Shown: positions 1-64,000 of the stretch, in pieces
Position numbering within the stretch: position 1 is the first letter of the stretch
Layout: every line of letters begins with the position of its first letter
DNA from: Methylomonas sp. EFPC3
GTDB lineage: Bacteria; Pseudomonadota; Gammaproteobacteria; Methylococcales; Methylomonadaceae
Reading direction: 5' to 3'
NCBI RefSeq assembly: GCF_029643245.1
Contig: NZ_CP116398.1
Location: 3,902,372 to 3,966,371 of the forward strand
Length of the DNA stretch: 64,000 bases
Program-made: the position numbers and the translations under genes
Notes under the pieces: generated by a model
What the model was told of the DNA's origin: nothing
The model's database searches: none
What the model saw: only the letters and a program-made list of their open reading frames with translations

Positions 1-113
1 TCGCCGGGTTTGCAGCCGCCGTCAGCCAGTAAGGTGTCCCGGTATTCGCAACGGCTGCAGTCGGCCAGCGGCGTTAAATCCGGGTCTTGTGCTTCGGTAC
101 TGTACATCGCCAT
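1..113 (-). CDS. Partial FeS protein, LRV-type N-terminus
   Basis: Only the first 37 codons lie in the window, and the gene runs off the left edge. The N-terminus has cysteines at residues 19, 22 and 34 followed by Pro-Gly, resembling the 4Fe-4S segment of leucine-rich-repeat-variant (LRV) proteins found near nitrogenase genes. The ATG at 113 begins two bases after the flavodoxin stop, so the two genes look co-transcribed. The LRV assignment is an inference from cysteine spacing. The repeat region that would confirm it is outside the window. Confidence 0.5.
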   Translation of the reverse strand, partial: MAMYSTEAQDPDLTPLADCSRCEYRDTLLADGGCKPG

Positions 114-115
114 CG

Positions 116-670
116 TTACGCCGCTTCGGCCATGACCGGCAATAATTGCGGTGTAATTTGCGCCAGCCAGAGCCGCAGCCGGTCGTCGGTCAAATGGGCT
201 TGGGTGCGCTGGTCCAGTACCAGCCCGACAAACTCGCCGTCGATGATGGAGTCGGAATGCTCGAAACGGTAACCTTCGGTGCTCCAGCGGCCGACGATGT
301 CGGCGCCGTAGCCGTAAAACACCCGGTACAGTTGAATCAAGGAACTGGCGAAGCGGGAGGCGTAGCGTTCCTGATGACCCAGGCCGAACAGGGCCACGCG
401 TTTGCCGGTAAAGCCGTGACCGTCCAGATTGCCGACGAATTCATGCCAGCTGCGTTCCTGGCAGCCGGCAGCTAGGCCGGGCAAATCGCCGATGCCGTAA
501 CTGGGCGTGCCGAGGATCAGCGCGTCGTATTTCAGCAAGTCCTCGGGGCTGGCGCGGTTGATGTTTTTCGGTTTGTCCGCCAGTTCTTCGCCTAACAGGC
601 TGTATATCTTTTTAGCGACCAGCCGGGTGCTGCCGGTGTCGGTGCCGAAAAAAATGCCGATTTTGCTCAT
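116..670 (-). CDS. nifF: Flavodoxin, nif-type
   Basis: This 184-residue protein is a long-chain flavodoxin, a small FMN electron carrier that can feed electrons to nitrogenase reductase. The FMN phosphate loop GTDTGST lies at residues 9-15, a flavin-stacking TPSYGIGDLPG segment near 55-65, and a GLGHQERY segment near 96-103. AGGTGA sits just upstream of the ATG. A sigma-54-like promoter about 55 bases upstream and the downstream FeS protein favour a nitrogen-fixation role over housekeeping. The nif symbol rests on that context. A general flavodoxin remains possible. Confidence 0.85.
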   Translation of the reverse strand: MSKIGIFFGTDTGSTRLVAKKIYSLLGEELADKPKNINRASPEDLLKYDALILGTPSYGIGDLPGLAAGCQERSWHEFVGNLDGHGFTGKRVALFGLGHQERYASRFASSLIQLYRVFYGYGADIVGRWSTEGYRFEHSDSIIDGEFVGLVLDQRTQAHLTDDRLRLWLAQITPQLLPVMAEAA

Positions 671-725
671 AGATCACCTGTAATGGAATGTGCCGAACCC
701 GGCTTTGCTGCCGTTTGTGAAACTG

Positions 726-743
726 CAGCAAATATCGGTCCAG
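726..743 (-). promoter_or_regulatory. Sigma-54-like promoter before flavodoxin gene
   Basis: On the minus strand the sequence reads CTGGACCGATATTTGCTG. GG and GC are separated by ten bases and the -12 TTGC is intact, while the -24 TGGCAC is matched in four of six positions. It lies about 55 bases before the flavodoxin start. An imperfect TGT-N10-GCA, one base from a NifA-type site, lies further upstream. Confidence 0.55.
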
Positions 744-951
744 GTGGCTTGATAGGTTTGGTTGCGATGTTTTTCTTTTTATATCAATGAGATGGGTTTT
801 GTGGTTTGGCAGGACTGGGCGAAACGGTGCGGTTAAGGCGACAATTGCTCTGAAAATGGGCCGATTCGCGACATTGTTGCTATAGTTGCGGCGTTAGTTG
901 GATGCCGGTTTGGCCCCGGCAATAAATGGAAATCGTCAGGAAGGTTTAGTT

Positions 952-1947
952 ATGGCAATTCTGCGCTGCAACCATTGCGGCTATCTCAGAGAAGTTTCTC
1001 AGGAACACGTGGGTAAGACGGTGAAATGCCCGGTGTGCGAACAGGCGGCGGTTATTTACGAGAGCGTCGAATTCATCAAAAAATTAATCGATAAGTACGG
1101 CGCCTTATTGGCGAAATACCGGGAATTGGAGGCGGCGCAGAATATACCGCCTGCGGCGGAAGCTCCGAAATATTTGCCTAAAGACGAAGAGCTGGATTTG
1201 CATAACACTGCGGTAATGACCAACAGCATGCAGTACAAGCCGGTGATCCAATGGTTCGAACGCAAGCATATCCAGGTCGAAGTCGATCACGATGCGCTTG
1301 ATACCCAAGGGTTTTTCGATGAGATTGCGGTGGAGCTGGGCGACAATTTTCCGGTTTTACAGCAGGTGCTGGACAAGATACGCAAGGCTCAACGTAATAG
1401 TTATACCTCGGTGGTGTTGAATTTAAGCAACCACAGCCAGAACGATATTAAAACCATTACCGGGTTTTGCCGAAACCTGTACGAATTTTCGTTTTTGGCC
1501 AAATATTTTTATAACAAGAATGAAAAGCGGGCGTATTTAACCTTGCAGACCGTTCCGGCAATCGCCGGTTTTTTTAACGGCGAATGGTTGGAATGGTACG
1601 CTTTTATGAAATTGCTTAAATATTGTTACGAAAGCAAAGGCCTATTTTCCTGTCTGCGCAGTTTCAATATTCAATTTGCCAATGAAGATAAATATGAAGT
1701 GGACATATTTTTTCTAATTAATAGCCGGATTGCGCTGTTCATAGAGTGCAAATCCGGCGAGTTTCGGCCCTTCATCGACAAATATGTCAAGATGCGGCGT
1801 CGGCTGGAGATTGCCAAGGAAAACTTCCTGTTGCTGGTGTTGGGCGTTAGCGACGAGCAGGCGCAAGGCTTGACTAAGATGTATGAGATCACGTTCGTTA
1901 ACGAAACCGGATTTATCAGACATATTAGCGGTTTATTGGACGGGTAA
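952..1947 (+). CDS. Zinc-ribbon and PD-(D/E)XK nuclease-like protein
   Basis: This 331-residue protein is not a named family that I recognise. The N-terminus is a zinc ribbon with Cys6-x2-Cys9 and Cys26-x2-Cys29, followed by a charged helical stretch and an unassigned middle domain. The C-terminal third has a PD-(D/E)XK layout: WLE with Glu214, Asp251 in VDIFF, then ECK with Glu265 and Lys267. That order and spacing recall the nuclease domain of DUF1887/Card1-like proteins. I chose the ATG at 952 because AGGAAGG precedes it; an earlier in-frame ATG at 898 has no such site. It stands alone between unrelated genes. Nuclease activity is inferred. Confidence 0.7.
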   Translation: MAILRCNHCGYLREVSQEHVGKTVKCPVCEQAAVIYESVEFIKKLIDKYGALLAKYRELEAAQNIPPAAEAPKYLPKDEELDLHNTAVMTNSMQYKPVIQWFERKHIQVEVDHDALDTQGFFDEIAVELGDNFPVLQQVLDKIRKAQRNSYTSVVLNLSNHSQNDIKTITGFCRNLYEFSFLAKYFYNKNEKRAYLTLQTVPAIAGFFNGEWLEWYAFMKLLKYCYESKGLFSCLRSFNIQFANEDKYEVDIFFLINSRIALFIECKSGEFRPFIDKYVKMRRRLEIAKENFLLLVLGVSDEQAQGLTKMYEITFVNETGFIRHISGLLDG

Positions 1948-2122
1948 TATATTCCGCTTTATATTTGTGGTATTAAGGTTTTTCGATTTTGCCGATATTT
2001 GCAAAATTCATGATAGTATGAGAGGGCTTGAACAAGCAGCCGGATTAAAATATACAGTCATAATATTGTAATTTTAGTGTGGTAATTAGAAACACCTTAA
2101 ATACCAATTGATTAGGAATCTT

Positions 2123-2503
2123 ATGAATATCGTTAAAAAAACCTTGGCTTCATTTTTGGTGATTGCCGCTGCGTTGGTTTCCACATCCGCCAATGCGAAT
2201 AGCGCCGGCGACGCTAAAGTGCGTGCCGCTGCCGAAGGCACCGTAGCCAAAGTCGAGGAAGCGGTCGGTTTGTTGGACAAGGGCGCCGACAAAGCCGAAG
2301 TGTTGAAAGCGCTGGGCGAAGTGCGCCAGTTGCAAAAAGAATTCCGTTACGAGCAAACCGAGCGTTTGCGCCAAAAAGCCGGTGACAAATTGAAAGTCGC
2401 CCGCGACGAAATCGAAAAAGGCGACGCTAACGGTTCCGCATCGTTGAAAGCTACCCTGGAACTGTATAAAGAAATGTTGAAAATCTACCTGGCCGCCCAC
2501 TAA
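2123..2503 (+). CDS. Small exported helical protein
   Basis: This 126-residue protein has a signal peptide of about 23 residues ending near Ala-Asn-Ala. The rest is almost entirely helical and rich in Lys, Glu and Ala, so the mature product is probably a small periplasmic helical bundle. No haem or metal motif is visible. AGGAAT precedes the ATG at 2123 and supports this start over one 15 bases upstream. Its neighbours give no clue to function. Confidence 0.7.
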   Translation: MNIVKKTLASFLVIAAALVSTSANANSAGDAKVRAAAEGTVAKVEEAVGLLDKGADKAEVLKALGEVRQLQKEFRYEQTERLRQKAGDKLKVARDEIEKGDANGSASLKATLELYKEMLKIYLAAH

Positions 2504-2594
2504 GCTGCCAGCCGCTTTGCCGCCGGGCTTGTCTGTTCGGCGGTAATCCCCGGCTGCGGCTGTTTTGCCGCACGCCTCTCCTGATTTGTCGTTC

Positions 2595-2663
2595 TCAATC
2601 CAGCGTCTCGGCTAACAGACGTTCGAAATCTTCTGCCGGCAGCGGTCTGGCAAACAAATAGCC
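2595..2663 (-). pseudogene. Severed C-terminal tail of EAL domain
   Basis: These 22 codons plus TGA continue the reading frame of the GGDEF-EAL gene immediately after its TAA. They encode GYLFARPLPAEDF and then an ordinary EAL-domain end. The segment has no start codon or ribosome site of its own, so it is untranslated unless the stop is read through. Confidence 0.75.
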
Positions 2664-5063
2664 TTAGCCGTAATCGCAACCGGCGGCTGTCAGCAATTCG
2701 CGTTGGTTGCTGGTCTCGATACCTTCCGCGACCACCTTGATCCCCAATTTATGGGCCATGACGATGATGGCCTCGCACAGCGCCAGATCGTCGGAGCCGG
2801 CCGCCAGATTGCGAACGAAGCTTTGGTCGATCTTGATGTAATCGATATCGAATTTTTTCAAATACGACAAGGACGAATAACCGGTGCCGAAGTCGTCCAG
2901 CGAGACCTGGATACCGGCGTCGCGAAAGGCTAATAGTTGTTCGGCGACGGCGCCGCTGGCTTCCAGCAACAAGCCCTCGGTAATTTCGACGACGATGCTG
3001 TTGCCTGCCAGATTCAAGGCTTGCAACTGTTCCCGCCAGTCGCGGTGGCTGTCGCGCTCGTTGCGGAACTGCACCGGCGACTTATTGATGCTGATTTGAA
3101 AGCGCGAGTCGATCGAAGCCCGCCAGGCGAGAATTTGTTTGGCAGCCTGTTGAAAGGTCCAATTGCCGATTTGGCTGATGAGTCCGGTTTCCTCGGCAAT
3201 CGGGATGAACTCCGACGGGCTGACGACGCCGCGTTGCGGATGATGCCAGCGAATCAAGGCTTCCGCTTTGCTGACCCGGCCGCTGGCGAGTTCCACGATA
3301 GGTTGGTAGCACAAATAGAATTGGCCCTCGGCCACGGCATGGCGCAAATCGTTGCTCAGACGCAGCCGGGATTGCGCGGCTTGCTGCATTGCCGGGATGA
3401 AAAAACAGTACTGGTTGCGACCCTGGCGTTTGGCCGCGTACATTGCTTGGTCGGCATGCTTCAGCAGCGAGTTGAGATCGCCGGCGTCGTCCGGGAAAAA
3501 CGCAATGCCTATGCTGGTCGAGATGTAGGCGACTTCGTTACCCAGCTCGAAACATTCGGTCATCCGGTCCAGCAGGCCCAGCGCGATGCGCTCCACGTTA
3601 CTTGGTTCGCCGACCTCGCCGAGGATGACGGTAAATTCGTCGCCGCCCAGCCGGGCGACCGTGTCGGTTTCGCGCACGCTGGCGACAATGCGCTGGGCGG
3701 CGATTTGCAGCAAACGGTCGCCCATATCGTGCCCCAAGGTATCGTTCACTTCCTTGAACAAATCCAGGTCGATAAACAAGACTGCCAGCCGGCTGTGTTC
3801 ACGCGTGGCCTTTTTGATGGCGTGGCCCAGGCGCTCGTGAAACATACGCCGATTGGGCAGTTGCGTCAGTGGGTCGAAGTTGGCCTGCTGCCAGATCAAG
3901 CCTTCGGCCTGTTTCTTTTCGGTAATATCGGAGAACAAGGCCATACGCCGGTGGACCTGGCGGTTGGCGTCGAATATGGTATTTACGGTCAAGGCTTTGG
4001 CGAAAGTCTCGCCGTTTTTGCGTTGGTCCCACAATTCACCGCGCCAATGGCCGTCGCTGCGGATTGCTTGCCACATCGCATCGCTGTGAACGCCGCGGTT
4101 CAGCAGGCCGATGTGTTTGCCGACCACCTCGTCCGACTCGTAGCCGGTAATGGCGGAAAACGCCGGATTGATGGTCAGAATGCGGTCTTCGGCGTCGGCC
4201 AGCAGCATGGCCTCGCTGCTGTGTTGGTAAATTAACGCTGCTTGTTGCAAGGCTTCTTCGACCCGCTTGCGCTCGCGGATGTCGCGGACGATTGCCAGGT
4301 TGTAGCCGACGTTGCCGTATTCGAAATAATTGGCGACCACTTCCACCGGTAAAATCTCGCCTTGTTTGGTCTGGTGCAAGGTCTCCAGCGTTACCGAGCG
4401 CCGGCTTTTCAGTTCCTGCCAGTGTTCGCCCCAAACCGCTTTCGGAAACAACGGGTCGATGTCGAACACGCGCATTTGCAACAATTCGCGGTGGCTGTAA
4501 CCGAGGGTTTTGCAAGACTGGTTGTTGACGTACAGAAAGTGGGCGTCTTCCGCGATCAAGTAGGCGCTGTCCTGCATCTGGTCCATGCCGAAACTGAGCT
4601 GGGCCAGACGCCGCCGCGAGTTTTTTTGCTCGGTGACGTCGCGGAAACTCCATATCCGACCGTGAATTTCGCCGTCGGCAATTTGCGGCTGGTAATAGCT
4701 CTCGACGACGCGACCGTCTTTCAGTTCCAGTTCTTGGTAATGCTGTTGTTTCGAATTGCGGTAAATGTCGTCGACCCGGCGCAGGAATTCGTCGGCTTGT
4801 TTCAACTGGCCGAAAATGTAACGCAGCGATTCCGCAGCGTCGCCGACGTTCAAGCTGTCGTCGGCTATCCGCCAAATCCGCTTGAATTGCGGATTAAACG
4901 CCGCGACCTGCCCGGCGGCATCGACAACCAGGATGGCATCGGCTGTGGAGTCGAGCGCGGCTTGCAGAACCGCAATCGATTGGATTAGCCGGCTTGTGGC
5001 CTGCTCTGATGGAGGCATATCGGCGGATGGATGCGGCGCGAAATTCCGGTGAACCTGAAACAT
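2664..5063 (-). CDS. PAS-PAS-PAS-GGDEF-EAL protein, C-terminus truncated
   Basis: This 799-residue protein would make and/or degrade cyclic di-GMP. Three PAS/PAC units end at FRDVTEQK, VRDIRERK and FSDITEKK. They are followed by a GGDEF domain with intact RLGGDEF and an EAL domain with intact EALIRW, DDFGTGYSS and VAEGIET. It ends abruptly at CDYG with TAA. The next 22 codons stay in frame and encode the expected family tail GYLFARPLP, ending at a TGA at 2595-2597. A single CAA-to-TAA change would therefore explain the truncation. Whether the shortened EAL domain still folds is unknown. It is the last gene after dcd, the GH15-like gene and glk. Confidence 0.9.
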   Translation of the reverse strand: MFQVHRNFAPHPSADMPPSEQATSRLIQSIAVLQAALDSTADAILVVDAAGQVAAFNPQFKRIWRIADDSLNVGDAAESLRYIFGQLKQADEFLRRVDDIYRNSKQQHYQELELKDGRVVESYYQPQIADGEIHGRIWSFRDVTEQKNSRRRLAQLSFGMDQMQDSAYLIAEDAHFLYVNNQSCKTLGYSHRELLQMRVFDIDPLFPKAVWGEHWQELKSRRSVTLETLHQTKQGEILPVEVVANYFEYGNVGYNLAIVRDIRERKRVEEALQQAALIYQHSSEAMLLADAEDRILTINPAFSAITGYESDEVVGKHIGLLNRGVHSDAMWQAIRSDGHWRGELWDQRKNGETFAKALTVNTIFDANRQVHRRMALFSDITEKKQAEGLIWQQANFDPLTQLPNRRMFHERLGHAIKKATREHSRLAVLFIDLDLFKEVNDTLGHDMGDRLLQIAAQRIVASVRETDTVARLGGDEFTVILGEVGEPSNVERIALGLLDRMTECFELGNEVAYISTSIGIAFFPDDAGDLNSLLKHADQAMYAAKRQGRNQYCFFIPAMQQAAQSRLRLSNDLRHAVAEGQFYLCYQPIVELASGRVSKAEALIRWHHPQRGVVSPSEFIPIAEETGLISQIGNWTFQQAAKQILAWRASIDSRFQISINKSPVQFRNERDSHRDWREQLQALNLAGNSIVVEITEGLLLEASGAVAEQLLAFRDAGIQVSLDDFGTGYSSLSYLKKFDIDYIKIDQSFVRNLAAGSDDLALCEAIIVMAHKLGIKVVAEGIETSNQRELLTAAGCDYG

Positions 5064-5133
5064 GAACGAATTGATTAAGCCTGGCCGAACCGGCGGGTTT
5101 GGCCGGAACCAGTGGTCACATCCGCCAATGGCC

Positions 5134-6117
5134 TTAGCCCGCGGCGTAGTAGTGCATGGCTCCCAATAGCGGTGTGCGTGGGTTTAACGCCAGTTTGACC
5201 GGCACTTTGGATAACATGGCTTGAAACCGGCCTTTGGCGACGAAGGCCTGCAGAAACTCGCCTGACTCCAGGATCGGGCGGATTTTCGGACCGATGCCGC
5301 CGCCGATGAACACGCCGCCCGAGGCGAAGGCTTTCAGTGCCAGATTGCCGGCCTCGGTGCCGTAAAGTTCGGCGAATAGGCGCACGGTTTCCCGGCAGAC
5401 CGGGTCTTCGCCGTCCACGCCCAGCCGCGAAATCAGGGCGTTGCGGTCGACGCCGGCGGCATCGGCCGCGGCCGGAATCGCCGGGCAGGGTGGGGCGTAG
5501 CGGCTATCGACCAGAAAGTCGTAAATATTGCTGAAGCCGAGACCGGACAGGACCCGTTCCCAACTGACATGGGCCGGATACTTTTGCCGCAAATAGGCCA
5601 GCAAGCGATCTTGTTGCGGGTTTTGCGGTGCGAAATCGCAATGGCCGCCTTCGGTGGCAATCGGGTGGTAATTGTTACCGTCCCAATGCAGAATGGCTTC
5701 GCCGAGGCCGGTGCCGGCGGCGATCACGGCGATATTGCCGGTTTGGGCTTCGGCGTTGGGATTCAGTTCGATAAAGTCTTGCGTCTGCAAATGCAGCATG
5801 CCGATCGCCATCGCTTCCAGATCGTTGAGCAATTTGACCCGCTCGGTTCCCAGGCGTTGCTTCAACTCGGCGCCGTCCAACAGCCAGGGCAGGTTGGTGG
5901 TCTGGCAGCGCTGGTTCAACACCGGGCCGGCGATGCCGAAACAGGCGGCTGACACCTTGCCGGAACCGTTCAGAAACAGATCCAGAATCTCGTCGAAGCT
6001 GGCGAATTCGCCGCTGGCGAAGGTTTGTTCGCGCAGACAGTTCAACGAGCCGTCGCCCAGGGTTTCGATTAAGGCCAGAACCGTTTTGGTTCCGCCGATG
6101 TCGCCGGCTAGAATCAT
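5134..6117 (-). CDS. glk: Glucokinase
   Basis: This 327-residue enzyme phosphorylates glucose to glucose-6-phosphate in the cytoplasm. The ATP-binding GDIGGTKT is at residues 5-12. A central FGIAGPV, the glucose-binding EGGHCDFAP and a late GGVFIGGGIGPK identify the bacterial Glk (COG0837) family at full length. It lies seven bases after the GH15-like gene, so the two are probably co-translated. This suggests that glucose released from an internal glucan is re-phosphorylated. Confidence 0.93.
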   Translation of the reverse strand: MILAGDIGGTKTVLALIETLGDGSLNCLREQTFASGEFASFDEILDLFLNGSGKVSAACFGIAGPVLNQRCQTTNLPWLLDGAELKQRLGTERVKLLNDLEAMAIGMLHLQTQDFIELNPNAEAQTGNIAVIAAGTGLGEAILHWDGNNYHPIATEGGHCDFAPQNPQQDRLLAYLRQKYPAHVSWERVLSGLGFSNIYDFLVDSRYAPPCPAIPAAADAAGVDRNALISRLGVDGEDPVCRETVRLFAELYGTEAGNLALKAFASGGVFIGGGIGPKIRPILESGEFLQAFVAKGRFQAMLSKVPVKLALNPRTPLLGAMHYYAAG

Positions 6118-6124
6118 AATGTCC

Positions 6125-9100
6125 TCACACAGTGGGGTTGGCGTTGTTGAGCAGGTGGATCAAGGCGTCGAGTATCGCGTTGGCGACCGCGTGCGGCGGC
6201 AATTGGTAGAAAGCCTGCCAGGCCAGCGAGACGCATTCTTCGTAGTGGTCGCGGTATTGCGGATGCCGTTGCAACCAACTGATTCGCACCGCGTGACCGA
6301 TCAGAATATCGGTGACCAGCGTGTCGTCGATATACAGCTCCGGATTCTCCTTGACGATGGAGGCCAGTGCGCGCAACGCTTCCACACTCAACTGCCGATA
6401 CACCGGCGCCTGAATCTTGTTCAGGATATGGTTGATATGCAGGCGGAAGGTTTGTTCCCCGGCGGTCATCTGCGCCAGCATCATTTCACTGTCGATACGG
6501 CGCTTGCTGTTGTATTTCTCGCCGACCATCAAGCCCTTGCAATGGTGCAGCAAAGTCCACAAACCGCTGAAAAAGGCTTCGTTTTCGCGGCCGACGCTGC
6601 CTTGCTGTTCGCGCCAGGCATACCAATCTTCGGCCCCGGCGCGGTCTTTCGGGTCCATGGCTTCCGGAAAGCGGGCCGCGGCCAGATCGCGTTGCGGGCC
6701 TTCGTAATTCAAGGTCTCGACTTGGCCGAGCTGATTCTCGCTGTTGTTATAGTCTTCCAGCGTTTCCCGGACCAGCGTTGCGACCTGATGCGGCGGTAGC
6801 GATAGTATGTCGTTGAAGGCCTGATCCAGCGAAGAGCTGTGCAAACGCTTGTAGCGGGCGATGATCAATTGCAGGATGTGGCCGACGCGGATGGTGTGCA
6901 TGTCGGCGAACAGTTCCGGCTTCAGCTTGATCAGCATGCCCAGGTAGAGAATCAATTCCTGGATGATGATTTGCTGGCTGCTGTCGCCGGGATTGAAGGT
7001 GCGGATCGTTTCCAGGATTTGCCAGGAATCGGTCGGCCGCCGCAAGGTGGCTTTACCGCTGTAGGCGCGGCCCACGGTCAGGCCGTGTTGGCGCACCAGG
7101 ATCTCGGTGGCGGCCTGTTCCAGGTTGATGTCGTATTTTTCCAGCAAGCCGGCGCAGCGGCGTACCAGATACCAGGCATGGCAATCGCCGGCGCGGGCGT
7201 AGACTTCCTCCAGCAAGTCGCGCACCCGGCACGGTGTACCTTCGCCATTGCGTAGGCCAGTGTCGAAGTCGAGGCCGTGGCGTTGGCATAACAGGCTTAA
7301 CGCTTCCAACTGGGCATACAGGTTGGGGTTGGTCTGCAAAAGATCGACCAATTGCTCGTCGCCGCCGATTTCCCATTCGGTCACCAGCAGGTTATCGACA
7401 GCCTGCAGTGTGGTTGCATCGCCGCTGGGCAGGAGCTGGGCGAACGGCCGCTCGCCTTCTTCCCAACTGGCCTCGGAGAATTTGAAATCGTGCAGGTAAC
7501 CGATGCGCTCGCGGGCGGCCGACGCGACTAAGTCGGTCAGCAAACCGAGCGAGGCGCGTACCCCTTCCAGGGTGCCTTGGCGCAATTGCGCGATGAAGTT
7601 CAGTAGCACCTCGCGGTCCGCATTTTGCAGCATGTTGTGGCGAATGTTGATCGCCAACAACGGCGGCGCGGCGCTGTCGCAATGGTTACTTAGGTAAGTC
7701 AGCTCCATGCGCAGGCGCTGGATCAGCAGTTGGTTGTCCATCGCCAGATAGAACCCTTTCTGGTTCATGAATTGCGGCAGGAACAACAAAGGTTCGCCGG
7801 CCAGCAGATACAATTTGGAGGTGGATAGCGTGCGCAATTGCCGCAACGGGCGGCCGGTCAGGCCGATCCGGTCGTTACGGCCGACCTGGTGGTAAGCCGC
7901 GGCCAATTCGCTGGCGTCGCGGACCTGAATCGGTGCGATTTCGGTCAGGGTTTGCGCCGGAATGCCCAGTGCGCGCAATTCGTCGCGCACCTCGTCGTCT
8001 TCGGCCAACAAGGCGATCTGTACGGTAGCGGCGGCGTGCAGCCGGTTGGTCTTGTAACGGCCCAGCGGGTCGATATCGTCCAGGCCGATCAAGCCGTCCT
8101 GCAACAGGCCACCGAGGATGTACAGGCTTTGCGCCCAGACCAGCGGCACGTTCTCGTTGGCGATCCGGGTTTGGCTGTGCGGGTGGCGTTTTTCGGCGGC
8201 GATGGCGGACTCCGGCACGATGTACAACTCCGGCAACAGCCACTGGCCGTTGTGTTCCACCAGCAAATCGTCCAGTTTACGCCGGTAGTCGCCGACGCCT
8301 TCGCTGTCTTCGGCAAACAGTTTGTTCAGTAGCAGGTAGCAGAAAAACAGCGGCCATTCGCATTCGATGTCCATGAATTGCTTCAATTCACTGGGTTCGT
8401 AATGCAGGCGCTGATGGTCCTCGATCACCGTTTGGTGGCCGTCGAGCAGAAAGCGTTTGCAGCCGTAACGGCCTTGCAGTTTCTCGACGATCAAGCGCTC
8501 GGTGCGGGCGCGCAGCTCCGGGTTGTCGACGGCAAAGGCGGGGAAACCGGTCACGCTCAAAACGGCCGAATCGACTTCCTTGGAGATCGATTCCCGCGGC
8601 AGCAGGGATTCCAGCGTGATCCGGCTGCGGGCGATATCGTCGCTGATAACATGGATCACCGCGGTCTGGCCGCCGTCCTTGCCGAATAAATTGAAGCCGG
8701 ACATGGCCTCCAACGCCGCTTTGGCCATGCCGATCGAGCTGGCGTTGAGTTCGGCGATGCCGTGGTTCATTTTGTTGCCGCGCTCCCAAATGCCGTAATC
8801 CGGCGTGCGGTAGGCGCGGCTGATGTAGTGCACCAGATTCTGCACGAAGTTGACTTCGTCGGTGGTGAACACGATCCGCAGCCCGGACGCGGTCATTTGC
8901 GCCAGCATCAACAAGAACAGCGAGGTGGCGTCCAGTTGCAGATGGCCCCATTCGCTGTCGCCGACCACGACTTCGCCGGTTTGGGTGTTGTACTTGGCGT
9001 GCAGCGCGTCCAGCGGGTCTTGGCTATGTTTGAATTTTTCGACCTTGGCCGCCTGACGCATCATCGCAATCAGCAAGCCGCGCATCAGTTTGACCACGCT

Positions 9101-9343
9101 CTGTTCCAGCAGATAGGTGCGCTCCTGTTGGCCTTCCTGTTTACGGTAGGCCAAAGCCAAACCCCAGGCGGCCAGGATGCTATAGACATTGTCGCGGACC
9201 CAGGCATCGGTGTAATTGCCGTGGGTATTGACAGCGGTGCTGGCCGGCAGCAGGCCGCTGATCCAGTCCTGGCGCTGCAGAATGATGTCGTTGACTTGGC
9301 GGTAGTAGCGGTCGAGCGTTTCAGATGTGCTGGTAGACGTCAT
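6125..9343 (-). CDS. GH15 / phosphorylase-kinase-alpha-like protein
   Basis: This 1072-residue protein belongs to the glycoside hydrolase 15-related family that includes the phosphorylase kinase alpha/beta subunits. The N-terminal half has the six-hairpin-toroid signatures TDAWVRDNVYS near residue 45 and GDSEWGHLQLDATSLF near 130. The C-terminal half is a long helical extension. There is no signal peptide, so it acts in the cytoplasm. Its neighbour glk points to glycogen or alpha-glucan turnover. Whether it is a hydrolase or a regulatory homologue cannot be decided from sequence alone. Confidence 0.85.
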   Translation of the reverse strand: MTSTSTSETLDRYYRQVNDIILQRQDWISGLLPASTAVNTHGNYTDAWVRDNVYSILAAWGLALAYRKQEGQQERTYLLEQSVVKLMRGLLIAMMRQAAKVEKFKHSQDPLDALHAKYNTQTGEVVVGDSEWGHLQLDATSLFLLMLAQMTASGLRIVFTTDEVNFVQNLVHYISRAYRTPDYGIWERGNKMNHGIAELNASSIGMAKAALEAMSGFNLFGKDGGQTAVIHVISDDIARSRITLESLLPRESISKEVDSAVLSVTGFPAFAVDNPELRARTERLIVEKLQGRYGCKRFLLDGHQTVIEDHQRLHYEPSELKQFMDIECEWPLFFCYLLLNKLFAEDSEGVGDYRRKLDDLLVEHNGQWLLPELYIVPESAIAAEKRHPHSQTRIANENVPLVWAQSLYILGGLLQDGLIGLDDIDPLGRYKTNRLHAAATVQIALLAEDDEVRDELRALGIPAQTLTEIAPIQVRDASELAAAYHQVGRNDRIGLTGRPLRQLRTLSTSKLYLLAGEPLLFLPQFMNQKGFYLAMDNQLLIQRLRMELTYLSNHCDSAAPPLLAINIRHNMLQNADREVLLNFIAQLRQGTLEGVRASLGLLTDLVASAARERIGYLHDFKFSEASWEEGERPFAQLLPSGDATTLQAVDNLLVTEWEIGGDEQLVDLLQTNPNLYAQLEALSLLCQRHGLDFDTGLRNGEGTPCRVRDLLEEVYARAGDCHAWYLVRRCAGLLEKYDINLEQAATEILVRQHGLTVGRAYSGKATLRRPTDSWQILETIRTFNPGDSSQQIIIQELILYLGMLIKLKPELFADMHTIRVGHILQLIIARYKRLHSSSLDQAFNDILSLPPHQVATLVRETLEDYNNSENQLGQVETLNYEGPQRDLAAARFPEAMDPKDRAGAEDWYAWREQQGSVGRENEAFFSGLWTLLHHCKGLMVGEKYNSKRRIDSEMMLAQMTAGEQTFRLHINHILNKIQAPVYRQLSVEALRALASIVKENPELYIDDTLVTDILIGHAVRISWLQRHPQYRDHYEECVSLAWQAFYQLPPHAVANAILDALIHLLNNANPTV

Positions 9344-9382
9344 GTCGTTATCCCAGGTGAAGTTAAAACGGCGGGACGCCGA

Positions 9383-9949
9383 TCAGGCTTTGGGTAGGGT
9401 GACTCCGGTCTGGCCCTGGTATTTACCGCCCCGGTCTTTGTACGAGGTTTCGCAGATTTCGTCGCCGCCGAAAAACAGCATTTGCGCCACGCCTTCGTTG
9501 GCGTAGATTTTGGCCGGCAGTGGGGTAGTGTTGGAGAATTCCAGTGTCACGTGGCCTTCCCATTCCGGTTCCAGCGGCGTCACGTTGACGATGATGCCGC
9601 AGCGGGCATAGGTGGATTTACCCAAACACACCACCAGCACGTCGCGTGGAATCCGGAAATATTCGACGGTGCGCGCCAACGCGAACGAATTGGGCGGAAT
9701 GATGCAGACGTCGGATTTGACGTCAACGAAGCTGGCTTCGTCGAAATCCTTCGGGTCGACGATCGTCGAGTTGATGTTGGTGAAGATTTTGAATTCGTTG
9801 GAGCAGCGGACGTCGTAGCCGTAGCTGGAGGTGCCGTAGGAAATAATGCGGCCATGGGCGGATTCGCGAATCTGGCCGGCCTGAAACGGCTCGATCATGC
9901 CGTGTTGCTCGGACATGCGGCGAATCCATTGGTCTGATTTAATGCTCAT
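9383..9949 (-). CDS. dcd: dCTP deaminase
   Basis: This 188-residue enzyme deaminates dCTP to dUTP for thymidylate synthesis. The sequence is a complete Dcd: the [13 protein letters not shown] segment near residue 42, the GKSTYAR loop near 110, and [18 protein letters not shown] near 125-142 with the catalytic Glu. The tail binds the nucleotide phosphates. It is first in a minus-strand run with the GH15-like gene 39 bases downstream. The functional link between the two is unclear. Confidence 0.95.
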
Positions 9950-10091
9950 GTGGCTGGTTTATCGGTAAGCAGAAACAAAGCTGCAACATAACATAAAACG
10001 AAGCCGAAAAATCGCCAATTGGCTGGTCGGGAGTCGTTAGTCGATAGCGCTGATAAGGCTTATTAAAGAATTAGAAAAAACTGATTTACAA

Positions 10092-10113
10092 ATTAGACGA
10101 CCGGTCGCATAAT
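10092..10113. promoter_or_regulatory. Palindromic operator before tetR gene
   Basis: A 22-bp imperfect palindrome centred on GACC/GGTC matches in 9 of 11 positions between its half-sites. It overlaps or directly abuts the start of the TetR gene, as expected for autorepression. The first 15 bases, ATTAGACGACCGGTC, recur exactly at 11819. Confidence 0.7.
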
Positions 10114-10717
10114 GCGGCCCATGGCGAAAACAGCACCCAAACAAGTCAAAAAAGACAGGCTGCTCGATCAGGGCGTCAGCCTGCTATTGGAAAAAGGCTA
10201 TCACGCCACCGGTCTAAAAGAGATCCTGGACACGGTACAGATTCCGAAAGGCTCGTTTTACAGCTATTTCGGCAGCAAGGAACAATTCGCCGCCGAGGCG
10301 ATACATCATTACATCGAGCCGTTTATCCTGCGCTTATCCGGCCATTTGCAAAACCCGGAAACGGATGGCCTGGCGGCCTTGAAGGCTTACTACCTGGGAT
10401 TGATCGCCGAAGTGGCGCAAACCGGTTTCAAGGGCGGTTGTTTGCTGGGTAATTTGATGGGCGAGATCGGCGATACCAGTCCATTGTGCCGGGATGCCTT
10501 GCTGGATGCCGTTGGTCGTTACAGTGCCTTACAGCAATCGGCTTTGGAACGCGGCCAAAAGCAAGGTTCGGTGCGGCTGGATCGCTCGGCCAAGAGTATG
10601 GCGGATTTGATGCTGAACGGCTGGCAGGGGGCGCTGCTGCGGATGAAGGTCGAACAATCGGTGGAGCCTCTGCAGGCGGTTTGTCGGGATTTGTTGGATG
10701 ATTATTTTCGGGCTTGA
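10112..10717 (+). CDS. TetR/AcrR family repressor
   Basis: This is a DNA-binding repressor of about 200 residues. The N-terminal helix-turn-helix runs from the LLEKGYHATG region through IPKGSFYSYFGSKEQF. The C-terminal ligand domain contains GGCLLGNLMGEIGD, typical of the NemR/YxaF-like branch. Starts at 10112 and 10121 are both possible and neither has a clear ribosome site; 10112 lies inside the palindrome. The same palindrome before the DUF4242 gene at 11852 makes that gene, and perhaps mtoX behind it, its likely target. The ligand is unknown. Confidence 0.88.
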   Translation: MRPMAKTAPKQVKKDRLLDQGVSLLLEKGYHATGLKEILDTVQIPKGSFYSYFGSKEQFAAEAIHHYIEPFILRLSGHLQNPETDGLAALKAYYLGLIAEVAQTGFKGGCLLGNLMGEIGDTSPLCRDALLDAVGRYSALQQSALERGQKQGSVRLDRSAKSMADLMLNGWQGALLRMKVEQSVEPLQAVCRDLLDDYFRA

Positions 10718-10764
10718 TTGAGTTCCTACCTTATCGCATGCTAGCGCTAAATTGAAAGTGATTT

Positions 10765-10989
10765 ATGGATGCGAAGACGATAACCGAAGAGACTCTAAAA
10801 CTAGCTCCAGCAGCAAGAGCGTATATTGCAGAGATATTGATCGAAAGCCTGGATTGTGAAGACGACTTTCCGATTTCCGAGGAGTGGCGGCAAGAAATTG
10901 AAAAGCGTTGCAAGGAAATAGACGCCAATTCGGCGCTGCTGCTGGATGGCGAACAAGTCATGGCGGAGCTAAGACGGCGCTTTTTATGA
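10765..10989 (+). CDS. Addiction-module antitoxin, TIGR02574-like
   Basis: This 74-residue acidic protein has the pattern of the short antitoxins paired with RelE/ParE toxins: an N-terminal helix, an ESL segment, SEEWRQEIEKR, then a dose-sensitive GEQVMAELRRRF end. Its TGA overlaps an ATG in the ATGA arrangement usual for such pairs. The following frame closes after eight codons, so no intact toxin is present. It may be an orphan antitoxin or the remnant of a degraded module. Confidence 0.8.
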   Translation: MDAKTITEETLKLAPAARAYIAEILIESLDCEDDFPISEEWRQEIEKRCKEIDANSALLLDGEQVMAELRRRFL

Positions 10990-11012
10990 AATATTTCCTG
11001 CATCTCAAATAG
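10986..11012 (+). pseudogene. Vestigial RelE/ParE-type toxin start
   Basis: The frame overlapping the antitoxin stop reads MKYFLHLK and then TAG. Position and sequence match the usual beginning of a RelE/ParE toxin, but nothing recognisable as the rest follows. Identity is inferred from context. Confidence 0.45.
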
Positions 11013-11101
11013 CGTGGAGCGGAAGAGAGTGACATTGTTTTACCGAAAACAGCCATGTCGGTGGATCCAATTTGTTTTTAGTTTTTTAAAAGGAATTTTT
11101 T

Positions 11102-11728
11102 ATGAATCAGTCTCGCTACATTGTTTCGATTCTACTGACTTTTGTTATTGCTGGTTGCGCCTCCACCCAGTCTATTACAACTGAAAATAGACTGAAGATT
11201 CGGTCAGTAAAGGTAAACCAATCCATCAATAAGACGCCTTACATGTTTTATCTTGGCCCAAAGATGGCGGTTTCTGCTGGCTTTTTGGGTGTTATAGGTG
11301 TATTGGCCGCCAACAATCCAAATAAATCAGAAGCAGACTTATTACTCGGGTTTGCTGAAAATAACGGTATTTATATCGACAAAATCGTTTATGAAGAAGT
11401 CTCTAAAGCTGCACGGCAAGTTGGCAAATTTGAAGTTATCGAAACTGCAAGCCATGATGACGCAACCTTAAATATTGGAATTTATCAGTATGGTTTTAGT
11501 GTGCCTCATGGGTTTAGTTCAGAGCTGGTGCCAATACTGGCGATTGAATGCAATTTGGTCGATTCGTCGGGACAGGTTTTATGGCTTGATCGAGAGCAAG
11601 TGTTGTCTCTGGGAAATCCGTCGAATAGTTTTTCTCTAAAAGAGATCGAAGATAATCCGAAGTTGATCGATGAAATGTGGCGTGTCTCCGCTAAAACTAT
11701 CTCCGAGAAACTTTTTAATGATATGTAA
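11102..11728 (+). CDS. Putative outer-membrane lipoprotein
   Basis: This 208-residue protein has a lipoprotein signal peptide with lipobox VIAGC at residues 15-19, so the mature chain would begin with a lipidated Cys. A Gly/Ala-rich hydrophobic stretch near 55-75 could touch the membrane. The remainder is a mixed alpha/beta domain that I cannot assign. AAAAGGAA precedes the ATG. The gene is visibly richer in A and T than its neighbours, which may indicate later acquisition. Confidence 0.7.
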   Translation: MNQSRYIVSILLTFVIAGCASTQSITTENRLKIRSVKVNQSINKTPYMFYLGPKMAVSAGFLGVIGVLAANNPNKSEADLLLGFAENNGIYIDKIVYEEVSKAARQVGKFEVIETASHDDATLNIGIYQYGFSVPHGFSSELVPILAIECNLVDSSGQVLWLDREQVLSLGNPSNSFSLKEIEDNPKLIDEMWRVSAKTISEKLFNDM

Positions 11729-11734
11729 CAGTGA

Positions 11735-11769
11735 GTAGGCTGGGTTTCATTTCATTCAACCCAGCCTAC
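11735..11769. terminator. Hairpin after lipoprotein gene, REP-like
   Basis: A perfect 12-bp stem GTAGGCTGGGTT / AACCCAGCCTAC encloses an 11-base loop seven bases after the lipoprotein stop. There is no clean U run. The GTAG-headed stem resembles bacterial REP elements, so it may be a repeat that also ends transcription. Confidence 0.5.
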
Positions 11770-11818
11770 GAATCGAAACAACCGCTGCCCACCCGGCAGC
11801 ATTTTTTAACGCCGGCAA

Positions 11819-11840
11819 ATTAGACGACCGGTCATTTATT
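11819..11840. promoter_or_regulatory. Second copy of TetR operator, before DUF4242 gene
   Basis: Fifteen bases, ATTAGACGACCGGTC, are identical to the palindrome at 10092. The right arm is looser, giving 8 of 11 matching positions. It ends just before an AGGAGG ribosome site and the ATG at 11852, so a bound repressor would block transcription of that gene. Confidence 0.65.
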
Positions 11841-11851
11841 AGGAGGTCATC

Positions 11852-12124
11852 ATGCCCAAATACATCATCGAACGCGACATTCCCGGCGCCGGCCAGTTGA
11901 CGCAAGCCGAGCTGCAAGGCATTTCGCAAAAATCCTGCGGCGTGTTGCGCGAGATGGGGCCGCGCATTCAATGGCTGCACAGCTATGTCACCGGGGACAA
12001 GGTGTATTGCATTTACATCGCCGACAGCGAGCAGGCGATCCGCGAGCACGCCGAGCAGGGCGGTTTTCCGGCCAATCGGATCGAGGAAATCAAGACCGTG
12101 ATCGATCCGACCACGGCCGATTGA
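11852..12124 (+). CDS. DUF4242 (SCO4226-like) small protein
   Basis: This 90-residue protein matches the DUF4242 ferredoxin-like fold: an N-terminal YIIERDIPGAG strand, a SQKSCGVLREMGP helix, a central WLHSYVTGDKVYCIYIADSE, and a REHAEQGGFPANRI helix. Family members include a nickel-binding Streptomyces protein. The role here is not known. It has a strong AGGAGG ribosome site. Sharing the TetR operator upstream and lying on the same strand as mtoX, it may act with methanethiol oxidase, but that link is inferred. Confidence 0.8.
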   Translation: MPKYIIERDIPGAGQLTQAELQGISQKSCGVLREMGPRIQWLHSYVTGDKVYCIYIADSEQAIREHAEQGGFPANRIEEIKTVIDPTTAD

Positions 12125-12166
12125 ACGATATCAGCTTGCGTATCGCCTATGTTGCGGCCTCAAACG

Positions 12167-12260
12167 GTAGGCCGGAATAAGCCGTCAGGTGTTTCCGGCA
12201 AACCTTTCGGCGCAGCCCAGGTAAATTCTGCCGGAAGCGTTGACGCTTATTCCGGCCTAT
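12167..12260. repeat. REP/BIME-like inverted repeat
   Basis: GTAGGCCGGAATAAG at the left is mirrored by CTTATTCCGGCC at the right, with GTTTCCGGC-type sub-repeats between. The layout resembles paired REP sequences. It fills most of the gap between the DUF4242 gene and mtoX and could attenuate read-through. Confidence 0.55.
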
Positions 12261-12294
12261 ATCACCACAACACCTTCTCGGGGGAGAGAACACC

Positions 12295-13608
12295 ATGAAC
12301 TTTAAACTCAGCACCTTTACCGCCGCGCTGTTGCTCGGCAGCGCCAGTCTGTCGGTCAGCGCCGACGAAACCTGCGCCTCGCCGTACATGGCGAAAATCA
12401 CCGGCCAGGAAGATTTCGTTTACATCTGGACTCTGGGTGCGGAAGGCGTCGGCGACGAGCAGGACAAACTGGTCACCGTCGACGTCAACCCAAAATCCAA
12501 ACAATACGGCAAAGTCGTCGCCAGTCTGTCGGTAGGCGGCCGCAACGAAGCCCACCATTCCGACTTTACCGACGACCGTAAATTTCTGTGGGCCGGCGGC
12601 TTGGATACCAACAAAATCTTCATCTTCGATGTCGCCACCGATCCTGCCAAGCCTAAGCTGACCAAAACCATCACCGACTTCGTCGCCAAGAGCGGCGGCG
12701 TGGTCGGCCCGCACAGTTTGTATGCCTTGCCGGGGCGAATGGTCATTACCGGCCTGTCCAATAACAAAGACCACGGCGGCCGCACCGCGATTGTGGAATA
12801 CAGCAATGCCGGCGACTATATCGCCACCTATTGGCTGCCGACCGACGACAATCTGCAAGGTGCGATCAAATCCGGCAAATACGCCGACGGCTACAACTAC
12901 GACGTAAGGGCTTTACCGCGCAAGAACTTGATGCTGACCTCCTCATTTACCGGCTGGTCGAACTACATGATGGATTTCGGCAAGATGTTGAACGATCCGG
13001 AAGCGATGAAGCGTTTCGGCAATACCGTGGTGCAATGGGACTTGCACAGCCGCCAGCCGAAAAAAGTGTTCGACGTGCCGGGGGCTCCGCTGGAAATCCG
13101 TTGCGCCTGGGACGAAGCGCATAATTACTGCTTCACCAGCACCGCGCTGACCTCGAAAATCTGGCTGATTTACCAGGATGACAAAGGCGAATGGCAAGCC
13201 AAGGATGTGGCCGACATCGGCGAACCGGCCAAGGTGCCGTTGCCGGTGGATATTTCGATCTCCAGCGACGACAAGACCTTGTGGGTCAACACTTTCATGG
13301 ACGGCAAGACCCGCCGCTTCGACATCAGCGACCCGTTCCACCCCAAACAAGTGTTCGAGCAAAAAATCGGCGCCCAGGTCAACATGGTGTCGTCGAGCTG
13401 GGATGGCAAGCGTCTGTATTACACCTCGTCGCTGCTGGCGAATTGGGACAAGAAAGGCGCCGACAACGAGCAGTACTTCAAGGCTTATAGTTGGGACGGC
13501 GACAAGTTGACCGAGCAGTTCTCGATCGACTTCAACAAAGAGAAGCTGGGCAGGGCGCACCAGATGCGGTTCGGCGCCTACGCCTTGTACGGTAAAGCGC
13601 CGAAATAA
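12295..13608 (+). CDS. mtoX: Methanethiol oxidase, SBP56 family
   Basis: This 437-residue protein belongs to the selenium-binding protein 56 family, whose bacterial members oxidise methanethiol to formaldehyde, hydrogen peroxide and sulfide. A Sec signal peptide of about 23 residues places it in the periplasm. Family marks include the early CASPYMAK, the histidine-bearing NEAHHSDFTDD and GPHSLYALPG, and a late AHQMRFGAYAL. Length is normal. The usual SCO1 and MauG neighbours of Hyphomicrobium mtoX are absent here. The TetR operator upstream of the preceding gene may control both genes. A methanotroph could meet methanethiol as a by-product or in its habitat. Confidence 0.88.
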   Translation: MNFKLSTFTAALLLGSASLSVSADETCASPYMAKITGQEDFVYIWTLGAEGVGDEQDKLVTVDVNPKSKQYGKVVASLSVGGRNEAHHSDFTDDRKFLWAGGLDTNKIFIFDVATDPAKPKLTKTITDFVAKSGGVVGPHSLYALPGRMVITGLSNNKDHGGRTAIVEYSNAGDYIATYWLPTDDNLQGAIKSGKYADGYNYDVRALPRKNLMLTSSFTGWSNYMMDFGKMLNDPEAMKRFGNTVVQWDLHSRQPKKVFDVPGAPLEIRCAWDEAHNYCFTSTALTSKIWLIYQDDKGEWQAKDVADIGEPAKVPLPVDISISSDDKTLWVNTFMDGKTRRFDISDPFHPKQVFEQKIGAQVNMVSSSWDGKRLYYTSSLLANWDKKGADNEQYFKAYSWDGDKLTEQFSIDFNKEKLGRAHQMRFGAYALYGKAPK

Positions 13609-13620
13609 GCGGTTGGCCCG

Positions 13621-13651
13621 CTGACCGCTGCCGGATTAGGCGAGCGGTCAG
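13621..13651. terminator. Hairpin after mtoX
   Basis: A stem CTGACCGCT / AGCGGTCAG encloses 13 bases, shortly after the mtoX stop. It has no U run. It could act as a processing or pause site between the converging mtoX and gatB. Confidence 0.4.
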
Positions 13652-13671
13652 TGAGGGCGGAGACTGTGCTA

Positions 13672-13696
13672 CGGCCCCCATGCTTAACGGGGGCCG
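13672..13696. terminator. Terminator hairpin between mtoX and gatB
   Basis: A GC-rich stem CGGCCCCC / GGGGGCCG with a nine-base loop lies between convergent genes, seven bases after the end of gatB. It is placed to serve as a bidirectional terminator. The flanks are not T-rich. Confidence 0.5.
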
Positions 13697-13702
13697 CTAC
13701 GC

Positions 13703-15139
13703 TTAGCCTTTAAGCTTGGCGATCAACATTTTGTTGACTTCGGCCGGGTTGGCCTTGCCTTGGGTCTGCTTCATGATTTGGCCGACCAGAGCCATCAGCG
13801 CTTTTTCTTTGCCGGACAAATATTGCTCTACCGGGCCCGGATTGGCGGCGATGACGCTGTCGACAATGGCTTCGATGGCGCCGGTATCGGTGATTTGCTT
13901 CAAGCCTTCTTTTTCGATGATGTCATCGGCGGTTTCGCTGCCGTTCCACAGTTTGTCGAACACCTGCTTCGCGGTTTTGCCGGAAATGGTGTTGTCGGCG
14001 ACACGTTTCAGCAGGCCGGCCAAACGCTCGGCGCTAACCGGACAATCGCCGATTTCCAGGCCGGCCTTGTTCAGTGCGCCGAGCACATCGCCGGTCAGCC
14101 AGTTGGTCGCCAATTTGGCTTCGCCGGATTCGGCCACGACTTGTTCGTAAAAGTCGGCCAGTTCGCGCGACGAGGTCAAGGTGGCAGCGCTTTCAGCGTC
14201 CATGCCGTATTGGGCAATGAAGCGTTGTTTTTTTGCGTCGGGCAGTTCCGGCAAGGTGGCGCGAATGTCAGCTTTCAACGATTCTTCGATCACGACCGGC
14301 AATAAGTCGGGATCGGGAAAGTAACGGTAGTCGTTGGCTTCTTCCTTGCTGCGCATCGAACGGGTTTCGTCTTTGTTGGCGTCGTACAGACGGGTTTCCT
14401 GCACGATTTTGCCGCCGCCTTCCAGCACGTCGATATGGCGCTCGATTTCGTAATTGATGGCTTTTTCGACGAAACGGAAGGAGTTGATGTTCTTGATTTC
14501 AGCGCGGGTGCCGAATTCCTTCTGGCCTTTGGGGCGCACCGAGACGTTGGCGTCGCAGCGGAACGAGCCTTCCTGCATGTTGCCGTCGCAGATTTCCAGG
14601 TAGCGCACCAGTTCGTGCAGTTTGCGCATGTAAGCCACGGCTTCCTTGGCCGAGCGCATGTCCGGTTCGGAGACGATTTCCAGTAATGGCGTGCCGGCGC
14701 GGTTCAAATCGATGCCGGTCAGGCCGTGAAAGTCTTCGTGCAGCGACTTGCCGGCGTCTTCTTCCAAATGGGCGCGGGTGATGCCGATGCGTTTGGTCTC
14801 GCCGTCGACTTCGATATCCAGATGGCCGTTGCCGACGATTGGCAGTTCGAACTGGCTGATCTGGTAGCCTTTCGGCAAATCAGGATAAAAGTAGTTTTTG
14901 CGGGCGAATATCGAGTGCGGGGCAATCTCGGCGTCGATGGCCAAACCGAAGGTCACCGCCTTGCGCACCGCGTCCTCATTCAGCACCGGCAAAACGCCGG
15001 GCAAACCCAAATCGACCGCGCAGGCCTGGGTATTGGGTTCGGCGCCATACGCGGTGGCGGCGCCGGAAAAGATTTTGGATTTTGTAGAGAGTTGGGTGTG
15101 GATTTCCAGGCCGATGACGGCTTCCCATTTTGAGCTCAT
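13703..15139 (-). CDS. gatB: Asp/Glu-tRNA amidotransferase subunit B
   Basis: This 478-residue subunit binds misacylated Glu-tRNA(Gln) or Asp-tRNA(Asn) and, with GatA and GatC, converts it to the amide. It opens with [13 protein letters not shown], carries [14 protein letters not shown] near residue 88 and the signature [15 protein letters not shown] near 265, and ends in the helical YqeY-like tail. AAAGGAAA precedes the ATG. It is separated from gatA by a Uma2-family gene, with only short gaps, so it probably stays in the gat transcript. Confidence 0.96.
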
Positions 15140-15158
15140 GGTGCTTTCCTTTTAAAAC

Positions 15159-15761
15159 TTATTCGGCAAAAACGTCGTTCAGGTCGATTTGCAGGTCGGG
15201 GAATAAATACGGCGTGGCGATTTCGTCGCCGGGGTGCATGGCATGCAGCTGGTATTTTTCCTGCTCGTCGAGGACGAACTGGTACAGTGTTTGTTCGTAC
15301 GGATGTACGATCCAGTATTCAGTGACACCGCTTTCTTGATACAGCTGGTATTTCAGGCGCAACTCCCGTTGGCTGTTGCCCGGAGATAAAATTTCGATAA
15401 TCCAGTCCGGGGCGCCGTCGCAGCCCTGTTCGGTCAGTTTTTCCCGGTCGCAGATCACGCACAGATCGGGTTGCACCACGCTGAATACGTCGCGGTCTTG
15501 AAGGAGGGATTTACGCCGGTCGTAAAGTTTGACGTCGAAGGGTGCTACGTAGACATTGCATTGCTTGTGTTTGAAGTAGCTGCCTAAGCTGACCGATAGA
15601 TTTAGCGACACGCTCTGATGCTTCCTGCTCGGCGCCGGCGACATCGCCATAATCTTACCCTTGATCAACTCGACGCTTTCCTCCAGCCGCCAAGTCATAT
15701 AATCGGCATAGCTGTACGTGCCGTTCAAATCCAGTTGCGAAAGTTGCGTGATAGGCGCCAT
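15159..15761 (-). CDS. Uma2/DUF820 family PD-(D/E)XK-like protein
   Basis: This 200-residue protein shows the Uma2 pattern: an N-terminal TYADYMTW segment, a central QPDLCVICD, then GAPDWIIEILSPGNSQRELRLKY with the acidic and Lys residues of a PD-(D/E)XK fold, and a final EYWIVHP. The family is abundant in cyanobacteria and its function is poorly known. Here it sits between gatA and gatB with gaps of 13 and 19 bases, so it should be expressed with the amidotransferase. I see no evidence for a role in translation. It looks like an inserted gene. Confidence 0.85.
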   Translation of the reverse strand: MAPITQLSQLDLNGTYSYADYMTWRLEESVELIKGKIMAMSPAPSRKHQSVSLNLSVSLGSYFKHKQCNVYVAPFDVKLYDRRKSLLQDRDVFSVVQPDLCVICDREKLTEQGCDGAPDWIIEILSPGNSQRELRLKYQLYQESGVTEYWIVHPYEQTLYQFVLDEQEKYQLHAMHPGDEIATPYLFPDLQIDLNDVFAE

Positions 15762-15774
15762 GGAGCCTCCCGGG

Positions 15775-17226
<1,452 letters not shown>

Positions 17227-17235
17227 GGGGTGTCC

Positions 17236-17523
17236 TTACTCGATGACTTTGGGAACCAGATAAAGACCGGCTTCGGTTTGCGGGGCGATGGCTTGAAAAT
17301 GCTCGCGCTGGTTGGTTTCGGTGACGTGGTCGGCGCGCAGGCGCTGGGTTTGGTCCAAGGGATGCGCCATCGGGGCGATGCCGGCGGTATCGAGTTGGCC
17401 CATTTTGGTCATCAAATCCAAGATGCCGGACAGGTCTTTTGCATAGTGCTCGACGTCTTGTTCGGCAATGCCCAACCTTGCCAGGTGAGCGATTTTTTTA
17501 ACGTCATTCGCCGTTAAGGACAT
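17236..17523 (-). CDS. gatC: Asp/Glu-tRNA amidotransferase subunit C
   Basis: This 95-residue subunit wraps around GatA and stabilises the complex. It opens with LTANDVKKIAHLARLGI and has the ILDLMTKMGQLDTAGIAPMAHP stretch typical of GatC. It is first in the minus-strand gat operon and diverges from mreB across about 115 bases, which must hold both promoters. Confidence 0.94.
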   Translation of the reverse strand: MSLTANDVKKIAHLARLGIAEQDVEHYAKDLSGILDLMTKMGQLDTAGIAPMAHPLDQTQRLRADHVTETNQREHFQAIAPQTEAGLYLVPKVIE

Positions 17524-17601
17524 TCTTCTAACTCCAGGTTTTCTTAGTAAAACTATGATACTTTATATCTTGCTCAAATACCCGCTTGATTGATAAAGTA
17601 G

Positions 17602-18681
<1,080 letters not shown>

Positions 18682-18754
18682 TATCCGACAGCATTTCTGC
18701 CGGGGCTGGTGCGGAGGCCAAAGCCCGTCCTTCTTAATTCATACTTGTATCTGG

Positions 18755-18778
18755 CCCGGTATTGTTTCAAGCCGGGCT
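18755..18778. terminator. Hairpin in mreB-mreC gap
   Basis: A six-base GCCCGG / CCGGGC stem with a 12-base loop lies in the 160-base gap between mreB and mreC. There is only a short TT after it. It may partially attenuate transcription, lowering mreC relative to mreB. Confidence 0.35.
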
Positions 18779-18841
18779 TGACGTCTTCCGCACGCGTTGG
18801 CGGCGATTTTGAACGTTGCGTTTAGACATTAGAGGTTTGCC

Positions 18842-19741
18842 ATCAAACTTTTATTCGCCAAAGGTCCTTCGCTAAATACCCGGTTGCTGGTAGCGTTGCT
18901 GGTTTCCGTTTCGATGCTGGTGATCGATTACCGTAGCGAGCGGCTGAGCCGCTTGCGTTCCTTGCTGTCGGTGCTGACCTACCCCTTGCAGGCTCTGGCT
19001 TCTTTGCCGGTGGACTTGTCCCATTCCGTCTCCGACACGGTGATTTCCTTCGTTGAGTTGCAAAAAGAGAATCGCCGCTTGAAAGAGCAGCAATTCGTCA
19101 ACGACGCCAAATTGTTGAAACTGGCCGCCTTGGAAAAGGAAAACACCCGCCTGCGCATGTTGCTGGAGAACTCGTTTCAACTCGGCGAGCAGGTATTGAT
19201 AGCCGAGCTGGTCTCGGTGAAACTGGCGCCTTACGAGCACACCGTGGTGGTCAATAAAGGCGCCCGTTTTGGCGTGCACGCCGAACAGCCGGTGCTTGAT
19301 GCCAACGGCATCGTCGGCCAGGTGGTCCGAGCCTTGCCGTCCAGTTCCGAGGTGATGCTGATTACCGACCCCGACCATGCCATTCCGGTGCAAGTCAACC
19401 GCAACGGATTGCGTACCATTGCCTTCGGTACCGGCCAACCCAACCGTCTGCACTTGCCGTTCCTGGCAAATAACGCCGATGTCGTGCCGGGCGACTTGCT
19501 GGTCACCTCCGGCTTGGGCGGTGTGTTTCCGGCGGGTTACCCGGTCGCCGTAGTCGATAAGTTCGAGGCCAGACCGGACAAGTCTTTCGCCAATATTTAC
19601 GCCACGCCCAAGGCCGATCTGGAAAAAAGCCGGGAGTTCTTGATCGTCTGGAGCCATTCGACGCCGGTGGTGCTGGGCGAACCGGGCAAGCCGCCGGCCG
19701 ATGTTCAGGAAGGACGGGAGAGTGCCAATGGCGCGCCTTGA
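18842..19741 (+). CDS. mreC: Rod-shape-determining protein MreC, ATC start
   Basis: This periplasmic scaffold of about 299 residues links MreB filaments to the wall synthases. It has a transmembrane helix near residues 15-30, a coiled coil near 65-105 (LQKENRRLKEQQ and LEKENTRLRMLL), and a beta-rich domain with the late LLVTSGLGGVFPAGYPV. The expected N-terminus MKLLFAKGPS appears here as IKLLFAKGPS, beginning with ATC at 18842, seven bases after AGAGG. No ATG, GTG or TTG is in frame until a TTG at 18884, which would remove 14 conserved residues and lacks a good ribosome site. I favour the ATC start, or a base error at that codon. Confidence 0.85.
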   Translation: MKLLFAKGPSLNTRLLVALLVSVSMLVIDYRSERLSRLRSLLSVLTYPLQALASLPVDLSHSVSDTVISFVELQKENRRLKEQQFVNDAKLLKLAALEKENTRLRMLLENSFQLGEQVLIAELVSVKLAPYEHTVVVNKGARFGVHAEQPVLDANGIVGQVVRALPSSSEVMLITDPDHAIPVQVNRNGLRTIAFGTGQPNRLHLPFLANNADVVPGDLLVTSGLGGVFPAGYPVAVVDKFEARPDKSFANIYATPKADLEKSREFLIVWSHSTPVVLGEPGKPPADVQEGRESANGAP

Positions 19742-20216
19742 CCTGTTGGCGGCTACCTATTTCCTGGTTACCGTTGCTGCGGCGATGGTGCTCAGGGTGA
19801 TGTCCTTATTTCCGGCAATGGACATCTTTAATCCGGATTGGGTGGTTTTGGTGTTGATTTACTGGTCGATTGCTTTGCCGGAACGGTTTGGAGTGTTTAC
19901 CGCTTGGAGCGTGGGGCTGCTGACCGACGTGTTGACCGGCCGGTTATTGGGGCAGTATGGATTGATCTATGCGCTGGTCTGTTACTTCAGCATCAACGAA
20001 CATCGCCGGCTGCGCCAATTCCCCATCGTGCAACAGTGCCTGTGGGTGTTGTGTTGTCTGCTTGCATCGCAATGCGTTACTTTCGGATTGGAAAGCATGC
20101 GCGCCGGCAACCGTTTGCCGCTGGAGTTCTGGTATCCGGTGCTGAGCGGAACTTTGGCCTGGCCGCTGGTGTTTGTGGTGTTGCGCTATATCCGGGTCAT
20201 GGCGCGCATCGTCTGA
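19728..20216 (+). CDS. mreD: Rod-shape-determining protein MreD
   Basis: This 162-residue membrane protein has about five hydrophobic helices and works with MreC in the elongasome. The ATG at 19728 overlaps the end of mreC by 14 bases and follows GGGAGAG. An in-frame start at 19701 lies deeper in mreC and is less likely. Hydrophobic pattern and position identify it, as MreD sequences vary widely. Confidence 0.9.
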   Translation: MARLDLLAATYFLVTVAAAMVLRVMSLFPAMDIFNPDWVVLVLIYWSIALPERFGVFTAWSVGLLTDVLTGRLLGQYGLIYALVCYFSINEHRRLRQFPIVQQCLWVLCCLLASQCVTFGLESMRAGNRLPLEFWYPVLSGTLAWPLVFVVLRYIRVMARIV

Positions 20217-20222
20217 TCGGGT

Positions 20223-22073
20223 ATGGATAGAAAATTCGCGATCAAGGACCCGTTGGCGGAAAGCCGCCTGTTTCTGAGCCGTATCGTTACGGCTTTTATC
20301 TTGATCTTGTTCCTGATAGTCGGACTGGTGGTGCGCCTGGTTTATCTGCAGGTGGTCGGTCACGAGCACTACGCCACGCTCTCCAAAGACAACCGCATCA
20401 AAATTTCGCCGCTGCCGCCGACCCGGGGCGTGATTTACGACCGCAAAGGCCGGATGTTGGCGGAAAACGTGCCGACTTACAGCCTGGAATTGATCCCGGA
20501 ACAGATCGGCGACCTGGACGATACCCTGAAGCGGTTGCAGCAGTTGTTGAATATTTCCGACGAAAAAATCGACGCCTTCCATAAGCTGCGCAAGCGCAAT
20601 AAATCCTTTACCACGACGCCGTTGCTGCAAAATCTGACCGACGAGGATGTCGCCAAGTTTGCCGTGGTGCGGCCGTATTTCCCCGGCGTCGATGTTTATG
20701 CCCGGCTGGTGCGGCATTACCCCTACGCCGACTTGGCGGCGCACGTGGTCGGTTACGTGGGCCGGATCAGCGAGGATGAGCTGAAAAAGCTGCCGCTGGA
20801 GCAATACCGCGGCACCGACCAGATCGGCAAAATCGGCATCGAAAAATATTACGAAAGCCATTTGCTCGGTACCGCCGGCTACGAAGAGATCGAAACCAAC
20901 GCCCAGTCTAGGGCCTTACGCACCGTGTCGACCGTGGAGCCGGTGGCCGGCTCCAATATTTATTTGACGCTGGATATCGATTTGCAAAGAATCGCTTACA
21001 ACGCGCTACAGGAATATAACGGCGCCGCGGTGGCAATCGAAATCAAGACCGGTGGGGTGCTGGTGTTCGCCAGCCGGCCCGGTTTCGACCCGAATCCGTT
21101 CGTGTCCGGCATCTCGGCCAAGGATTACAAGTCCTTGAAGGATTCCGAGGATCAGCCACTATACAACCGGGCCTTGCGCGGCTTGTACCCGCCCGGATCG
21201 ACGATGAAACCGTTCTATGCGCTGGCCGGCCTGGAGTACGGCGTGATCGATTACGGCCACCGTTTGTTTTGCCCCGGCTATTACAAATTGCCCAACGTCG
21301 ATCATAAATACCGGGATTGGAAGAAATGGGGGCACGGCATGGTCGATATGAACGAAGCGATCACCGAATCCTGCGATGTGTATTTTTACGACTTGGCGAT
21401 GGCCCTGGGCATCGACAGAATGTCCAGTTTCATGAACAAATTCGGTTTCGGCGAAAAGAGCGGTATCGATCTGGTGGGAGAGGTCGACGGCCTGATGCCG
21501 TCCAAGGAATGGAAACGGCGGTATCGCAACCAAGCCTGGTTTCCCGGCGAGACGGTGATTACCGGGATTGGCCAGGGCTATACCCAGGTGACGCCGTTGC
21601 AGTTGGCGCGCGCTACCGCGACGCTGGCCAATTACGGCAAAGTAGTCAACCCGCATCTGGCCCATGAAATTATCACGCCCGACTATGCTGCACCGCCCGA
21701 ACTGCGTATCGTCCCCGACATTCCGTTGAAGCCGGCCAATGTGGACAACATCCTCCGCGCCATGACCAATGTGGTGCACAGCCCGCGCGGCACGGCGAAA
21801 TTGATCGCAAAAAACATCAATTACCAGATTGCCGGCAAAACCGGAACGGCACAGGTGTTCACGGTCAAGCAGGAGGAAAAGTACAACGAGGACGCGATCG
21901 ATTTCAAAATGCGCGACCATGCCTTGTTTATCGCCTTGGCGCCGGTGCACGATCCGCAGATCGCCGTTGCGGTGATCGCCGAGCATGGCGGCCACGGCGG
22001 TTCGGTTGCCGCGCCGATTGCGGCCGAAATTATCGACGCTTACCTTAATCAGCCCAAGGATGCCGCGCCATGA
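20223..22073 (+). CDS. mrdA: Penicillin-binding protein 2
   Basis: This 616-residue class B transpeptidase cross-links lateral-wall peptidoglycan. A single membrane anchor lies near residues 20-42, followed by the pedestal with PPTRGVIYDRKGRMLAENV. The transpeptidase domain has the active-site Ser in PPGSTMKPF, an SCD triad member in TESCDVYFYD, and KTGTAQ. It starts six bases after mreD, and its stop overlaps the rodA start as ATGA. Confidence 0.96.
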   Translation: MDRKFAIKDPLAESRLFLSRIVTAFILILFLIVGLVVRLVYLQVVGHEHYATLSKDNRIKISPLPPTRGVIYDRKGRMLAENVPTYSLELIPEQIGDLDDTLKRLQQLLNISDEKIDAFHKLRKRNKSFTTTPLLQNLTDEDVAKFAVVRPYFPGVDVYARLVRHYPYADLAAHVVGYVGRISEDELKKLPLEQYRGTDQIGKIGIEKYYESHLLGTAGYEEIETNAQSRALRTVSTVEPVAGSNIYLTLDIDLQRIAYNALQEYNGAAVAIEIKTGGVLVFASRPGFDPNPFVSGISAKDYKSLKDSEDQPLYNRALRGLYPPGSTMKPFYALAGLEYGVIDYGHRLFCPGYYKLPNVDHKYRDWKKWGHGMVDMNEAITESCDVYFYDLAMALGIDRMSSFMNKFGFGEKSGIDLVGEVDGLMPSKEWKRRYRNQAWFPGETVITGIGQGYTQVTPLQLARATATLANYGKVVNPHLAHEIITPDYAAPPELRIVPDIPLKPANVDNILRAMTNVVHSPRGTAKLIAKNINYQIAGKTGTAQVFTVKQEEKYNEDAIDFKMRDHALFIALAPVHDPQIAVAVIAEHGGHGGSVAAPIAAEIIDAYLNQPKDAAP

Positions 22074-23200
22074 GACACGAAATGCGCAACGAGCAATTCC
22101 AGGCGCCGTCGTTGCTTGGCAGCCTACTGCGTAAATTGCATATCGACATACCGCTATTCATCGGTTTGCTGATGATCTTGGCATTGAGTTGCGTGATTTT
22201 GTACAGCGCCGGCGGCCAGCAAGTTTCGATGCTGGTGCGGCATGCCAGCCGCGCCGGCTTGGCGATCGGTTTGATGACGGTGTTGGCGCATATCAATCCG
22301 CGCCGGTTTCAGAGTTTTTCCGTCGTGTTGTTCTCGGTATGTGTGCTGTTGCTGGTTGGTGTGGCGGTCATCGGCCAGATCAGTATGGGGGCTCAACGTT
22401 GGCTGGATTTGGGGTTTTTTAGGTTTCAGCCGTCCGAGTTCACTAAAATCAGCGCGCCGATGATGGTGGCTTGGTATTTGGCCGAGCACTCGTTGCCGCC
22501 CAAACCCAAACACGTGATGATCGCGGCCGGCCTGTTGCTGGTGCCGGTGCTGTTGATCGCCAAACAGCCGGATTTGGGGACGGCGTTGTTGGTGGCCAGC
22601 TCGGGGGCGGCGGTGCTGTTTTTTGCCGGCTTGTCCTGGTGGTTCATGTTGAGCGCGGTGGTCGGGCTGGCGGCGTCGACACCGATTCTGTGGCACTTCA
22701 TGCGCGAATACCAGCGCAACCGGGTGTTGACGCTGTTCAATCCGGAGGCCGATCCGATGGGCACCGGTTACCATATCATTCAATCGAAAATCGCGATCGG
22801 TTCGGGCGGCATCAACGGCAAGGGTTGGCTGGGCAGTACCCAGGCCGAATTGGATTTTCTGCCGGAGAGTTCCACCGATTTCATCTTCGCGGTTTTCGCC
22901 GAAGAGTTCGGTTTGTTCGGCTGCGTCGGCCTGCTGCTGTTGTACTTGCTGGTGATCAGTCGCTGCTTTTATATCGCGGTGCAGGCTCAGGATACCTATT
23001 GCCGATTGCTGGCCGGCAGCCTGTCGTTTACCTTTTTTGTCTATGTGTTCGTCAATATCGGCATGGTGATCGGCATATTGCCGGTGGTCGGCGTGCCGCT
23101 GCCGCTGGTCAGTTACGGCGGCACGTCGATGGTGACATTGATGGCCGGTTTCGGTATTTTGATGTCCATCCACACCCACCGGAAGTTGTTGCCGGTATAA
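22070..23200 (+). CDS. rodA: SEDS glycosyltransferase RodA
   Basis: This 376-residue polytopic protein polymerises glycan strands with PBP2. About ten transmembrane helices are visible, with the conserved loop QPDLGTALLVASSG near 165 and the FLPESSTDFIFAVFAEEFG loop near 263-281. The C-terminal VGVPLPLVSYGGTSMV is diagnostic of SEDS proteins. Translation is coupled to mrdA through the ATGA overlap. A second start at 22082 is possible. Confidence 0.96.
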   Translation: MRHEMRNEQFQAPSLLGSLLRKLHIDIPLFIGLLMILALSCVILYSAGGQQVSMLVRHASRAGLAIGLMTVLAHINPRRFQSFSVVLFSVCVLLLVGVAVIGQISMGAQRWLDLGFFRFQPSEFTKISAPMMVAWYLAEHSLPPKPKHVMIAAGLLLVPVLLIAKQPDLGTALLVASSGAAVLFFAGLSWWFMLSAVVGLAASTPILWHFMREYQRNRVLTLFNPEADPMGTGYHIIQSKIAIGSGGINGKGWLGSTQAELDFLPESSTDFIFAVFAEEFGLFGCVGLLLLYLLVISRCFYIAVQAQDTYCRLLAGSLSFTFFVYVFVNIGMVIGILPVVGVPLPLVSYGGTSMVTLMAGFGILMSIHTHRKLLPV

Positions 23201-23244
23201 CGCACGCCCGGTCGTCGGCCGGGCCATTTTTATAGAACTTTGCC

Positions 23245-24222
23245 ATGACTATGAAAACCAAATTTACGGTTCTGCTGCTGTCGTTAATCGGCATCGGCCC
23301 GGTTGCCGCGGAAATCGCGCCGACCGATTCGTTTAACGCCTTCGTCAGACACATGGCCAAGCAGCACCGGTTCAACGAAACGGAATTGCGCACGCTGTTC
23401 AAAGCCGTGAATATCCAGCAGCCGATTCTGGATGCGATGTCCAAACCGGCCGAAGGCAAGCCCTGGTTTCAATACCGGGAAATTTTCATGACCGAAGCCC
23501 GCATCGCCGGCGGTGTGCAATTCTGGAAAGACAATGCCGCGGCCTTGCAAGCGGTGGAGCGCCAGTACGGCGTGCCGGCCGAAATCATCGTCGCCATCAT
23601 CGGCGTCGAAACCAAGTACGGTGCCCATACCGGCAAATACCGGGTGATCGACGCGTTAGCCACGCTCGGTTTCGCCTATCCGCCGCGTAGCGAGTTCTTT
23701 CTGAAGGAACTCGAGCAATTCCTGGTGCTGGCGCGGGAAGAGCACATGGATCCGTTGCAACCGATGGGTTCCTATGCCGGAGCGATGGGATTCCCGCAAT
23801 TCATGCCCAGCAGTTTCCGCAGCTTTGCCAAGGATTTCGACGGCGACGGCAAGCGCGATATCTGGACCAATCCGGCCGACGCCATCGCCAGCGTTGCCCA
23901 TTATTTCGTGCGCAACCAGTGGCAGCCGGGCGCACCGGTAGCCTATCCGGTTTCCGCCAAGGGCGAAGCCTATCGGCAGGCCTTGAGCAAAGGCGTCAAA
24001 CCCGATATCGGCGTGGCCGAGCTACGCCAGTTGCAGGTTGAGTTACCGCCGCAATTGGCCGGTACCGAAAAGGTCAAACTGTTGAGTTATCAGCAACAGG
24101 CCGGCGAGGATTTGTGGCTTGGATTGCATAACTTCTACGTCATCACCCGCTACAACCACAGCCCGCTTTATGCGATGGCGGTATACCAACTGAGCCAGGC
24201 CATCGCTGCGCGCAAGACCTAA
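23245..24222 (+). CDS. mltB: Lytic murein transglycosylase B
   Basis: This 325-residue enzyme cleaves glycan strands to 1,6-anhydro ends. A signal peptide of about 23 residues ends near VAA. The slt-like domain has the catalytic Glu in AIIGVETKYGAHTG and the family motif YAGAMGFPQFMPSS. There is no lipobox Cys, so it is the soluble periplasmic form. It follows rodA by 45 bases and closes the cell-wall cluster. Confidence 0.92.
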   Translation: MTMKTKFTVLLLSLIGIGPVAAEIAPTDSFNAFVRHMAKQHRFNETELRTLFKAVNIQQPILDAMSKPAEGKPWFQYREIFMTEARIAGGVQFWKDNAAALQAVERQYGVPAEIIVAIIGVETKYGAHTGKYRVIDALATLGFAYPPRSEFFLKELEQFLVLAREEHMDPLQPMGSYAGAMGFPQFMPSSFRSFAKDFDGDGKRDIWTNPADAIASVAHYFVRNQWQPGAPVAYPVSAKGEAYRQALSKGVKPDIGVAELRQLQVELPPQLAGTEKVKLLSYQQQAGEDLWLGLHNFYVITRYNHSPLYAMAVYQLSQAIAARKT

Positions 24223-24352
24223 TCTGCCGGGCAGATAACCGGCGCAAGCCGGATTATTCGGCCCGCGTGCTGCCGGATTTGCCGCTATGGACTACGCTTA
24301 GCCGAAACTTTTTCGGCGGCCGTCCGTTCCGGCCTCGGTCAGCAACGTCTTT

Positions 24353-25765
24353 ATGCAATTCGACTCGTTTTTATTTCTGATTTTTTGGCTGGTCGTTCTG
24401 GCCTTGTATTACTCGATCCGGGATTGGCGCGGCCGCAAATTGATGCTGTTGATCGCCAGTTACTTGTTTTACGCGGCCTGGAACCCGCCGTTTGTCGTGT
24501 TGCTGTGGATTTCGACCAATGTCGATTTTTGTTTGGGCAAGCTGATCGGCGCGGCGCAGCATCAGTCGCGGCGTAAGGCATTATTGGCGGTAAGCCTGCT
24601 GGTCAATCTGGGGTTTCTGGGGTTTTTCAAATATGCCGATTTCCTGAATCAAACCGCTGCCGAAATCTTGGCTTGGTTCGGCATAGGCTACCAGCCGCAA
24701 CCTTTAGGCATCGTCCTGCCGATCGGCATTTCGTTTTATACCTTTCAAAGCCTGTCCTACACCCTGGACGTCTATCAACGCAAAATCGCTGCGGAAACCA
24801 GCTTGCTCGACTTTTCCTTGTTCGTGACATTTTTTCCGCAATTGGTGGCCGGCCCCATCGTCAGGGCGCCGCAATTTTTACCGCAATGCAAGACGCCGCG
24901 GCAAACCGGTGCCGACCAGTTCGTCTGGGGTTTGACCTTGTTTTTGTTCGGCGTGTTCGCCAAAGCCATACTGGCCGACGTCGGCTTGGCGCCGGTGGTG
25001 GACCAAGTCTATGCCGATCCCGCAGCCTTCGGTGCGGCGGATGCTTGGTTGGCGGTGCTGGCCTTTTCCGGGCAGATCTTTTTCGATTTTGCCGGCTACT
25101 CACTGTGCGCGATCGGGGCGGCGATGACCTTGGGCTTCAGCCTGCCCGATAATTTCCATTGTCCTTACGGCGCGTTGGGCTTCTCCGATTTCTGGCGGCG
25201 CTGGCATATTTCGCTATCGAGCTGGCTGCGGGATTACCTTTATTTCAGTCTGGGCGGTAACCGCGTCCGCCCGTTGCGGACCGGTTTTAACTTACTGCTG
25301 GTCATGGTTCTGGGCGGTTTGTGGCACGGCGCTGCCTGGACCTTTGCTTTGTGGGGCGTGATTCACGGCACGTTTTTGGCGGTGGAACACGGCTTGAAAC
25401 ACGCCGCAGGGTTTCGCCTTGAAAGTTCTGCCGCGAAACTGGCGCTGATGTTGGCGACATTTTTGTTGGTGTCGTTAACCTGGATTCCGTTTCGGGCTCA
25501 GGGCTTCGAAAACCTGGCAGCGATGGCGGCCGCATTGGTCCGGAGCGATGGCGCTGCCGTCCTGGCTCAGTCCAGCCGCATCGCGGTGGCCGGCATCGTC
25601 GCGGCCATGCTGCTCTGGCATATTCTCGCCCGCGAAATTCGGCTGGAACAAATCTTCCAACGGTTTTCGCCGATGGTTCGCGGCGCGCTGATCGCCGTTT
25701 TAACAACTTCCGTCGTCATATTTTCCAACGGTGACAGTCGTGCCTTCATTTATTTCCAATTCTAG
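24353..25765 (+). CDS. MBOAT O-acyltransferase, AlgI-like
   Basis: This 470-residue membrane protein has about ten hydrophobic helices. It carries the MBOAT marks: a central DFWRRWHISLSSWLRDYLYF and the catalytic His in GGLWHGAAWTF. AlgI/DltB-type members move acyl groups across the membrane to acetylate polysaccharides. The next gene, an SGNH-like protein, overlaps its 3' end and is the expected partner. No alginate or cellulose genes lie nearby, so the polymer is unknown. Confidence 0.9.
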   Translation: MQFDSFLFLIFWLVVLALYYSIRDWRGRKLMLLIASYLFYAAWNPPFVVLLWISTNVDFCLGKLIGAAQHQSRRKALLAVSLLVNLGFLGFFKYADFLNQTAAEILAWFGIGYQPQPLGIVLPIGISFYTFQSLSYTLDVYQRKIAAETSLLDFSLFVTFFPQLVAGPIVRAPQFLPQCKTPRQTGADQFVWGLTLFLFGVFAKAILADVGLAPVVDQVYADPAAFGAADAWLAVLAFSGQIFFDFAGYSLCAIGAAMTLGFSLPDNFHCPYGALGFSDFWRRWHISLSSWLRDYLYFSLGGNRVRPLRTGFNLLLVMVLGGLWHGAAWTFALWGVIHGTFLAVEHGLKHAAGFRLESSAAKLALMLATFLLVSLTWIPFRAQGFENLAAMAAALVRSDGAAVLAQSSRIAVAGIVAAMLLWHILAREIRLEQIFQRFSPMVRGALIAVLTTSVVIFSNGDSRAFIYFQF

Positions 25766-26816
25766 CGATCGGTTACCCAAGCCCGCCGTCAAGCGCGCAT
25801 TTGGCCTCGGCTTGCTGGCGGCCGTATTGTTATTGGCCGTGGTCGAACTCCGGCTGCGGCAAATCGGCTTTCAGCCGACCGTGCAGGACAGTAAAGAGTT
25901 GTGGGCGGCGCAACGCGGTAAGGCGGCGCTATTGGGTAAGCGGGCTTTGGTTTTGGTGGGCGACTCGCGGATGCAATTGGGCATGGATCTGGACGTGCTG
26001 GCGGCCGAGACCGGTCTGATGCCGGTGCAACTGGCGATAGACGGCTCGGAGTTTTTACCGGTATTGGCCGATCTGGCTCGCGACCCCGCAATCACCGGCA
26101 AACTGTTGGTGTCGGGCGACGTTTGGAAACTGACTGCAAATCGGCCGCGCGACCGCGCCGAAGAATGGGTGGAGTTCTATCACCGAAAATACAAGGATCT
26201 GGTGTCGGCCAAATTGGAAACCTTGTTGAAAAGCCAGGTTCAACAGCAGTTGGCGTTATACGGCGGCGGCATTCCGCCGTTGGAATTGTTCAAACGGCTG
26301 ACCACACCGGGTAAAGTCAGGCCGCTTTATTTAAAAACGGATGCCAACCGCGAACGCGACGCCGACTATGAGCTCGTGGAACAACCCGGTTTTTACATCA
26401 ACCGGGTGCTACGCAGCTTGGGGCAGCCGATCAATATGGCCGGCATCGATACACAGCAGAAGTTCGAGCAGGCCGTCGGCGACAAACTAAGGCAGTCGGC
26501 TGCGGTGCAATTGTCCGCGGACCAATTCGCCTATACCAACGACCTTGCCCGGCAAATCAAGAACAAGGGCAGCAATCTGGCTTTTATCAATTTCCCGTCG
26601 ACGGCTCTGGTCAGAACCATAGAGGAATACCGTTTTCCGCGAGAGGCAGGCTGGGACGTGTTTGCGGGGCATAGTCCGGCGCTTGCCTTTAATTGCTGGG
26701 ATTATCCGGAATTTGATTTCGCGTTGCCGGATGGCGCGCATCTGGACCAGCGCGACAAGGCCGAATTCACCCGGCGTCTGGTCGTCAAGCTGAAGGCGCT
26801 GGGATTCTTCAGTTGA
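25731..26816 (+). CDS. SGNH-like, membrane-anchored acyltransferase partner
   Basis: This protein of about 361 residues has one N-terminal membrane helix near residues 24-41. A periplasmic domain follows, with GDSRMQLG near 79 as a block-I Ser motif and DGAHLDQRDK near the end as the Asp-x-x-His block, so it looks like an AlgJ/AlgX- or DltD-type SGNH enzyme. The GTG at 25731 lies inside the MBOAT gene, giving a 35-base overlap and coupled translation. The substrate is not known. Confidence 0.75.
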   Translation: MTVVPSFISNSSDRLPKPAVKRAFGLGLLAAVLLLAVVELRLRQIGFQPTVQDSKELWAAQRGKAALLGKRALVLVGDSRMQLGMDLDVLAAETGLMPVQLAIDGSEFLPVLADLARDPAITGKLLVSGDVWKLTANRPRDRAEEWVEFYHRKYKDLVSAKLETLLKSQVQQQLALYGGGIPPLELFKRLTTPGKVRPLYLKTDANRERDADYELVEQPGFYINRVLRSLGQPINMAGIDTQQKFEQAVGDKLRQSAAVQLSADQFAYTNDLARQIKNKGSNLAFINFPSTALVRTIEEYRFPREAGWDVFAGHSPALAFNCWDYPEFDFALPDGAHLDQRDKAEFTRRLVVKLKALGFFS

Positions 26817-26843
26817 GTCCCGGCCGCGCCGGCCGGCGAGGGC

Positions 26844-27752
26844 TCAGGATATGTAGTTGAACAGCGACAGGTTTTGCACCTTGGTGAACGCATGCTGCGC
26901 GGCTTGTAGCGAGATCTGTTGCTGATTGAATTTGCTCAGGGCTTCGGCGTAGTCCAAATCGCCGATGTCGGATGCAGTCGCTTTGTTGTCCAGAATATAG
27001 TCGGCGTTCAGGTTTTCCTGACCGTCCAATGCATTCAGCCGGGCACCGGTCGAGGCGCGGATATTGTCGAAACGAACCAGCGCCCGGTCGATATCGTCCA
27101 GCGAACTTTTATTCGGCGTGTTGGCCTTCAAATCGCTGGATAACTGCGCGACCGCTTGCAATACGTTGTCGATCGACCCGGCGCTCAGTGGTGCCAACTG
27201 GATCGTGCCGAACACCGCTTCGCCGGGATCGCCGTCGGTGACGACCCGGTTGGGGCCGATGCCGATTTGGCGTTGGTTGCCGTCGCCCAGATAAGCGTAA
27301 TCCGGGGTGTCGGTAAAGGCCGGCTTATCGCTGGCGTAGCCGGAAAACAAATACTCGCCGTTGGCGTTTTTGGTGTTGGCGATGCTGAGCAAATGCTTGT
27401 TCAACTCGTCGATTTCCATCGCGATTTGCTTGCGGTTGGTTTGAGTATTGGTGTCGTTCAGCGCCTGTACCGTCAACTCGCGGATCCGGTGCAAGACGTC
27501 GGTCGCGTTTGCCAGATTCGACTCTTGCAGGTCCAGCCGTTGCCGCGCCACTCCGATGTTGGTTTGGTATTGCTGGTTTTCCTTTATGTTTTGCTCCAGG
27601 CTGAGCATGCTGGTCGCCGCCACCGCGTTTTCGGCCGGGTTCAAATATTTTTTGCCGGACGACAGTTTCAACTGGGTTTCGTTGAGCTTCGATTGTTGAT
27701 CCAGCATCGCACTCAAGCCGAGCTGATGATTCCAGGAAGTTGAAATACGCAT
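26844..27752 (-). CDS. flgL: Flagellar hook-filament junction protein FlgL
   Basis: This 302-residue junction protein (HAP3) joins hook and filament through FlgK. It is flagellin-like: it opens with MRISTSWNHQLGLSAMLDQQSKLNETQLKLSSGKK broken over the usual D0/D1 helices, and ends with the complementary helix QQISLQAAQHAFTKVQ. It is last in the flgB-flgL operon, nine bases after flgK. Confidence 0.94.
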   Translation of the reverse strand: MRISTSWNHQLGLSAMLDQQSKLNETQLKLSSGKKYLNPAENAVAATSMLSLEQNIKENQQYQTNIGVARQRLDLQESNLANATDVLHRIRELTVQALNDTNTQTNRKQIAMEIDELNKHLLSIANTKNANGEYLFSGYASDKPAFTDTPDYAYLGDGNQRQIGIGPNRVVTDGDPGEAVFGTIQLAPLSAGSIDNVLQAVAQLSSDLKANTPNKSSLDDIDRALVRFDNIRASTGARLNALDGQENLNADYILDNKATASDIGDLDYAEALSKFNQQQISLQAAQHAFTKVQNLSLFNYIS

Positions 27753-27761
27753 GCTAATCTC

Positions 27762-29441
27762 CTAACGAAAGGCCCCAATCAGGGTGTCGAACATGGCATT
27801 GGCGACCGATACCGCTTTAGCAGCGGCTTGGTACGAGTTCTGAAATTTGATCAAGTTGGCGGCTTCCTCGTCCAGATTGACTCCGGAGATATTTTGTTGG
27901 GCGCCGGTGGCTTGTTTCAACAAGGTATCCTGAGCTTCGCGACCGACCGAGGCGGCGTGGGTTTGCGAGCCGACGTCGGCCACCAGTTGTCCGTAGACTT
28001 GGCCGAAGCTGGCTTTACCGCTCAGCATGCTGGTCTTGGTTTCCAGATTGGCCAATTTCAAGGCATTACTGTTATCGCCCGGTAAGTCGGCAGCGCTGGC
28101 AGCGGCGATTTGTTTCGGATTCGTGATCGCGCTGTTCAATTTCAAATTGGCGGCGGCATTGAAGTTGGGGCTGATCGTAAAGGAGTCGCCGATGGTCAAT
28201 GTGCCGCTGAAGCTGATGTTAAAGCCGTTGGCCGCTGCTACCGCCGGCGCCGGATCGCTCAGATCCGATGCGCTGAGCGGTGTGTAGACCGTGTTGTCGC
28301 TCAGATTGGTCAGGGTAAACGTATCGGGAGCGGTGCTGGTGACTTCCAGTTTGTAGGAAGCACCCAGGTTGGCGGCGGAAGTCGGCGCAACGAAGCTGGC
28401 GACGGCGCCGGCATTGTTGCCCGGAGGCCCTTGTACTTGCACGCTGGGCGAGCCGAGGTCGAATAAATCCACCCCGGTGGCTGCCGGTGGACCGCTTAGA
28501 TCGTAACCTGCGCGATGGAGGTTGTTAAACTCGGTGGCCAGGCCGGTCGCCAACAAGCCCAGTTGTTGCTGAGCCGGGTCCAGCACCTGGTCGCGGAACC
28601 GCAGATTGCCGTAGATGCTGCCGCCGGAAATTTGTTTGGAAATGTCTTGGCCGTTCAGGATCAGCTGTTTGTGGTCGGCGTCCATGCTGTCGCCTTGTAA
28701 GGACAAGGTTGCGGCGTAACTGCCCAATACCAGCGATTGGCCCTTACCGATAAACACGTTGATCGAGCCGTCGGCTTGAGGCACGTAACTGACGTCGACC
28801 TTTTCGGCCATTTTGGTCAGCAATTGGTCGCGCTGATCCAATAGCTCGTTCGGCAGTTGTTTGCCGGTGGAGCGGCCGATGTCGGCAACGATTTTGACGT
28901 TGAGCTCGGCAATGGTTTTGGCGTAACCGTTGACTTCGTCTATCGCACTGGCCAGGTTTTGGTTGACTTGCGTACGTAGGTTGCCGAAACGCTCGCTCAT
29001 GGTATTGAACTGTTGCGTCAACGACTGGGTTTGGGTCAGCATCACCTGCCGCGCGGCAATCGAGGTCGGATCGTTGGCGACGCCGTCTACCGCGTCGAAA
29101 AAGCTTTTCAGTGCCGGCGCCAAGCCGGTCTTGTTGTCGGCCGTGATATTGTCGACTTGCGCCGACAGGCCGTAAAAGCTGTTCAGGTCGTGGTAGGTTG
29201 CCGTGCTGGACCGGACTTGGTTGGTGATGAATTGGTCGTAGCTGCGGGTGATATTGGCCACGTCCACGCCGTTACCCATGTAGCCGGCGCCGTTGAATTG
29301 CTCCGGCCGGGTGGCCAGTTCCACCCGCTGCCGGCTATAGCCGTCGGTATTGGCGTTGGCGATGTTGTTGCTGGTGGTTTCCAGCGAGCGTTGAAACGCA
29401 GTCAGACCCGAAAGAGCCGTACCCAAGATGCCCATCGACAT
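27762..29441 (-). CDS. flgK: Flagellar hook-associated protein FlgK
   Basis: This 559-residue HAP1 caps the hook. The N-terminal rod-family motif SGLTAFQRSLETTSNNIANANT and the C-terminal SGVNLDEEAANLIKFQNSYQAAAKAV are intact. The central part is variable. It lies nine bases after flgJ. Confidence 0.95.
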   Translation of the reverse strand: MSMGILGTALSGLTAFQRSLETTSNNIANANTDGYSRQRVELATRPEQFNGAGYMGNGVDVANITRSYDQFITNQVRSSTATYHDLNSFYGLSAQVDNITADNKTGLAPALKSFFDAVDGVANDPTSIAARQVMLTQTQSLTQQFNTMSERFGNLRTQVNQNLASAIDEVNGYAKTIAELNVKIVADIGRSTGKQLPNELLDQRDQLLTKMAEKVDVSYVPQADGSINVFIGKGQSLVLGSYAATLSLQGDSMDADHKQLILNGQDISKQISGGSIYGNLRFRDQVLDPAQQQLGLLATGLATEFNNLHRAGYDLSGPPAATGVDLFDLGSPSVQVQGPPGNNAGAVASFVAPTSAANLGASYKLEVTSTAPDTFTLTNLSDNTVYTPLSASDLSDPAPAVAAANGFNISFSGTLTIGDSFTISPNFNAAANLKLNSAITNPKQIAAASAADLPGDNSNALKLANLETKTSMLSGKASFGQVYGQLVADVGSQTHAASVGREAQDTLLKQATGAQQNISGVNLDEEAANLIKFQNSYQAAAKAVSVANAMFDTLIGAFR

Positions 29442-29450
29442 AATCGCCTC

Positions 29451-30503
29451 CTAGCCCGCGTCGGGTAAAGCCGCCACCCCGGCGGCGCTTTGGTTGTGGT
29501 AAATGCTCATCACTTTTTCCGCATAGCGCGGATCGGTGGCATAGCCGGCCTGTTGCAGTTCGCGGATGTATTGGCCGGCATTGCCGGCTTTTTTCAGCGC
29601 TTCGCTGTAACGCGGATTGCTTTTGATGAAGTTCACGTAGTCGTCAAAACTTTGTTTGTAAGAACCGTAGGCGCGGAAGCCGGCCATTTCTTTTCGGGCG
29701 CTGGCACCATCGAATTCCAGCGTCAAGGCTTTGGTCTGCTTGCCCTGCCAGGACTTGTCGGCTTTGATGTTGAACAGGTTGAAACTGTTCTCGCCGCGGC
29801 CGTTTTTAATCACGGCTTGGCCCCAGCCGGTTTCCAGTGCCGCTTGCGCCAGCAACAGATTAGGGTCGACGCCCAGCGCTTTGGCGGCTTCCTGGGCGTG
29901 CGGCCGCAATTGGCCGATAAACTCGTCTTTGGAGGACAGTGCGTCGCTGCCGGCGGTTTGTACGGCCCGCAAATCCTGTTCCAGGTGTTGCCAGCGGTCG
30001 GCCATCGCATTCTGGCTACGTTCGAGCATCGCCAGACTGCGCTCCAAGCTATCCAGGCCGGAGCTTTCCAAGGGTTCGCCGTCGCTTGTGCCGCCGCCGG
30101 AAAGCGTTTGCGGGCGGTCGGGTTGCGTAGCGCTGCCGGTACCTGCGGCCCGGTTCAACACTTCGTTCGTGGCCAGTTTCGGATCTTTTTCGTCTTCCTC
30201 AGCAGCTTTCGGCGACAGTTGTTTGGCGATCAAATCAGCGAAGCCTACCCCCGGTTTGCCGGCCAGATGCATGGCCATTTGCTGGTCGTACATATCGCGG
30301 TAAAACTGGCTTTGCTGGCTGTCGAGAATGCCGTCGGCCAGTTTGGCGTCGCGCATGCTCTTCATCATCATGCTCAGAAATAGCGATTCGAATTGCTTGG
30401 CGACTTCCTTGACGGCGGCGGGCGATTGCTCGCGGGCGCTCTGTTTCAATTTCGCCAGGCTGTTAAAGTCGGTGTATACCGCGGCGCTGTCTGCATTCAA
30501 CAT
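29451..30503 (-). CDS. flgJ: Flagellar rod-assembly muramidase FlgJ
   Basis: This 350-residue two-domain protein caps the growing rod and opens the wall. Residues 1-100 form the rod-cap domain with AKQFESLFLSMMMKSMRDA. A low-complexity linker follows, then a glucosaminidase domain with the catalytic Glu in AALETGWGQAVIKNG and YATDPRYAEKV near the end. The ATG at 30503 is preferred over one 15 bases upstream. The fused muramidase form is usual in gammaproteobacteria. Confidence 0.94.
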   Translation of the reverse strand: MLNADSAAVYTDFNSLAKLKQSAREQSPAAVKEVAKQFESLFLSMMMKSMRDAKLADGILDSQQSQFYRDMYDQQMAMHLAGKPGVGFADLIAKQLSPKAAEEDEKDPKLATNEVLNRAAGTGSATQPDRPQTLSGGGTSDGEPLESSGLDSLERSLAMLERSQNAMADRWQHLEQDLRAVQTAGSDALSSKDEFIGQLRPHAQEAAKALGVDPNLLLAQAALETGWGQAVIKNGRGENSFNLFNIKADKSWQGKQTKALTLEFDGASARKEMAGFRAYGSYKQSFDDYVNFIKSNPRYSEALKKAGNAGQYIRELQQAGYATDPRYAEKVMSIYHNQSAAGVAALPDAG

Positions 30504-30547
30504 AAGGAATCCCCCCAAACCGGTTTAAAACAACGTGCCGGTTAGCG

Positions 30548-31633
30548 TTAAATCACGATCAATTCGGCACGTAACGCGCCGGCCGATTTCAGCGCTTCCA
30601 GGATCGCCACCAAGTCGCTGGGGCCGGCGCCGACGCCGTTGACGGCCTGCACGATTTCGTCCAAAGACACGCCGGGATTGAACACGAACATGTGGTTCTT
30701 ATCTTCCTTGACCTCGACGTTGGATTGCGGAGTCACCACGGTGCTGCCGCCCGACAACGGATTGGGTTGGCTGACTTGCGGATTCTCGCTGATCGTCACC
30801 GTCAGGCTGCCGTGCGATACCGCTGCCGGTTGCACCCGCACCTTGCTGTTGATAATGACGGTGCCGGTGCGCGAATTGACGATCACTTTGGCCGGCGCAT
30901 CGTCCGGTGCCAGTTCGATGTTTTCGATGACCGAGGCGAAGCCGACCCGTTGCGCCGGATTGACCGGGGCGCGGACGCTGATCGAGGTAGCGTCTATGGC
31001 TTGCGCGGTATCGGCCCCCAGGGTTTTGTTGATCGAATCGGCCATGCGCTGGGCGGTGGTAAAGTCGGAGGTGTTCAGGTTGAACACCATATCCGGGCTT
31101 TGATCGAACGAAGTCGGGACGATGCGTTCCACCGTCGCCCCGCTTGGAATCCGGCCGACCAGCGGATTGTTGACCGTAACTTTGGAACCGTCCTGGCCGC
31201 CGGCGCTGAGGCCGCCGACGACCAGATTGCCTTGCGCCATGGCATAGACGTTGCCGTCGGCACCGCGTAACGGACTCATCAATAACGAGCCGCCGCGCAG
31301 GCTTTTGGCGTCGCCCATCGACGATACGGTAACGTCGATTTTTTGGCCGGGTTTGGCAAAGGCCGGCAAATCGGCGTGGATGCTGACCAAGGCCACGTTT
31401 TTCGATTTTGGGTCGATATCCGGCGGTAAGGTCATGCCCAGTTTGCCCATCATGCTGCGCAAGCTCTGGCCGGTAAACTTGGTTTTGTCGCCGGTTTTGT
31501 CCAGGCCGGTCACCAGGCCGTAGCCCACCAACTGGTTGGTACGGACGCCGGCAATGGAGGCGATGTCTTTGATGCGTTCGGCCTGGGCCTGACCGGCACC
31601 GAGCAGCAGAAGCAGAAAAATTAAATGTTTCAT
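30548..31633 (-). CDS. flgI: Flagellar P-ring protein FlgI
   Basis: This 361-residue periplasmic protein forms the P ring around the rod. A signal peptide of about 18 residues is followed by [22 protein letters not shown], the family signature. The C-terminal domain has [22 protein letters not shown]. It lies 18 bases after flgH. Its assembly needs the FlgA chaperone encoded at 38932. Confidence 0.96.
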
Positions 31634-31651
31634 GATGTTCTCCTGGCCGGA

Positions 31652-32365
31652 TCAGAACGGGAAGATCGGGCTGGACAAAATTCGGGTGATCCAGCCGGGT
31701 TTGCTGCTGTCGGCCAGCGCACCGTCGCCGGTGTACATGATGGTGGCGTCGGCCACTTTGCTGGACGGAATGGTGTTGGCAACGTTGATATCGATCGGCC
31801 GGACGATGCCGGACAGGCGGACGTATTCGCTGCCGTCGTTCAGGGTCACGCGTTTTTCGCCGCGGACCCGCAGGTTGCCGTTGGGCAGTAAGTCGACAAC
31901 AGTGACACTGATGTCGCCAGTCAAACGGTTGCTTTGCCGTGCGTCGCCTTTGCCTTCCGACGCCCGGTCCATGCTGTAATCCAGCGACGTTGCCAAATCG
32001 TGCCCGAGCAGGGCGGAACTGGCCAGGCCGAAGATGGTCGGCGCGCTGCCGCTGGCTTTGATATCGCTTTTCTTGCTGGCTTTGGAATTGGCCTGCTTGG
32101 TGGCGTTGGTATTTTCGTCGAAGGTTACCGTCAGGATATCGCCGACTCGGCGCGCGGCATGGTCTTCGAACAAACGCATGTCGTAACCGGCCTGATAGAT
32201 GGCGCCGTTGTTTTGTTGCGGCGGCCGCAGATCGGCGGGTTGCACCGGGGCGAAGTCCGGGTCGCGTTTCGGCAGCGTGTCGCAGCCGGCCAGTAGCGAC
32301 AGTATTGCCGCCAGCAGCAAAAATTTGCCGCCGGCTTGCCGCTGGATGTGGTTACGGTTTTTCAT
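31652..32365 (-). CDS. flgH: Flagellar L-ring lipoprotein FlgH
   Basis: This 237-residue protein forms the outer-membrane L ring. A lipobox LLAGC near residues 24-28 marks the lipidation Cys. The sequence has YQAGYDMRLFEDHAARRVGDILTVTF in pieces and the conserved NLRVRGEKRVTLNDGSEYVRLSG segment near 165-187, with VRPIDI after it. It is spaced 15 bases after flgG. Confidence 0.95.
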   Translation of the reverse strand: MKNRNHIQRQAGGKFLLLAAILSLLAGCDTLPKRDPDFAPVQPADLRPPQQNNGAIYQAGYDMRLFEDHAARRVGDILTVTFDENTNATKQANSKASKKSDIKASGSAPTIFGLASSALLGHDLATSLDYSMDRASEGKGDARQSNRLTGDISVTVVDLLPNGNLRVRGEKRVTLNDGSEYVRLSGIVRPIDINVANTIPSSKVADATIMYTGDGALADSSKPGWITRILSSPIFPF

Positions 32366-32380
32366 GGCCTTGGTCCTGAA

Positions 32381-33169
32381 TTAGAGTTGTTGCGTGACGA
32401 AGGACAGCATCTGGTCGGTCGTGGAAATGGCTTTCGAGTTCATTTCGTAAGCGCGCTGGGTTTCGATCATATTGACCAGTTCTTCGACCACGTTGACGTT
32501 GGAAGTCTCCAGTGAGCCCTGAATCATCTGGCCCAGTTCGTTCTCGCCGGGATTGCCGATGATCGGTGCGCCGCTGGCGACGGTTTCGCGAAACAGGTTG
32601 TCGCCGATCGGTTCCAGGCCGGCGGTATTGACGAAATCGGCGATCTGGATCTGGCCGATCTGGTTGGCCGCGGCGGCGCCGGGTTGGGTCACCGAAACCG
32701 TGCCGTCCTGGCCGATGGTGATGCTGAGGGCGTCCTGCGGGATGGTGATGGCGGGTTCCAGCAGCATGCCGTTGGAGGTCACCAATTGGCCGGTGGAGTC
32801 CATCTTGAACGAACCGTCGCGGGTGTAATTGATGTCGCCGTTCGGTTGCAAAATCTGAATGAAGCCGCGGCCGCTGATGGCAATGTCCAGCGAGTTGCCG
32901 GTCTGCAAGATATTGCCTTGGGTATGGATTTTCTCGGTAGCGACGGTGCGCACCCCGGTGCCGAGTTGCAGGCCGGTTGGTAATTGGGTGTTCTGGGTCG
33001 ATTGGGCGCCGGCCTGACGTACGTTTTGGTACATCAGATCGGCGAATATCGGTCTGGCTTTCTTGAAGCCGGTGGTGTTGACGTTGGCCAGGTTATTGGA
33101 AATAACCGCCATGCGGGTTTGTTGGGCGTCCAATCCGGACTTTGCGACCCATAGTGCTCGTTCTGTCAT
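32381..33169 (-). CDS. flgG: Flagellar distal rod protein FlgG
   Basis: This 262-residue rod protein opens with [28 protein letters not shown] and ends with [23 protein letters not shown], the paired helices of the rod/hook family. The internal SGRGFIQI and YTRDGSFK motifs are present. It follows flgF by 51 bases. Confidence 0.96.
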
Positions 33170-33220
33170 GACAGCCTCCTGATCTGACGATTTTTTGTCT
33201 TATCAGGAGTAAAGCAGGAT

Positions 33221-33964
33221 TTATGCCACTTGCATTAACTTGGCGGCGGCAGCGGCGTTTTCGTCTATATCTTTCATGACCTTAGATTGCATGTCGAAGC
33301 TTCTGGACAGCTCGATCATCTCCACCATCGCCGCCATGGCGTTGACGTTGCTGGATTCCAGCGCGCCTTGGACCAGGGTGACGTTGGCGTCGGCCGGCAG
33401 CACGCCGCCTTGCTTCGGGTGCATCAGGCCGTCTTCCAGTTTTTCCAGGTTGGCCAGGTCGGTATTGACCAGCTTGATCCGGTCTACCAGCACGGTATTG
33501 GTGGCATTGACGCCTTGCGGCACGATGCTGATGGTGCCGTCCTTGCCGATCTCGACCTTCTGTGCCGGCGGTACCGCGATCGGTTGCCCGGCTTCGCCGA
33601 GCACCGACAGGCCGGCGCCGGTTTGCAGCAGGCCTTCCGGCGTCAACCGCAAGTCGCCGGCCCGGGTGTAGGCTTCTTTGCCGTCCTTGCCGGTGACGGC
33701 GATCCAGCCCTGGCCTTCCACTGCGACATCGAGTTCGCGGCCGGTATGGTAGATCGAACCGTTCGACAAATCCGTGCCCGGGCGTTCGGCCATCGAGTAC
33801 ACCCGGGCCGGATAGCCCGGGCCGAAGCTGGGCATGGCCCGAAATTGCTCGAAGTCCGACTTGAAGCCGGTGGTTTGTGCGTTCGCCAGATTATTGGCGT
33901 TGGCCGATTGCGCCATCAGGGTTTGCTTGGCGCCGTTCATCGCAATGTAAAGGCTACGGTCCAT
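33221..33964 (-). CDS. flgF: Flagellar proximal rod protein FlgF
   Basis: This 247-residue rod protein has the family N-terminus YIAMNGAKQTLMAQSANANNLANAQT and C-terminus NAMAAMVEMIELSRSFDMQSKVM. Internal motifs EGQGWIAV and YTRAGDLRL identify it as FlgF. It follows flgE by 16 bases. Confidence 0.95.
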   Translation of the reverse strand: MDRSLYIAMNGAKQTLMAQSANANNLANAQTTGFKSDFEQFRAMPSFGPGYPARVYSMAERPGTDLSNGSIYHTGRELDVAVEGQGWIAVTGKDGKEAYTRAGDLRLTPEGLLQTGAGLSVLGEAGQPIAVPPAQKVEIGKDGTISIVPQGVNATNTVLVDRIKLVNTDLANLEKLEDGLMHPKQGGVLPADANVTLVQGALESSNVNAMAAMVEMIELSRSFDMQSKVMKDIDENAAAAAKLMQVA

Positions 33965-33980
33965 GAGTGGCCTCCTTTAA

Positions 33981-35306
33981 TTATCGAATCTGCAAGATGG
34001 TCTGCATGATGCTGTTTTCGGTGGTGATGGTCTGGGCGTTGGCTTGGTAGGCCTGTTGCGCGACGATCAGGTTCACCAGCTGCGCCGACAAATCGACGTT
34101 GGAGCTTTCCAAGGCGCCGGCTTGAATCGATCCGAAGTTGTTGGCGCCGGCCTGGCCCGGAATCGGCTCGCCGGAATTGGCGCTTTGGCCCCAGGAGGTG
34201 TCGCCCAGTTTCGCCAACCCGTTGTTGTTGGCGAAACGCGTCAACGCGACTTTACCCATGGTTTGCGAGCCGCCGTTGCTGAAGCGGGCAAATATCACGC
34301 CTTCGTCGTCGATGTCGATACCGGTCAGACGCCCCGCCGGTAAACCATTCTGCGTCATGCCGTTGACGCTGAACTTTTGCTGAACCTGGGTGGTGCCGAA
34401 GAAGTTCATAGTGTCGATTTTTATGTCGGCGGCTCCGGTTGGCGGATTGATCACGTAGCTGGACAAGCCGAATTTGCCGTCCAACGGGGTGATCAGTTTG
34501 CCGCCGGAATCGAATGTCAATTTAGCCGATTCCGGGGTGGTGCCGCCTAACGGGCCAGATGTTACCGGTACCGCGGTTTTGGTATTTGGGGTGGCGGGTT
34601 CGCTCATGTAGTGATAGACCAGCCATTCCGAAGTACCGGTGGTCGGCGCCGTGGACGGGTCGAGTTTGACGAAGTAGGTGGTCAAGATATGTGGGGAACC
34701 CAGCGTGTCGTAGACCGTGGTCGAGGTTTGCGAGTTATAGGTGTTGCTGTCGTCCGGGTCGAAGGGCAGTGTGCTGGGCGTGAAGTCGTCTTGCGCATCC
34801 AAATTTAACTGGATGGCTACCTTATCGGTCGCTGACGGTAAGCCGGTTAGAGTATTGATTTGTACCGGCGTGGTGACCCCGGTACTGAAACCGTCTTCGA
34901 CTTTAGTGGTATTGGGGCGATAAACCAGTAATGCCTTGCCTTGGTTGTTGACCAGATAGCCTTCCTTGTTCAATTTGAATTCGCCGGCGCGGGTATACGA
35001 CAGGTCGTTGGTTTCGGTCGGGCTTTTCGCCAGCGTGAAGAAACCCTCGCCGCTGATCGCCAAATCCAGGTTGTTGTCGGTGAATTGTAAATTGCCCTGG
35101 TTGAATTGCTGGGCGACGTTGGCGACTTTGACGCCGGCACCGGGGGTAATGCTGCTGACGCCGCCCAAGCTGGCGGCGTAGACGTCGGCGAATTCGGAAC
35201 GCGACTTTTTGAAGCCGACGGTATTGGAGTTGGCAATGTTGTTGCCGGTCACCGCCAGATTGTTGGATGCGGCGTTCAAGCCGCTGAGGGCTGTGGTAAA
35301 TGGCAT
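33981..35306 (-). CDS. flgE: Flagellar hook protein FlgE
   Basis: This 441-residue protein builds the hook. The start FTTALSGLNAASNNLAVTGNNIANSNTVGFKKSR falls in the rod/hook family, and the end has SSNVDLSAQLVNLIVAQQAYQANAQTI. The middle is longer and more variable than in FlgF or FlgG, as usual for hook proteins. It follows flgD by ten bases. Confidence 0.96.
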   Translation of the reverse strand: MPFTTALSGLNAASNNLAVTGNNIANSNTVGFKKSRSEFADVYAASLGGVSSITPGAGVKVANVAQQFNQGNLQFTDNNLDLAISGEGFFTLAKSPTETNDLSYTRAGEFKLNKEGYLVNNQGKALLVYRPNTTKVEDGFSTGVTTPVQINTLTGLPSATDKVAIQLNLDAQDDFTPSTLPFDPDDSNTYNSQTSTTVYDTLGSPHILTTYFVKLDPSTAPTTGTSEWLVYHYMSEPATPNTKTAVPVTSGPLGGTTPESAKLTFDSGGKLITPLDGKFGLSSYVINPPTGAADIKIDTMNFFGTTQVQQKFSVNGMTQNGLPAGRLTGIDIDDEGVIFARFSNGGSQTMGKVALTRFANNNGLAKLGDTSWGQSANSGEPIPGQAGANNFGSIQAGALESSNVDLSAQLVNLIVAQQAYQANAQTITTENSIMQTILQIR

Positions 35307-35316
35307 GTCGTTTCTC

Positions 35317-36000
35317 CTACAGTATCTGTTTGATTTGGCTGAATTTAACTGGGCCCAGGCCGTCCAGGTTGACTTGCATGGCCGTGTTGCCGTTGGCCAT
35401 GGTTACGCTTTTCACCAAGGACTTGATGTTGGTTGGCAATACGGTGTTTTTGCCCTCCAAGTAGGCATATGCCTGAATCTTGTAAACGCCGGGGTCGGCC
35501 AGATTTCCGGCCTTGTCCTTCCCGTCCCATTCGAAACGGGTTGTGCCGGCGGATTCGGCGCCGAGATCGATTTCGCGGATGGTTGCTCCGGTTTCCGGGT
35601 CGATGATTTTGACGCCGACATTCGGCGAACTGGCCGGCATTTCGAAATCGCCGGAGACGCTGCCGCCGGCGCCGAGTAAGGCTCTTTCGCTTGGTGCCGA
35701 CACGTAACGGCCGACCAGTCCGGATGCTTGCAAGGCCTGATTGGAACTGATCGAGCCGGCGAATTCCTTGAAAGAGGCCTGCAGGTCCTGGATGCCGGAG
35801 ACGGTGCTGAACTGGGCCATCTGGCCCAGGAATTCGCCGTTGTCCATCGGTTTCAACGGATCCTGGTGTGTCATCTGTGTGGTCAGCAATTTCAGAAACT
35901 GGTCTTGGCCCAGCGTTTGTTTTTGGCTGTTGGCCGACGAGGACGAGTTGGTCGTGGCCAGGCCGAGGTTGTTAAATGTGTCGATAGCGCTTGTGCTCAT
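35317..36000 (-). CDS. flgD: Hook-assembly scaffold FlgD
   Basis: This 227-residue cap directs hook polymerisation and is absent from the finished hook. Residues 25-80 contain LGQDQFLKLLTTQMTHQDPLKPMDNGEFLGQMAQFSTV in pieces, the FlgD signature. The C-terminal half is an immunoglobulin-like domain with FEWDGKDKAGNLADPGVYK. It lies eight bases after flgC. Confidence 0.95.
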   Translation of the reverse strand: MSTSAIDTFNNLGLATTNSSSSANSQKQTLGQDQFLKLLTTQMTHQDPLKPMDNGEFLGQMAQFSTVSGIQDLQASFKEFAGSISSNQALQASGLVGRYVSAPSERALLGAGGSVSGDFEMPASSPNVGVKIIDPETGATIREIDLGAESAGTTRFEWDGKDKAGNLADPGVYKIQAYAYLEGKNTVLPTNIKSLVKSVTMANGNTAMQVNLDGLGPVKFSQIKQIL

Positions 36001-36008
36001 GGTTCACC

Positions 36009-36425
36009 TCAGCGGCCCATTTTCAGGGTTTGTAAAATCAGATTTTTCGCGGTGTTCAATACCTCGACGTTGTTTTGGTACGAGCGCGATGCGGACATCA
36101 TGTTGGCCATTTCCTCGACGGTGTTGACGTTGGGTTTGTAGATGTAGCCGGTGGCGTCGGCCATGGGGTGGTTGGGGTTGTATTCCATGATCGGCGGGGC
36201 CTGGTTTTCGACGACGCCCAACACATTGACGCCGCTGGCGGTGTTGTTTTTATCCATGATGTTCTTTAATTCGGCGGCAAACACCGGCTGCCGCGATTTG
36301 TAGACCTGATCGATGCTGCTGCTGACGCTGTTGGCATTGGACATGTTGCTGGCTACCAGATTCAGGCGCAGGTTCTCGGCATTCATGCCGCTGCCGGCGA
36401 CGTCGAATATGCGTAAGGAAGTCAT
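36009..36425 (-). CDS. flgC: Flagellar proximal rod protein FlgC
   Basis: This 138-residue rod protein has the N-terminus IFDVAGSGMNAENLRLNLVASNMSNANS and the C-terminus VNTVEEMANMMSASRSYQNNVEVLN. Size and order after flgB are typical. Confidence 0.96.
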   Translation of the reverse strand: MTSLRIFDVAGSGMNAENLRLNLVASNMSNANSVSSSIDQVYKSRQPVFAAELKNIMDKNNTASGVNVLGVVENQAPPIMEYNPNHPMADATGYIYKPNVNTVEEMANMMSASRSYQNNVEVLNTAKNLILQTLKMGR

Positions 36426-36427
36426 GG

Positions 36428-36823
36428 CTATTCTCCTTTGATTGCGGTCATCAAACCCAGGAAATCGTCGTTGATGAAGCGCAGGCTGGCTTCGTATTGC
36501 ACGGCGTTTTCGGCATATTTGGCTTGTTCGATATGGGTTTCGACGGTATTGCCGTCGAGCGAGGCATGCTGCGGGTTGCGGTACAACAGGTCGGCGCCGA
36601 GGACATTGTGCTGTCCGGCCAGATGGCCGCTGTGGCTGCGCTTCAGCTCGCCACCGCCGTCGCTAAGCGTTTGTTGGAATACGGCTTTGAAATCGAGGTC
36701 GCGGGCCTTGTAGTCCGGCGTATCGGCATTGGCCAGGTTAGACGCCAGTATTTCTCCGCGTTTCTCGCGAAGCATCAGGGCTTGCGGGTGTATACCCAAA
36801 GCGTTGTTGAAGTTGATTGCCAT
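36428..36823 (-). CDS. flgB: Flagellar proximal rod protein FlgB
   Basis: This 131-residue protein is the first rod gene of the minus-strand operon. It shows MLREKRGEILASNLANADTPDYKARDLDF in pieces, and ends with VQYEASLRFINDDFLGLMTAIKGE. The ATG at 36823 has AAGG eight bases upstream; an in-frame GTG at 36832 is less likely. A sigma-54-like promoter lies about 35 bases before the start. Confidence 0.94.
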   Translation of the reverse strand: MAINFNNALGIHPQALMLREKRGEILASNLANADTPDYKARDLDFKAVFQQTLSDGGGELKRSHSGHLAGQHNVLGADLLYRNPQHASLDGNTVETHIEQAKYAENAVQYEASLRFINDDFLGLMTAIKGE

Positions 36824-36854
36824 GATTGCCACCTTGCTGGTTTTTTTAATAAAA

Positions 36855-36871
36855 TAGCAGTAAGCGTGCCT
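36855..36871 (-). promoter_or_regulatory. Sigma-54-like promoter of flgB operon
   Basis: The minus strand reads AGGCACGCTTACTGCTA. GG and GC are ten bases apart, the -24 GGCACG is exact and the -12 has CTGC for TTGC. Its position before flgB fits FlrA/FlrC- or FleQ-type class II/III control. Confidence 0.7.
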
Positions 36872-37001
36872 GAAAAAAAAATTATTTAATTTTCAGTTGG
36901 GTGGCGGCGATGAGGGGCTATTTTGGCGTCAAAATCCAGTGTTGGGCTGCGGGCGGCAAAAACTTGCCGGTTGCCGGAGCCGTCAAGAAGTCGGCGCCGT
37001 A

Positions 37002-37868
37002 TCAGTCCGGTTTTCGGAAATAAGTGGCAAGTCCGGAACGGACCAATTCGTATGTGCCGATCCCGGTCGGCATGGCTTCGGTGCTGCTCAGAAACAAATA
37101 GCCGCCCGGCTCCAGGCTGTCGGCCATTCGCGTCAAAATGTCGCGCTTGATGGTGTCGGAAAAATAAATCAGTACGTTGCGGCAAAAAATGATGTCGAAC
37201 CGGCCTAGAGCGGTGAAGGATTTCAAGAGATTGAACTGCTGAAACCGAACTTGGCGGGTTACATCGTCGTTTAACAGATAACCGTCGTAACTTTTCTGGA
37301 AATATCTGGCTTTAGCCGCTTCGTCTATGCCCCGGGACAGTGCGGCGTCGGAATAACAGGCGCGCTTGGCGTCTTCGAGAATCGCTTCGGAAATGTCGGT
37401 GCCGATAATTTGCAGCGTCCGGTTTTTGCCGCTTGCGCGCAATGCGTCCAAGCCGCAGATGCTGATGGAATAGGGTTCCTGGCCGGACGAACAGGCTGCC
37501 GACCAGATGCGGATACTGCCGTTTTTTTGTGCCAGGAGTTGAGGCAGTACGGTGTCGCGCAATTCGGCGAATTGGCGTTCGTCGCGAAACCAGAAGGTTT
37601 CGTTGGTGGTCATCGCATCGATTACGGCGCTTCTCAGTTTTTGGGCGGAGAATGCGTTGGATTGCAGGGCCGTCGCCAGGCCGGGGAAGCCGGACAGTTC
37701 GAACTTGGCCAACAAGGGTTGCAACCGGCTTTTGACCAGATATTGTTTGTTGTCGCCGAGTTCGATACCGCAGTTTTGGCTGAGAAACTGTTGAATGGTT
37801 TGGTAGTCGGCCGGCGATATACTGCCGGCGAAGTCCAGTGAGTTTTCGGTGCCCGCCGAGGTCAACAT
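37002..37868 (-). CDS. cheR: Chemotaxis methyltransferase CheR
   Basis: This 288-residue enzyme methylates glutamates on chemoreceptors using S-adenosylmethionine. An N-terminal helical domain is followed by the SAM fold with TNETFWFRDERQF near 90, IWSAACSSGQEPYSI near 120, and the FDIIFCRNVLIYF motif near 223-235. The cheV-cheR-flgB order is common in gammaproteobacterial flagellar clusters. It begins 27 bases after cheV. Confidence 0.95.
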   Translation of the reverse strand: MLTSAGTENSLDFAGSISPADYQTIQQFLSQNCGIELGDNKQYLVKSRLQPLLAKFELSGFPGLATALQSNAFSAQKLRSAVIDAMTTNETFWFRDERQFAELRDTVLPQLLAQKNGSIRIWSAACSSGQEPYSISICGLDALRASGKNRTLQIIGTDISEAILEDAKRACYSDAALSRGIDEAAKARYFQKSYDGYLLNDDVTRQVRFQQFNLLKSFTALGRFDIIFCRNVLIYFSDTIKRDILTRMADSLEPGGYLFLSSTEAMPTGIGTYELVRSGLATYFRKPD

Positions 37869-37895
37869 GTGGGGTGAAAATCCGAGCTGTCCTGC

Positions 37896-38828
37896 TCAGG
37901 AATGCTCGGCGTGGCTGACTCTTAGTTGGGCTTGAATAGCTTGCATCAGCGAATCCGGCTCGAACTTGGCTAGAAACTCGTTGGCTCCAACTTTTTGGAC
38001 CATGGCAGTATTGAATACACCGCTTAACGACGTGTGCAGGATCACGTAGATGTGCTTCATGTTCGGGTCGGCTTTGATTTTGGTTGCCAGTGTGTAGCCA
38101 TCCATTCGCGGCATTTCCACGTCGGAAATAATCAGGGAGTATCGGTCTTCGATTTTAGTGCCTTCGGCAATCAGAGCGCACAAGTGTTCCCAGGCTTCCT
38201 GCCCGTCTTTGAGTGTGGTGCATTCGACGCCGATCTGTTCGCAAACCCGTTTGACCTGGTTTCTGGCTACCGAGGAATCGTCGACGACCAGAATGTGGTC
38301 GTTTTGGCTCATTACGTTCTGGTCTATGGACTCCGCCGACGCTTCTTCCCGGCCGCCTATCACTTCCTTCATGACTTTTTCCACGTCGATGACTTCGATC
38401 AGCTCGCCTTCGACTTCGGTGACCGCCGTTAGATAGCTTTCTTTGCCGGTGCCGGTGGGTGGGGCTTTGACTTGTTCCCAGCCGATATTAATGATCCGGT
38501 CTACCGAGCCGACCAAGAAGCCTTGGATGGAACGGTTGTATTCAGTAACGATCACGTAGCAACCCGCGTCACGCTGCAGTGGGCGCATGCCGATGGCCAT
38601 GGATAAATCCAAGACCGGTATGGTTTTACCGCGCAAATGGGCTACGCCGCATATCACCGAATGCGAGTTTGGGATTTGGGTCAAAGGGGGGCATTGAATG
38701 ACTTCCTGGACTTTGAACACGTTTATCCCAAAACGCTGGCGGCTGACCAGTTTGAATAAAAGCAGTTCGAATCGGTTATGCCCAGCCAGTTTGGTTCGTT
38801 GATCGACTCCGTCTAAGATTCCGGCCAT
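37896..38828 (-). CDS. cheV: Chemotaxis coupling-receiver protein CheV
   Basis: This 310-residue protein joins a CheW-like coupling domain (residues 1-165) to a response-regulator receiver (about 180-305). The receiver has DDSS, the phospho-acceptor Asp in IISDVEMPRMDGY, and the late Lys in FLAKFEPDSL. The ATG at 38828 has AGGGGG six bases upstream, which decides it over an upstream in-frame ATG. A sigma-28-like promoter precedes it and diverges from flgA. Confidence 0.95.
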   Translation of the reverse strand: MAGILDGVDQRTKLAGHNRFELLLFKLVSRQRFGINVFKVQEVIQCPPLTQIPNSHSVICGVAHLRGKTIPVLDLSMAIGMRPLQRDAGCYVIVTEYNRSIQGFLVGSVDRIINIGWEQVKAPPTGTGKESYLTAVTEVEGELIEVIDVEKVMKEVIGGREEASAESIDQNVMSQNDHILVVDDSSVARNQVKRVCEQIGVECTTLKDGQEAWEHLCALIAEGTKIEDRYSLIISDVEMPRMDGYTLATKIKADPNMKHIYVILHTSLSGVFNTAMVQKVGANEFLAKFEPDSLMQAIQAQLRVSHAEHS

Positions 38829-38857
38829 ATGTCCCCCTGAATAACGTTCGCCTAAGT

Positions 38858-38884
38858 ATAGCGGCATTGTTACGGTTTACTTGA
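38858..38884 (-). promoter_or_regulatory. Sigma-28 (FliA)-like promoter of cheV
   Basis: On the minus strand TCAAGTAA is followed by 11 bases and GCCGCTAT, close to the FliA consensus TAAAGTTT-N11-GCCGATAA with correct spacing. It lies 30 bases before the cheV start. Confidence 0.65.
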
Positions 38885-38890
38885 AATTTG

Positions 38891-38907
38891 CTGGTACGTT
38901 TTATGCA
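38891..38907 (+). promoter_or_regulatory. Sigma-54-like promoter of flgA
   Basis: CTGGTACGTTTTATGCA has GG and GC ten bases apart with one mismatch in each core (TGGTAC and ATGC). Expected initiation is near 38918, giving a short leader before the flgA ATG at 38932. Confidence 0.65.
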
Positions 38908-38931
38908 GAAAGCTTCGGGTAAGTCAAAAAA

Positions 38932-39633
38932 ATGGCGATTAATATGAACAAGCTAAAGCTAGCCCTGGTTTTGATGTTGGTGTCCGCAACTGCGTGGGGA
39001 GGCTCGACCCAGTCCGGGCAACAGATTCAGGATGCAATTAACCAATTTGTCAGGTCGACATTGGAAGCTGGGGGGAAATACGAGATTAATCTGACGCCAC
39101 TCGATCCGCGTCTGCAATTGCCCGTCTGCGAACAAGCATTGCAAGTGTTTGCTCAAACCGGCGAAATCAAACCCGGGCGTAACACCGTCGGCGTCCGTTG
39201 CTACGGCGACAAGGGCTGGACGATATACAGCACCGTGTTGTTGAAGTCATTTAAAGACGTGCTGGTGTTGAATAAGTCTATGCAGCGAAACGACATTATT
39301 CGGGCGGAACATTTGACTTTGGAGACCCGCGATGCCGGCATGTTACCGCAGGGATACCTCGCCGACATGAGCGATGTATTGGATAAGCAGGCAGCCCGCA
39401 ACATCCCTGCCGGTAGCGTTTTGAATCGGCAGCATGTAGCGGACCCTACAGTGGTTCGCCGCGGCGAACGAGTCAATATCGAGTCCAGTAAGGCGGGCGT
39501 CGTGATCAGCGCGATGGGAGCAGCGCTGGGCGACGGCGCGAAAGGGCAGAAAATCAGCGTGCGGAACCTGTCCTCCAATCGCGTGATTCAAGCCGTCGTG
39601 GTGAATGCCGGCCAGGTTTCGGTTAATTTTTAA
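38932..39633 (+). CDS. flgA: P-ring chaperone FlgA
   Basis: This 233-residue periplasmic protein helps FlgI assemble. A signal peptide lies within residues 1-23. The SAF domain in the C-terminal half has NIPAGSVLNRQHVADPTVVRRGERVNI in pieces and the final VRNLSSNRVIQAVVVNAGQV. A second start at 38944 is possible. It diverges from cheV and heads flgA-flgM-flgN-ycgR. Confidence 0.94.
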   Translation: MAINMNKLKLALVLMLVSATAWGGSTQSGQQIQDAINQFVRSTLEAGGKYEINLTPLDPRLQLPVCEQALQVFAQTGEIKPGRNTVGVRCYGDKGWTIYSTVLLKSFKDVLVLNKSMQRNDIIRAEHLTLETRDAGMLPQGYLADMSDVLDKQAARNIPAGSVLNRQHVADPTVVRRGERVNIESSKAGVVISAMGAALGDGAKGQKISVRNLSSNRVIQAVVVNAGQVSVNF

Positions 39634-39641
39634 AATGTTGC

Positions 39642-39668
39642 TAAAGGAATTTACTATGATGCCGCTAA
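39642..39668 (+). promoter_or_regulatory. Sigma-28 (FliA)-like promoter of flgM
   Basis: TAAAGGAA, 11 bases and GCCGCTAA match the FliA consensus at most positions with exact spacing. It lies 34 bases before flgM, so FlgM would be made under the sigma factor it inhibits. Confidence 0.75.
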
Positions 39669-39702
39669 CTGCTTTAGATAAAACTCACCTGGGAATTTCG
39701 CC

Positions 39703-40005
39703 ATGGCTATCGAATCAATCAGCGGCAAGCCTGTCACCACTTCAATACCCGCAAAAGCCGGGGTTAAAGATGCGGCCGAGCCTAAACAACGGACCGAGAC
39801 CAGCGCCGTTACCGACACTGTCGAGATCACCGCCACCGCCCAAGATATCAAAACGGCTGCTGCCGGCGTTTCGGCGCCACTGGTCAATGAAGACCGCGTA
39901 GCGGCGATTAAAGCGGCTATTCAGGCTGGCAGCTACCAAGTCAACGCAGAGCGCGTGGCGGAAAAGATGCTGCAGTTCGATCAACAGTTACCCGACAGTA
40001 CATGA
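39703..40005 (+). CDS. flgM: Anti-sigma-28 factor FlgM
   Basis: This 100-residue protein binds FliA until the hook is finished and is then exported. The first half is disordered and rich in Lys, Thr and Pro. The C-terminal half has the FlgM helices RVAAIKAAIQAGSYQVNAERVAEKML in pieces. It has its own FliA-like promoter and ends five bases before flgN. Confidence 0.92.
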   Translation: MAIESISGKPVTTSIPAKAGVKDAAEPKQRTETSAVTDTVEITATAQDIKTAAAGVSAPLVNEDRVAAIKAAIQAGSYQVNAERVAEKMLQFDQQLPDST

Positions 40006-40009
40006 CTTT

Positions 40010-40504
40010 ATGATAGAGAAAACATACCCGATCACTGAAAAACTGCTCGCCAACGGATTAAGAGCGGCCCAAAATTTGTTTGAGTTGTTAACCATCGAGT
40101 CCGATAAACTCAAGCAGAAAATCGATCCGGAAGCGATAGCCTCCATCGCGGCCGGTAAAAGAGACTTGGTGGCGCAGTTGGAGCAATTTACCAAACAGTT
40201 GGGCCAAGTTTTAGCAACCGAGCAGTTGACCGTCGGTAGTGACGGCATCAAAAAATATCTGGCCAAAGCCGGCGCTGCCGGTATCCATGTCGATGGCACT
40301 TGGACCAGTTGGGGCGATCTCGCCAAGTTATCTGAAAATTGCCGAGCGCTGAACGAGCAAAACGGTGCCAGTATCGCGTTGCTAAGCCGGCATACCCAGC
40401 GTTCTTTGCAAATACTGCGCGGCAAATCGCCGCTTGCGGCCACTTACGGACCGGATGGCGTAACCCGTAACGAGCTGTTTTCGCATACTTTAATTTCAGT
40501 GTAG
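40010..40504 (+). CDS. flgN: Flagellar chaperone FlgN
   Basis: This 164-residue helical chaperone keeps FlgK and FlgL ready for export. It is almost all helix, with the LAAGKRDLV-type block seen here as IAAGKRDLVAQLEQFTKQL near residue 44. It lies directly after flgM, the standard position. Confidence 0.88.
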   Translation: MIEKTYPITEKLLANGLRAAQNLFELLTIESDKLKQKIDPEAIASIAAGKRDLVAQLEQFTKQLGQVLATEQLTVGSDGIKKYLAKAGAAGIHVDGTWTSWGDLAKLSENCRALNEQNGASIALLSRHTQRSLQILRGKSPLAATYGPDGVTRNELFSHTLISV

Positions 40505-40538
40505 ACTGAGCGCCGAATTACTTTACGGGCCGCTCGCC

Positions 40539-41318
40539 ATGCTGAGTAAGTTGAAGCATCTTTTTTCCAAAGCCAGCGCATCCACGCCTGAAGTTGATGA
40601 CGATTTATTGGCTTTTGAAAATCCCAATTTCATTACCGATCCCGATAAAATCGCCCGCCTGCTCGGAGAAATCGAAAGCAGTTCGCCGTTGTGTACGATT
40701 CAAATAGAAGGTTTTGCAGAAGATTTCAGCTCGTCGGTCTTGAGCATCAAGTTGGACAAAAACGCCATCATTTTGGACGAATTGATGCCCCAGCACGGCA
40801 ACGATTTGTTGCTGCGTTCCCGGGCGCTGAAGTTATCGACCTTTCACAAAGGGATACATTTGTCCTTCCATTTGGCCAATATCGAGGTCGGCCATTCCAA
40901 AGGCATCAACTACTACAAGGCACCCCTGCCGGATCGAGTGTTTTATCCGCAACGCCGACGTTCGCCGCGACTGGAAATCAGCGCCATAGATATCCCTTTT
41001 AGCGGTGTGGTTCAGCGTACCGGGATATCGATCGGCGGTTACCTGTTCGATCTTTCGAGAGGTGGGGCCGGTGTCAGCGTACCCGTCAACAGAGCGCGGG
41101 TGCAGCGCGGCGATGTGATCAAAAATTGCCAGCTTACTTTCGACGATTACGTGATGGATTTCGAATTTGCCGTCCGCTTTGTAAAGCCGGTTTCCGCGAC
41201 GTCTCCCAAAGTGCAAATCGGCGGAATTTTCGAAGGGCTTTCCGCGAGAAGCCAATCGAAACTATCCTATTTCATCACATCGCTCGAACGGGTCGAGATT
41301 CGAAAACAGAAAGCCTGA
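40539..41318 (+). CDS. ycgR: c-di-GMP flagellar brake protein YcgR
   Basis: This 259-residue protein slows the motor when cyclic di-GMP is bound. A YcgR_N domain occupies about residues 25-135. The PilZ domain has the RxxxR-type motif in RRRSPR near 140 and DLSRGGAG near 175. It lies 34 bases after flgN. The truncated GGDEF-EAL protein at 2664 is one possible source or sink of the signal. Confidence 0.9.
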   Translation: MLSKLKHLFSKASASTPEVDDDLLAFENPNFITDPDKIARLLGEIESSSPLCTIQIEGFAEDFSSSVLSIKLDKNAIILDELMPQHGNDLLLRSRALKLSTFHKGIHLSFHLANIEVGHSKGINYYKAPLPDRVFYPQRRRSPRLEISAIDIPFSGVVQRTGISIGGYLFDLSRGGAGVSVPVNRARVQRGDVIKNCQLTFDDYVMDFEFAVRFVKPVSATSPKVQIGGIFEGLSARSQSKLSYFITSLERVEIRKQKA

Positions 41319-41357
41319 GCCGCTTGCTATGGTAAAATGCGCCTGATTAATCACTTA

Positions 41358-41434
41358 GTCCCGGTAGCTCAGTAGGATAGAGCGGTCCCCTCCTAAGGGA
41401 CAGGTCGTACGTTCGAATCGTATCCGGGACGCCA
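41358..41434 (+). tRNA. tRNA-Arg (anticodon CCT)
   Basis: The seven-base acceptor stem GTCCCGG / CCGGGAC, the D arm, the anticodon stem GTCCC / GGGAC with loop CTCCTAA (anticodon CCT at 41392-41394), the T arm with GTTCGAATC, and an encoded CCA are all present. It reads AGG codons. Its 3' half from 41386 forms the left attachment repeat of the integrated element, and the gene remains complete. Confidence 0.97.
41386..41434 (+). repeat. attL, left 49-bp direct repeat
   Basis: These 49 bases are the tRNA-Arg(CCT) 3' half from the anticodon stem to CCA. They match 48808-48856 exactly, and the flanking bases differ on both sides. Confidence 0.9.
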
Positions 41435-41512
41435 CTCTTTTTTAGATAAATCAGGTGTTTAGCCTAAATAACACCCTAAGAGAAAACCTTAGGTTGACAC
41501 TCTGTCCTTCTC

Positions 41513-41525
41513 AAAAAGGACAAAA
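41513..41525 (+). repeat. Possible left arm-type site
   Basis: AAAAAGGACAAAA recurs as AAAAGGACAAAA at 48706-48717 near the other end, and inverted as TGTCCTTTTT at 41600-41609. Such repeats near both attachment sites may be integrase arm-binding sites. Confidence 0.35.
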
Positions 41526-41767
41526 TTAGGACAAGTAATTTCTTACTTGCCGTTCTCAGGGTACACCAAAAACCGCTCACCTGACCATATCTTTTTTGCT
41601 GTCCTTTTTAATGCGCTAAATCGTGCATTATCCGCAATGCACACACCAACCAAGTAGTAACCCTCGAAGACGCCAAGGTCCTAAAAGGCCAACGTGCTTG
41701 GGGAAAGATCAAGGCAACAGCACAGGAACAGAGGGAACTCTGGAGGGACATCGGGGAGGCTCTTCTA

Positions 41768-42157
41768 GTGGGCAGGAGGTTACATAAGAGTGACAAACTG
41801 TTCGGCCAGTGGATCAAGGAGAAGGGGTTCGGTGATATGGATAGGAGGGAGCGGGCTGACGCAATGTGGTTAGCCCAGATACTGTCCTCGCCGGGGACAG
41901 TAGACTTCCCAGAAAGCCAATCAGACCCATCACATCTCCGTACTTGGTACAACGAGAACGCCAAGGTCCAGCAACTCCCAGAGGAACTCCAAGACCTCAC
42001 CATAGAGTCCCGCCCATCCATTGAGTTAGACCAAAGATCAGCCGAGCGAATCGCCAAGGTAATCAACCGGGCGAAGGCTGGAGGCGAGGGAAGTGAGATC
42101 GCAAAGAAGCACGTTGAGAGTATCGCAAAGAAGCATGGGGGCTTACCTTGGAGGTAA
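41768..42157 (+). CDS. Element protein, unknown, unclear 5' end
   Basis: At least 129 residues are coded from a GTG at 41768, following AGG-rich sequence. The frame stays open upstream to 41612 with coding-like content (for example VVTLEDAKVLKGQRAWGKIKA) but no ATG, GTG or TTG. The product therefore either starts at GTG, uses an ATT at 41627, or has lost its start. It is charged and helical, with no motif that I recognise. Arg is often coded by AGG, the codon read by the tRNA in which the element sits. Confidence 0.6.
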   Translation: MGRRLHKSDKLFGQWIKEKGFGDMDRRERADAMWLAQILSSPGTVDFPESQSDPSHLRTWYNENAKVQQLPEELQDLTIESRPSIELDQRSAERIAKVINRAKAGGEGSEIAKKHVESIAKKHGGLPWR

Positions 42158-42168
42158 ACCTCGATACC

Positions 42169-42321
42169 ATGTGGCTTGCTGAGCTACGTCCCGTAATAAT
42201 TACCGAACTCGATAAGGACATCACCCGTATTGATGCCATGTGGTGGGCGGCGTCTTACAACGATTGTAAGATGGCACCCCTTTTGTTTTTGTCACAAAAA
42301 TGTCTTACCTGTTCTGACTGA
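42169..42321 (+). CDS. Possible 50-residue element protein
   Basis: A short frame follows the previous gene by 11 bases, with GGAGG somewhat far upstream. It begins MWLAELRPVIITELDKDITRID and ends in a Cys-containing tail. Its start is helical and plausible, but its length makes it uncertain. Confidence 0.3.
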   Translation: MWLAELRPVIITELDKDITRIDAMWWAASYNDCKMAPLLFLSQKCLTCSD

Positions 42322-42630
42322 CGATGACTGGCCGATACCCCCCGTGGGGGTGGCCGATGGGTCTCCGTTTGTAATCGAGTGGGCTCAATACTCAGGAGAA
42401 CAGGTGGGAGGCAATGGGGTAGCCGGGGTAGCAACCTGATTGACTGAGAGCCGATTTCTGGGCTCTGAGCTACCGCCATTTTTGGCGTTTGACATTACCC
42501 AGAAATGGGTAGTGGTATCTCATATCTTACAACTTAAAAGACATATTCTATCCGGCCTCTTGACTCGTCTAAAAAGTCGTCTCATAATTGATTCCATCAA
42601 ATCTTTAGAACAAGTGAGACGGTGGTTTAT
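42322..42630. other. Non-coding segment before serine recombinase
   Basis: About 310 bases without a convincing gene. It holds a CCCCC/GGGGG inverted repeat near 42337-42352. A nested cruciform lies at 42427-42474, with outer arms GGTAGC / GCTACC and an inner AGAGCC / GGCTCT. An inverted repeat CGTCTCA / TGAGACG ends just before the recombinase start. Confidence 0.5.
42578..42621. promoter_or_regulatory. Possible resolvase (res-like) site
   Basis: CGTCTCA and TGAGACG are separated by 30 bases immediately before the serine recombinase gene. Resolvases commonly bind such inverted sites next to their own genes. There is no direct evidence of recombination. Confidence 0.35.
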
Positions 42631-43212
42631 ATGTCAATCAAGATCGGTTACGCCCGAGTAAGCACCACAGGCCAAAGCCTGGAGACACAGTTAGCAGCAC
42701 TCCAGGCGGCAGGTTGTACCAAGATTTATCAGGAGAAGTTATCCGGTAAGAGCACCAGCAACCGGGAGCAATATCAGGCTGCACTGGATTACATCCGAGA
42801 GGGCGATGTTCTGATTGTTACCAAGCTGGACAGGTTGGCCCGTTCGATTAGTGACCTATGGGAAACCGTGAGAGCTATCGAGCAAAAAGGCGCGGCTCTT
42901 AAAGTTCTCGATCAGCCGCTTATCGATACCACCACCAAAGAAGGTAAGTTAGTTATGACCATGTTCGGCTATGTCGCTGAGACTGAGCGTAGCCTAATCC
43001 TTGAGCGCACCCAAGAAGGTCGAGAGAAAGCCAAAGCGGCAGGCGTTAAGTTCGGCAGGAAGGAAACCATCACACCGGAGATTGCCCAAGCGGCTCTGGA
43101 AGCCTTCAAGGCTGGCAATGAGTCTTCAGCCGTGATTGCCAAGCGGCATGGCCTCAGCCGTGCATCACTGTACCGACTTGCCAAAGAGGCAGGGATTAAA
43201 CGGGAGAATTGA
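42631..43212 (+). CDS. Serine recombinase, Tn3 resolvase/invertase family
   Basis: This 193-residue site-specific recombinase is complete. The catalytic Ser is in IGYARVSTTGQS near residue 10. TKLDRLARS near 66 carries the conserved Arg residues, and the E-helix region FGYVAETERSLILERTQEGREKAKAAG is normal. A C-terminal HTH with IAKRHGLSRASLYRLAKEAGI binds DNA. The ATG at 42631 aligns with family starts. In a tyrosine-integrase element it may resolve multimers or invert a segment. No mobile-element ends directly flank it. Confidence 0.93.
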   Translation: MSIKIGYARVSTTGQSLETQLAALQAAGCTKIYQEKLSGKSTSNREQYQAALDYIREGDVLIVTKLDRLARSISDLWETVRAIEQKGAALKVLDQPLIDTTTKEGKLVMTMFGYVAETERSLILERTQEGREKAKAAGVKFGRKETITPEIAQAALEAFKAGNESSAVIAKRHGLSRASLYRLAKEAGIKREN

Positions 43213-43925
43213 GAATATAGTTCTCTCGGTCGAATCCTGGAGCGAATCACTCTGGGCAATGGGATCGCCTAGGGTACTGAGCGATTGAGCCAAGGATATA
43301 CGATTTTAACTATAAACTGAATCGGCACCTCCAGGGAGAGAGACCACGCCCAAGGATATACCGTCAGTTCCCGTTATGCGGATACGACAGTAGCACCCAC
43401 AGGATCACATAACGTGCCCTGACGTGCCGGTACCAAAGATTATTATCAACTTAGTAATAACTATTGATGATGATAGCTATAGATTCACCGTTGGAGTTCA
43501 TACGGGGACACTATAGGAGCAACTCAAGCCAACCGTATGTTTACCAACGGAATAACCTTGAGGGGGACGGGGGAGCCTTTAAGGATAAACATCGGCTGTA
43601 TGCTACTTGAGAGCCTTTTGGGGTTGCCAATAGCCCGCCTAAAAGTTCACTCATGGGGTTATTTATCGGGATGGGATAGGCTGGGTTTCATGCACCTTCA
43701 TGCCTGTGAGTGAACTTTTAGGCGGGCTCCCATCGGCCCAGGTTTCACCCCATCTGTTGATGTACCTTAGTTTCACCCCAAGAGGCAGCACATAGTTGCC
43801 CCTATTGATCCCCCTAGAGTTTTTTCGACAAGAGGCAGCACATGGTTTTTTCGCCGATAGATGCCTCTTGAGCGCCTTTGCGCCCTCAATTTCTTCCATC
43901 AACCCAATACTGCACCCATGAAAAC
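43213..43925. other. Repeat-rich non-coding segment of the element
   Basis: About 0.7 kb without a supported gene. It contains CAAGGATATAC twice with a 60-base period (43291 and 43351), an A+T-rich patch near 43437-43490, and a 21-bp perfect inverted repeat (43633-43653 / 43707-43727). GTTTCACCCCA occurs twice (43742 and 43770). AAGAGGCAGCACAT occurs twice (43780 and 43830), with an inverted GCCTCTTG near 43863. Such density suggests a control or origin region. Confidence 0.6.
43633..43727. repeat. 21-bp perfect inverted repeat, 53-base spacer
   Basis: The arms GCCCGCCTAAAAGTTCACTC(A) and their exact complement enclose 53 bases. The length is well beyond a simple terminator. It could be a cruciform, a replication or transfer site, or the ends of a very small insertion. 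Confidence 0.75.
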
Positions 43926-44288
43926 GTGAAAGTAAATAGTACCAATGCGGTCTCTATTACCTTCAGGGTAGACCCGCTAACCAAAGCCAAGATGGACTGG
44001 ATCAATGCCCAATATCCAGAGTTCACCTGTTCGGGCTCCATGATGATCCGTCGAGCCTTATCGCACTACCAGAGCTACTTAGAAACTCTCCTCCCCGATC
44101 CCGAGTTGTTACGCCTGGAGGGGTACCAACTGAAAGCCGCAGCAACCGGAGAGGGTATCCCCTGGAGAACTCAGCCCGATTTCACCAGGAAACCCGGCAA
44201 GCCTCTCAGTGAGTACCTGAAGGAGACAGGCCAACGGAGAATCAACAAGCTACTCACCACAGACCCCGACTGGAGGCTTAGGCAATGA
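43926..44288 (+). CDS. Element protein, ribbon-helix-helix-like
   Basis: This protein of about 120 residues has an N-terminal AVSITFRVDPLTKAKMDWI followed by SGSMMIRRALSHYQSYLE, a strand-helix-helix pattern like RHH repressors. The C-terminal part is basic. The GTG at 43926 is my preferred start; an upstream TTG at 43878 is possible. Its stop overlaps the next gene's start as ATGA. It may regulate the operon that it heads. Confidence 0.6.
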   Translation: MKVNSTNAVSITFRVDPLTKAKMDWINAQYPEFTCSGSMMIRRALSHYQSYLETLLPDPELLRLEGYQLKAAATGEGIPWRTQPDFTRKPGKPLSEYLKETGQRRINKLLTTDPDWRLRQ

Positions 44289-44476
44289 TGCGTACCCATC
44301 CAGGTACCAAACCCAAGGTCTACCACAAAGACCTCACAAAGAATGACCTTAATCAACTGATTATCGAGATAAGGCACGGCGATGGAATTATCACCCCCAG
44401 GGCAATCGCCTCAAGGTGGGGTATTTCCCAGGCCTCAGCCGCTCGCTTAATCATGATCCACAATCACCCGGAGTAA
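44285..44476 (+). CDS. Small HTH-like element protein 1
   Basis: This 63-residue protein has a basic start, then LIIEIRHGDGIITPRAIASRWGISQASAARLIMIHNH, a helix-turn-helix with G-x-I at the turn. It overlaps the preceding gene by four bases. Its layout resembles the next two genes. Confidence 0.65.
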   Translation: MMRTHPGTKPKVYHKDLTKNDLNQLIIEIRHGDGIITPRAIASRWGISQASAARLIMIHNHPE

Positions 44477-44482
44477 ACAATT

Positions 44483-44695
44483 ATGGCAACGAGAGAATGC
44501 CCACAAGAAGGAACCACCTATTCGGAAGGTACTGAGGTACCCATCAGCCGGCAAGAGGGAATTATTGACGCACTAAAGGACAACATCAGGGGGGGTTATA
44601 GGCCGCCTGATTTTGAAGTCGCATTTCGATACAACGTTTCTGGCCCTATGGCTCGTTCGCTACTGGCTCGAGCCAAAGCAAAGGCCGGCAAATAA
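44483..44695 (+). CDS. Small HTH-like element protein 2
   Basis: This 70-residue protein starts with a PQEGT segment and an IPISRQEG-like strand, then IIDALKDNIRGGYRPPDFEVAFRYNVSGPMARSLLARA. The second part has the same helix-loop-helix outline as its neighbours on both sides. It starts six bases after the preceding gene. Confidence 0.6.
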   Translation: MATRECPQEGTTYSEGTEVPISRQEGIIDALKDNIRGGYRPPDFEVAFRYNVSGPMARSLLARAKAKAGK

Positions 44696-44699
44696 GCCC

Positions 44700-44894
44700 A
44701 TGACGGCCCCAGAATACCCACCAGAAGGGACGGATATTCCCCTAGATTGGCAAGCAGCCACCATCCACCAGCTCAGGGAATACCGAAAGGTTCACTATAC
44801 GATGCCGGTAGAGGAAGTAGCCCGAGTCTACCAAGTACCGCTCACTTTAGCCGTCACCCTTCTTGAAAAATCCGCCCTTCCACCAACCCAATAA
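44700..44894 (+). CDS. Small HTH-like element protein 3
   Basis: This 64-residue protein starts YPPEGTDIPLDWQAATIHQLREYRKVHYTMPVEEVARVYQVPLTL in pieces. It shares with protein 2 the (Y/C)PxEGT-x-(I/V)P start and the later VA-x-x-Y-x-V block. It begins five bases after protein 2. Function is unknown; DNA binding is inferred. Confidence 0.6.
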   Translation: MTAPEYPPEGTDIPLDWQAATIHQLREYRKVHYTMPVEEVARVYQVPLTLAVTLLEKSALPPTQ

Positions 44895-44903
44895 TTTCAC
44901 CCA

Positions 44904-45152
44904 ATGGCATACCCAATATACACCGTACAACTTGCCGGCTTTACTGCCGGTGGTATCCCATCCAATGGCACTGGCTTGATCGCCGCCAAAACCATCACGA
45001 TCTATGACGATGGCGCTATCGGCTTCACCAATGCCGCCGGCCAGCCCAAGAAGATGGCAGATAATCCCGAGTTCAACGCCTTGTTAGTGCAACTCATTCA
45101 AGGAGCTAATGCTCCCGGCAACTTAAACGCTAAGAAATTTCACCAAGCCTAA
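44904..45152 (+). CDS. Element protein, unknown, beta-rich
   Basis: This 82-residue protein begins AYPIYTVQLAGFTAGGIPSNG and continues with alternating short strands and Gly-rich turns, ending in a helix. It contains no Cys. No family was recognised. It belongs to the same plus-strand run, 15 bases before the next gene. Confidence 0.55.
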   Translation: MAYPIYTVQLAGFTAGGIPSNGTGLIAAKTITIYDDGAIGFTNAAGQPKKMADNPEFNALLVQLIQGANAPGNLNAKKFHQA

Positions 45153-45167
45153 CCAGGATCAACGTAA

Positions 45168-46187
45168 ATGAGCAACGATAATTCAGCCGTATCAACCGAT
45201 AATATCTCCGTTAGATTCTCCGGCGGTGTCCATCATGTGCAAGTCGGTAGCATGGCAGACGGCCAAAGCACCCCGACTGGCACCTTGACGAGCCCAGCCG
45301 TTCAAGTCACTGACACAGTTCACTCCATCCAATTCGGTGGCGCTAATCCAGGGTTCTCCTCTCAAGGCTTGAGCCAGTTCAATACCTCTGACTTTGCACG
45401 GGATACCGGCAGCCCCTTGAGTACCGCCCGCAATAACGGCTTTCCTGCCGGTGGCGACTTAAGGCTTGATTCTGTTATCAAGGCAGGGGGTACCGAATTA
45501 ACCATCGAAAACGCCATGAACATGGGTTGGGTCCGCCAAGCCGCCAACGGTTTCGAGTGGATAGGCCCAGGCAGCCACCCAGAAGTTAAAAAAAATCCCG
45601 ATAGCTCCCAGATAAGCCCAGCACAGAACACCCAGGAGCCGCCGACCGATCAACGGGAAGAGTCTCAGCAGAAGTTGCCGGAAGGTGTCGAGCCGTTCAC
45701 TCCTGAAGTAGAGGCCCAAGTGGCCCAGGCCATCAGCGGCATACCTCAGCCCATGATTAGCGAGGCTGTGGTTCATGTACTGGAGCACGGCCCCGAGAGT
45801 TTGAACTATGACCAGCTCGCCAGCCTAACCGGCCTGTCTGCGGCTGAGGTACAACAACGGGCCGCCTCTGTGATTGGGGCCTTTACCGCTCAGGCGGACA
45901 GTATTGCCAAGTCGATGGGCATACAGGAACCCCAAGAGCTCTGGAACTGGCTGCACACTAACCGAGGGGATGCCATGAAGAGAGCCCAAAGAGACATGGC
46001 GTTTAACCGGGATACCCGGATGCTCCGCCAGCTTATCCAGCATGCAAAGGACTCGCTCGGCCCCGATGAGGGCTCCCTCAAAGCCGCTGGCTATCAAACC
46101 CACGTTAACGACTATGGTGAACTATTGGTCAACATCAACGGTGCCTGGACGCTCGCCAGTGTCGCCCAGAAGATGCGCCTAATCTGA
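45168..46187 (+). CDS. Largest element protein, unknown
   Basis: This 339-residue protein has a Ser/Gly/Thr-rich, beta-type N-terminal region with two related segments, SVRFSGGVHHVQVG near residue 15 and VTDTVHSIQFGGANPGF near 46. A Pro/Gln/Glu-rich linker lies around 140-175, and a helical C-terminal domain of about 150 residues includes YDQLASLTGLSAAEVQQRAA. Such a layout is seen in virion or scaffold-like proteins, but I see no specific match. It has no signal peptide. It is the main cargo candidate of the element. Confidence 0.6.
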   Translation: MSNDNSAVSTDNISVRFSGGVHHVQVGSMADGQSTPTGTLTSPAVQVTDTVHSIQFGGANPGFSSQGLSQFNTSDFARDTGSPLSTARNNGFPAGGDLRLDSVIKAGGTELTIENAMNMGWVRQAANGFEWIGPGSHPEVKKNPDSSQISPAQNTQEPPTDQREESQQKLPEGVEPFTPEVEAQVAQAISGIPQPMISEAVVHVLEHGPESLNYDQLASLTGLSAAEVQQRAASVIGAFTAQADSIAKSMGIQEPQELWNWLHTNRGDAMKRAQRDMAFNRDTRMLRQLIQHAKDSLGPDEGSLKAAGYQTHVNDYGELLVNINGAWTLASVAQKMRLI

Positions 46188-46298
46188 GGATTTAACTCAG
46201 GCAACTAAAAACCAGGGTGAACCCGTAGGAGCCCCACCAAGGCTCAGGGTTCGCCCTTTTCTTTCCAGCATTTAATCCACTCACAAGCAGTTCAATCA

Positions 46299-46529
46299 AT
46301 GGCAATCTCACCACGCCAAGCCATCGCCAACCATTGCAAGGGTTGTATTTACGACCCGAAAGCGGGCGGTACTTGGAGGCAACAAACGGAAGGCTGCACG
46401 GTCACAACCTGTGAACTCTATAGCTTCCGCCCGATCACCTCAAAAACCAAGCAAACCCTCAAGCAAACCCTCGCGACCCTAGGCAACCCCTTGGCGGTCC
46501 CCGTTTTGTCTGCGGATTTAGTCGCCTGA
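46299..46529 (+). CDS. Cys-rich small protein, phage-type
   Basis: This 76-residue protein has HCKGCIYD, GTWRQQTEGCTVTTCELY and RPIT. The four-Cys layout (C-x2-C, then C-x4-C) followed by a basic patch is common in small phage and mobile-element proteins and probably binds a metal. The next start follows by ten bases. Confidence 0.6.
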   Translation: MAISPRQAIANHCKGCIYDPKAGGTWRQQTEGCTVTTCELYSFRPITSKTKQTLKQTLATLGNPLAVPVLSADLVA

Positions 46530-46538
46530 GTTAAATCC

Positions 46539-46793
46539 ATGACAAGGCCAGCGGATAGAATGATGTGGTTCTGGTCGGAACTCAGCAACCGACTACAGGA
46601 CTTCAAGAATAACCCCAACGATGAAAAAACCAGATTACTCCTGGAGATAATGGCCCAGTATCGCGAGGCCGCCGATAGGGGCTTAGTCGGTATCCAGCCC
46701 ACAGGCTCCACCGATGGTAGCGGGGTAGTTCTCCAGCATGCCGACAATTACCCGGTTATCAACGCCTATGACTGGTACCGGGGCCACTCATGA
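46539..46793 (+). CDS. Element protein, unknown
   Basis: This 84-residue protein has a helical N-terminal half (MMWFWSELSNRLQDFKNN) and a C-terminal half without clear motifs. Its TGA overlaps the next gene's ATG, so the two are coupled. No family was recognised. Confidence 0.5.
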   Translation: MTRPADRMMWFWSELSNRLQDFKNNPNDEKTRLLLEIMAQYREAADRGLVGIQPTGSTDGSGVVLQHADNYPVINAYDWYRGHS

Positions 46794-47164
46794 GTAAGCG
46801 CACTACCGTGAAGCTTCTCACCTTCAACTTGGGCGGTACCCAGATCAGAGGGATACTTCAAGGCCAAGAGGCTTGGCTATTGGTCGGCGATATTGCCAAG
46901 GCTTTTGGCAGTACCCCTCCCAGCCATTACTCAATATTGGCAGGGATGGACAAGGCCTTAATATGGATAGATACCCCGAGAGGCCCGAGGGAGGCTCTGG
47001 TGGTTAACCAAGAGTCCCTCATTGCGTGGGCCTATCGGAGCCGGAAGGCTGCAGCGGGCAACCTGAGGAAGTGGCTTGCCGATCAGATCAAACCGGGCTT
47101 ACTCCAGAGCATCACCTTTAATTCAGTAGAGGGTGGGCTGATTGTCGGCAAGGTGGGGGCTTAG
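46790..47164 (+). CDS. Bro-N domain protein
   Basis: This 124-residue protein matches the Bro-N/antirepressor outline: EAWLLVGDIAKAFG near residue 30, a variable loop, then VVNQESLIAWAYRSRKAAAGNLRKWLADQIKPGL. Bro-N proteins in phages act as antirepressors or DNA-binding regulators. No second domain is present. It ends the plus-strand run and converges on a minus-strand gene, overlapping by four bases. Confidence 0.7.
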   Translation: MSKRTTVKLLTFNLGGTQIRGILQGQEAWLLVGDIAKAFGSTPPSHYSILAGMDKALIWIDTPRGPREALVVNQESLIAWAYRSRKAAAGNLRKWLADQIKPGLLQSITFNSVEGGLIVGKVGA

Positions 47165-47451
47165 GCTAGCTCACCAACAACATCAGTCCGTCTGGCACGT
47201 TGGGCGGCCATGTCGGTGTAGTGAAAAGAAAACCGATGCCAATGGAAGCTAACCTCTCGGGGGCCATGCACTGTTCTTTGTAACTGTAGGTCTGTCCCCT
47301 TAGGGTGAACCTCAAGGTAAAACTCATGATTCCCCAGGAACAGCACCTTAGTGGTAGTGTCGAGCATAAGAGGCACCTCCCCAGAGTCGTTGATCGAAGG
47401 GATTGCGCCAAAGCCAAAAGCGATAGATTTACGTGTAATTTCGATATACAT
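47161..47451 (-). CDS. Element protein, unknown
   Basis: This 96-residue protein begins YIEITRKSIAFGFGAIPS and is largely beta, with FLGNHEFYLEVHPKG and FHWHRFSFHY. The AAAGGAAA-type purine run upstream supports the start. It lies downstream of the integrase on the same strand. No family was recognised. Confidence 0.5.
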   Translation of the reverse strand: MYIEITRKSIAFGFGAIPSINDSGEVPLMLDTTTKVLFLGNHEFYLEVHPKGTDLQLQRTVHGPREVSFHWHRFSFHYTDMAAQRARRTDVVGELA

Positions 47452-47486
47452 AGTTAGGTTTCCTTTAGTGAGATATTGAAAGTTGA

Positions 47487-47690
47487 TTAATGCGTTGTAT
47501 CAGTTGGGCCAAGGTCTTTGGTTAGTACCGTGGTGAAAGCCTCCAGCCCCTTACCATCCCGCCGCCATTCAACGGTATAAACTACTGCCGCATGGGGAGG
47601 GATGTCTTTAAGTTTGGCGTCGGCAGAGTCACGGTAGTCAGTGCCCAGATAATGCCAACCATCATCGAGAAAATGCCTAGATGTTGTCAT
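47487..47690 (-). CDS. Small element protein, unknown
   Basis: This 67-residue protein begins TTSRHFLDDGWHYLGTDYRDS. It lies ten bases after the integrase stop and may be co-expressed. Its size would suit an excisionase, but no HTH is visible, so the role is open. Confidence 0.45.
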   Translation of the reverse strand: MTTSRHFLDDGWHYLGTDYRDSADAKLKDIPPHAAVVYTVEWRRDGKGLEAFTTVLTKDLGPTDTTH

Positions 47691-47699
47691 AATGCCCCC

Positions 47700-48683
47700 T
47701 CAGCCAAGCCTTAGCGCCAAGTCACTGGCCTTAAGGTGGGTGTATCGCTTGAGCATGGATAAGGTCTTATGCCCGGTAATGGCTGAGACCTCCATTGTGT
47801 TGAGCCCCTTCTCAAATAATCTTGAGGTGGCCTCATGGCGTAAGTCGTGAAACCGTAGGTCTTTGAGGTTGGCCCGCTTACAGGCACGGCTGAAGGCTTG
47901 GGACACTGAGTCGGGCTTGGTGGTGAATACCGGCCCTTCAGTTTTAACGCCTACACTGTTGAGCACCTCCAAGGCTCTGGAGGATAACGGTACCTCCCGA
48001 GAATCACCGTTCTTGGTATCCGGGAGGAATACAACACGCTTGGCGGTGTCGATGTTCTCCCAGGTCATACCCAGGAGCTCAGATCGACGCATGCCGGTTT
48101 CGACGGCAAGCTGTACTATCTGGCGAACTTCTTGGGTGTCCTGGAGGTTGGACAGGAGTAAGGCCAGTTCACCCGATTTAAGCCGCCGATCCCGCCCTTT
48201 CATTGCTGAAGGCTTGCGGATTAACTGGACAGGATTAACGGTAAGCGGGTAATTCCACTCCTTGATTATTATCGAGAAGATATGGGATAGATTATTGAGC
48301 TCTCGAATAACCGTACCCGGTGCTTTGCCTTCCTTAAGTCTTGAATCCCGATAGGCGGCTATGTGTCGGCTCTGAATATCCGACAGTACCAAATTACCGA
48401 GAGCACCCTTGAGCTGCTTTAAGCGCCTAAGTTCTGATAGGTGGCATTTTTTGGTTGGTGAGACTTCAACTTGGTACCGGTCAATCAGTTCACCCAGGGT
48501 AGCTCTATCGGTTTCAACTGGAGCGGGTGCCGAGAAGCTCCCCCGATCAATCTCCGCCTCAATCTGCCGAGCCCAGACTTTAGCCTCCGTTTTGGTACGG
48601 AAAGACTTGGTTAAGTCTGGGTGGCCTACCCGTTGTATCCGGGCCTGCCAAGAGCCGCTTTCACGCTTTCGAAATGTAGCCAT
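47700..48683 (-). CDS. int: Tyrosine integrase
   Basis: This 327-residue recombinase drives integration at tRNA-Arg(CCT). An N-terminal arm-binding domain with SGSWQARIQRVG is followed by a core-binding SAM-like domain around residues 65-160. The catalytic residues are present: Arg in TGMRRSELLGMTW, Lys in TKNGDSREVPL, HxxR in FHDLRHEAT, His in ITGHKTL, and the nucleophile Tyr in KRYTHL. It reads away from the right attachment repeat, 124 bases inside it. Confidence 0.95.
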   Translation of the reverse strand: MATFRKRESGSWQARIQRVGHPDLTKSFRTKTEAKVWARQIEAEIDRGSFSAPAPVETDRATLGELIDRYQVEVSPTKKCHLSELRRLKQLKGALGNLVLSDIQSRHIAAYRDSRLKEGKAPGTVIRELNNLSHIFSIIIKEWNYPLTVNPVQLIRKPSAMKGRDRRLKSGELALLLSNLQDTQEVRQIVQLAVETGMRRSELLGMTWENIDTAKRVVFLPDTKNGDSREVPLSSRALEVLNSVGVKTEGPVFTTKPDSVSQAFSRACKRANLKDLRFHDLRHEATSRLFEKGLNTMEVSAITGHKTLSMLKRYTHLKASDLALRLG

Positions 48684-48705
48684 TTGTTCTCCTAAAAAAT
48701 ATAGT

Positions 48706-48717
48706 AAAAGGACAAAA
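48706..48717 (+). repeat. Possible right arm-type site
   Basis: AAAAGGACAAAA matches the sequence at 41514-41525. It lies between int and the right repeat, so it could bind integrase or overlap the int promoter. Confidence 0.35.
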
Positions 48718-48807
48718 GGCCAACTTTAGGGGTTACTCCTGGGGGTGCTTTCTTAGGTTGTTTTGACTTATCAATCAATTACATGGCTGATTTTGTGCCG
48801 GTCCTTA

Positions 48808-48856
48808 TCCCCTCCTAAGGGACAGGTCGTACGTTCGAATCGTATCCGGGACGCCA
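48808..48856 (+). repeat. attR, right 49-bp direct repeat
   Basis: This is an exact copy of the 3' half of tRNA-Arg(CCT), including CCA, without a 5' half. It is a tRNA fragment only. Confidence 0.92.
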
Positions 48857-48914
48857 TGAATCTGATCCTGATTTTATTGAAATCGCGGCGTCAGTCGCAG
48901 GTTTGAGCACACAT

Positions 48915-48943
48915 AAAAAAGCCGGCAAGCAGCCGGCTTTTTT
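48915..48943 (+). terminator. Rho-independent terminator
   Basis: AAAAAAGCCGGC, a five-base loop and GCCGGCTTTTTT form a strong terminator usable on both strands. Before integration it would have lain just after the tRNA gene. It now follows attR and also ends the minus-strand VPLP-CTERM gene. Confidence 0.9.
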
Positions 48944-48963
48944 GTTTCTTGCGGTAGGTTTGG

Positions 48964-49611
48964 TTAGGCGGATGGGCTGTTTTTGCGCTTCCAACCCAGG
49001 ACGCCTACTACGCCGCTGAGAAACAGCCATGTCGCTGTTGGCAACGGTACCACGGTCGGAATAATTGGCGATACGCTTAAGCTGCCGGTATAGGTGCCCC
49101 CGTTCGACAAGCCTTTGATAGAAAGCTGGTAATTGCCGGCCCCTAAAACGGGTATGTTGTTCAACGAAATCAAGTTAAACGTGGTCAATAGTTCCTGGTA
49201 AAACGGCGGAACATTTGGGAAAGGCAAATTAACCAAGGTCGGAGTCGATGCAACCGAAAACGACGTCAACGAACCGGTGGCTATGACTGCCGAAGTGGCG
49301 TCGAGCAATTCCACGCTGGCGCTAGAGATACCGTTAGTGCTGGTTACAGTAGCGTTGCTGAAATCGGTCGTCAGACTAACCAATGTTTGGACGTTTTGAA
49401 AACTTACTGCCCCTGATAAATTGTAGGCATCGTAAACATCGTCAATCACAAAGTCGTAGATTTTACTGAACGGACCTACACCTACGGTATTGTCGATCAC
49501 CGTCGCAGCGGCCGGTGTAAGTAGGGTAGACGCTGCCGCCTCAGGCAAATAGCCCGCGCCGGTCAGTGCCAGACAGCCCGTCAAAAGATAACTTATTTTG
49601 TTTTGTTTCAT
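48964..49611 (-). CDS. VPLP-CTERM exported protein 1
   Basis: This 215-residue protein has a signal peptide of about 27 residues ending near EAAAS. A Ser/Thr/Asn-rich beta-type middle is followed by the sorting tail VPLPTATWLFLSGVVGVLGWKRK, given here as a VPLP motif, a membrane helix and a basic end. This is the PEP-CTERM-type signal processed by exosortase. The ATG at 49611 is preferred because an earlier in-frame start would bury the signal peptide. Ligand and surface role are unknown. Confidence 0.8.
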   Translation of the reverse strand: MKQNKISYLLTGCLALTGAGYLPEAAASTLLTPAAATVIDNTVGVGPFSKIYDFVIDDVYDAYNLSGAVSFQNVQTLVSLTTDFSNATVTSTNGISSASVELLDATSAVIATGSLTSFSVASTPTLVNLPFPNVPPFYQELLTTFNLISLNNIPVLGAGNYQLSIKGLSNGGTYTGSLSVSPIIPTVVPLPTATWLFLSGVVGVLGWKRKNSPSA

Positions 49612-50322
49612 AGTCGATTCTCGCGAGAGTAAATTTGTGCCAAGGCCTCTGAACCATTCTTTAGCCGGCATCAGACAAAAGTGCAGCCGCTCATAACAGC
49701 GGGTCTGGTTCAAGCATCAAAGTGCGATCTGCCACATCGATAAGTTAGGAGGCGGGCGAGTCGCTCCCATACAGGCGCCGTCCCTTTCCTGTCCCCCATG
49801 CTCCGAAGGGTAAACGTCATTTCCTGGTGCGGTTGTTCGCAGGTGTTTTTACCCGTCTGTCGGCCTTTTTGTCTGGACAGAATTATAGACAGCAAGTGTG
49901 GGGAAATTCGTAAGTTGATGAACTTTAATCGAATCTTAATTTGTTACTAATCAATGGTCCGGAAATAAGGGATAGAATCTTTTACATGGTTTTTGTGGGG
50001 TGAATGTCGTGGCCACCGCTCAGCGGATCAGCAGTCATGCGTTGGCTTCGCGGCAATGTATGCGTTGCAGTCTGGTTGTACTTTACGTTCAAGAACGACG
50101 GGTGCTAACTGGCGTATGACCATTCCCTGTCGGATTAATTTGAGCGTTAGGCTCTGCAAAGGTTTGGCGAGGCGGTTCAACAATTTGGAAGTGTCCAAAT
50201 TCCGATCGGCCTCCGCGCAAGAACTCTTTGAACACCTGTCTTCGGCAATGTTGTAGACAGGCGGGCTAGAGTAAGTTGGCCGAGGACGGCCGTTTGTTAA
50301 CGTAAATGTACGGAGAAAATCA
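49612..50322. other. Divergent gap between two VPLP-CTERM genes
   Basis: About 710 bases separate the two divergent genes. Short frames exist on both strands, but none has a convincing ribosome site or protein-like composition. I see no clear riboswitch, sigma-54 site or terminator. It presumably carries both promoters. Confidence 0.5.
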
Positions 50323-50826
50323 ATGAAAATGATTTCATATTTTAGGCTTTGGCTTGCCGTTTGCCTGTTTGCAGTGTCGACTGCAAGCTCGGCCGGCATT
50401 ATCTGGGAATCGACGGATGGAGATATCAATTTCTTGTCCGTCGGATTTTCGTCACCGTTTCCGACTGGCGATACTTTTGGCATCTTCTCGGCTACTGCCG
50501 ATTTGTCGAGTGCGGCACCGTTATACACTTTTTCGGGCGTCGGTAACTTTGCCACATCAAGCCCGTTCAAATTGGGTTTGCTGACTGTCAGTGGCTGGGT
50601 CAGCGAGAGTGCTAATTCCAATCTAGCTGGTAACACTTATTTGCTGAGTTTTGCTAAACCGGGTATCAGCAATACGCTAAGCCTGCTGTATGGCTTCGAT
50701 ATCAAACCGGCCGCTGACCAAGATCCGGTGTCTGGTGTGCCTCTACCTGCTTCAATCTGGTTTATGACCAGTGCGTTGCTGGGTTTCCTGTATGTGGGAC
50801 GCAATAAATCTAATCTGGTCGCTTGA
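50323..50826 (+). CDS. VPLP-CTERM exported protein 2
   Basis: This 167-residue protein has a signal peptide ending near SSA at residue 24. A Ser/Gly-rich beta domain follows, then the tail VPLPASIWFMTSALLGFLYVG with a basic end. It diverges from the other VPLP-CTERM gene. Sequence similarity between the two outside the tail is low, so they are not simple duplicates. Confidence 0.78.
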   Translation: MKMISYFRLWLAVCLFAVSTASSAGIIWESTDGDINFLSVGFSSPFPTGDTFGIFSATADLSSAAPLYTFSGVGNFATSSPFKLGLLTVSGWVSESANSNLAGNTYLLSFAKPGISNTLSLLYGFDIKPAADQDPVSGVPLPASIWFMTSALLGFLYVGRNKSNLVA

Positions 50827-50833
50827 TTTTTCT

Positions 50834-50861
50834 CCGGATCAAACAGTCTTGTTTGATCCGG
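50834..50861. terminator. Terminator after VPLP-CTERM gene 2
   Basis: An 11-bp perfect stem CCGGATCAAAC / GTTTGATCCGG with a six-base loop lies eight bases after the stop and is followed by CATTTTG. Confidence 0.7.
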
Positions 50862-50945
50862 CATTTTGATCTAATTAACCCGGTGTTTATTTATACCGCG
50901 CAATATCAGCGATAATCCGAGCTTTATTCTCCTGTAGGTGAGTCG

Positions 50946-51788
50946 GTGGCAAGGGTTCTGATTGTTGGATGCGGTAAGATTGGTTTTGGTTTGGCTACAG
51001 CATTGAGCTGTAGCGGTCATTCCGTGACTGGGTTAAAACGCACGCCCTTGGCGGTTCCGCCACCATTTCCGCTACGGTTAAGCGATATTACGCGGCCGTT
51101 ATCGTCAGCCTCAATTCCTACCGACTATGAGTTGGTCGTGTTTGTCGTATCCGCGGACAGTCGGCAGCATGAGCAATATCAAGCGCTTTATGAAACCGGT
51201 CTTCACAATGTCTTGCATCATTTTGCCGATGTCGGTGCGACGCCTTCCTTTCTTATGGTTTCTTCCACCAGCGTTTACGGCCAAAACGGCGGGGAATGGG
51301 TCGACGAAGCCAGTCCGACGCAACCGGCCAGCGCAACTGCTGAGTGGTTGGTAAAAGCCGAGCAGCGCTTGTGGCAGGCCGGAGAGCGTAACTGTGTGGT
51401 CAGATTTTCCGGCATATACGGCCCCGGTCGCGACTGGCTGTTGAGGCGGGCGGCCGCCGGAGAGGCGATCCAGCGCGATCCGCCCAGCTACACCAATCGC
51501 ATCCATCAGGACGATTGCGTCGCGGTGCTGTTGTTTCTGATTGGCAAAATGCTGGATGGAACCAAACTCGACCCGTGTTATGTGGCCAGCGACAACGATC
51601 CGGCGCCGTTGTGGGACGTCATGACCTGGATCGCGGCGCAATTCGGCTATCCGCCGCCGCAGGCTTTGCCGTCGGCGACAGGCGTGCCGCAAAACAAGCG
51701 CTGCAATAATGCCCGGCTCAATGCCTTGGGCTATCGCTGGCTCTATCCGAGTTACAAGGACGGTTATTTGCCGCCGTATTCCGCTTGA
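50946..51788 (+). CDS. NAD-dependent epimerase/SDR family protein
   Basis: This 280-residue protein has an N-terminal Rossmann motif VLIVGCGKIGFGLA and SSTSVYGQNGGEWVDE near residue 100, in place of the classical extended-SDR Tyr-x-x-x-Lys region, then VVRFSGIYGPGR near 150. It resembles YeeZ-like SDRs. The GTG start has AGGTGAG upstream. It converges on the radical SAM gene with a 25-base overlap at the 3' ends. Substrate unknown. Confidence 0.8.
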   Translation: MARVLIVGCGKIGFGLATALSCSGHSVTGLKRTPLAVPPPFPLRLSDITRPLSSASIPTDYELVVFVVSADSRQHEQYQALYETGLHNVLHHFADVGATPSFLMVSSTSVYGQNGGEWVDEASPTQPASATAEWLVKAEQRLWQAGERNCVVRFSGIYGPGRDWLLRRAAAGEAIQRDPPSYTNRIHQDDCVAVLLFLIGKMLDGTKLDPCYVASDNDPAPLWDVMTWIAAQFGYPPPQALPSATGVPQNKRCNNARLNALGYRWLYPSYKDGYLPPYSA

Positions 51789-53287
51789 ATCGATTGCCTT
51801 TGTCGCTTGTTGGCAGTGACGGTTTTCGCCGTCGGCGATACTGTTGCGGTGGCGAGAAAGTTGGGTACACCCTTCTCGCCGCTGAGCCTGAAGTCTTCGC
51901 GCAGGCAAGCCAGCGCGCTAGTTCGATCTAGCTGCATAGGGCCAATCATCACCTGGTAGGTCAGTTCGAACAAACGCTTCAACGCTATTTGCCAGGTGCT
52001 GCCGCTCAGCGCATAAAGGTGTTCGCTGAATTGCATGAACCGGGCAAACGGCCGGTCGCCTAAAATTAGCGGCAAGGTGTGAGCGAAGCGGCCGGAGTTG
52101 CCGATCAAATCCCAGAAGCGGGCAAAGCGGCCGACACCTTGCATCTCGGCGAAACTGAATGTGCTACTGCTGAGCAAGGCGTAAGGCGGATTCGGATCGT
52201 AACGTAAATCGAACGCTTGGGTGTGGCGGTTGATCGGCGCGCCGCGCAGCCGTTTCAGAATGCCGACCTGGATTTCCTGCGGCTGCAAGGCCACCAACGC
52301 ATCGAAGCTGTTACCGAAATTTGCCAGCGTGTCGCCGGGCAGGCCGGCGATCAGATCGGCGTGAATGTGGGCGTGTGAATGCTGCCGGAGCCAAGCCAGA
52401 TTGGCTTTGGTTTTCTCGTTATCCTGCCTGCGGCTGATTAACTGTTGCACGGCCGGATCGAAACTTTGTACGCCGATTTCGAATTGCAACACCCCTGGCG
52501 GAAAGCGGGCAATGGTGGCCTGCAAGCGCTCCGGTAGATTGTCCGGGATGACTTCGAAATGCAAATAAAGGTCGCTGCTCAGCCGTTCCAGAAAAAACTC
52601 CAGAATCGCCACGCTGGTATCGGTCTTCAAATTGAAAGTGCGGTCGATGAATTTAAAATTGCGGGCGCCGCGGCGATGCAATTCAGCCATGCTGGTTAAA
52701 AAAGCTTCCAGCGCAAACGGCTTCGCGGTCAGGTCGAGCGAGGACAGGCAGAACTCGCATTTGAACGGGCAGCCGCGCGAGGCCTCGACATAAACGATGC
52801 GCTGGCGGATATCGGTATCGCTGTAATAAGGGTAGGGCGATGCCAGGTTTTGCAAGGCCACGGTTTGGCCGGCGATGATTTTGGCCGGCGGCTCGTTGCC
52901 GGCCAGCAATTGGCGGCATAAGTCCGGGAAACTGACTTCGCCGTAGCCGGTGACGATGTAATCCGCCAACTCCGCCCAGGCCGGTAAGTCGGGCGGATGG
53001 CTGACTTCCGGACCGCCCACTACCAAAACGATCTGCGGTGCGACCTGCTTCAAAATCGCCGCAATCGCGCCGACTTCCGCCACATTCCAGATATAGACGC
53101 CAAACCCGATAATTCGCGGCTGCTGCGCCAGCAATTTTTCGACGATTTCCAGCGGGCGTTGCTGAATGCCGAATTCGAGTAGCGCCGTGCGTACCTGCAA
53201 TTCGCCCATATTGGCGTAAAGGTAGCGCAAGCCGAACGCGCTGTGGATGTAACGGGCGTTCAGAGTGGTGATGACGATATCGGGCAT
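51764..53287 (-). CDS. B12-binding radical SAM protein, DUF4080-type
   Basis: This 507-residue enzyme has an N-terminal cobalamin-binding fold with IGFGVYIWNVAE and VVGGPEVS, followed by a radical SAM domain with the cluster motif Cys-x3-Cys-x2-Cys in EASRGCPFKCEFC near residue 175. A DUF4080-like C-terminal region follows. Such enzymes modify substrates by radical chemistry, often methylation. The substrate is unknown. It is a single gene, overlapping its convergent neighbour. Confidence 0.88.
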   Translation of the reverse strand: MPDIVITTLNARYIHSAFGLRYLYANMGELQVRTALLEFGIQQRPLEIVEKLLAQQPRIIGFGVYIWNVAEVGAIAAILKQVAPQIVLVVGGPEVSHPPDLPAWAELADYIVTGYGEVSFPDLCRQLLAGNEPPAKIIAGQTVALQNLASPYPYYSDTDIRQRIVYVEASRGCPFKCEFCLSSLDLTAKPFALEAFLTSMAELHRRGARNFKFIDRTFNLKTDTSVAILEFFLERLSSDLYLHFEVIPDNLPERLQATIARFPPGVLQFEIGVQSFDPAVQQLISRRQDNEKTKANLAWLRQHSHAHIHADLIAGLPGDTLANFGNSFDALVALQPQEIQVGILKRLRGAPINRHTQAFDLRYDPNPPYALLSSSTFSFAEMQGVGRFARFWDLIGNSGRFAHTLPLILGDRPFARFMQFSEHLYALSGSTWQIALKRLFELTYQVMIGPMQLDRTSALACLREDFRLSGEKGVPNFLATATVSPTAKTVTANKRQRQSIQAEYGGK

Positions 53288-53486
53288 GTTCGGTCGGGTT
53301 TACTGGTCTGTAGCTGGGCGGGTTGCGAGCATAACATCGATTGTCGGGCACGATAAACCGTAACCGGGTGCGGTTGCCGCTTGAAATATTCCGCATCGAC
53401 TGCCATTAAGTGGGGGCCGGAGCCTATGCCGGCCTGATAAAATGCCAGCGGGACTTGTCCCCAATTCGAACCCAGTTTGTATCGTC

Positions 53487-54209
53487 ATGAAAAAATTACT
53501 GAATCAAAGTTTCTTAACCAATTTCATCTCTTTGTTGATTATCGCTGCCGGCTACCTCAGCCCTTATTACGCGGAGACCTTGAAGGCCATCGGCTTCTTT
53601 GCGTTTTCCGGCGCGATTACCAACTGGCTGGCAATCCACATGCTGTTCGAGAAAGTGCCGTTTTTGTACGGTTCCGGCATCATTCCGGCCCGGTTCGAGG
53701 AGTTTAAAGCCTCGATCAAGGCCTTGATGATGGAGCAATTTTTTACCGTGGAAAATATCGAGCAATTCATCGAAACCGAAGAACGGCAGGGCGGCAGCAT
53801 TCTGAATGTGGAACCGCTGCTGGGGGCGGTCGACTACGACAAGGTGTACGAAGGCCTGGTCAGCTCGATCATGGCTTCGTCGTTCGGCGGGATGTTGCTG
53901 ATGATGGGCGGCGAGCAGGCCCTACTGCCGCTGAAGGAACCGTTTTGCGAAAAAATGCAGCACACGCTGCGAGAGATGGTCGATTCGGATACTTTCAAGG
54001 CAGCGCTGCAAAACGGCCTCAACGCCCACAAAATCGGCCAAGACCTGACCGGCAAAATCGAAGCGGTGATCGACAAACGTCTGGCCGAGTTGACGCCGCA
54101 GCTGGTGAAAGAAATGGTGCAATCCATCATCAAAAAGCACCTGGGCTGGCTGGTGGTTTGGGGCGGAGTATTCGGCGGCCTGCTGGGCGCGTTGTTCGGG
54201 TTTGCCTGA
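53487..54209 (+). CDS. DUF445 family membrane protein
   Basis: This 240-residue protein has N-terminal hydrophobic segments with GFFAFSGAITNWLAIHMLFEKVPFLYGSG in pieces, the DUF445 signature. A long amphipathic helical middle and a C-terminal membrane helix with GGVFGGLLGALFGF follow. Function is unknown. The ATG at 53487 aligns with family starts. The next gene begins three bases after its stop. Confidence 0.85.
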   Translation: MKKLLNQSFLTNFISLLIIAAGYLSPYYAETLKAIGFFAFSGAITNWLAIHMLFEKVPFLYGSGIIPARFEEFKASIKALMMEQFFTVENIEQFIETEERQGGSILNVEPLLGAVDYDKVYEGLVSSIMASSFGGMLLMMGGEQALLPLKEPFCEKMQHTLREMVDSDTFKAALQNGLNAHKIGQDLTGKIEAVIDKRLAELTPQLVKEMVQSIIKKHLGWLVVWGGVFGGLLGALFGFA

Positions 54210-54211
54210 GC

Positions 54212-54988
54212 ATGACCAGCGTCGAATTGGTTTACGAAAGCCACGGCGAACCGGCCGGGACTCCGCTGATCATCGTCCACGGCTTCTTGGCGGCGGCGCG
54301 AAATTGGCGCACCGTCGCCAAGCGTCTGGCCGTCAAGCGTCATGTTTACGTGCTGGATATGCGCAACCATGGCGGTTCGCCCCAGGCCGAGCATCTGGAC
54401 TACCCGAGCATGGCCGGCGATTTGATTGCGTTTCTGGATCGGCACGGCATCGCCGCCGCCGATTTGCTCGGTCACAGCATGGGCGGCAAGGCGGTGATGT
54501 GGTTGGCTTTGCAGCATCCTCAGCGTGTTGCCAACCTGATCGTTGCCGACATTGCTCCGGTCAGTTACCAGCACAGCTTCGATGCGTTGATCGATGCGTT
54601 GGGCAGCTTGCCGGTAGAGAGTATCGGCAACCGCAAACAAGCGGAGGAAGCTCTGGTCGACGCGATTCCGGATTTGGCTTACCGCCAGTTCTTGCTGCAA
54701 AACCTGTTGCTAAAGGATGGTCAGTACTACTGGCGGATCGACCTGGATATCATGCGGCGCAACGCCCACCATATCGTCGGTTTTCCCGACGCCGATACCA
54801 CCACGTTCGCCAGGCCGGCCTTGTTTATCGGCGGCGAGCGCTCGAAATACATCGACGAGCAGGCCGTGTACCAGGCATTTCCCGCTGCCAGGATCAGCAC
54901 AATCCCGGATACCGGGCACTGGCTGTATGTCGAAGCGCCGGAAACATTCTGCCGGATGGTGGAGGATTGGCTGTCTTGCAAGCGCTAA
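54212..54988 (+). CDS. Alpha/beta hydrolase, YbfF-like esterase
   Basis: This 258-residue hydrolase has the oxyanion HGFLAAARNW near residue 22, the nucleophile elbow LLGHSMGGKA near 90, and the late catalytic DTGHWLYVEAP with His. It matches the YbfF esterase branch in length and order. It is coupled to the DUF445 gene by a two-base gap. Natural substrate unknown. Confidence 0.9.
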   Translation: MTSVELVYESHGEPAGTPLIIVHGFLAAARNWRTVAKRLAVKRHVYVLDMRNHGGSPQAEHLDYPSMAGDLIAFLDRHGIAAADLLGHSMGGKAVMWLALQHPQRVANLIVADIAPVSYQHSFDALIDALGSLPVESIGNRKQAEEALVDAIPDLAYRQFLLQNLLLKDGQYYWRIDLDIMRRNAHHIVGFPDADTTTFARPALFIGGERSKYIDEQAVYQAFPAARISTIPDTGHWLYVEAPETFCRMVEDWLSCKR

Positions 54989-55091
54989 CAGATTGATTTT
55001 TTAGGGTTTAGAACCTTGGTACACTAGCCGTTCCCCGGATAGCGGCTATCATCCGCTCAGCCTTGAAGCGAGAGCATTGCGGAGTACCTAT

Positions 55092-55493
55092 ATGTCCAAC
55101 CATTCCTGTCAGCAGTCGCCAATCCGAAAACACCACCGGCTGGCGCTTTCACTGGACGATTTTATCGCGTCGCAAACGGAAGCGGCGCTCAGCGATTATC
55201 TGTCGCTGTCGTTTAGCAGCGAAGGCGACTTTACCAAAATCAGCATAACTACCGTCGGTCCGGAACCCGTTACCTACTCGGCGCTGGTGCCGGCCGCCAT
55301 GACCCCGGATTGGCAGACTCTGGTGTTTGTGGCGCAACCGTTTAAATTGGGCGAGTTAAGCGATTTCAGTTCGGTGGCCGAGAAACGAAAAGCTTGTGTT
55401 AGAATCGCGCGGCTTGCGCCGATTCGGCTGACACTGCGCGCCAAAGGCGGGCAACGCCGGCGCAGAGGCGGCTCCAATGCCGATGGCGCATAA
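55092..55493 (+). CDS. Hypothetical protein, basic tail
   Basis: This 133-residue protein begins SNHSCQQSPIRKHHRLALSLDDF, has a beta-type middle with YLSLSFSSEGDFTKISITTVG, and ends in a basic RAKGGQRRRRGG tail. No family was recognised. It lies between an esterase and pfp on the same strand, 41 bases before pfp. The middle faintly resembles C-terminal segments of secreted repeat proteins, but that is weak. Confidence 0.5.
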   Translation: MSNHSCQQSPIRKHHRLALSLDDFIASQTEAALSDYLSLSFSSEGDFTKISITTVGPEPVTYSALVPAAMTPDWQTLVFVAQPFKLGELSDFSSVAEKRKACVRIARLAPIRLTLRAKGGQRRRRGGSNADGA

Positions 55494-55534
55494 CTCTAGC
55501 CATCCCTTTTCATAACTATTTATTCGAAACGCTC

Positions 55535-56764
55535 ATGAGTAAACCAAAAAAAGTCGCAATTCTTACCGCTGGCGGTTTGGCGCCATGTCTGAACTCTGCT
55601 ATCGGCAGCTTGATTGAACGTTACACGGAAATTGATCCGAGTATCGAAATCATCTGCTACCGCGGCGGCTACAAAGGCCTGTTGCTGGGAGATTCATACC
55701 CTGTCACCGCGGAAGTGCGTCAAAAAGCCGGTTTACTGCAACGTTTCGGCGGTTCCGTGATCGGCAATAGCCGGGTCAAACTGACGAATGTCAAAGACTG
55801 CGTCAAACGCGGATTGGTTAAAGAAGGCGAAGACCCGCAAAAAGTTGCGGCCGACCAGTTGATCAAAGACGGCGTCGATATTCTGCACACCATCGGCGGC
55901 GACGACACCAATACCGCCGCGGCCGATCTGGCGGCATTTTTGGCGAAGAACAACTATGGTCTGACCGTGATCGGTTTGCCGAAAACCGTCGATAACGACG
56001 TGTTCCCGATCAAGCAATCGCTGGGTGCCTGGACCGCCGCCGAGCAAGGCGCGCGCTACTTCATGAACGTGGTGGCCGAGAACAACGCCAACCCGCGCAT
56101 GCTGATCGTTCACGAAGTCATGGGCCGCAACTGCGGCTGGCTGACCGCCGCCACCGCCCAGGAATACCGCAAATTGCTGGATAAAGCCGATTGGCTGCCG
56201 GAATTGGGCTTGAGCCGTGAGTCTTACGAGGTCCACGCGGTATTCGTCCCGGAAATGGCGATCGACCTGGAAGCCGAGGCCAAGCGCCTGCGCGAGGTGA
56301 TGGACAAAGTCGATTGCGTCAACATCTTCGTGTCCGAAGGTGCCGGCGTCGAGTCCATCGTCGCCGAAATGCAGGCCAAAGGCCAGGAAGTGCCGCGCGA
56401 CGCCTTCGGCCACATCAAACTGGATGCGGTCAACCCCGGCAAATGGTTCGGCGAGCAATTCTCGCAAATGGTCGGCGCCGAAAAAACCCTGGTGCAAAAA
56501 TCCGGTTACTTCGCCCGCGCTGCGGCATCCAACGTCGACGACATGCGTTTGATCAAATCCTGCGCCGACTTGGCGGTCGAGTGCGCCTTCCGCCGCGAAT
56601 CCGGCGTGATCGGCCACGACGAAGACAACGGCAACGTGTTGCGGGCCATCGAATTCCCGCGTATCAAAGGCGGCAAGCCGTTCAATATCGATGCTGACTG
56701 GTTCAACAAAATGCTGGCCGAGATCGGCCAGCCCAAAGGCGGTAAGGTCGACGTTAGCCACTAA
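55535..56764 (+). CDS. pfp: Pyrophosphate-dependent 6-phosphofructokinase
   Basis: This 409-residue enzyme interconverts fructose-6-phosphate and fructose-1,6-bisphosphate using PPi. GGDDTN near residue 113 has Asp where ATP-dependent enzymes have Gly, the hallmark of PPi use, and PKTVDND near 142 has the partner Lys. Further marks are the substrate site VMGRNCGWLTA near 190 and a late GYFARAA. Methylotrophic gammaproteobacteria use this form in the ribulose monophosphate and glycolytic routes. A strong terminator follows. Confidence 0.93.
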   Translation: MSKPKKVAILTAGGLAPCLNSAIGSLIERYTEIDPSIEIICYRGGYKGLLLGDSYPVTAEVRQKAGLLQRFGGSVIGNSRVKLTNVKDCVKRGLVKEGEDPQKVAADQLIKDGVDILHTIGGDDTNTAAADLAAFLAKNNYGLTVIGLPKTVDNDVFPIKQSLGAWTAAEQGARYFMNVVAENNANPRMLIVHEVMGRNCGWLTAATAQEYRKLLDKADWLPELGLSRESYEVHAVFVPEMAIDLEAEAKRLREVMDKVDCVNIFVSEGAGVESIVAEMQAKGQEVPRDAFGHIKLDAVNPGKWFGEQFSQMVGAEKTLVQKSGYFARAAASNVDDMRLIKSCADLAVECAFRRESGVIGHDEDNGNVLRAIEFPRIKGGKPFNIDADWFNKMLAEIGQPKGGKVDVSH

Positions 56765-56790
56765 GTCGTTCTCGCCTTAGAAAAACGGCA

Positions 56791-56815
56791 GGGGCGGGTT
56801 AACCGCCCCTTTTTG
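56791..56815 (+). terminator. Rho-independent terminator after pfp
   Basis: GGGGCGG / CCGCCCC with a short GTTAA loop is followed by TTTTTG, 27 bases after the pfp stop. Confidence 0.9.
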
Positions 56816-56852
56816 TTTGGGAAAGGCGAATAGAGTTGCCTCTACCAACAAT

Positions 56853-57320
56853 TCACAAACCCAAATCGGTCAACCCGGCGTGATCGTCCGGACGGCGGCC
56901 CAGCGGCCAGTGAAACAGGCGCTCGCTGTCTTTGATCGGCAAATCGTTGATGCTGGCAAAGCGACGCTGCATCAGGCCAAATTCGTTGAACTCCCAATTT
57001 TCGTTGCCGTAACTACGGAACCAGTTGCCGGCGTCGTCGTGCCATTCGTACGCAAACCGAACCGCGATGCGGTTATCGCTGAAGGCCCATAATTCCTTGA
57101 TTAACCGGTAGTCCAGTTCCTTGGCCCATTTGCGTTGCAAAAATTCTTTGATCTGTTGCCGGCCCACCGGAAATTCGGCGCGGTTGCGCCAGCGGCTGTG
57201 TTCGGTATAGACCTGCACGACCCGATCCGGGTCGCGGCTGTTCCAGGCGTCTTCGGCCATCCGCACTTTTTGCGCGGCGGTTTCGGCGGTGAACGGGGGA
57301 AGGGGGGGTTTGGTTTCCAT
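56853..57320 (-). CDS. DUF1348 (NTF2-like) protein
   Basis: This 155-residue protein belongs to the SnoaL/NTF2-like group. It has [17 protein letters not shown], then [59 protein letters not shown] in pieces, and a late INDLPI. Function is not established. It diverges from a TetR gene across about 90 bases that hold two palindromic operators, so that regulator probably controls it. Confidence 0.88.
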
Positions 57321-57347
57321 AGTGCGCTCCCGAAAGATGAGGATTGT

Positions 57348-57365
57348 GTAGACAGGCTTGTCTAC
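57348..57365. promoter_or_regulatory. TetR-type operator 1
   Basis: GTAGACAGGCTTGTCTAC is a palindrome with 8 of 9 half-site positions matched. It lies 28 bases from the DUF1348 start. Confidence 0.8.
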
Positions 57366-57383
57366 ATGGTCATGGTAGCAATG

Positions 57384-57401
57384 GTAGACAGAGTTGTCTA
57401 C
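57384..57401. promoter_or_regulatory. TetR-type operator 2
   Basis: GTAGACAGAGTTGTCTAC repeats the operator 36 bases further on, centre to centre, nine bases before the tetR start. The first eight bases of both copies are identical. Confidence 0.8.
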
Positions 57402-57410
57402 AATCGGGCC

Positions 57411-58028
57411 ATGGCTATGGATTCCTCGAAAACCGCTTCCGAATTACCCGCGCGCGAGCGAATTTTACTGGCGGCGCAGGACTTGTTTTACCGCGAAGGT
57501 ATTCGCGCCACCGGCGTCGATAAAGTGATTGCCGAGTCGGGCGTTACCAAAGTCACGTTCTATCGCCACTTTCCGAGCAAGAACGATTTGATTAGGGCGT
57601 TTCTGGATTACCGGCACCGGATCTGGATGGAATGGTTTGCCGACGCGATCCGGCGCCATGGCGGCTTTGCGGGAAGCGGGCTATTGCCGCTGGTCGAGGT
57701 GATGGCGGAATGGTTCCGCAAGCCGATTTACCGGGGCTGCGCATTTATCAATAGCGTTGCCGAACTGGGCGGCGCGTTGCCGGATGTCGTCGAGATTTGC
57801 CATAGCCATAAGCAAGACATGGCGATGGTGATTCGGGAGTTGCTGGTTGATACGCCTCAGAGCGATGTGCTGGCGCAAGCGGCGGCGGTCGCGATAGACG
57901 GCGCTATCGTCCGCGCCCAGACCGAAGCCCGGGACGCGGAGGTCAAACAGTCGTTGGATAGTTTGGCCTTGCTGTTGTCGGCATTGCAGGCGACGTCAAC
58001 GGCGGCGGCCGAAGCGGCGCAGCAGTAA
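57411..58028 (+). CDS. TetR family repressor
   Basis: This 205-residue regulator has the N-terminal HTH with [44 protein letters not shown] in pieces and a C-terminal ligand domain. Two copies of a GTAGACA-type palindrome lie just before its ATG, so autorepression and repression of DUF1348 are likely. The ATG at 57411 is preferred over a long upstream extension that would run through the operators. Its end overlaps the ATPase gene by 33 bases. The ligand is unknown. Confidence 0.9.
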
Positions 58029-60689
58029 CTTTTCCAGGCCGACGATGGCGTAAATCGCCAGGCTGACCGCCAAAATCAATAGCCATTCGTCCTGGCCGAT
58101 CGCCGCGCTGCCGAACAATTGCTGCATGACCGGCCAGTAAGTGAACAATAACTGCAGGGCGATCATGGCGCTGACGCCGACCAAGACCCAGGGATTGGAA
58201 AATACGCCGACTTTAAACATCGAATAACGTAAAGAACGGCAATTGAACAAATAAAACAATTCGCCGAACACGAACACGTTTACCGAGACCGTACGGGCTT
58301 TGGCCAAGGTTGCTTGCTGCGTCAATTCCCATTCGAACAAGCCGAAGGCGCCAGCCAGCAACAGCACGCCGACCAGACAGATCCGAAACAGCAAGTGCCG
58401 GGTCAGGATCGGCTGCTCCGGATTGCGCGGCTGACGCTGCATCAAGCCCGGTTCCTTGGGTTCGAAGGCCAGCATCAATCCCAATAGCACGGCCGTGGTC
58501 ATATTGATCCACAAAATCTGCAGCGGCGTGATCGGCAATGCCACGTTGGCGAATACCGCTGCGGTGATGACCAGGCCTTCGCCGAGATTGGTCGGCAGGG
58601 TCCAGGCGATGAACTTCACCAGATTGTCGAACACGCCGCGGCCTTCTTCGACGGCGGCTTCTATCGTCGCGAAATGGTCGTCGGTCAGCACCATGGCTGC
58701 CGCTTCCTTAGCGACTTCGGTGCCGCCCAGCCCCATCGCTACGCCGATGTTGGCCTGGCGCAAGGCCGGCGCGTCGTTGACGCCGTCGCCGGTCATCGCC
58801 ACGACGTGGCCTTTGGCTTGTAGGGCGCGGACCAGAAGCAGTTTTTGCTCCGGGGCGATGCGGGCGTAAACGCTGCAATGTTCGACCTGCTGCAGATAGT
58901 CGGCTTCGGCGTAATTTTCCAGTTCGCTGCCGGTAATGGCCTTTTCGCTGTGGCGCATGCCGAGTTGCTTGGCGATTGCCAAAGCCGTGACCGGGTGGTC
59001 ACCGGTGATCATTTTTACGGCGATGCCGGCCCGGTAGCAGGCGGCTATCGCCCGGGCCGCTTCCGGCCGCGGCGGGTCTATCATCGCTTGCAGGCCGAGA
59101 AATGTAAGGCCGCTGCGGACTTCGTTGTGGTCGACGGCATCGTCGCCGTGGTCGGTACGGGCGAAGGCCAGCACGCGCAGTCCTTGCGCGGCCAGGATTT
59201 CGACTTGGCGTTGCAGTTGGGTTTTGTCGAGCGGAACCGGTTGCAAATCGGCGGAAAACGCGCGGTCGCAGCGGTCGAGCAAGCTTTCCAGCGAGCCTTT
59301 CAAGTAAACGTGGCGTTCGTCCAGCGCCAGATTGTGGTGCAGCGTGGCCATGAACTGGTATTGCGATTCGAACGGAATGGCGTCCAGCCGTGGATGGCCG
59401 TTGCTGACGCTGGCGTGGTGCAAACCGGCTTTGTGGGCGGAGACCAACAACGCCGCCTCGGTCGGGTCGCCTTCGATCCGCCAACTGTCGACATCGGCGA
59501 TCAAACGGGCATCGTTGCACAGCAGCCCGGCTTTCAAACATTCGAGCAGAGCCGGTTTTTGTTGGGCATCGACCGGTTGGCCGGCCGCGTGAAATTCGCC
59601 GTCCGGCGTGTAGCCGCTGCCGCTGACGGCGAACTGTTCGCCGCCGGCATAGACGAATTGCACTGTCATCTGGTTTTGGGTCAGCGTGCCGGTTTTGTCC
59701 GAACAAATCACCGTGGTGCTGCCCAAGGTTTCCACTGCGGGCAGTTTGCGGATGATCGCGTTACGCTTGGCCATGCGCGAGACGCCAATCGCCAGTGTGA
59801 TGGTCAGCGCCGCCGGCAAGCCTTCCGGAATCGCGCCGACCGCCAATGCCACGGCGGCCATGAACATATCCAGTGCGCTTTCGCCGCGCCAGACGCCGAC
59901 GGCAAATGTCAGCGCCGCGCACGCGACGATGGCCCACAGCAGCAATTGGCTGAATTGGCTCATTTTCCGGGTCAATGGCGTTTCCAGCGGTTCGGCCGCC
60001 GCGATCAAACGGTTGATGCGGCCGATTTCGGTGTCGTCGCCGGTGCCGACTACTACTGCCAAGGCACTGCCGTAACTGACCAGCGTCGACGAATAAGCCA
60101 TATTGGTACGGTCGGCCAGTAAGGTCGCGGCGGGTAAGGTCTGGGCCTGTTTTTGGGCGGGGACGGACTCGCCGGTCAAAGCCGCTTCGTCTATTTTCAG
60201 TTCACGGGTTTGCAGCAGTCGTAAATCGGCCGGTACTTTGTCGCCGGATTGCAGATAGACCAAATCGCCGGGCACCAAGTCGGCGGCCGCTATTGTCCGA
60301 CGTTGGCCGTCGCGCAGTACATTGGCGCTGACGTTCAGGGTTTGGGCGAGGGCATTGATCGCTTTCAGCGCGTTGGCTTCCTGGATGAAGCCGATGATGG
60401 CGTTGACCAGCACTACGCCGAATATGACGCTGCTGTCGGCCCATTCTTCCAGGAAGGCGGTGGTGGCGGCTGAAAACAGCAGGATGTAAATCAGCGGTTG
60501 GTGGAATTGGCTGAGCAGTAAGCGCAACGGGCCTTTGCCGCGCGGCGGCGTCAGGCGGTTGGGGCTGGCTTCTTCCAGTCTGGACTGGGCGGTTTGGCTG
60601 GACAGGCCGGCGCCGAGTTGCACGTCCAGTTGCGACAGTAACTGCTCCGGCGCCAGGTTATGCCAAAGGGGTTGCGGATTTTGCTTCAT
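57996..60689 (-). CDS. P-type ATPase, P2A (Ca2+)-like
   Basis: This 897-residue cation pump has about ten membrane helices. Motifs are complete: LTGESVPA, PEGLPAALTI in the fourth helix as in Ca2+ and related pumps, the phosphorylated Asp in CSDKTGTLTQNQ, MITGDHPVTA, and MTGDGVNDAPALRQANIG. Absence of N-terminal Cys-x2-Cys domains argues against a heavy-metal pump. The ATG at 60689 begins MKQNPQPLWHNL; an upstream in-frame start lacks support. Calcium is the likely ion, but Na+ or K+ is not excluded. Confidence 0.92.
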   Translation of the reverse strand: MKQNPQPLWHNLAPEQLLSQLDVQLGAGLSSQTAQSRLEEASPNRLTPPRGKGPLRLLLSQFHQPLIYILLFSAATTAFLEEWADSSVIFGVVLVNAIIGFIQEANALKAINALAQTLNVSANVLRDGQRRTIAAADLVPGDLVYLQSGDKVPADLRLLQTRELKIDEAALTGESVPAQKQAQTLPAATLLADRTNMAYSSTLVSYGSALAVVVGTGDDTEIGRINRLIAAAEPLETPLTRKMSQFSQLLLWAIVACAALTFAVGVWRGESALDMFMAAVALAVGAIPEGLPAALTITLAIGVSRMAKRNAIIRKLPAVETLGSTTVICSDKTGTLTQNQMTVQFVYAGGEQFAVSGSGYTPDGEFHAAGQPVDAQQKPALLECLKAGLLCNDARLIADVDSWRIEGDPTEAALLVSAHKAGLHHASVSNGHPRLDAIPFESQYQFMATLHHNLALDERHVYLKGSLESLLDRCDRAFSADLQPVPLDKTQLQRQVEILAAQGLRVLAFARTDHGDDAVDHNEVRSGLTFLGLQAMIDPPRPEAARAIAACYRAGIAVKMITGDHPVTALAIAKQLGMRHSEKAITGSELENYAEADYLQQVEHCSVYARIAPEQKLLLVRALQAKGHVVAMTGDGVNDAPALRQANIGVAMGLGGTEVAKEAAAMVLTDDHFATIEAAVEEGRGVFDNLVKFIAWTLPTNLGEGLVITAAVFANVALPITPLQILWINMTTAVLLGLMLAFEPKEPGLMQRQPRNPEQPILTRHLLFRICLVGVLLLAGAFGLFEWELTQQATLAKARTVSVNVFVFGELFYLFNCRSLRYSMFKVGVFSNPWVLVGVSAMIALQLLFTYWPVMQQLFGSAAIGQDEWLLILAVSLAIYAIVGLEKLLLRRFGRRR

Positions 60690-60878
60690 GGTCTCAGAAA
60701 AACGGTTGTGGCAGAGGGGTTGTGCGCGGTTTTTCGGCGCCGATTCGGGCCGGCATGCGCTTCGGATTGACAATCGTCATCTTCTGCTTGTTCCTTGTTG
60801 GTTATGGGGTTATAGTCCGTAACCGAGGCCTGTGGCCTTATTCTAAATTAAAATAAAAACAAATAGTTGGAGGTAGTT

Positions 60879-61085
60879 ATGGGCGGAGTTATCGAACTGG
60901 TGGTTTTGATGCTGATTATTGCCATCTTCGCGTTCGCACCGTTAGGGTATTTCATTTATATGTACACGATGAAAAACGGCGAGCCGTTCGGCGACATTGA
61001 GCCGCACGGCGACAGCGAATCGCCGGTGTTGAACGCGGTGGCCAAAGCGATTGACGCGGTCAAAGGCAAACTTGGCAAAAGCTGA
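60879..61085 (+). CDS. Small single-pass membrane protein
   Basis: This 68-residue protein has one hydrophobic helix near residues 5-30 (IELVVLMLIIAIFAFAPLGYFIYMY) and an acidic to basic tail. A GGAGGT site seven bases upstream supports the ATG at 60879. No family was recognised. A terminator follows. Confidence 0.75.
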   Translation: MGGVIELVVLMLIIAIFAFAPLGYFIYMYTMKNGEPFGDIEPHGDSESPVLNAVAKAIDAVKGKLGKS

Positions 61086-61103
61086 GCCGCCAAAGTGATC
61101 GGT

Positions 61104-61130
61104 AAAAGCCGGGGTTATCCCGGCTTTTTT
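61104..61130 (+). terminator. Rho-independent terminator
   Basis: AAAAGCCGGG / CCCGGCTTTTTT with a short loop lies 18 bases after the small membrane protein gene and at the end of the convergent moeB-like gene. It can act in both directions. Confidence 0.9.
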
Positions 61131-61890
61131 ATGCGTGTCCGCCGGCCGTATCGCCGCAGGTTGGGCAACTCGGGTTTTTCTTTAACCGCATGGTGCGCCA
61201 TTCCATACTTAGGCCGTCCAGCATCAATAAGCGTCCGGTCAACGGATCGCCGATTCCGGTCAGCAATTTTATCGTCTCTAGCGCCTGCATGCTGCCAACG
61301 ATGCCGGTGATCGGGGCGACCACGCCGTTCCTGGCGCAATTTTGCAACTCTTCGCCGTCGCTTTGGTACAGGCAGTTGTAGCACGGGCTTTGGTTACGGC
61401 CGGGTGTGAACACGCTGATTTGGCCCTCGAAACGGATCGCGGCGCCGGATACCAACGGGGTCCGTTGTTCTACGCAGGCTTGGTTGATGGCGAAACGGGT
61501 GGCGAAATTGTCGCTGCAATCCAGCACCACGTCGGCTAATTCGACTTCGTGCCGCAATTTGGCGCCGGCTAGCCTTTGCTTGTGCGCCATCACAGCCACC
61601 TCCGGATTAATTTTTTCCAGCGTCTGCCGGGTTGAAATTACTTTATCCAACCCTATATCGGCTGTGTCGTGGGCTATTTGCCGCTGCAAATTACTCAGGT
61701 CCACTTGATCGTCGTCGTACAAGGTAATACTGCCGACACCGGCAGCGGCGAGATACATCGAGGCCGGCGAACCCAGGCCGCCGGCACCGACGATCAGGAT
61801 TTTGGCGTCCAGCAGTTTTTGCTGACCGGTGATGTCGATTTGCGGCAGCATGATCTGCCGGCTGTAGCGGAGCAGTTGTTCGTCGTTCAT
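61129..61890 (-). CDS. moeB: MoeB/ThiF-family adenylyltransferase
   Basis: This 253-residue E1-like enzyme adenylates the C-terminus of a ubiquitin-like sulfur carrier (MoaD or ThiS). It has LLRYSRQIMLPQI, the nucleotide loop VGAGGLGSPASMYLAAAGVG near residue 35, DCSDNFATRFAIN near 120, and Zn-binding Cys pairs in CYNCLY and CPTCG. There is no C-terminal rhodanese domain. Whether the partner is MoaD or ThiS cannot be told here. I chose ATG 61890 because the family begins MNDEQLLRYSRQI. Confidence 0.88.
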   Translation of the reverse strand: MNDEQLLRYSRQIMLPQIDITGQQKLLDAKILIVGAGGLGSPASMYLAAAGVGSITLYDDDQVDLSNLQRQIAHDTADIGLDKVISTRQTLEKINPEVAVMAHKQRLAGAKLRHEVELADVVLDCSDNFATRFAINQACVEQRTPLVSGAAIRFEGQISVFTPGRNQSPCYNCLYQSDGEELQNCARNGVVAPITGIVGSMQALETIKLLTGIGDPLTGRLLMLDGLSMEWRTMRLKKNPSCPTCGDTAGGHA

Positions 61891-61933
61891 AACGCGGATA
61901 GTGGTGGCTGGGCCGCAGATGATGCCAAAGAGC

Positions 61934-61961
61934 TTGACAGAGTGCAAAACCCGGATATTAT
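61934..61961 (+). promoter_or_regulatory. Sigma-70-like promoter of groESL
   Basis: TTGACA, 16 bases and TATTAT lie directly before and touching the CIRCE element, the usual arrangement for HrcA control. Confidence 0.7.
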
Positions 61962-61987
61962 TAGCACTCGTTATTGGAGAGTGCTAA
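61961..61987 (+). promoter_or_regulatory. CIRCE operator (HrcA site)
   Basis: TTAGCACTC-N9-GAGTGCTAA is an exact CIRCE inverted repeat. HrcA bound here represses the groES-groEL operon and is released by heat stress. A sigma-70 promoter overlaps it. Confidence 0.96.
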
Positions 61988-62092
61988 TAAATTGCAAGTT
62001 GTTTAAAAAACGCGTTGTCCGCTCTGGAGCGGCCGGCTTTTTAAAAAGCTTATCAGTTTTAACCTTTAACTTTATTAATCGAGGAGACATTG

Positions 62093-62380
62093 ATGAAAAT
62101 TCGTCCGTTACATGACCGTGTAGTCGTAAAACGTGTTGAGGAAGAGACCAAAACCGCTGGCGGTATCGTGCTGCCGGGTTCTGCCGCCGAAAAACCGAGC
62201 GAAGGTGAAGTGCTGGCTGTTGGCTCAGGTAAACCGTTAGACAACGGCCAGGTACGTCCTATGGCAGTCAAAGTCGGTGACAAAGTATTGTTCGGTAAAT
62301 ATTCCGGCACCGAAGTTAAAGTCGATGGCGAGCAATATATCGTCATGCGCGAAGAAGACATCATGGGCATCTTGGGCTAA
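62093..62380 (+). CDS. groES: Co-chaperonin GroES
   Basis: This 95-residue subunit caps the GroEL cavity. It begins [14 protein letters not shown], has the mobile loop [18 protein letters not shown] near residues 16-33, and ends [17 protein letters not shown] precedes the ATG at 62093. It is the first gene after CIRCE and lies 56 bases before groEL. Confidence 0.97.
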
Positions 62381-62433
62381 GCCCTATTCACCTCATTTAT
62401 CTTTTTCAATCTCTTTAAATATTTAGGAATTAA

Positions 62434-64000
<1,567 letters not shown>

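Follow-up and report, generated by a model that had tools for sequence, protein, structure and literature searches.

The segment under study (43213–43925) is the largest intergenic gap in a small mobile island that occupies a tRNA gene within the window, the term used here for the whole 64-kb stretch of DNA that was analysed. This integrative element, of approximately 7.47 kb (41386–48856), occupies tRNA-Arg(CCT) and is delimited by a 49-bp direct repeat and by comparison with a same-species genome in which the site is empty. The tRNA gene (41358–41434, plus strand), identified by ARAGORN, by the Rfam tRNA model and by the repeat, is intact, and its 3′ 49 bp (41386–41434) form one att copy; the other, again 49 bp of the tRNA 3′ end, lies at 48808–48856 (plus strand). 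In the same-species genome (G011), the flanks 39200–41434 and 48808–50357 adjoin, sharing one 49-bp copy, at 98–99% identity, and neither the segment nor the RHH-like or 339-aa protein of the island has a match there. Site-specific insertion is borne out by these att repeats and by a tyrosine integrase (47700–48683, minus strand; Phage_integrase 3e-32, Int_N 4.2e-10), whose gene points inward from beside the att copy at 48808. The 12-mer AAAAGGACAAAA at 41514–41525 (plus strand), found again without change at 48706–48717, is a candidate integrase arm site.

The segment sits between the gene of a small serine recombinase of the resolvase/invertase type (42622–43212, plus strand; Resolvase 2.8e-42, gamma-delta resolvase 1.7e-31) and a series of small genes, orphan or DNA-binding-like, that are read in the same direction. 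The original prediction placed an RHH-like gene just downstream; a gene is indeed present there, with a GTG start at 43926 (43926–44288, plus strand, 120 aa), and its RHH identity is unproved. The protein has no Pfam match (queried with a 16-residue upstream extension) and no NCBIfam match, and its AlphaFold model is poor (mean pLDDT 50), with helices at residues 17–29 and 41–55 that would fit an RHH fold after an N-terminal stretch; the models of this protein and of the 339-aa protein are too poor for use. It is followed by a 63-aa HTH-like gene (44285–44476, plus strand; MarR_2 9.3e-4, under the Pfam cut-off). A Bro-N-like gene lies at 46790–47164 (plus strand; Bro-N 3.1e-4, 21.7 bits against a cut-off of 25.6).

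Six island proteins (RHH-like, 339-aa, 84-aa, 76-aa, resolvase and integrase) were sought in sequence collections, and kin were found for the resolvase and the integrase; part of the 76-aa protein matches 16 phage records at less than 60% identity. Outside its own genome, the resolvase reaches at most 54% identity among the matches listed. For the RHH-like protein, no relative besides its counterpart in the sister island described below was found among 310 other genomes of the order and 368 other genomes of the class (overlapping sets), in genome or viral contigs searched with peptide patterns, or in plasmids or phages. No relative of the 339-aa protein was found in 236 other genomes of the family, genome contigs, viral contigs or phages, and none of the 84-aa protein in 236 other family genomes or viral contigs. 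Scans of island proteins against Pfam and NCBIfam, and of 10 of them against PHROGs, brought up no recognisable replication initiator, helicase, primase or relaxase; the original prediction had likewise recognised no initiator.

A stop-free frame of 173 codons (41636–42154; first ATG/GTG/TTG at 41768) shows a weak resemblance to GapS6a (E 0.061) and has no counterpart in the DNA of the sister island. Defence families gave two matches only, both weak (E 0.021 and 0.027).

Repeats, Folding and Short Sites in the Segment

The repeats of the segment are real and non-random. The original prediction listed two 11-base repeats with a 60-base period, a 21-bp perfect inverted repeat, an A+T-rich patch and further direct pairs, all of which are present, the first two being somewhat longer than described. 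The periodic repeat, CCAAGGATATAC, is 12 bases long, with copies at 43290 and 43350 (43290–43361, plus strand; spacing 60). The perfect inverted repeat measures 22 bp, its arms (43632–43653 and 43707–43728) being separated by 53 nt, and it is the sole perfect one of at least 16 nt with a spacer below 300 in the 64 kb. The remaining direct pairs comprise CAAGAGGCAGCACAT[A/G]GTT at 43779 and 43829 (19 nt with one mismatch, 15 nt exact), GTTTCACCCCA at 43742 and 43770 (43742–43780, plus strand; spacing 28) and GTTTTTTCG at 43819 and 43845. The 9-mer CAAGAGGCA occurs in two direct copies (43779 and 43829) and in a third, inverted copy at 43862–43870, just 5′ of the next gene. Thus the segment holds direct repeats of 19, 12 and 11 nt, each in two copies, to which the 9-mer adds one inverted copy. 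The A+T-rich patch reaches 80% A+T across 40 nt from 43436, a value reached by 0.09% of the 40-nt stretches of the window; in 43436–43480 it contains an IHF-like site at 43444 with one mismatch and, by eye, short dyads.

Among 1000 dinucleotide shuffles of the segment, none contained three or more direct repeats of at least 11 nt (mean 0.053), one contained a 15-nt exact direct repeat and none a 22-nt inverted repeat. When 413 further stretches of 713 bp, drawn with overlap from the rest of the 64 kb, were examined in this way, the counts were 1, 4 and 0.

The hairpin formed by the inverted repeat (43632–43728) folds with z scores of −6.5 (plus strand) and −9.2 (minus strand) against shuffles. 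It largely accounts for the folding of 43500–43925 (z −4.2), which falls to −2.5 here and −1.6 in the sister island once the hairpin is removed; the 5′ part, 43213–43640, reaches z −1.7. A long-range helix of 12 nt, GCCTTTTGGGGT/ACCCCAAGAGGC (43613–43624 with 43775–43786), is unchanged in both copies of the segment. Upstream of the resolvase gene, the noncoding block 42279–42621 is also strongly structured (z −4.4/−4.1 as RNA, −3.5 as DNA). When GTCT-type 12-mers resembling gamma-delta subsites were sought in 42201–42640 only, four of the five found lay upstream of the resolvase gene at 42532–42621. With a pattern chosen after looking and a one-sided comparison, this speaks only tentatively against a res site inside the segment, and the block is considered a candidate resolvase site without any firm claim.

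The best promoter-like site of the region is the sigma-70-like TTGACT-17-CATAAT upstream of the resolvase (42560–42588, plus strand; 10/12), and a weaker one, CTGACG-16-TATTAT (43419–43446, plus strand; 9/12, not above chance), runs into the A+T patch. In total, three sigma-70-like sites were found in 42400–44000 against 2.0 expected. A simple sigma-70 scan found no site at threshold on the plus strand of 43740–43925, and a terminator scan found no terminator-like site in 42400–44000. DnaA-box-like sites occur at 0.54 per kb in the island versus 0.80 per kb in the window. Three of the four nic motifs sought were at or below window frequency; the fourth, an RSF1010-like 12-mer, appeared once with 3 mismatches against 0.25 expected. 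Rfam at E values up to 1 on 41000–49000 returned five matches, the tRNA and four weak ones, with neither C4 nor isrK immunity RNA among them.

Several identities for the segment were considered and rejected. All the Rfam matches fall outside it, so known RNAs were discarded. A MITE or REP element was rejected since the 22-mer arm (with up to 3 mismatches) occurs in its own genome in the two islands only, and no target duplication was seen by eye. Across 37 genomes of the genus, the arm was found in the two islands and at one further 3-mismatch locus, a 3022-bp stretch that two genomes have in common, where the match runs over the end of an unrelated ORF. The backward control pattern had no match in the 37 genomes, and by a rough estimate chance would supply one or two such matches. 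The inverted repeat has no GTT/AAC boxes of the kind found in integron attC sites, and no dif-like site for XerCD was found within 9 mismatches of 28. As for an invertible segment, the resolvase gene is flanked by weak inverted pairs only (20 nt at 80% and 16 nt at 81%), and the loop of the hairpin is not inverted in one island relative to the other.

A Sister Island in tRNA-His

The original prediction suggested a search for the same repeats in similar elements and took their absence there as a refutation. The sole related element found, a sister island on the chromosome that also bears the window island, has the segment at 93% identity, so that in this one case the prediction withstands its own test. 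The sister island lies between two copies of tRNA-His (L005 7346–7421 and 15190–15265), and the blocks common to both islands are 94–98% identical, except for one block at the integrase end (85%). Beyond this sister, no relative of the segment was found in 200 other genomes of the family, in plasmids at blastn sensitivity or in phages; nine plasmid matches all fall inside the resolvase gene, and the whole island has no near match in plasmids. Together with its sister, the precisely bounded and variably present window island offers a small natural experiment on the requirements of such elements.

The sister island carries an insertion of approximately 1.26 kb (L005 9829–11090) between the segment and the RHH-like gene; its two ORFs look like an IS3-family transposase, and a GCAC repeat was seen by eye at its ends. 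The sister also lacks the stretch matching 44490–45278 of the window and the first GTTTCACCCCA copy (43742). At the start of the common resolvase module, different hairpins precede the same T-rich tract, CTTTTGTTTT, in the window (42245–42279) and in the sister (L005 about 8140–8165); judged by eye, they are possible cargo terminators at the module boundary.

The common genes are mosaic, with 0 synonymous changes in three genes (approximately 210 synonymous sites) versus 9/83 in the RHH-like gene. The segment itself has changed unequally between the islands, its left half (43213–43541) showing 5/329 changes and its right half (43542–43919), with the hairpin and the operator-like repeats, 29/378 plus the insertion in the sister, so that the left half is better kept (p 1.3e-4). 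Of the 29 changes, 3 fall where the alignment crosses the IS junction into inserted sequence and 5 adjoin a block replaced after 43738, so that the true rate of the right half is slightly lower. Measured against pooled neighbouring synonymous sites (15/266), the left half changes less (Fisher p 0.01); against the synonymous sites of the resolvase by itself (4/141) it does not (p 0.46), nor does the right half change less than synonymous sites (p 0.34). Constraint is thus weakly visible on the side of the A+T patch, and none is seen on the side of the hairpin and the operator-like repeats. The inverted repeat, perfect in the window, is 91% in the sister, where neither of the two arm changes is compensated, so that the plus strand has G-U at one position and A-C at the other; this decay may be recent, because the insertion cuts the operon off from the inverted repeat. 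The segment looks noncoding, since the sole ORF of at least 55 aa that lies wholly inside it and is listed in both copies (58 aa) has pN 0.037 and pS 0.049.

The integrases of the window and of the sister (L005 14095–15078) look chimeric: they are nearly identical in their catalytic part (139/142 for residues 186–327) and agree at 48/57 positions at the N terminus, but at 34/98 over the core-binding domain. Within the genus, relatives of these enzymes occupy the same two tRNA genes, one in G177 at tRNA-Arg(CCT) (66%) and one in G153 at tRNA-His (59%), both with repeated tRNA ends. Core-binding domains agree at 67/98 positions between the window and G177 (both in tRNA-Arg) and at 60/99 between the sister and G153 (both in tRNA-His), compared with 30–40/98 for pairs across targets among these four. 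The more distant G278 integrase, whose gene stands beside tRNA-Arg(CCT), with a second att repeat not found there, breaks the pattern (38/97 with the window, 42/97 with the sister). The core-binding domain thus appears to track the target tRNA in two pairs, from which the link is drawn, and the comparison suggests that an island changed its target by exchanging this domain and how such islands may switch target tRNA. No other protein of the window island matches in the G177 and G153 islands at E 0.05. The G153 island carries a D5_N/DUF5906 protein (L051 11446–12975), so a satellite-like replication gene here travels on an element moved by a related integrase.

Possible Functions of the Segment

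Tentatively, with a probability of about 0.4, the segment is interpreted as an intergenic region that controls the island's own genes, serving the downstream operon as promoter/operator and leader. This reading is preferred because repeats stand directly 5′ of the candidate RHH gene, in the interval from the resolvase gene to the operon, and because the segment occurs in both islands. RHH regulators often repress their own operon. A precedent is MobC of plasmid RA3, which is homologous to RHH factors and autoregulates from a palindrome in its promoter (PMC4175270). The RHH-like protein of the island, perhaps together with the 63-aa HTH-like protein, would bind the CAAGAGGCA boxes, which sit 56–147 bp 5′ of the RHH-like start codon, and repress its own operon; the candidate operator (43779–43870, plus strand) would comprise CAAGAGGCAGCACATRGTT at 43779 and 43829 and the inverted CAAGAGGCA at 43862. 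The long hairpin and the nested G-rich/C-rich structure lie in the untranslated interval that separates the resolvase gene from the operon, where they may hinder or terminate transcription coming from the resolvase promoter at 42560. Consistent with this control function are the placement of the best direct repeat, with the inverted copy as a third half-site, directly 5′ of the GTG start, the noncoding appearance of the segment, and a left half that changes less than pooled synonymous sites, if not less than those of the resolvase alone. Against it, the sigma-70 scan found no promoter overlapping the boxes, no terminator-like site was found in 42400–44000, and the promoter-like site at 43419–43446 lies far upstream; the inverted repeat has decayed in the sister, where the insertion parts the segment from the RHH-like gene; and the identity of the regulator is unproved. 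The synonymous-like rate of the half that holds the hairpin and the best repeat, as well as the lack of a promoter that stands out, weighs on every reading that supposes constraint. As a control region, the segment would be ordinary.

After the control region come, in rough order, an origin, relic DNA, an RNA regulator and an oriT without relaxase. The original prediction is supported in part: the segment does form part of a mobile element, although an orphan origin or oriT could look much the same as what is seen. The origin or transfer site that it suggested is not supported, given two direct copies per repeat, no recognised initiator or relaxase, and DnaA-box-like sites no denser than in the window; its iteron-like repeats do not make an iteron array, and no Rep protein was matched. 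Nothing found shows that the repeats start replication or transfer. An origin of the excised circle is nevertheless conceivable if unlikely: host proteins or an unrecognised island protein would open the A+T patch, the hairpin would serve as a single-strand initiation or control site, and the resolvase would resolve dimers. Few stretches of the window are as A+T-rich as the patch, which also has its IHF-like site; fewer changes have struck the left half than the right, a resolvase generally suits a circular replicating form, and the G153 island indicates that such islands can carry replication genes; set against this are the lack of a recognised initiator, helicase or primase among the island proteins scanned, a 339-aa protein whose model is too poor to fill that gap, the low copy number of the repeats and the DnaA-box-like sites, which are not enriched. 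A broader and quite improbable version would make the segment an autonomous maintenance site of an island family without recognisable initiator or relaxase, with a structured or RNA-controlled origin, host or orphan proteins, and the resolvase resolving multimers of the circle. Decaying or neutral intergenic DNA, made up of remnants of former modules without present function, is likewise unlikely, and a shade more so than an origin: the right half changes at a synonymous-like rate, a block has been replaced, and the sister lacks a GTTTCACCCCA copy and a stretch of the island and carries an insertion, but such an inverted repeat was absent from all 1000 shuffles and the left half is nearly unchanged.

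Somewhat less probable again is an RNA regulator, in which a structured transcript across 43500–43870 would control the operon by pairing, after the logic of the P4 CI/seqA immunity RNA. The folding of 43500–43925, the helix unchanged in both copies, the Bro-N-like gene and the weak promoter-like site upstream at 43419 speak for it, and the Bro zones of satellites can hold immunity RNAs (PMC10111431). On the other hand, the segment drew no Rfam match at E values up to 1, folding is modest without the hairpin and in the 5′ part, and the arm changes of the sister are uncompensated, two sequences being too few for covariation. Least probable, and by our estimate very doubtful, is an oriT without its own relaxase that a visiting conjugative element would use, with the RHH-like protein as an accessory factor. 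Islands and plasmids with an oriT and no relaxase are known (PMC5704250; PMC4652767), the latter with a putative RHH specificity protein, and the island offers an inverted repeat near an RHH-like gene and the single RSF1010-like 12-mer. On the other side, no plasmid record is similar at blastn sensitivity outside the resolvase gene and no phage record is, the other three nic motifs are no more frequent than in the window, and the host genome has 0 matches to PF03432, the relaxase family searched, whose model was positive in 1 of 14 control genomes. An initiator-free origin or oriT would explain the movement of islands without recognisable replication or transfer genes.

Likeness to Known Mobile Elements

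The island shares with relaxase-less integrative mobilizable elements such as MGIVflInd1 (PMC5704250) an integrase, no recognised relaxase or secretion gene, and a large noncoding region; those elements measure 18–33 kb, whereas the window island measures 7.5 kb and has no oriT similarity among plasmid and phage records. The island resembles RHH autoregulators such as MobC of RA3 (PMC4175270) in that its candidate RHH gene is directly preceded by repeated and inverted boxes; it differs in that the RHH identity is unproved, no relaxase gene is recognised beside the candidate and no promoter is recognised at the boxes.

Gram-negative PICIs and P4-like satellites, as described in PMC10111431, resemble the island in their small size, their tRNA gene target and an integrase gene that points inward, the Bro-N-like gene being below cut-off here. 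They differ in primase/DUF5906, AlpA, late genes and C4/isrK RNA, which were not found in the window island; primase/DUF5906, AlpA and helper-derived late genes gave no Pfam match among 16 island ORFs, with PHROGs on 10. The island is not filed with these satellites because primase, AlpA, late genes and immunity RNA are missing, and as far as the evidence goes, it is a satellite-like integrative island. Its closest description is a PICI group in tRNA-Phe, reported in PMC10111431, that lacks a primase and uniquely encodes a resolvase, the combination that the window island also presents.
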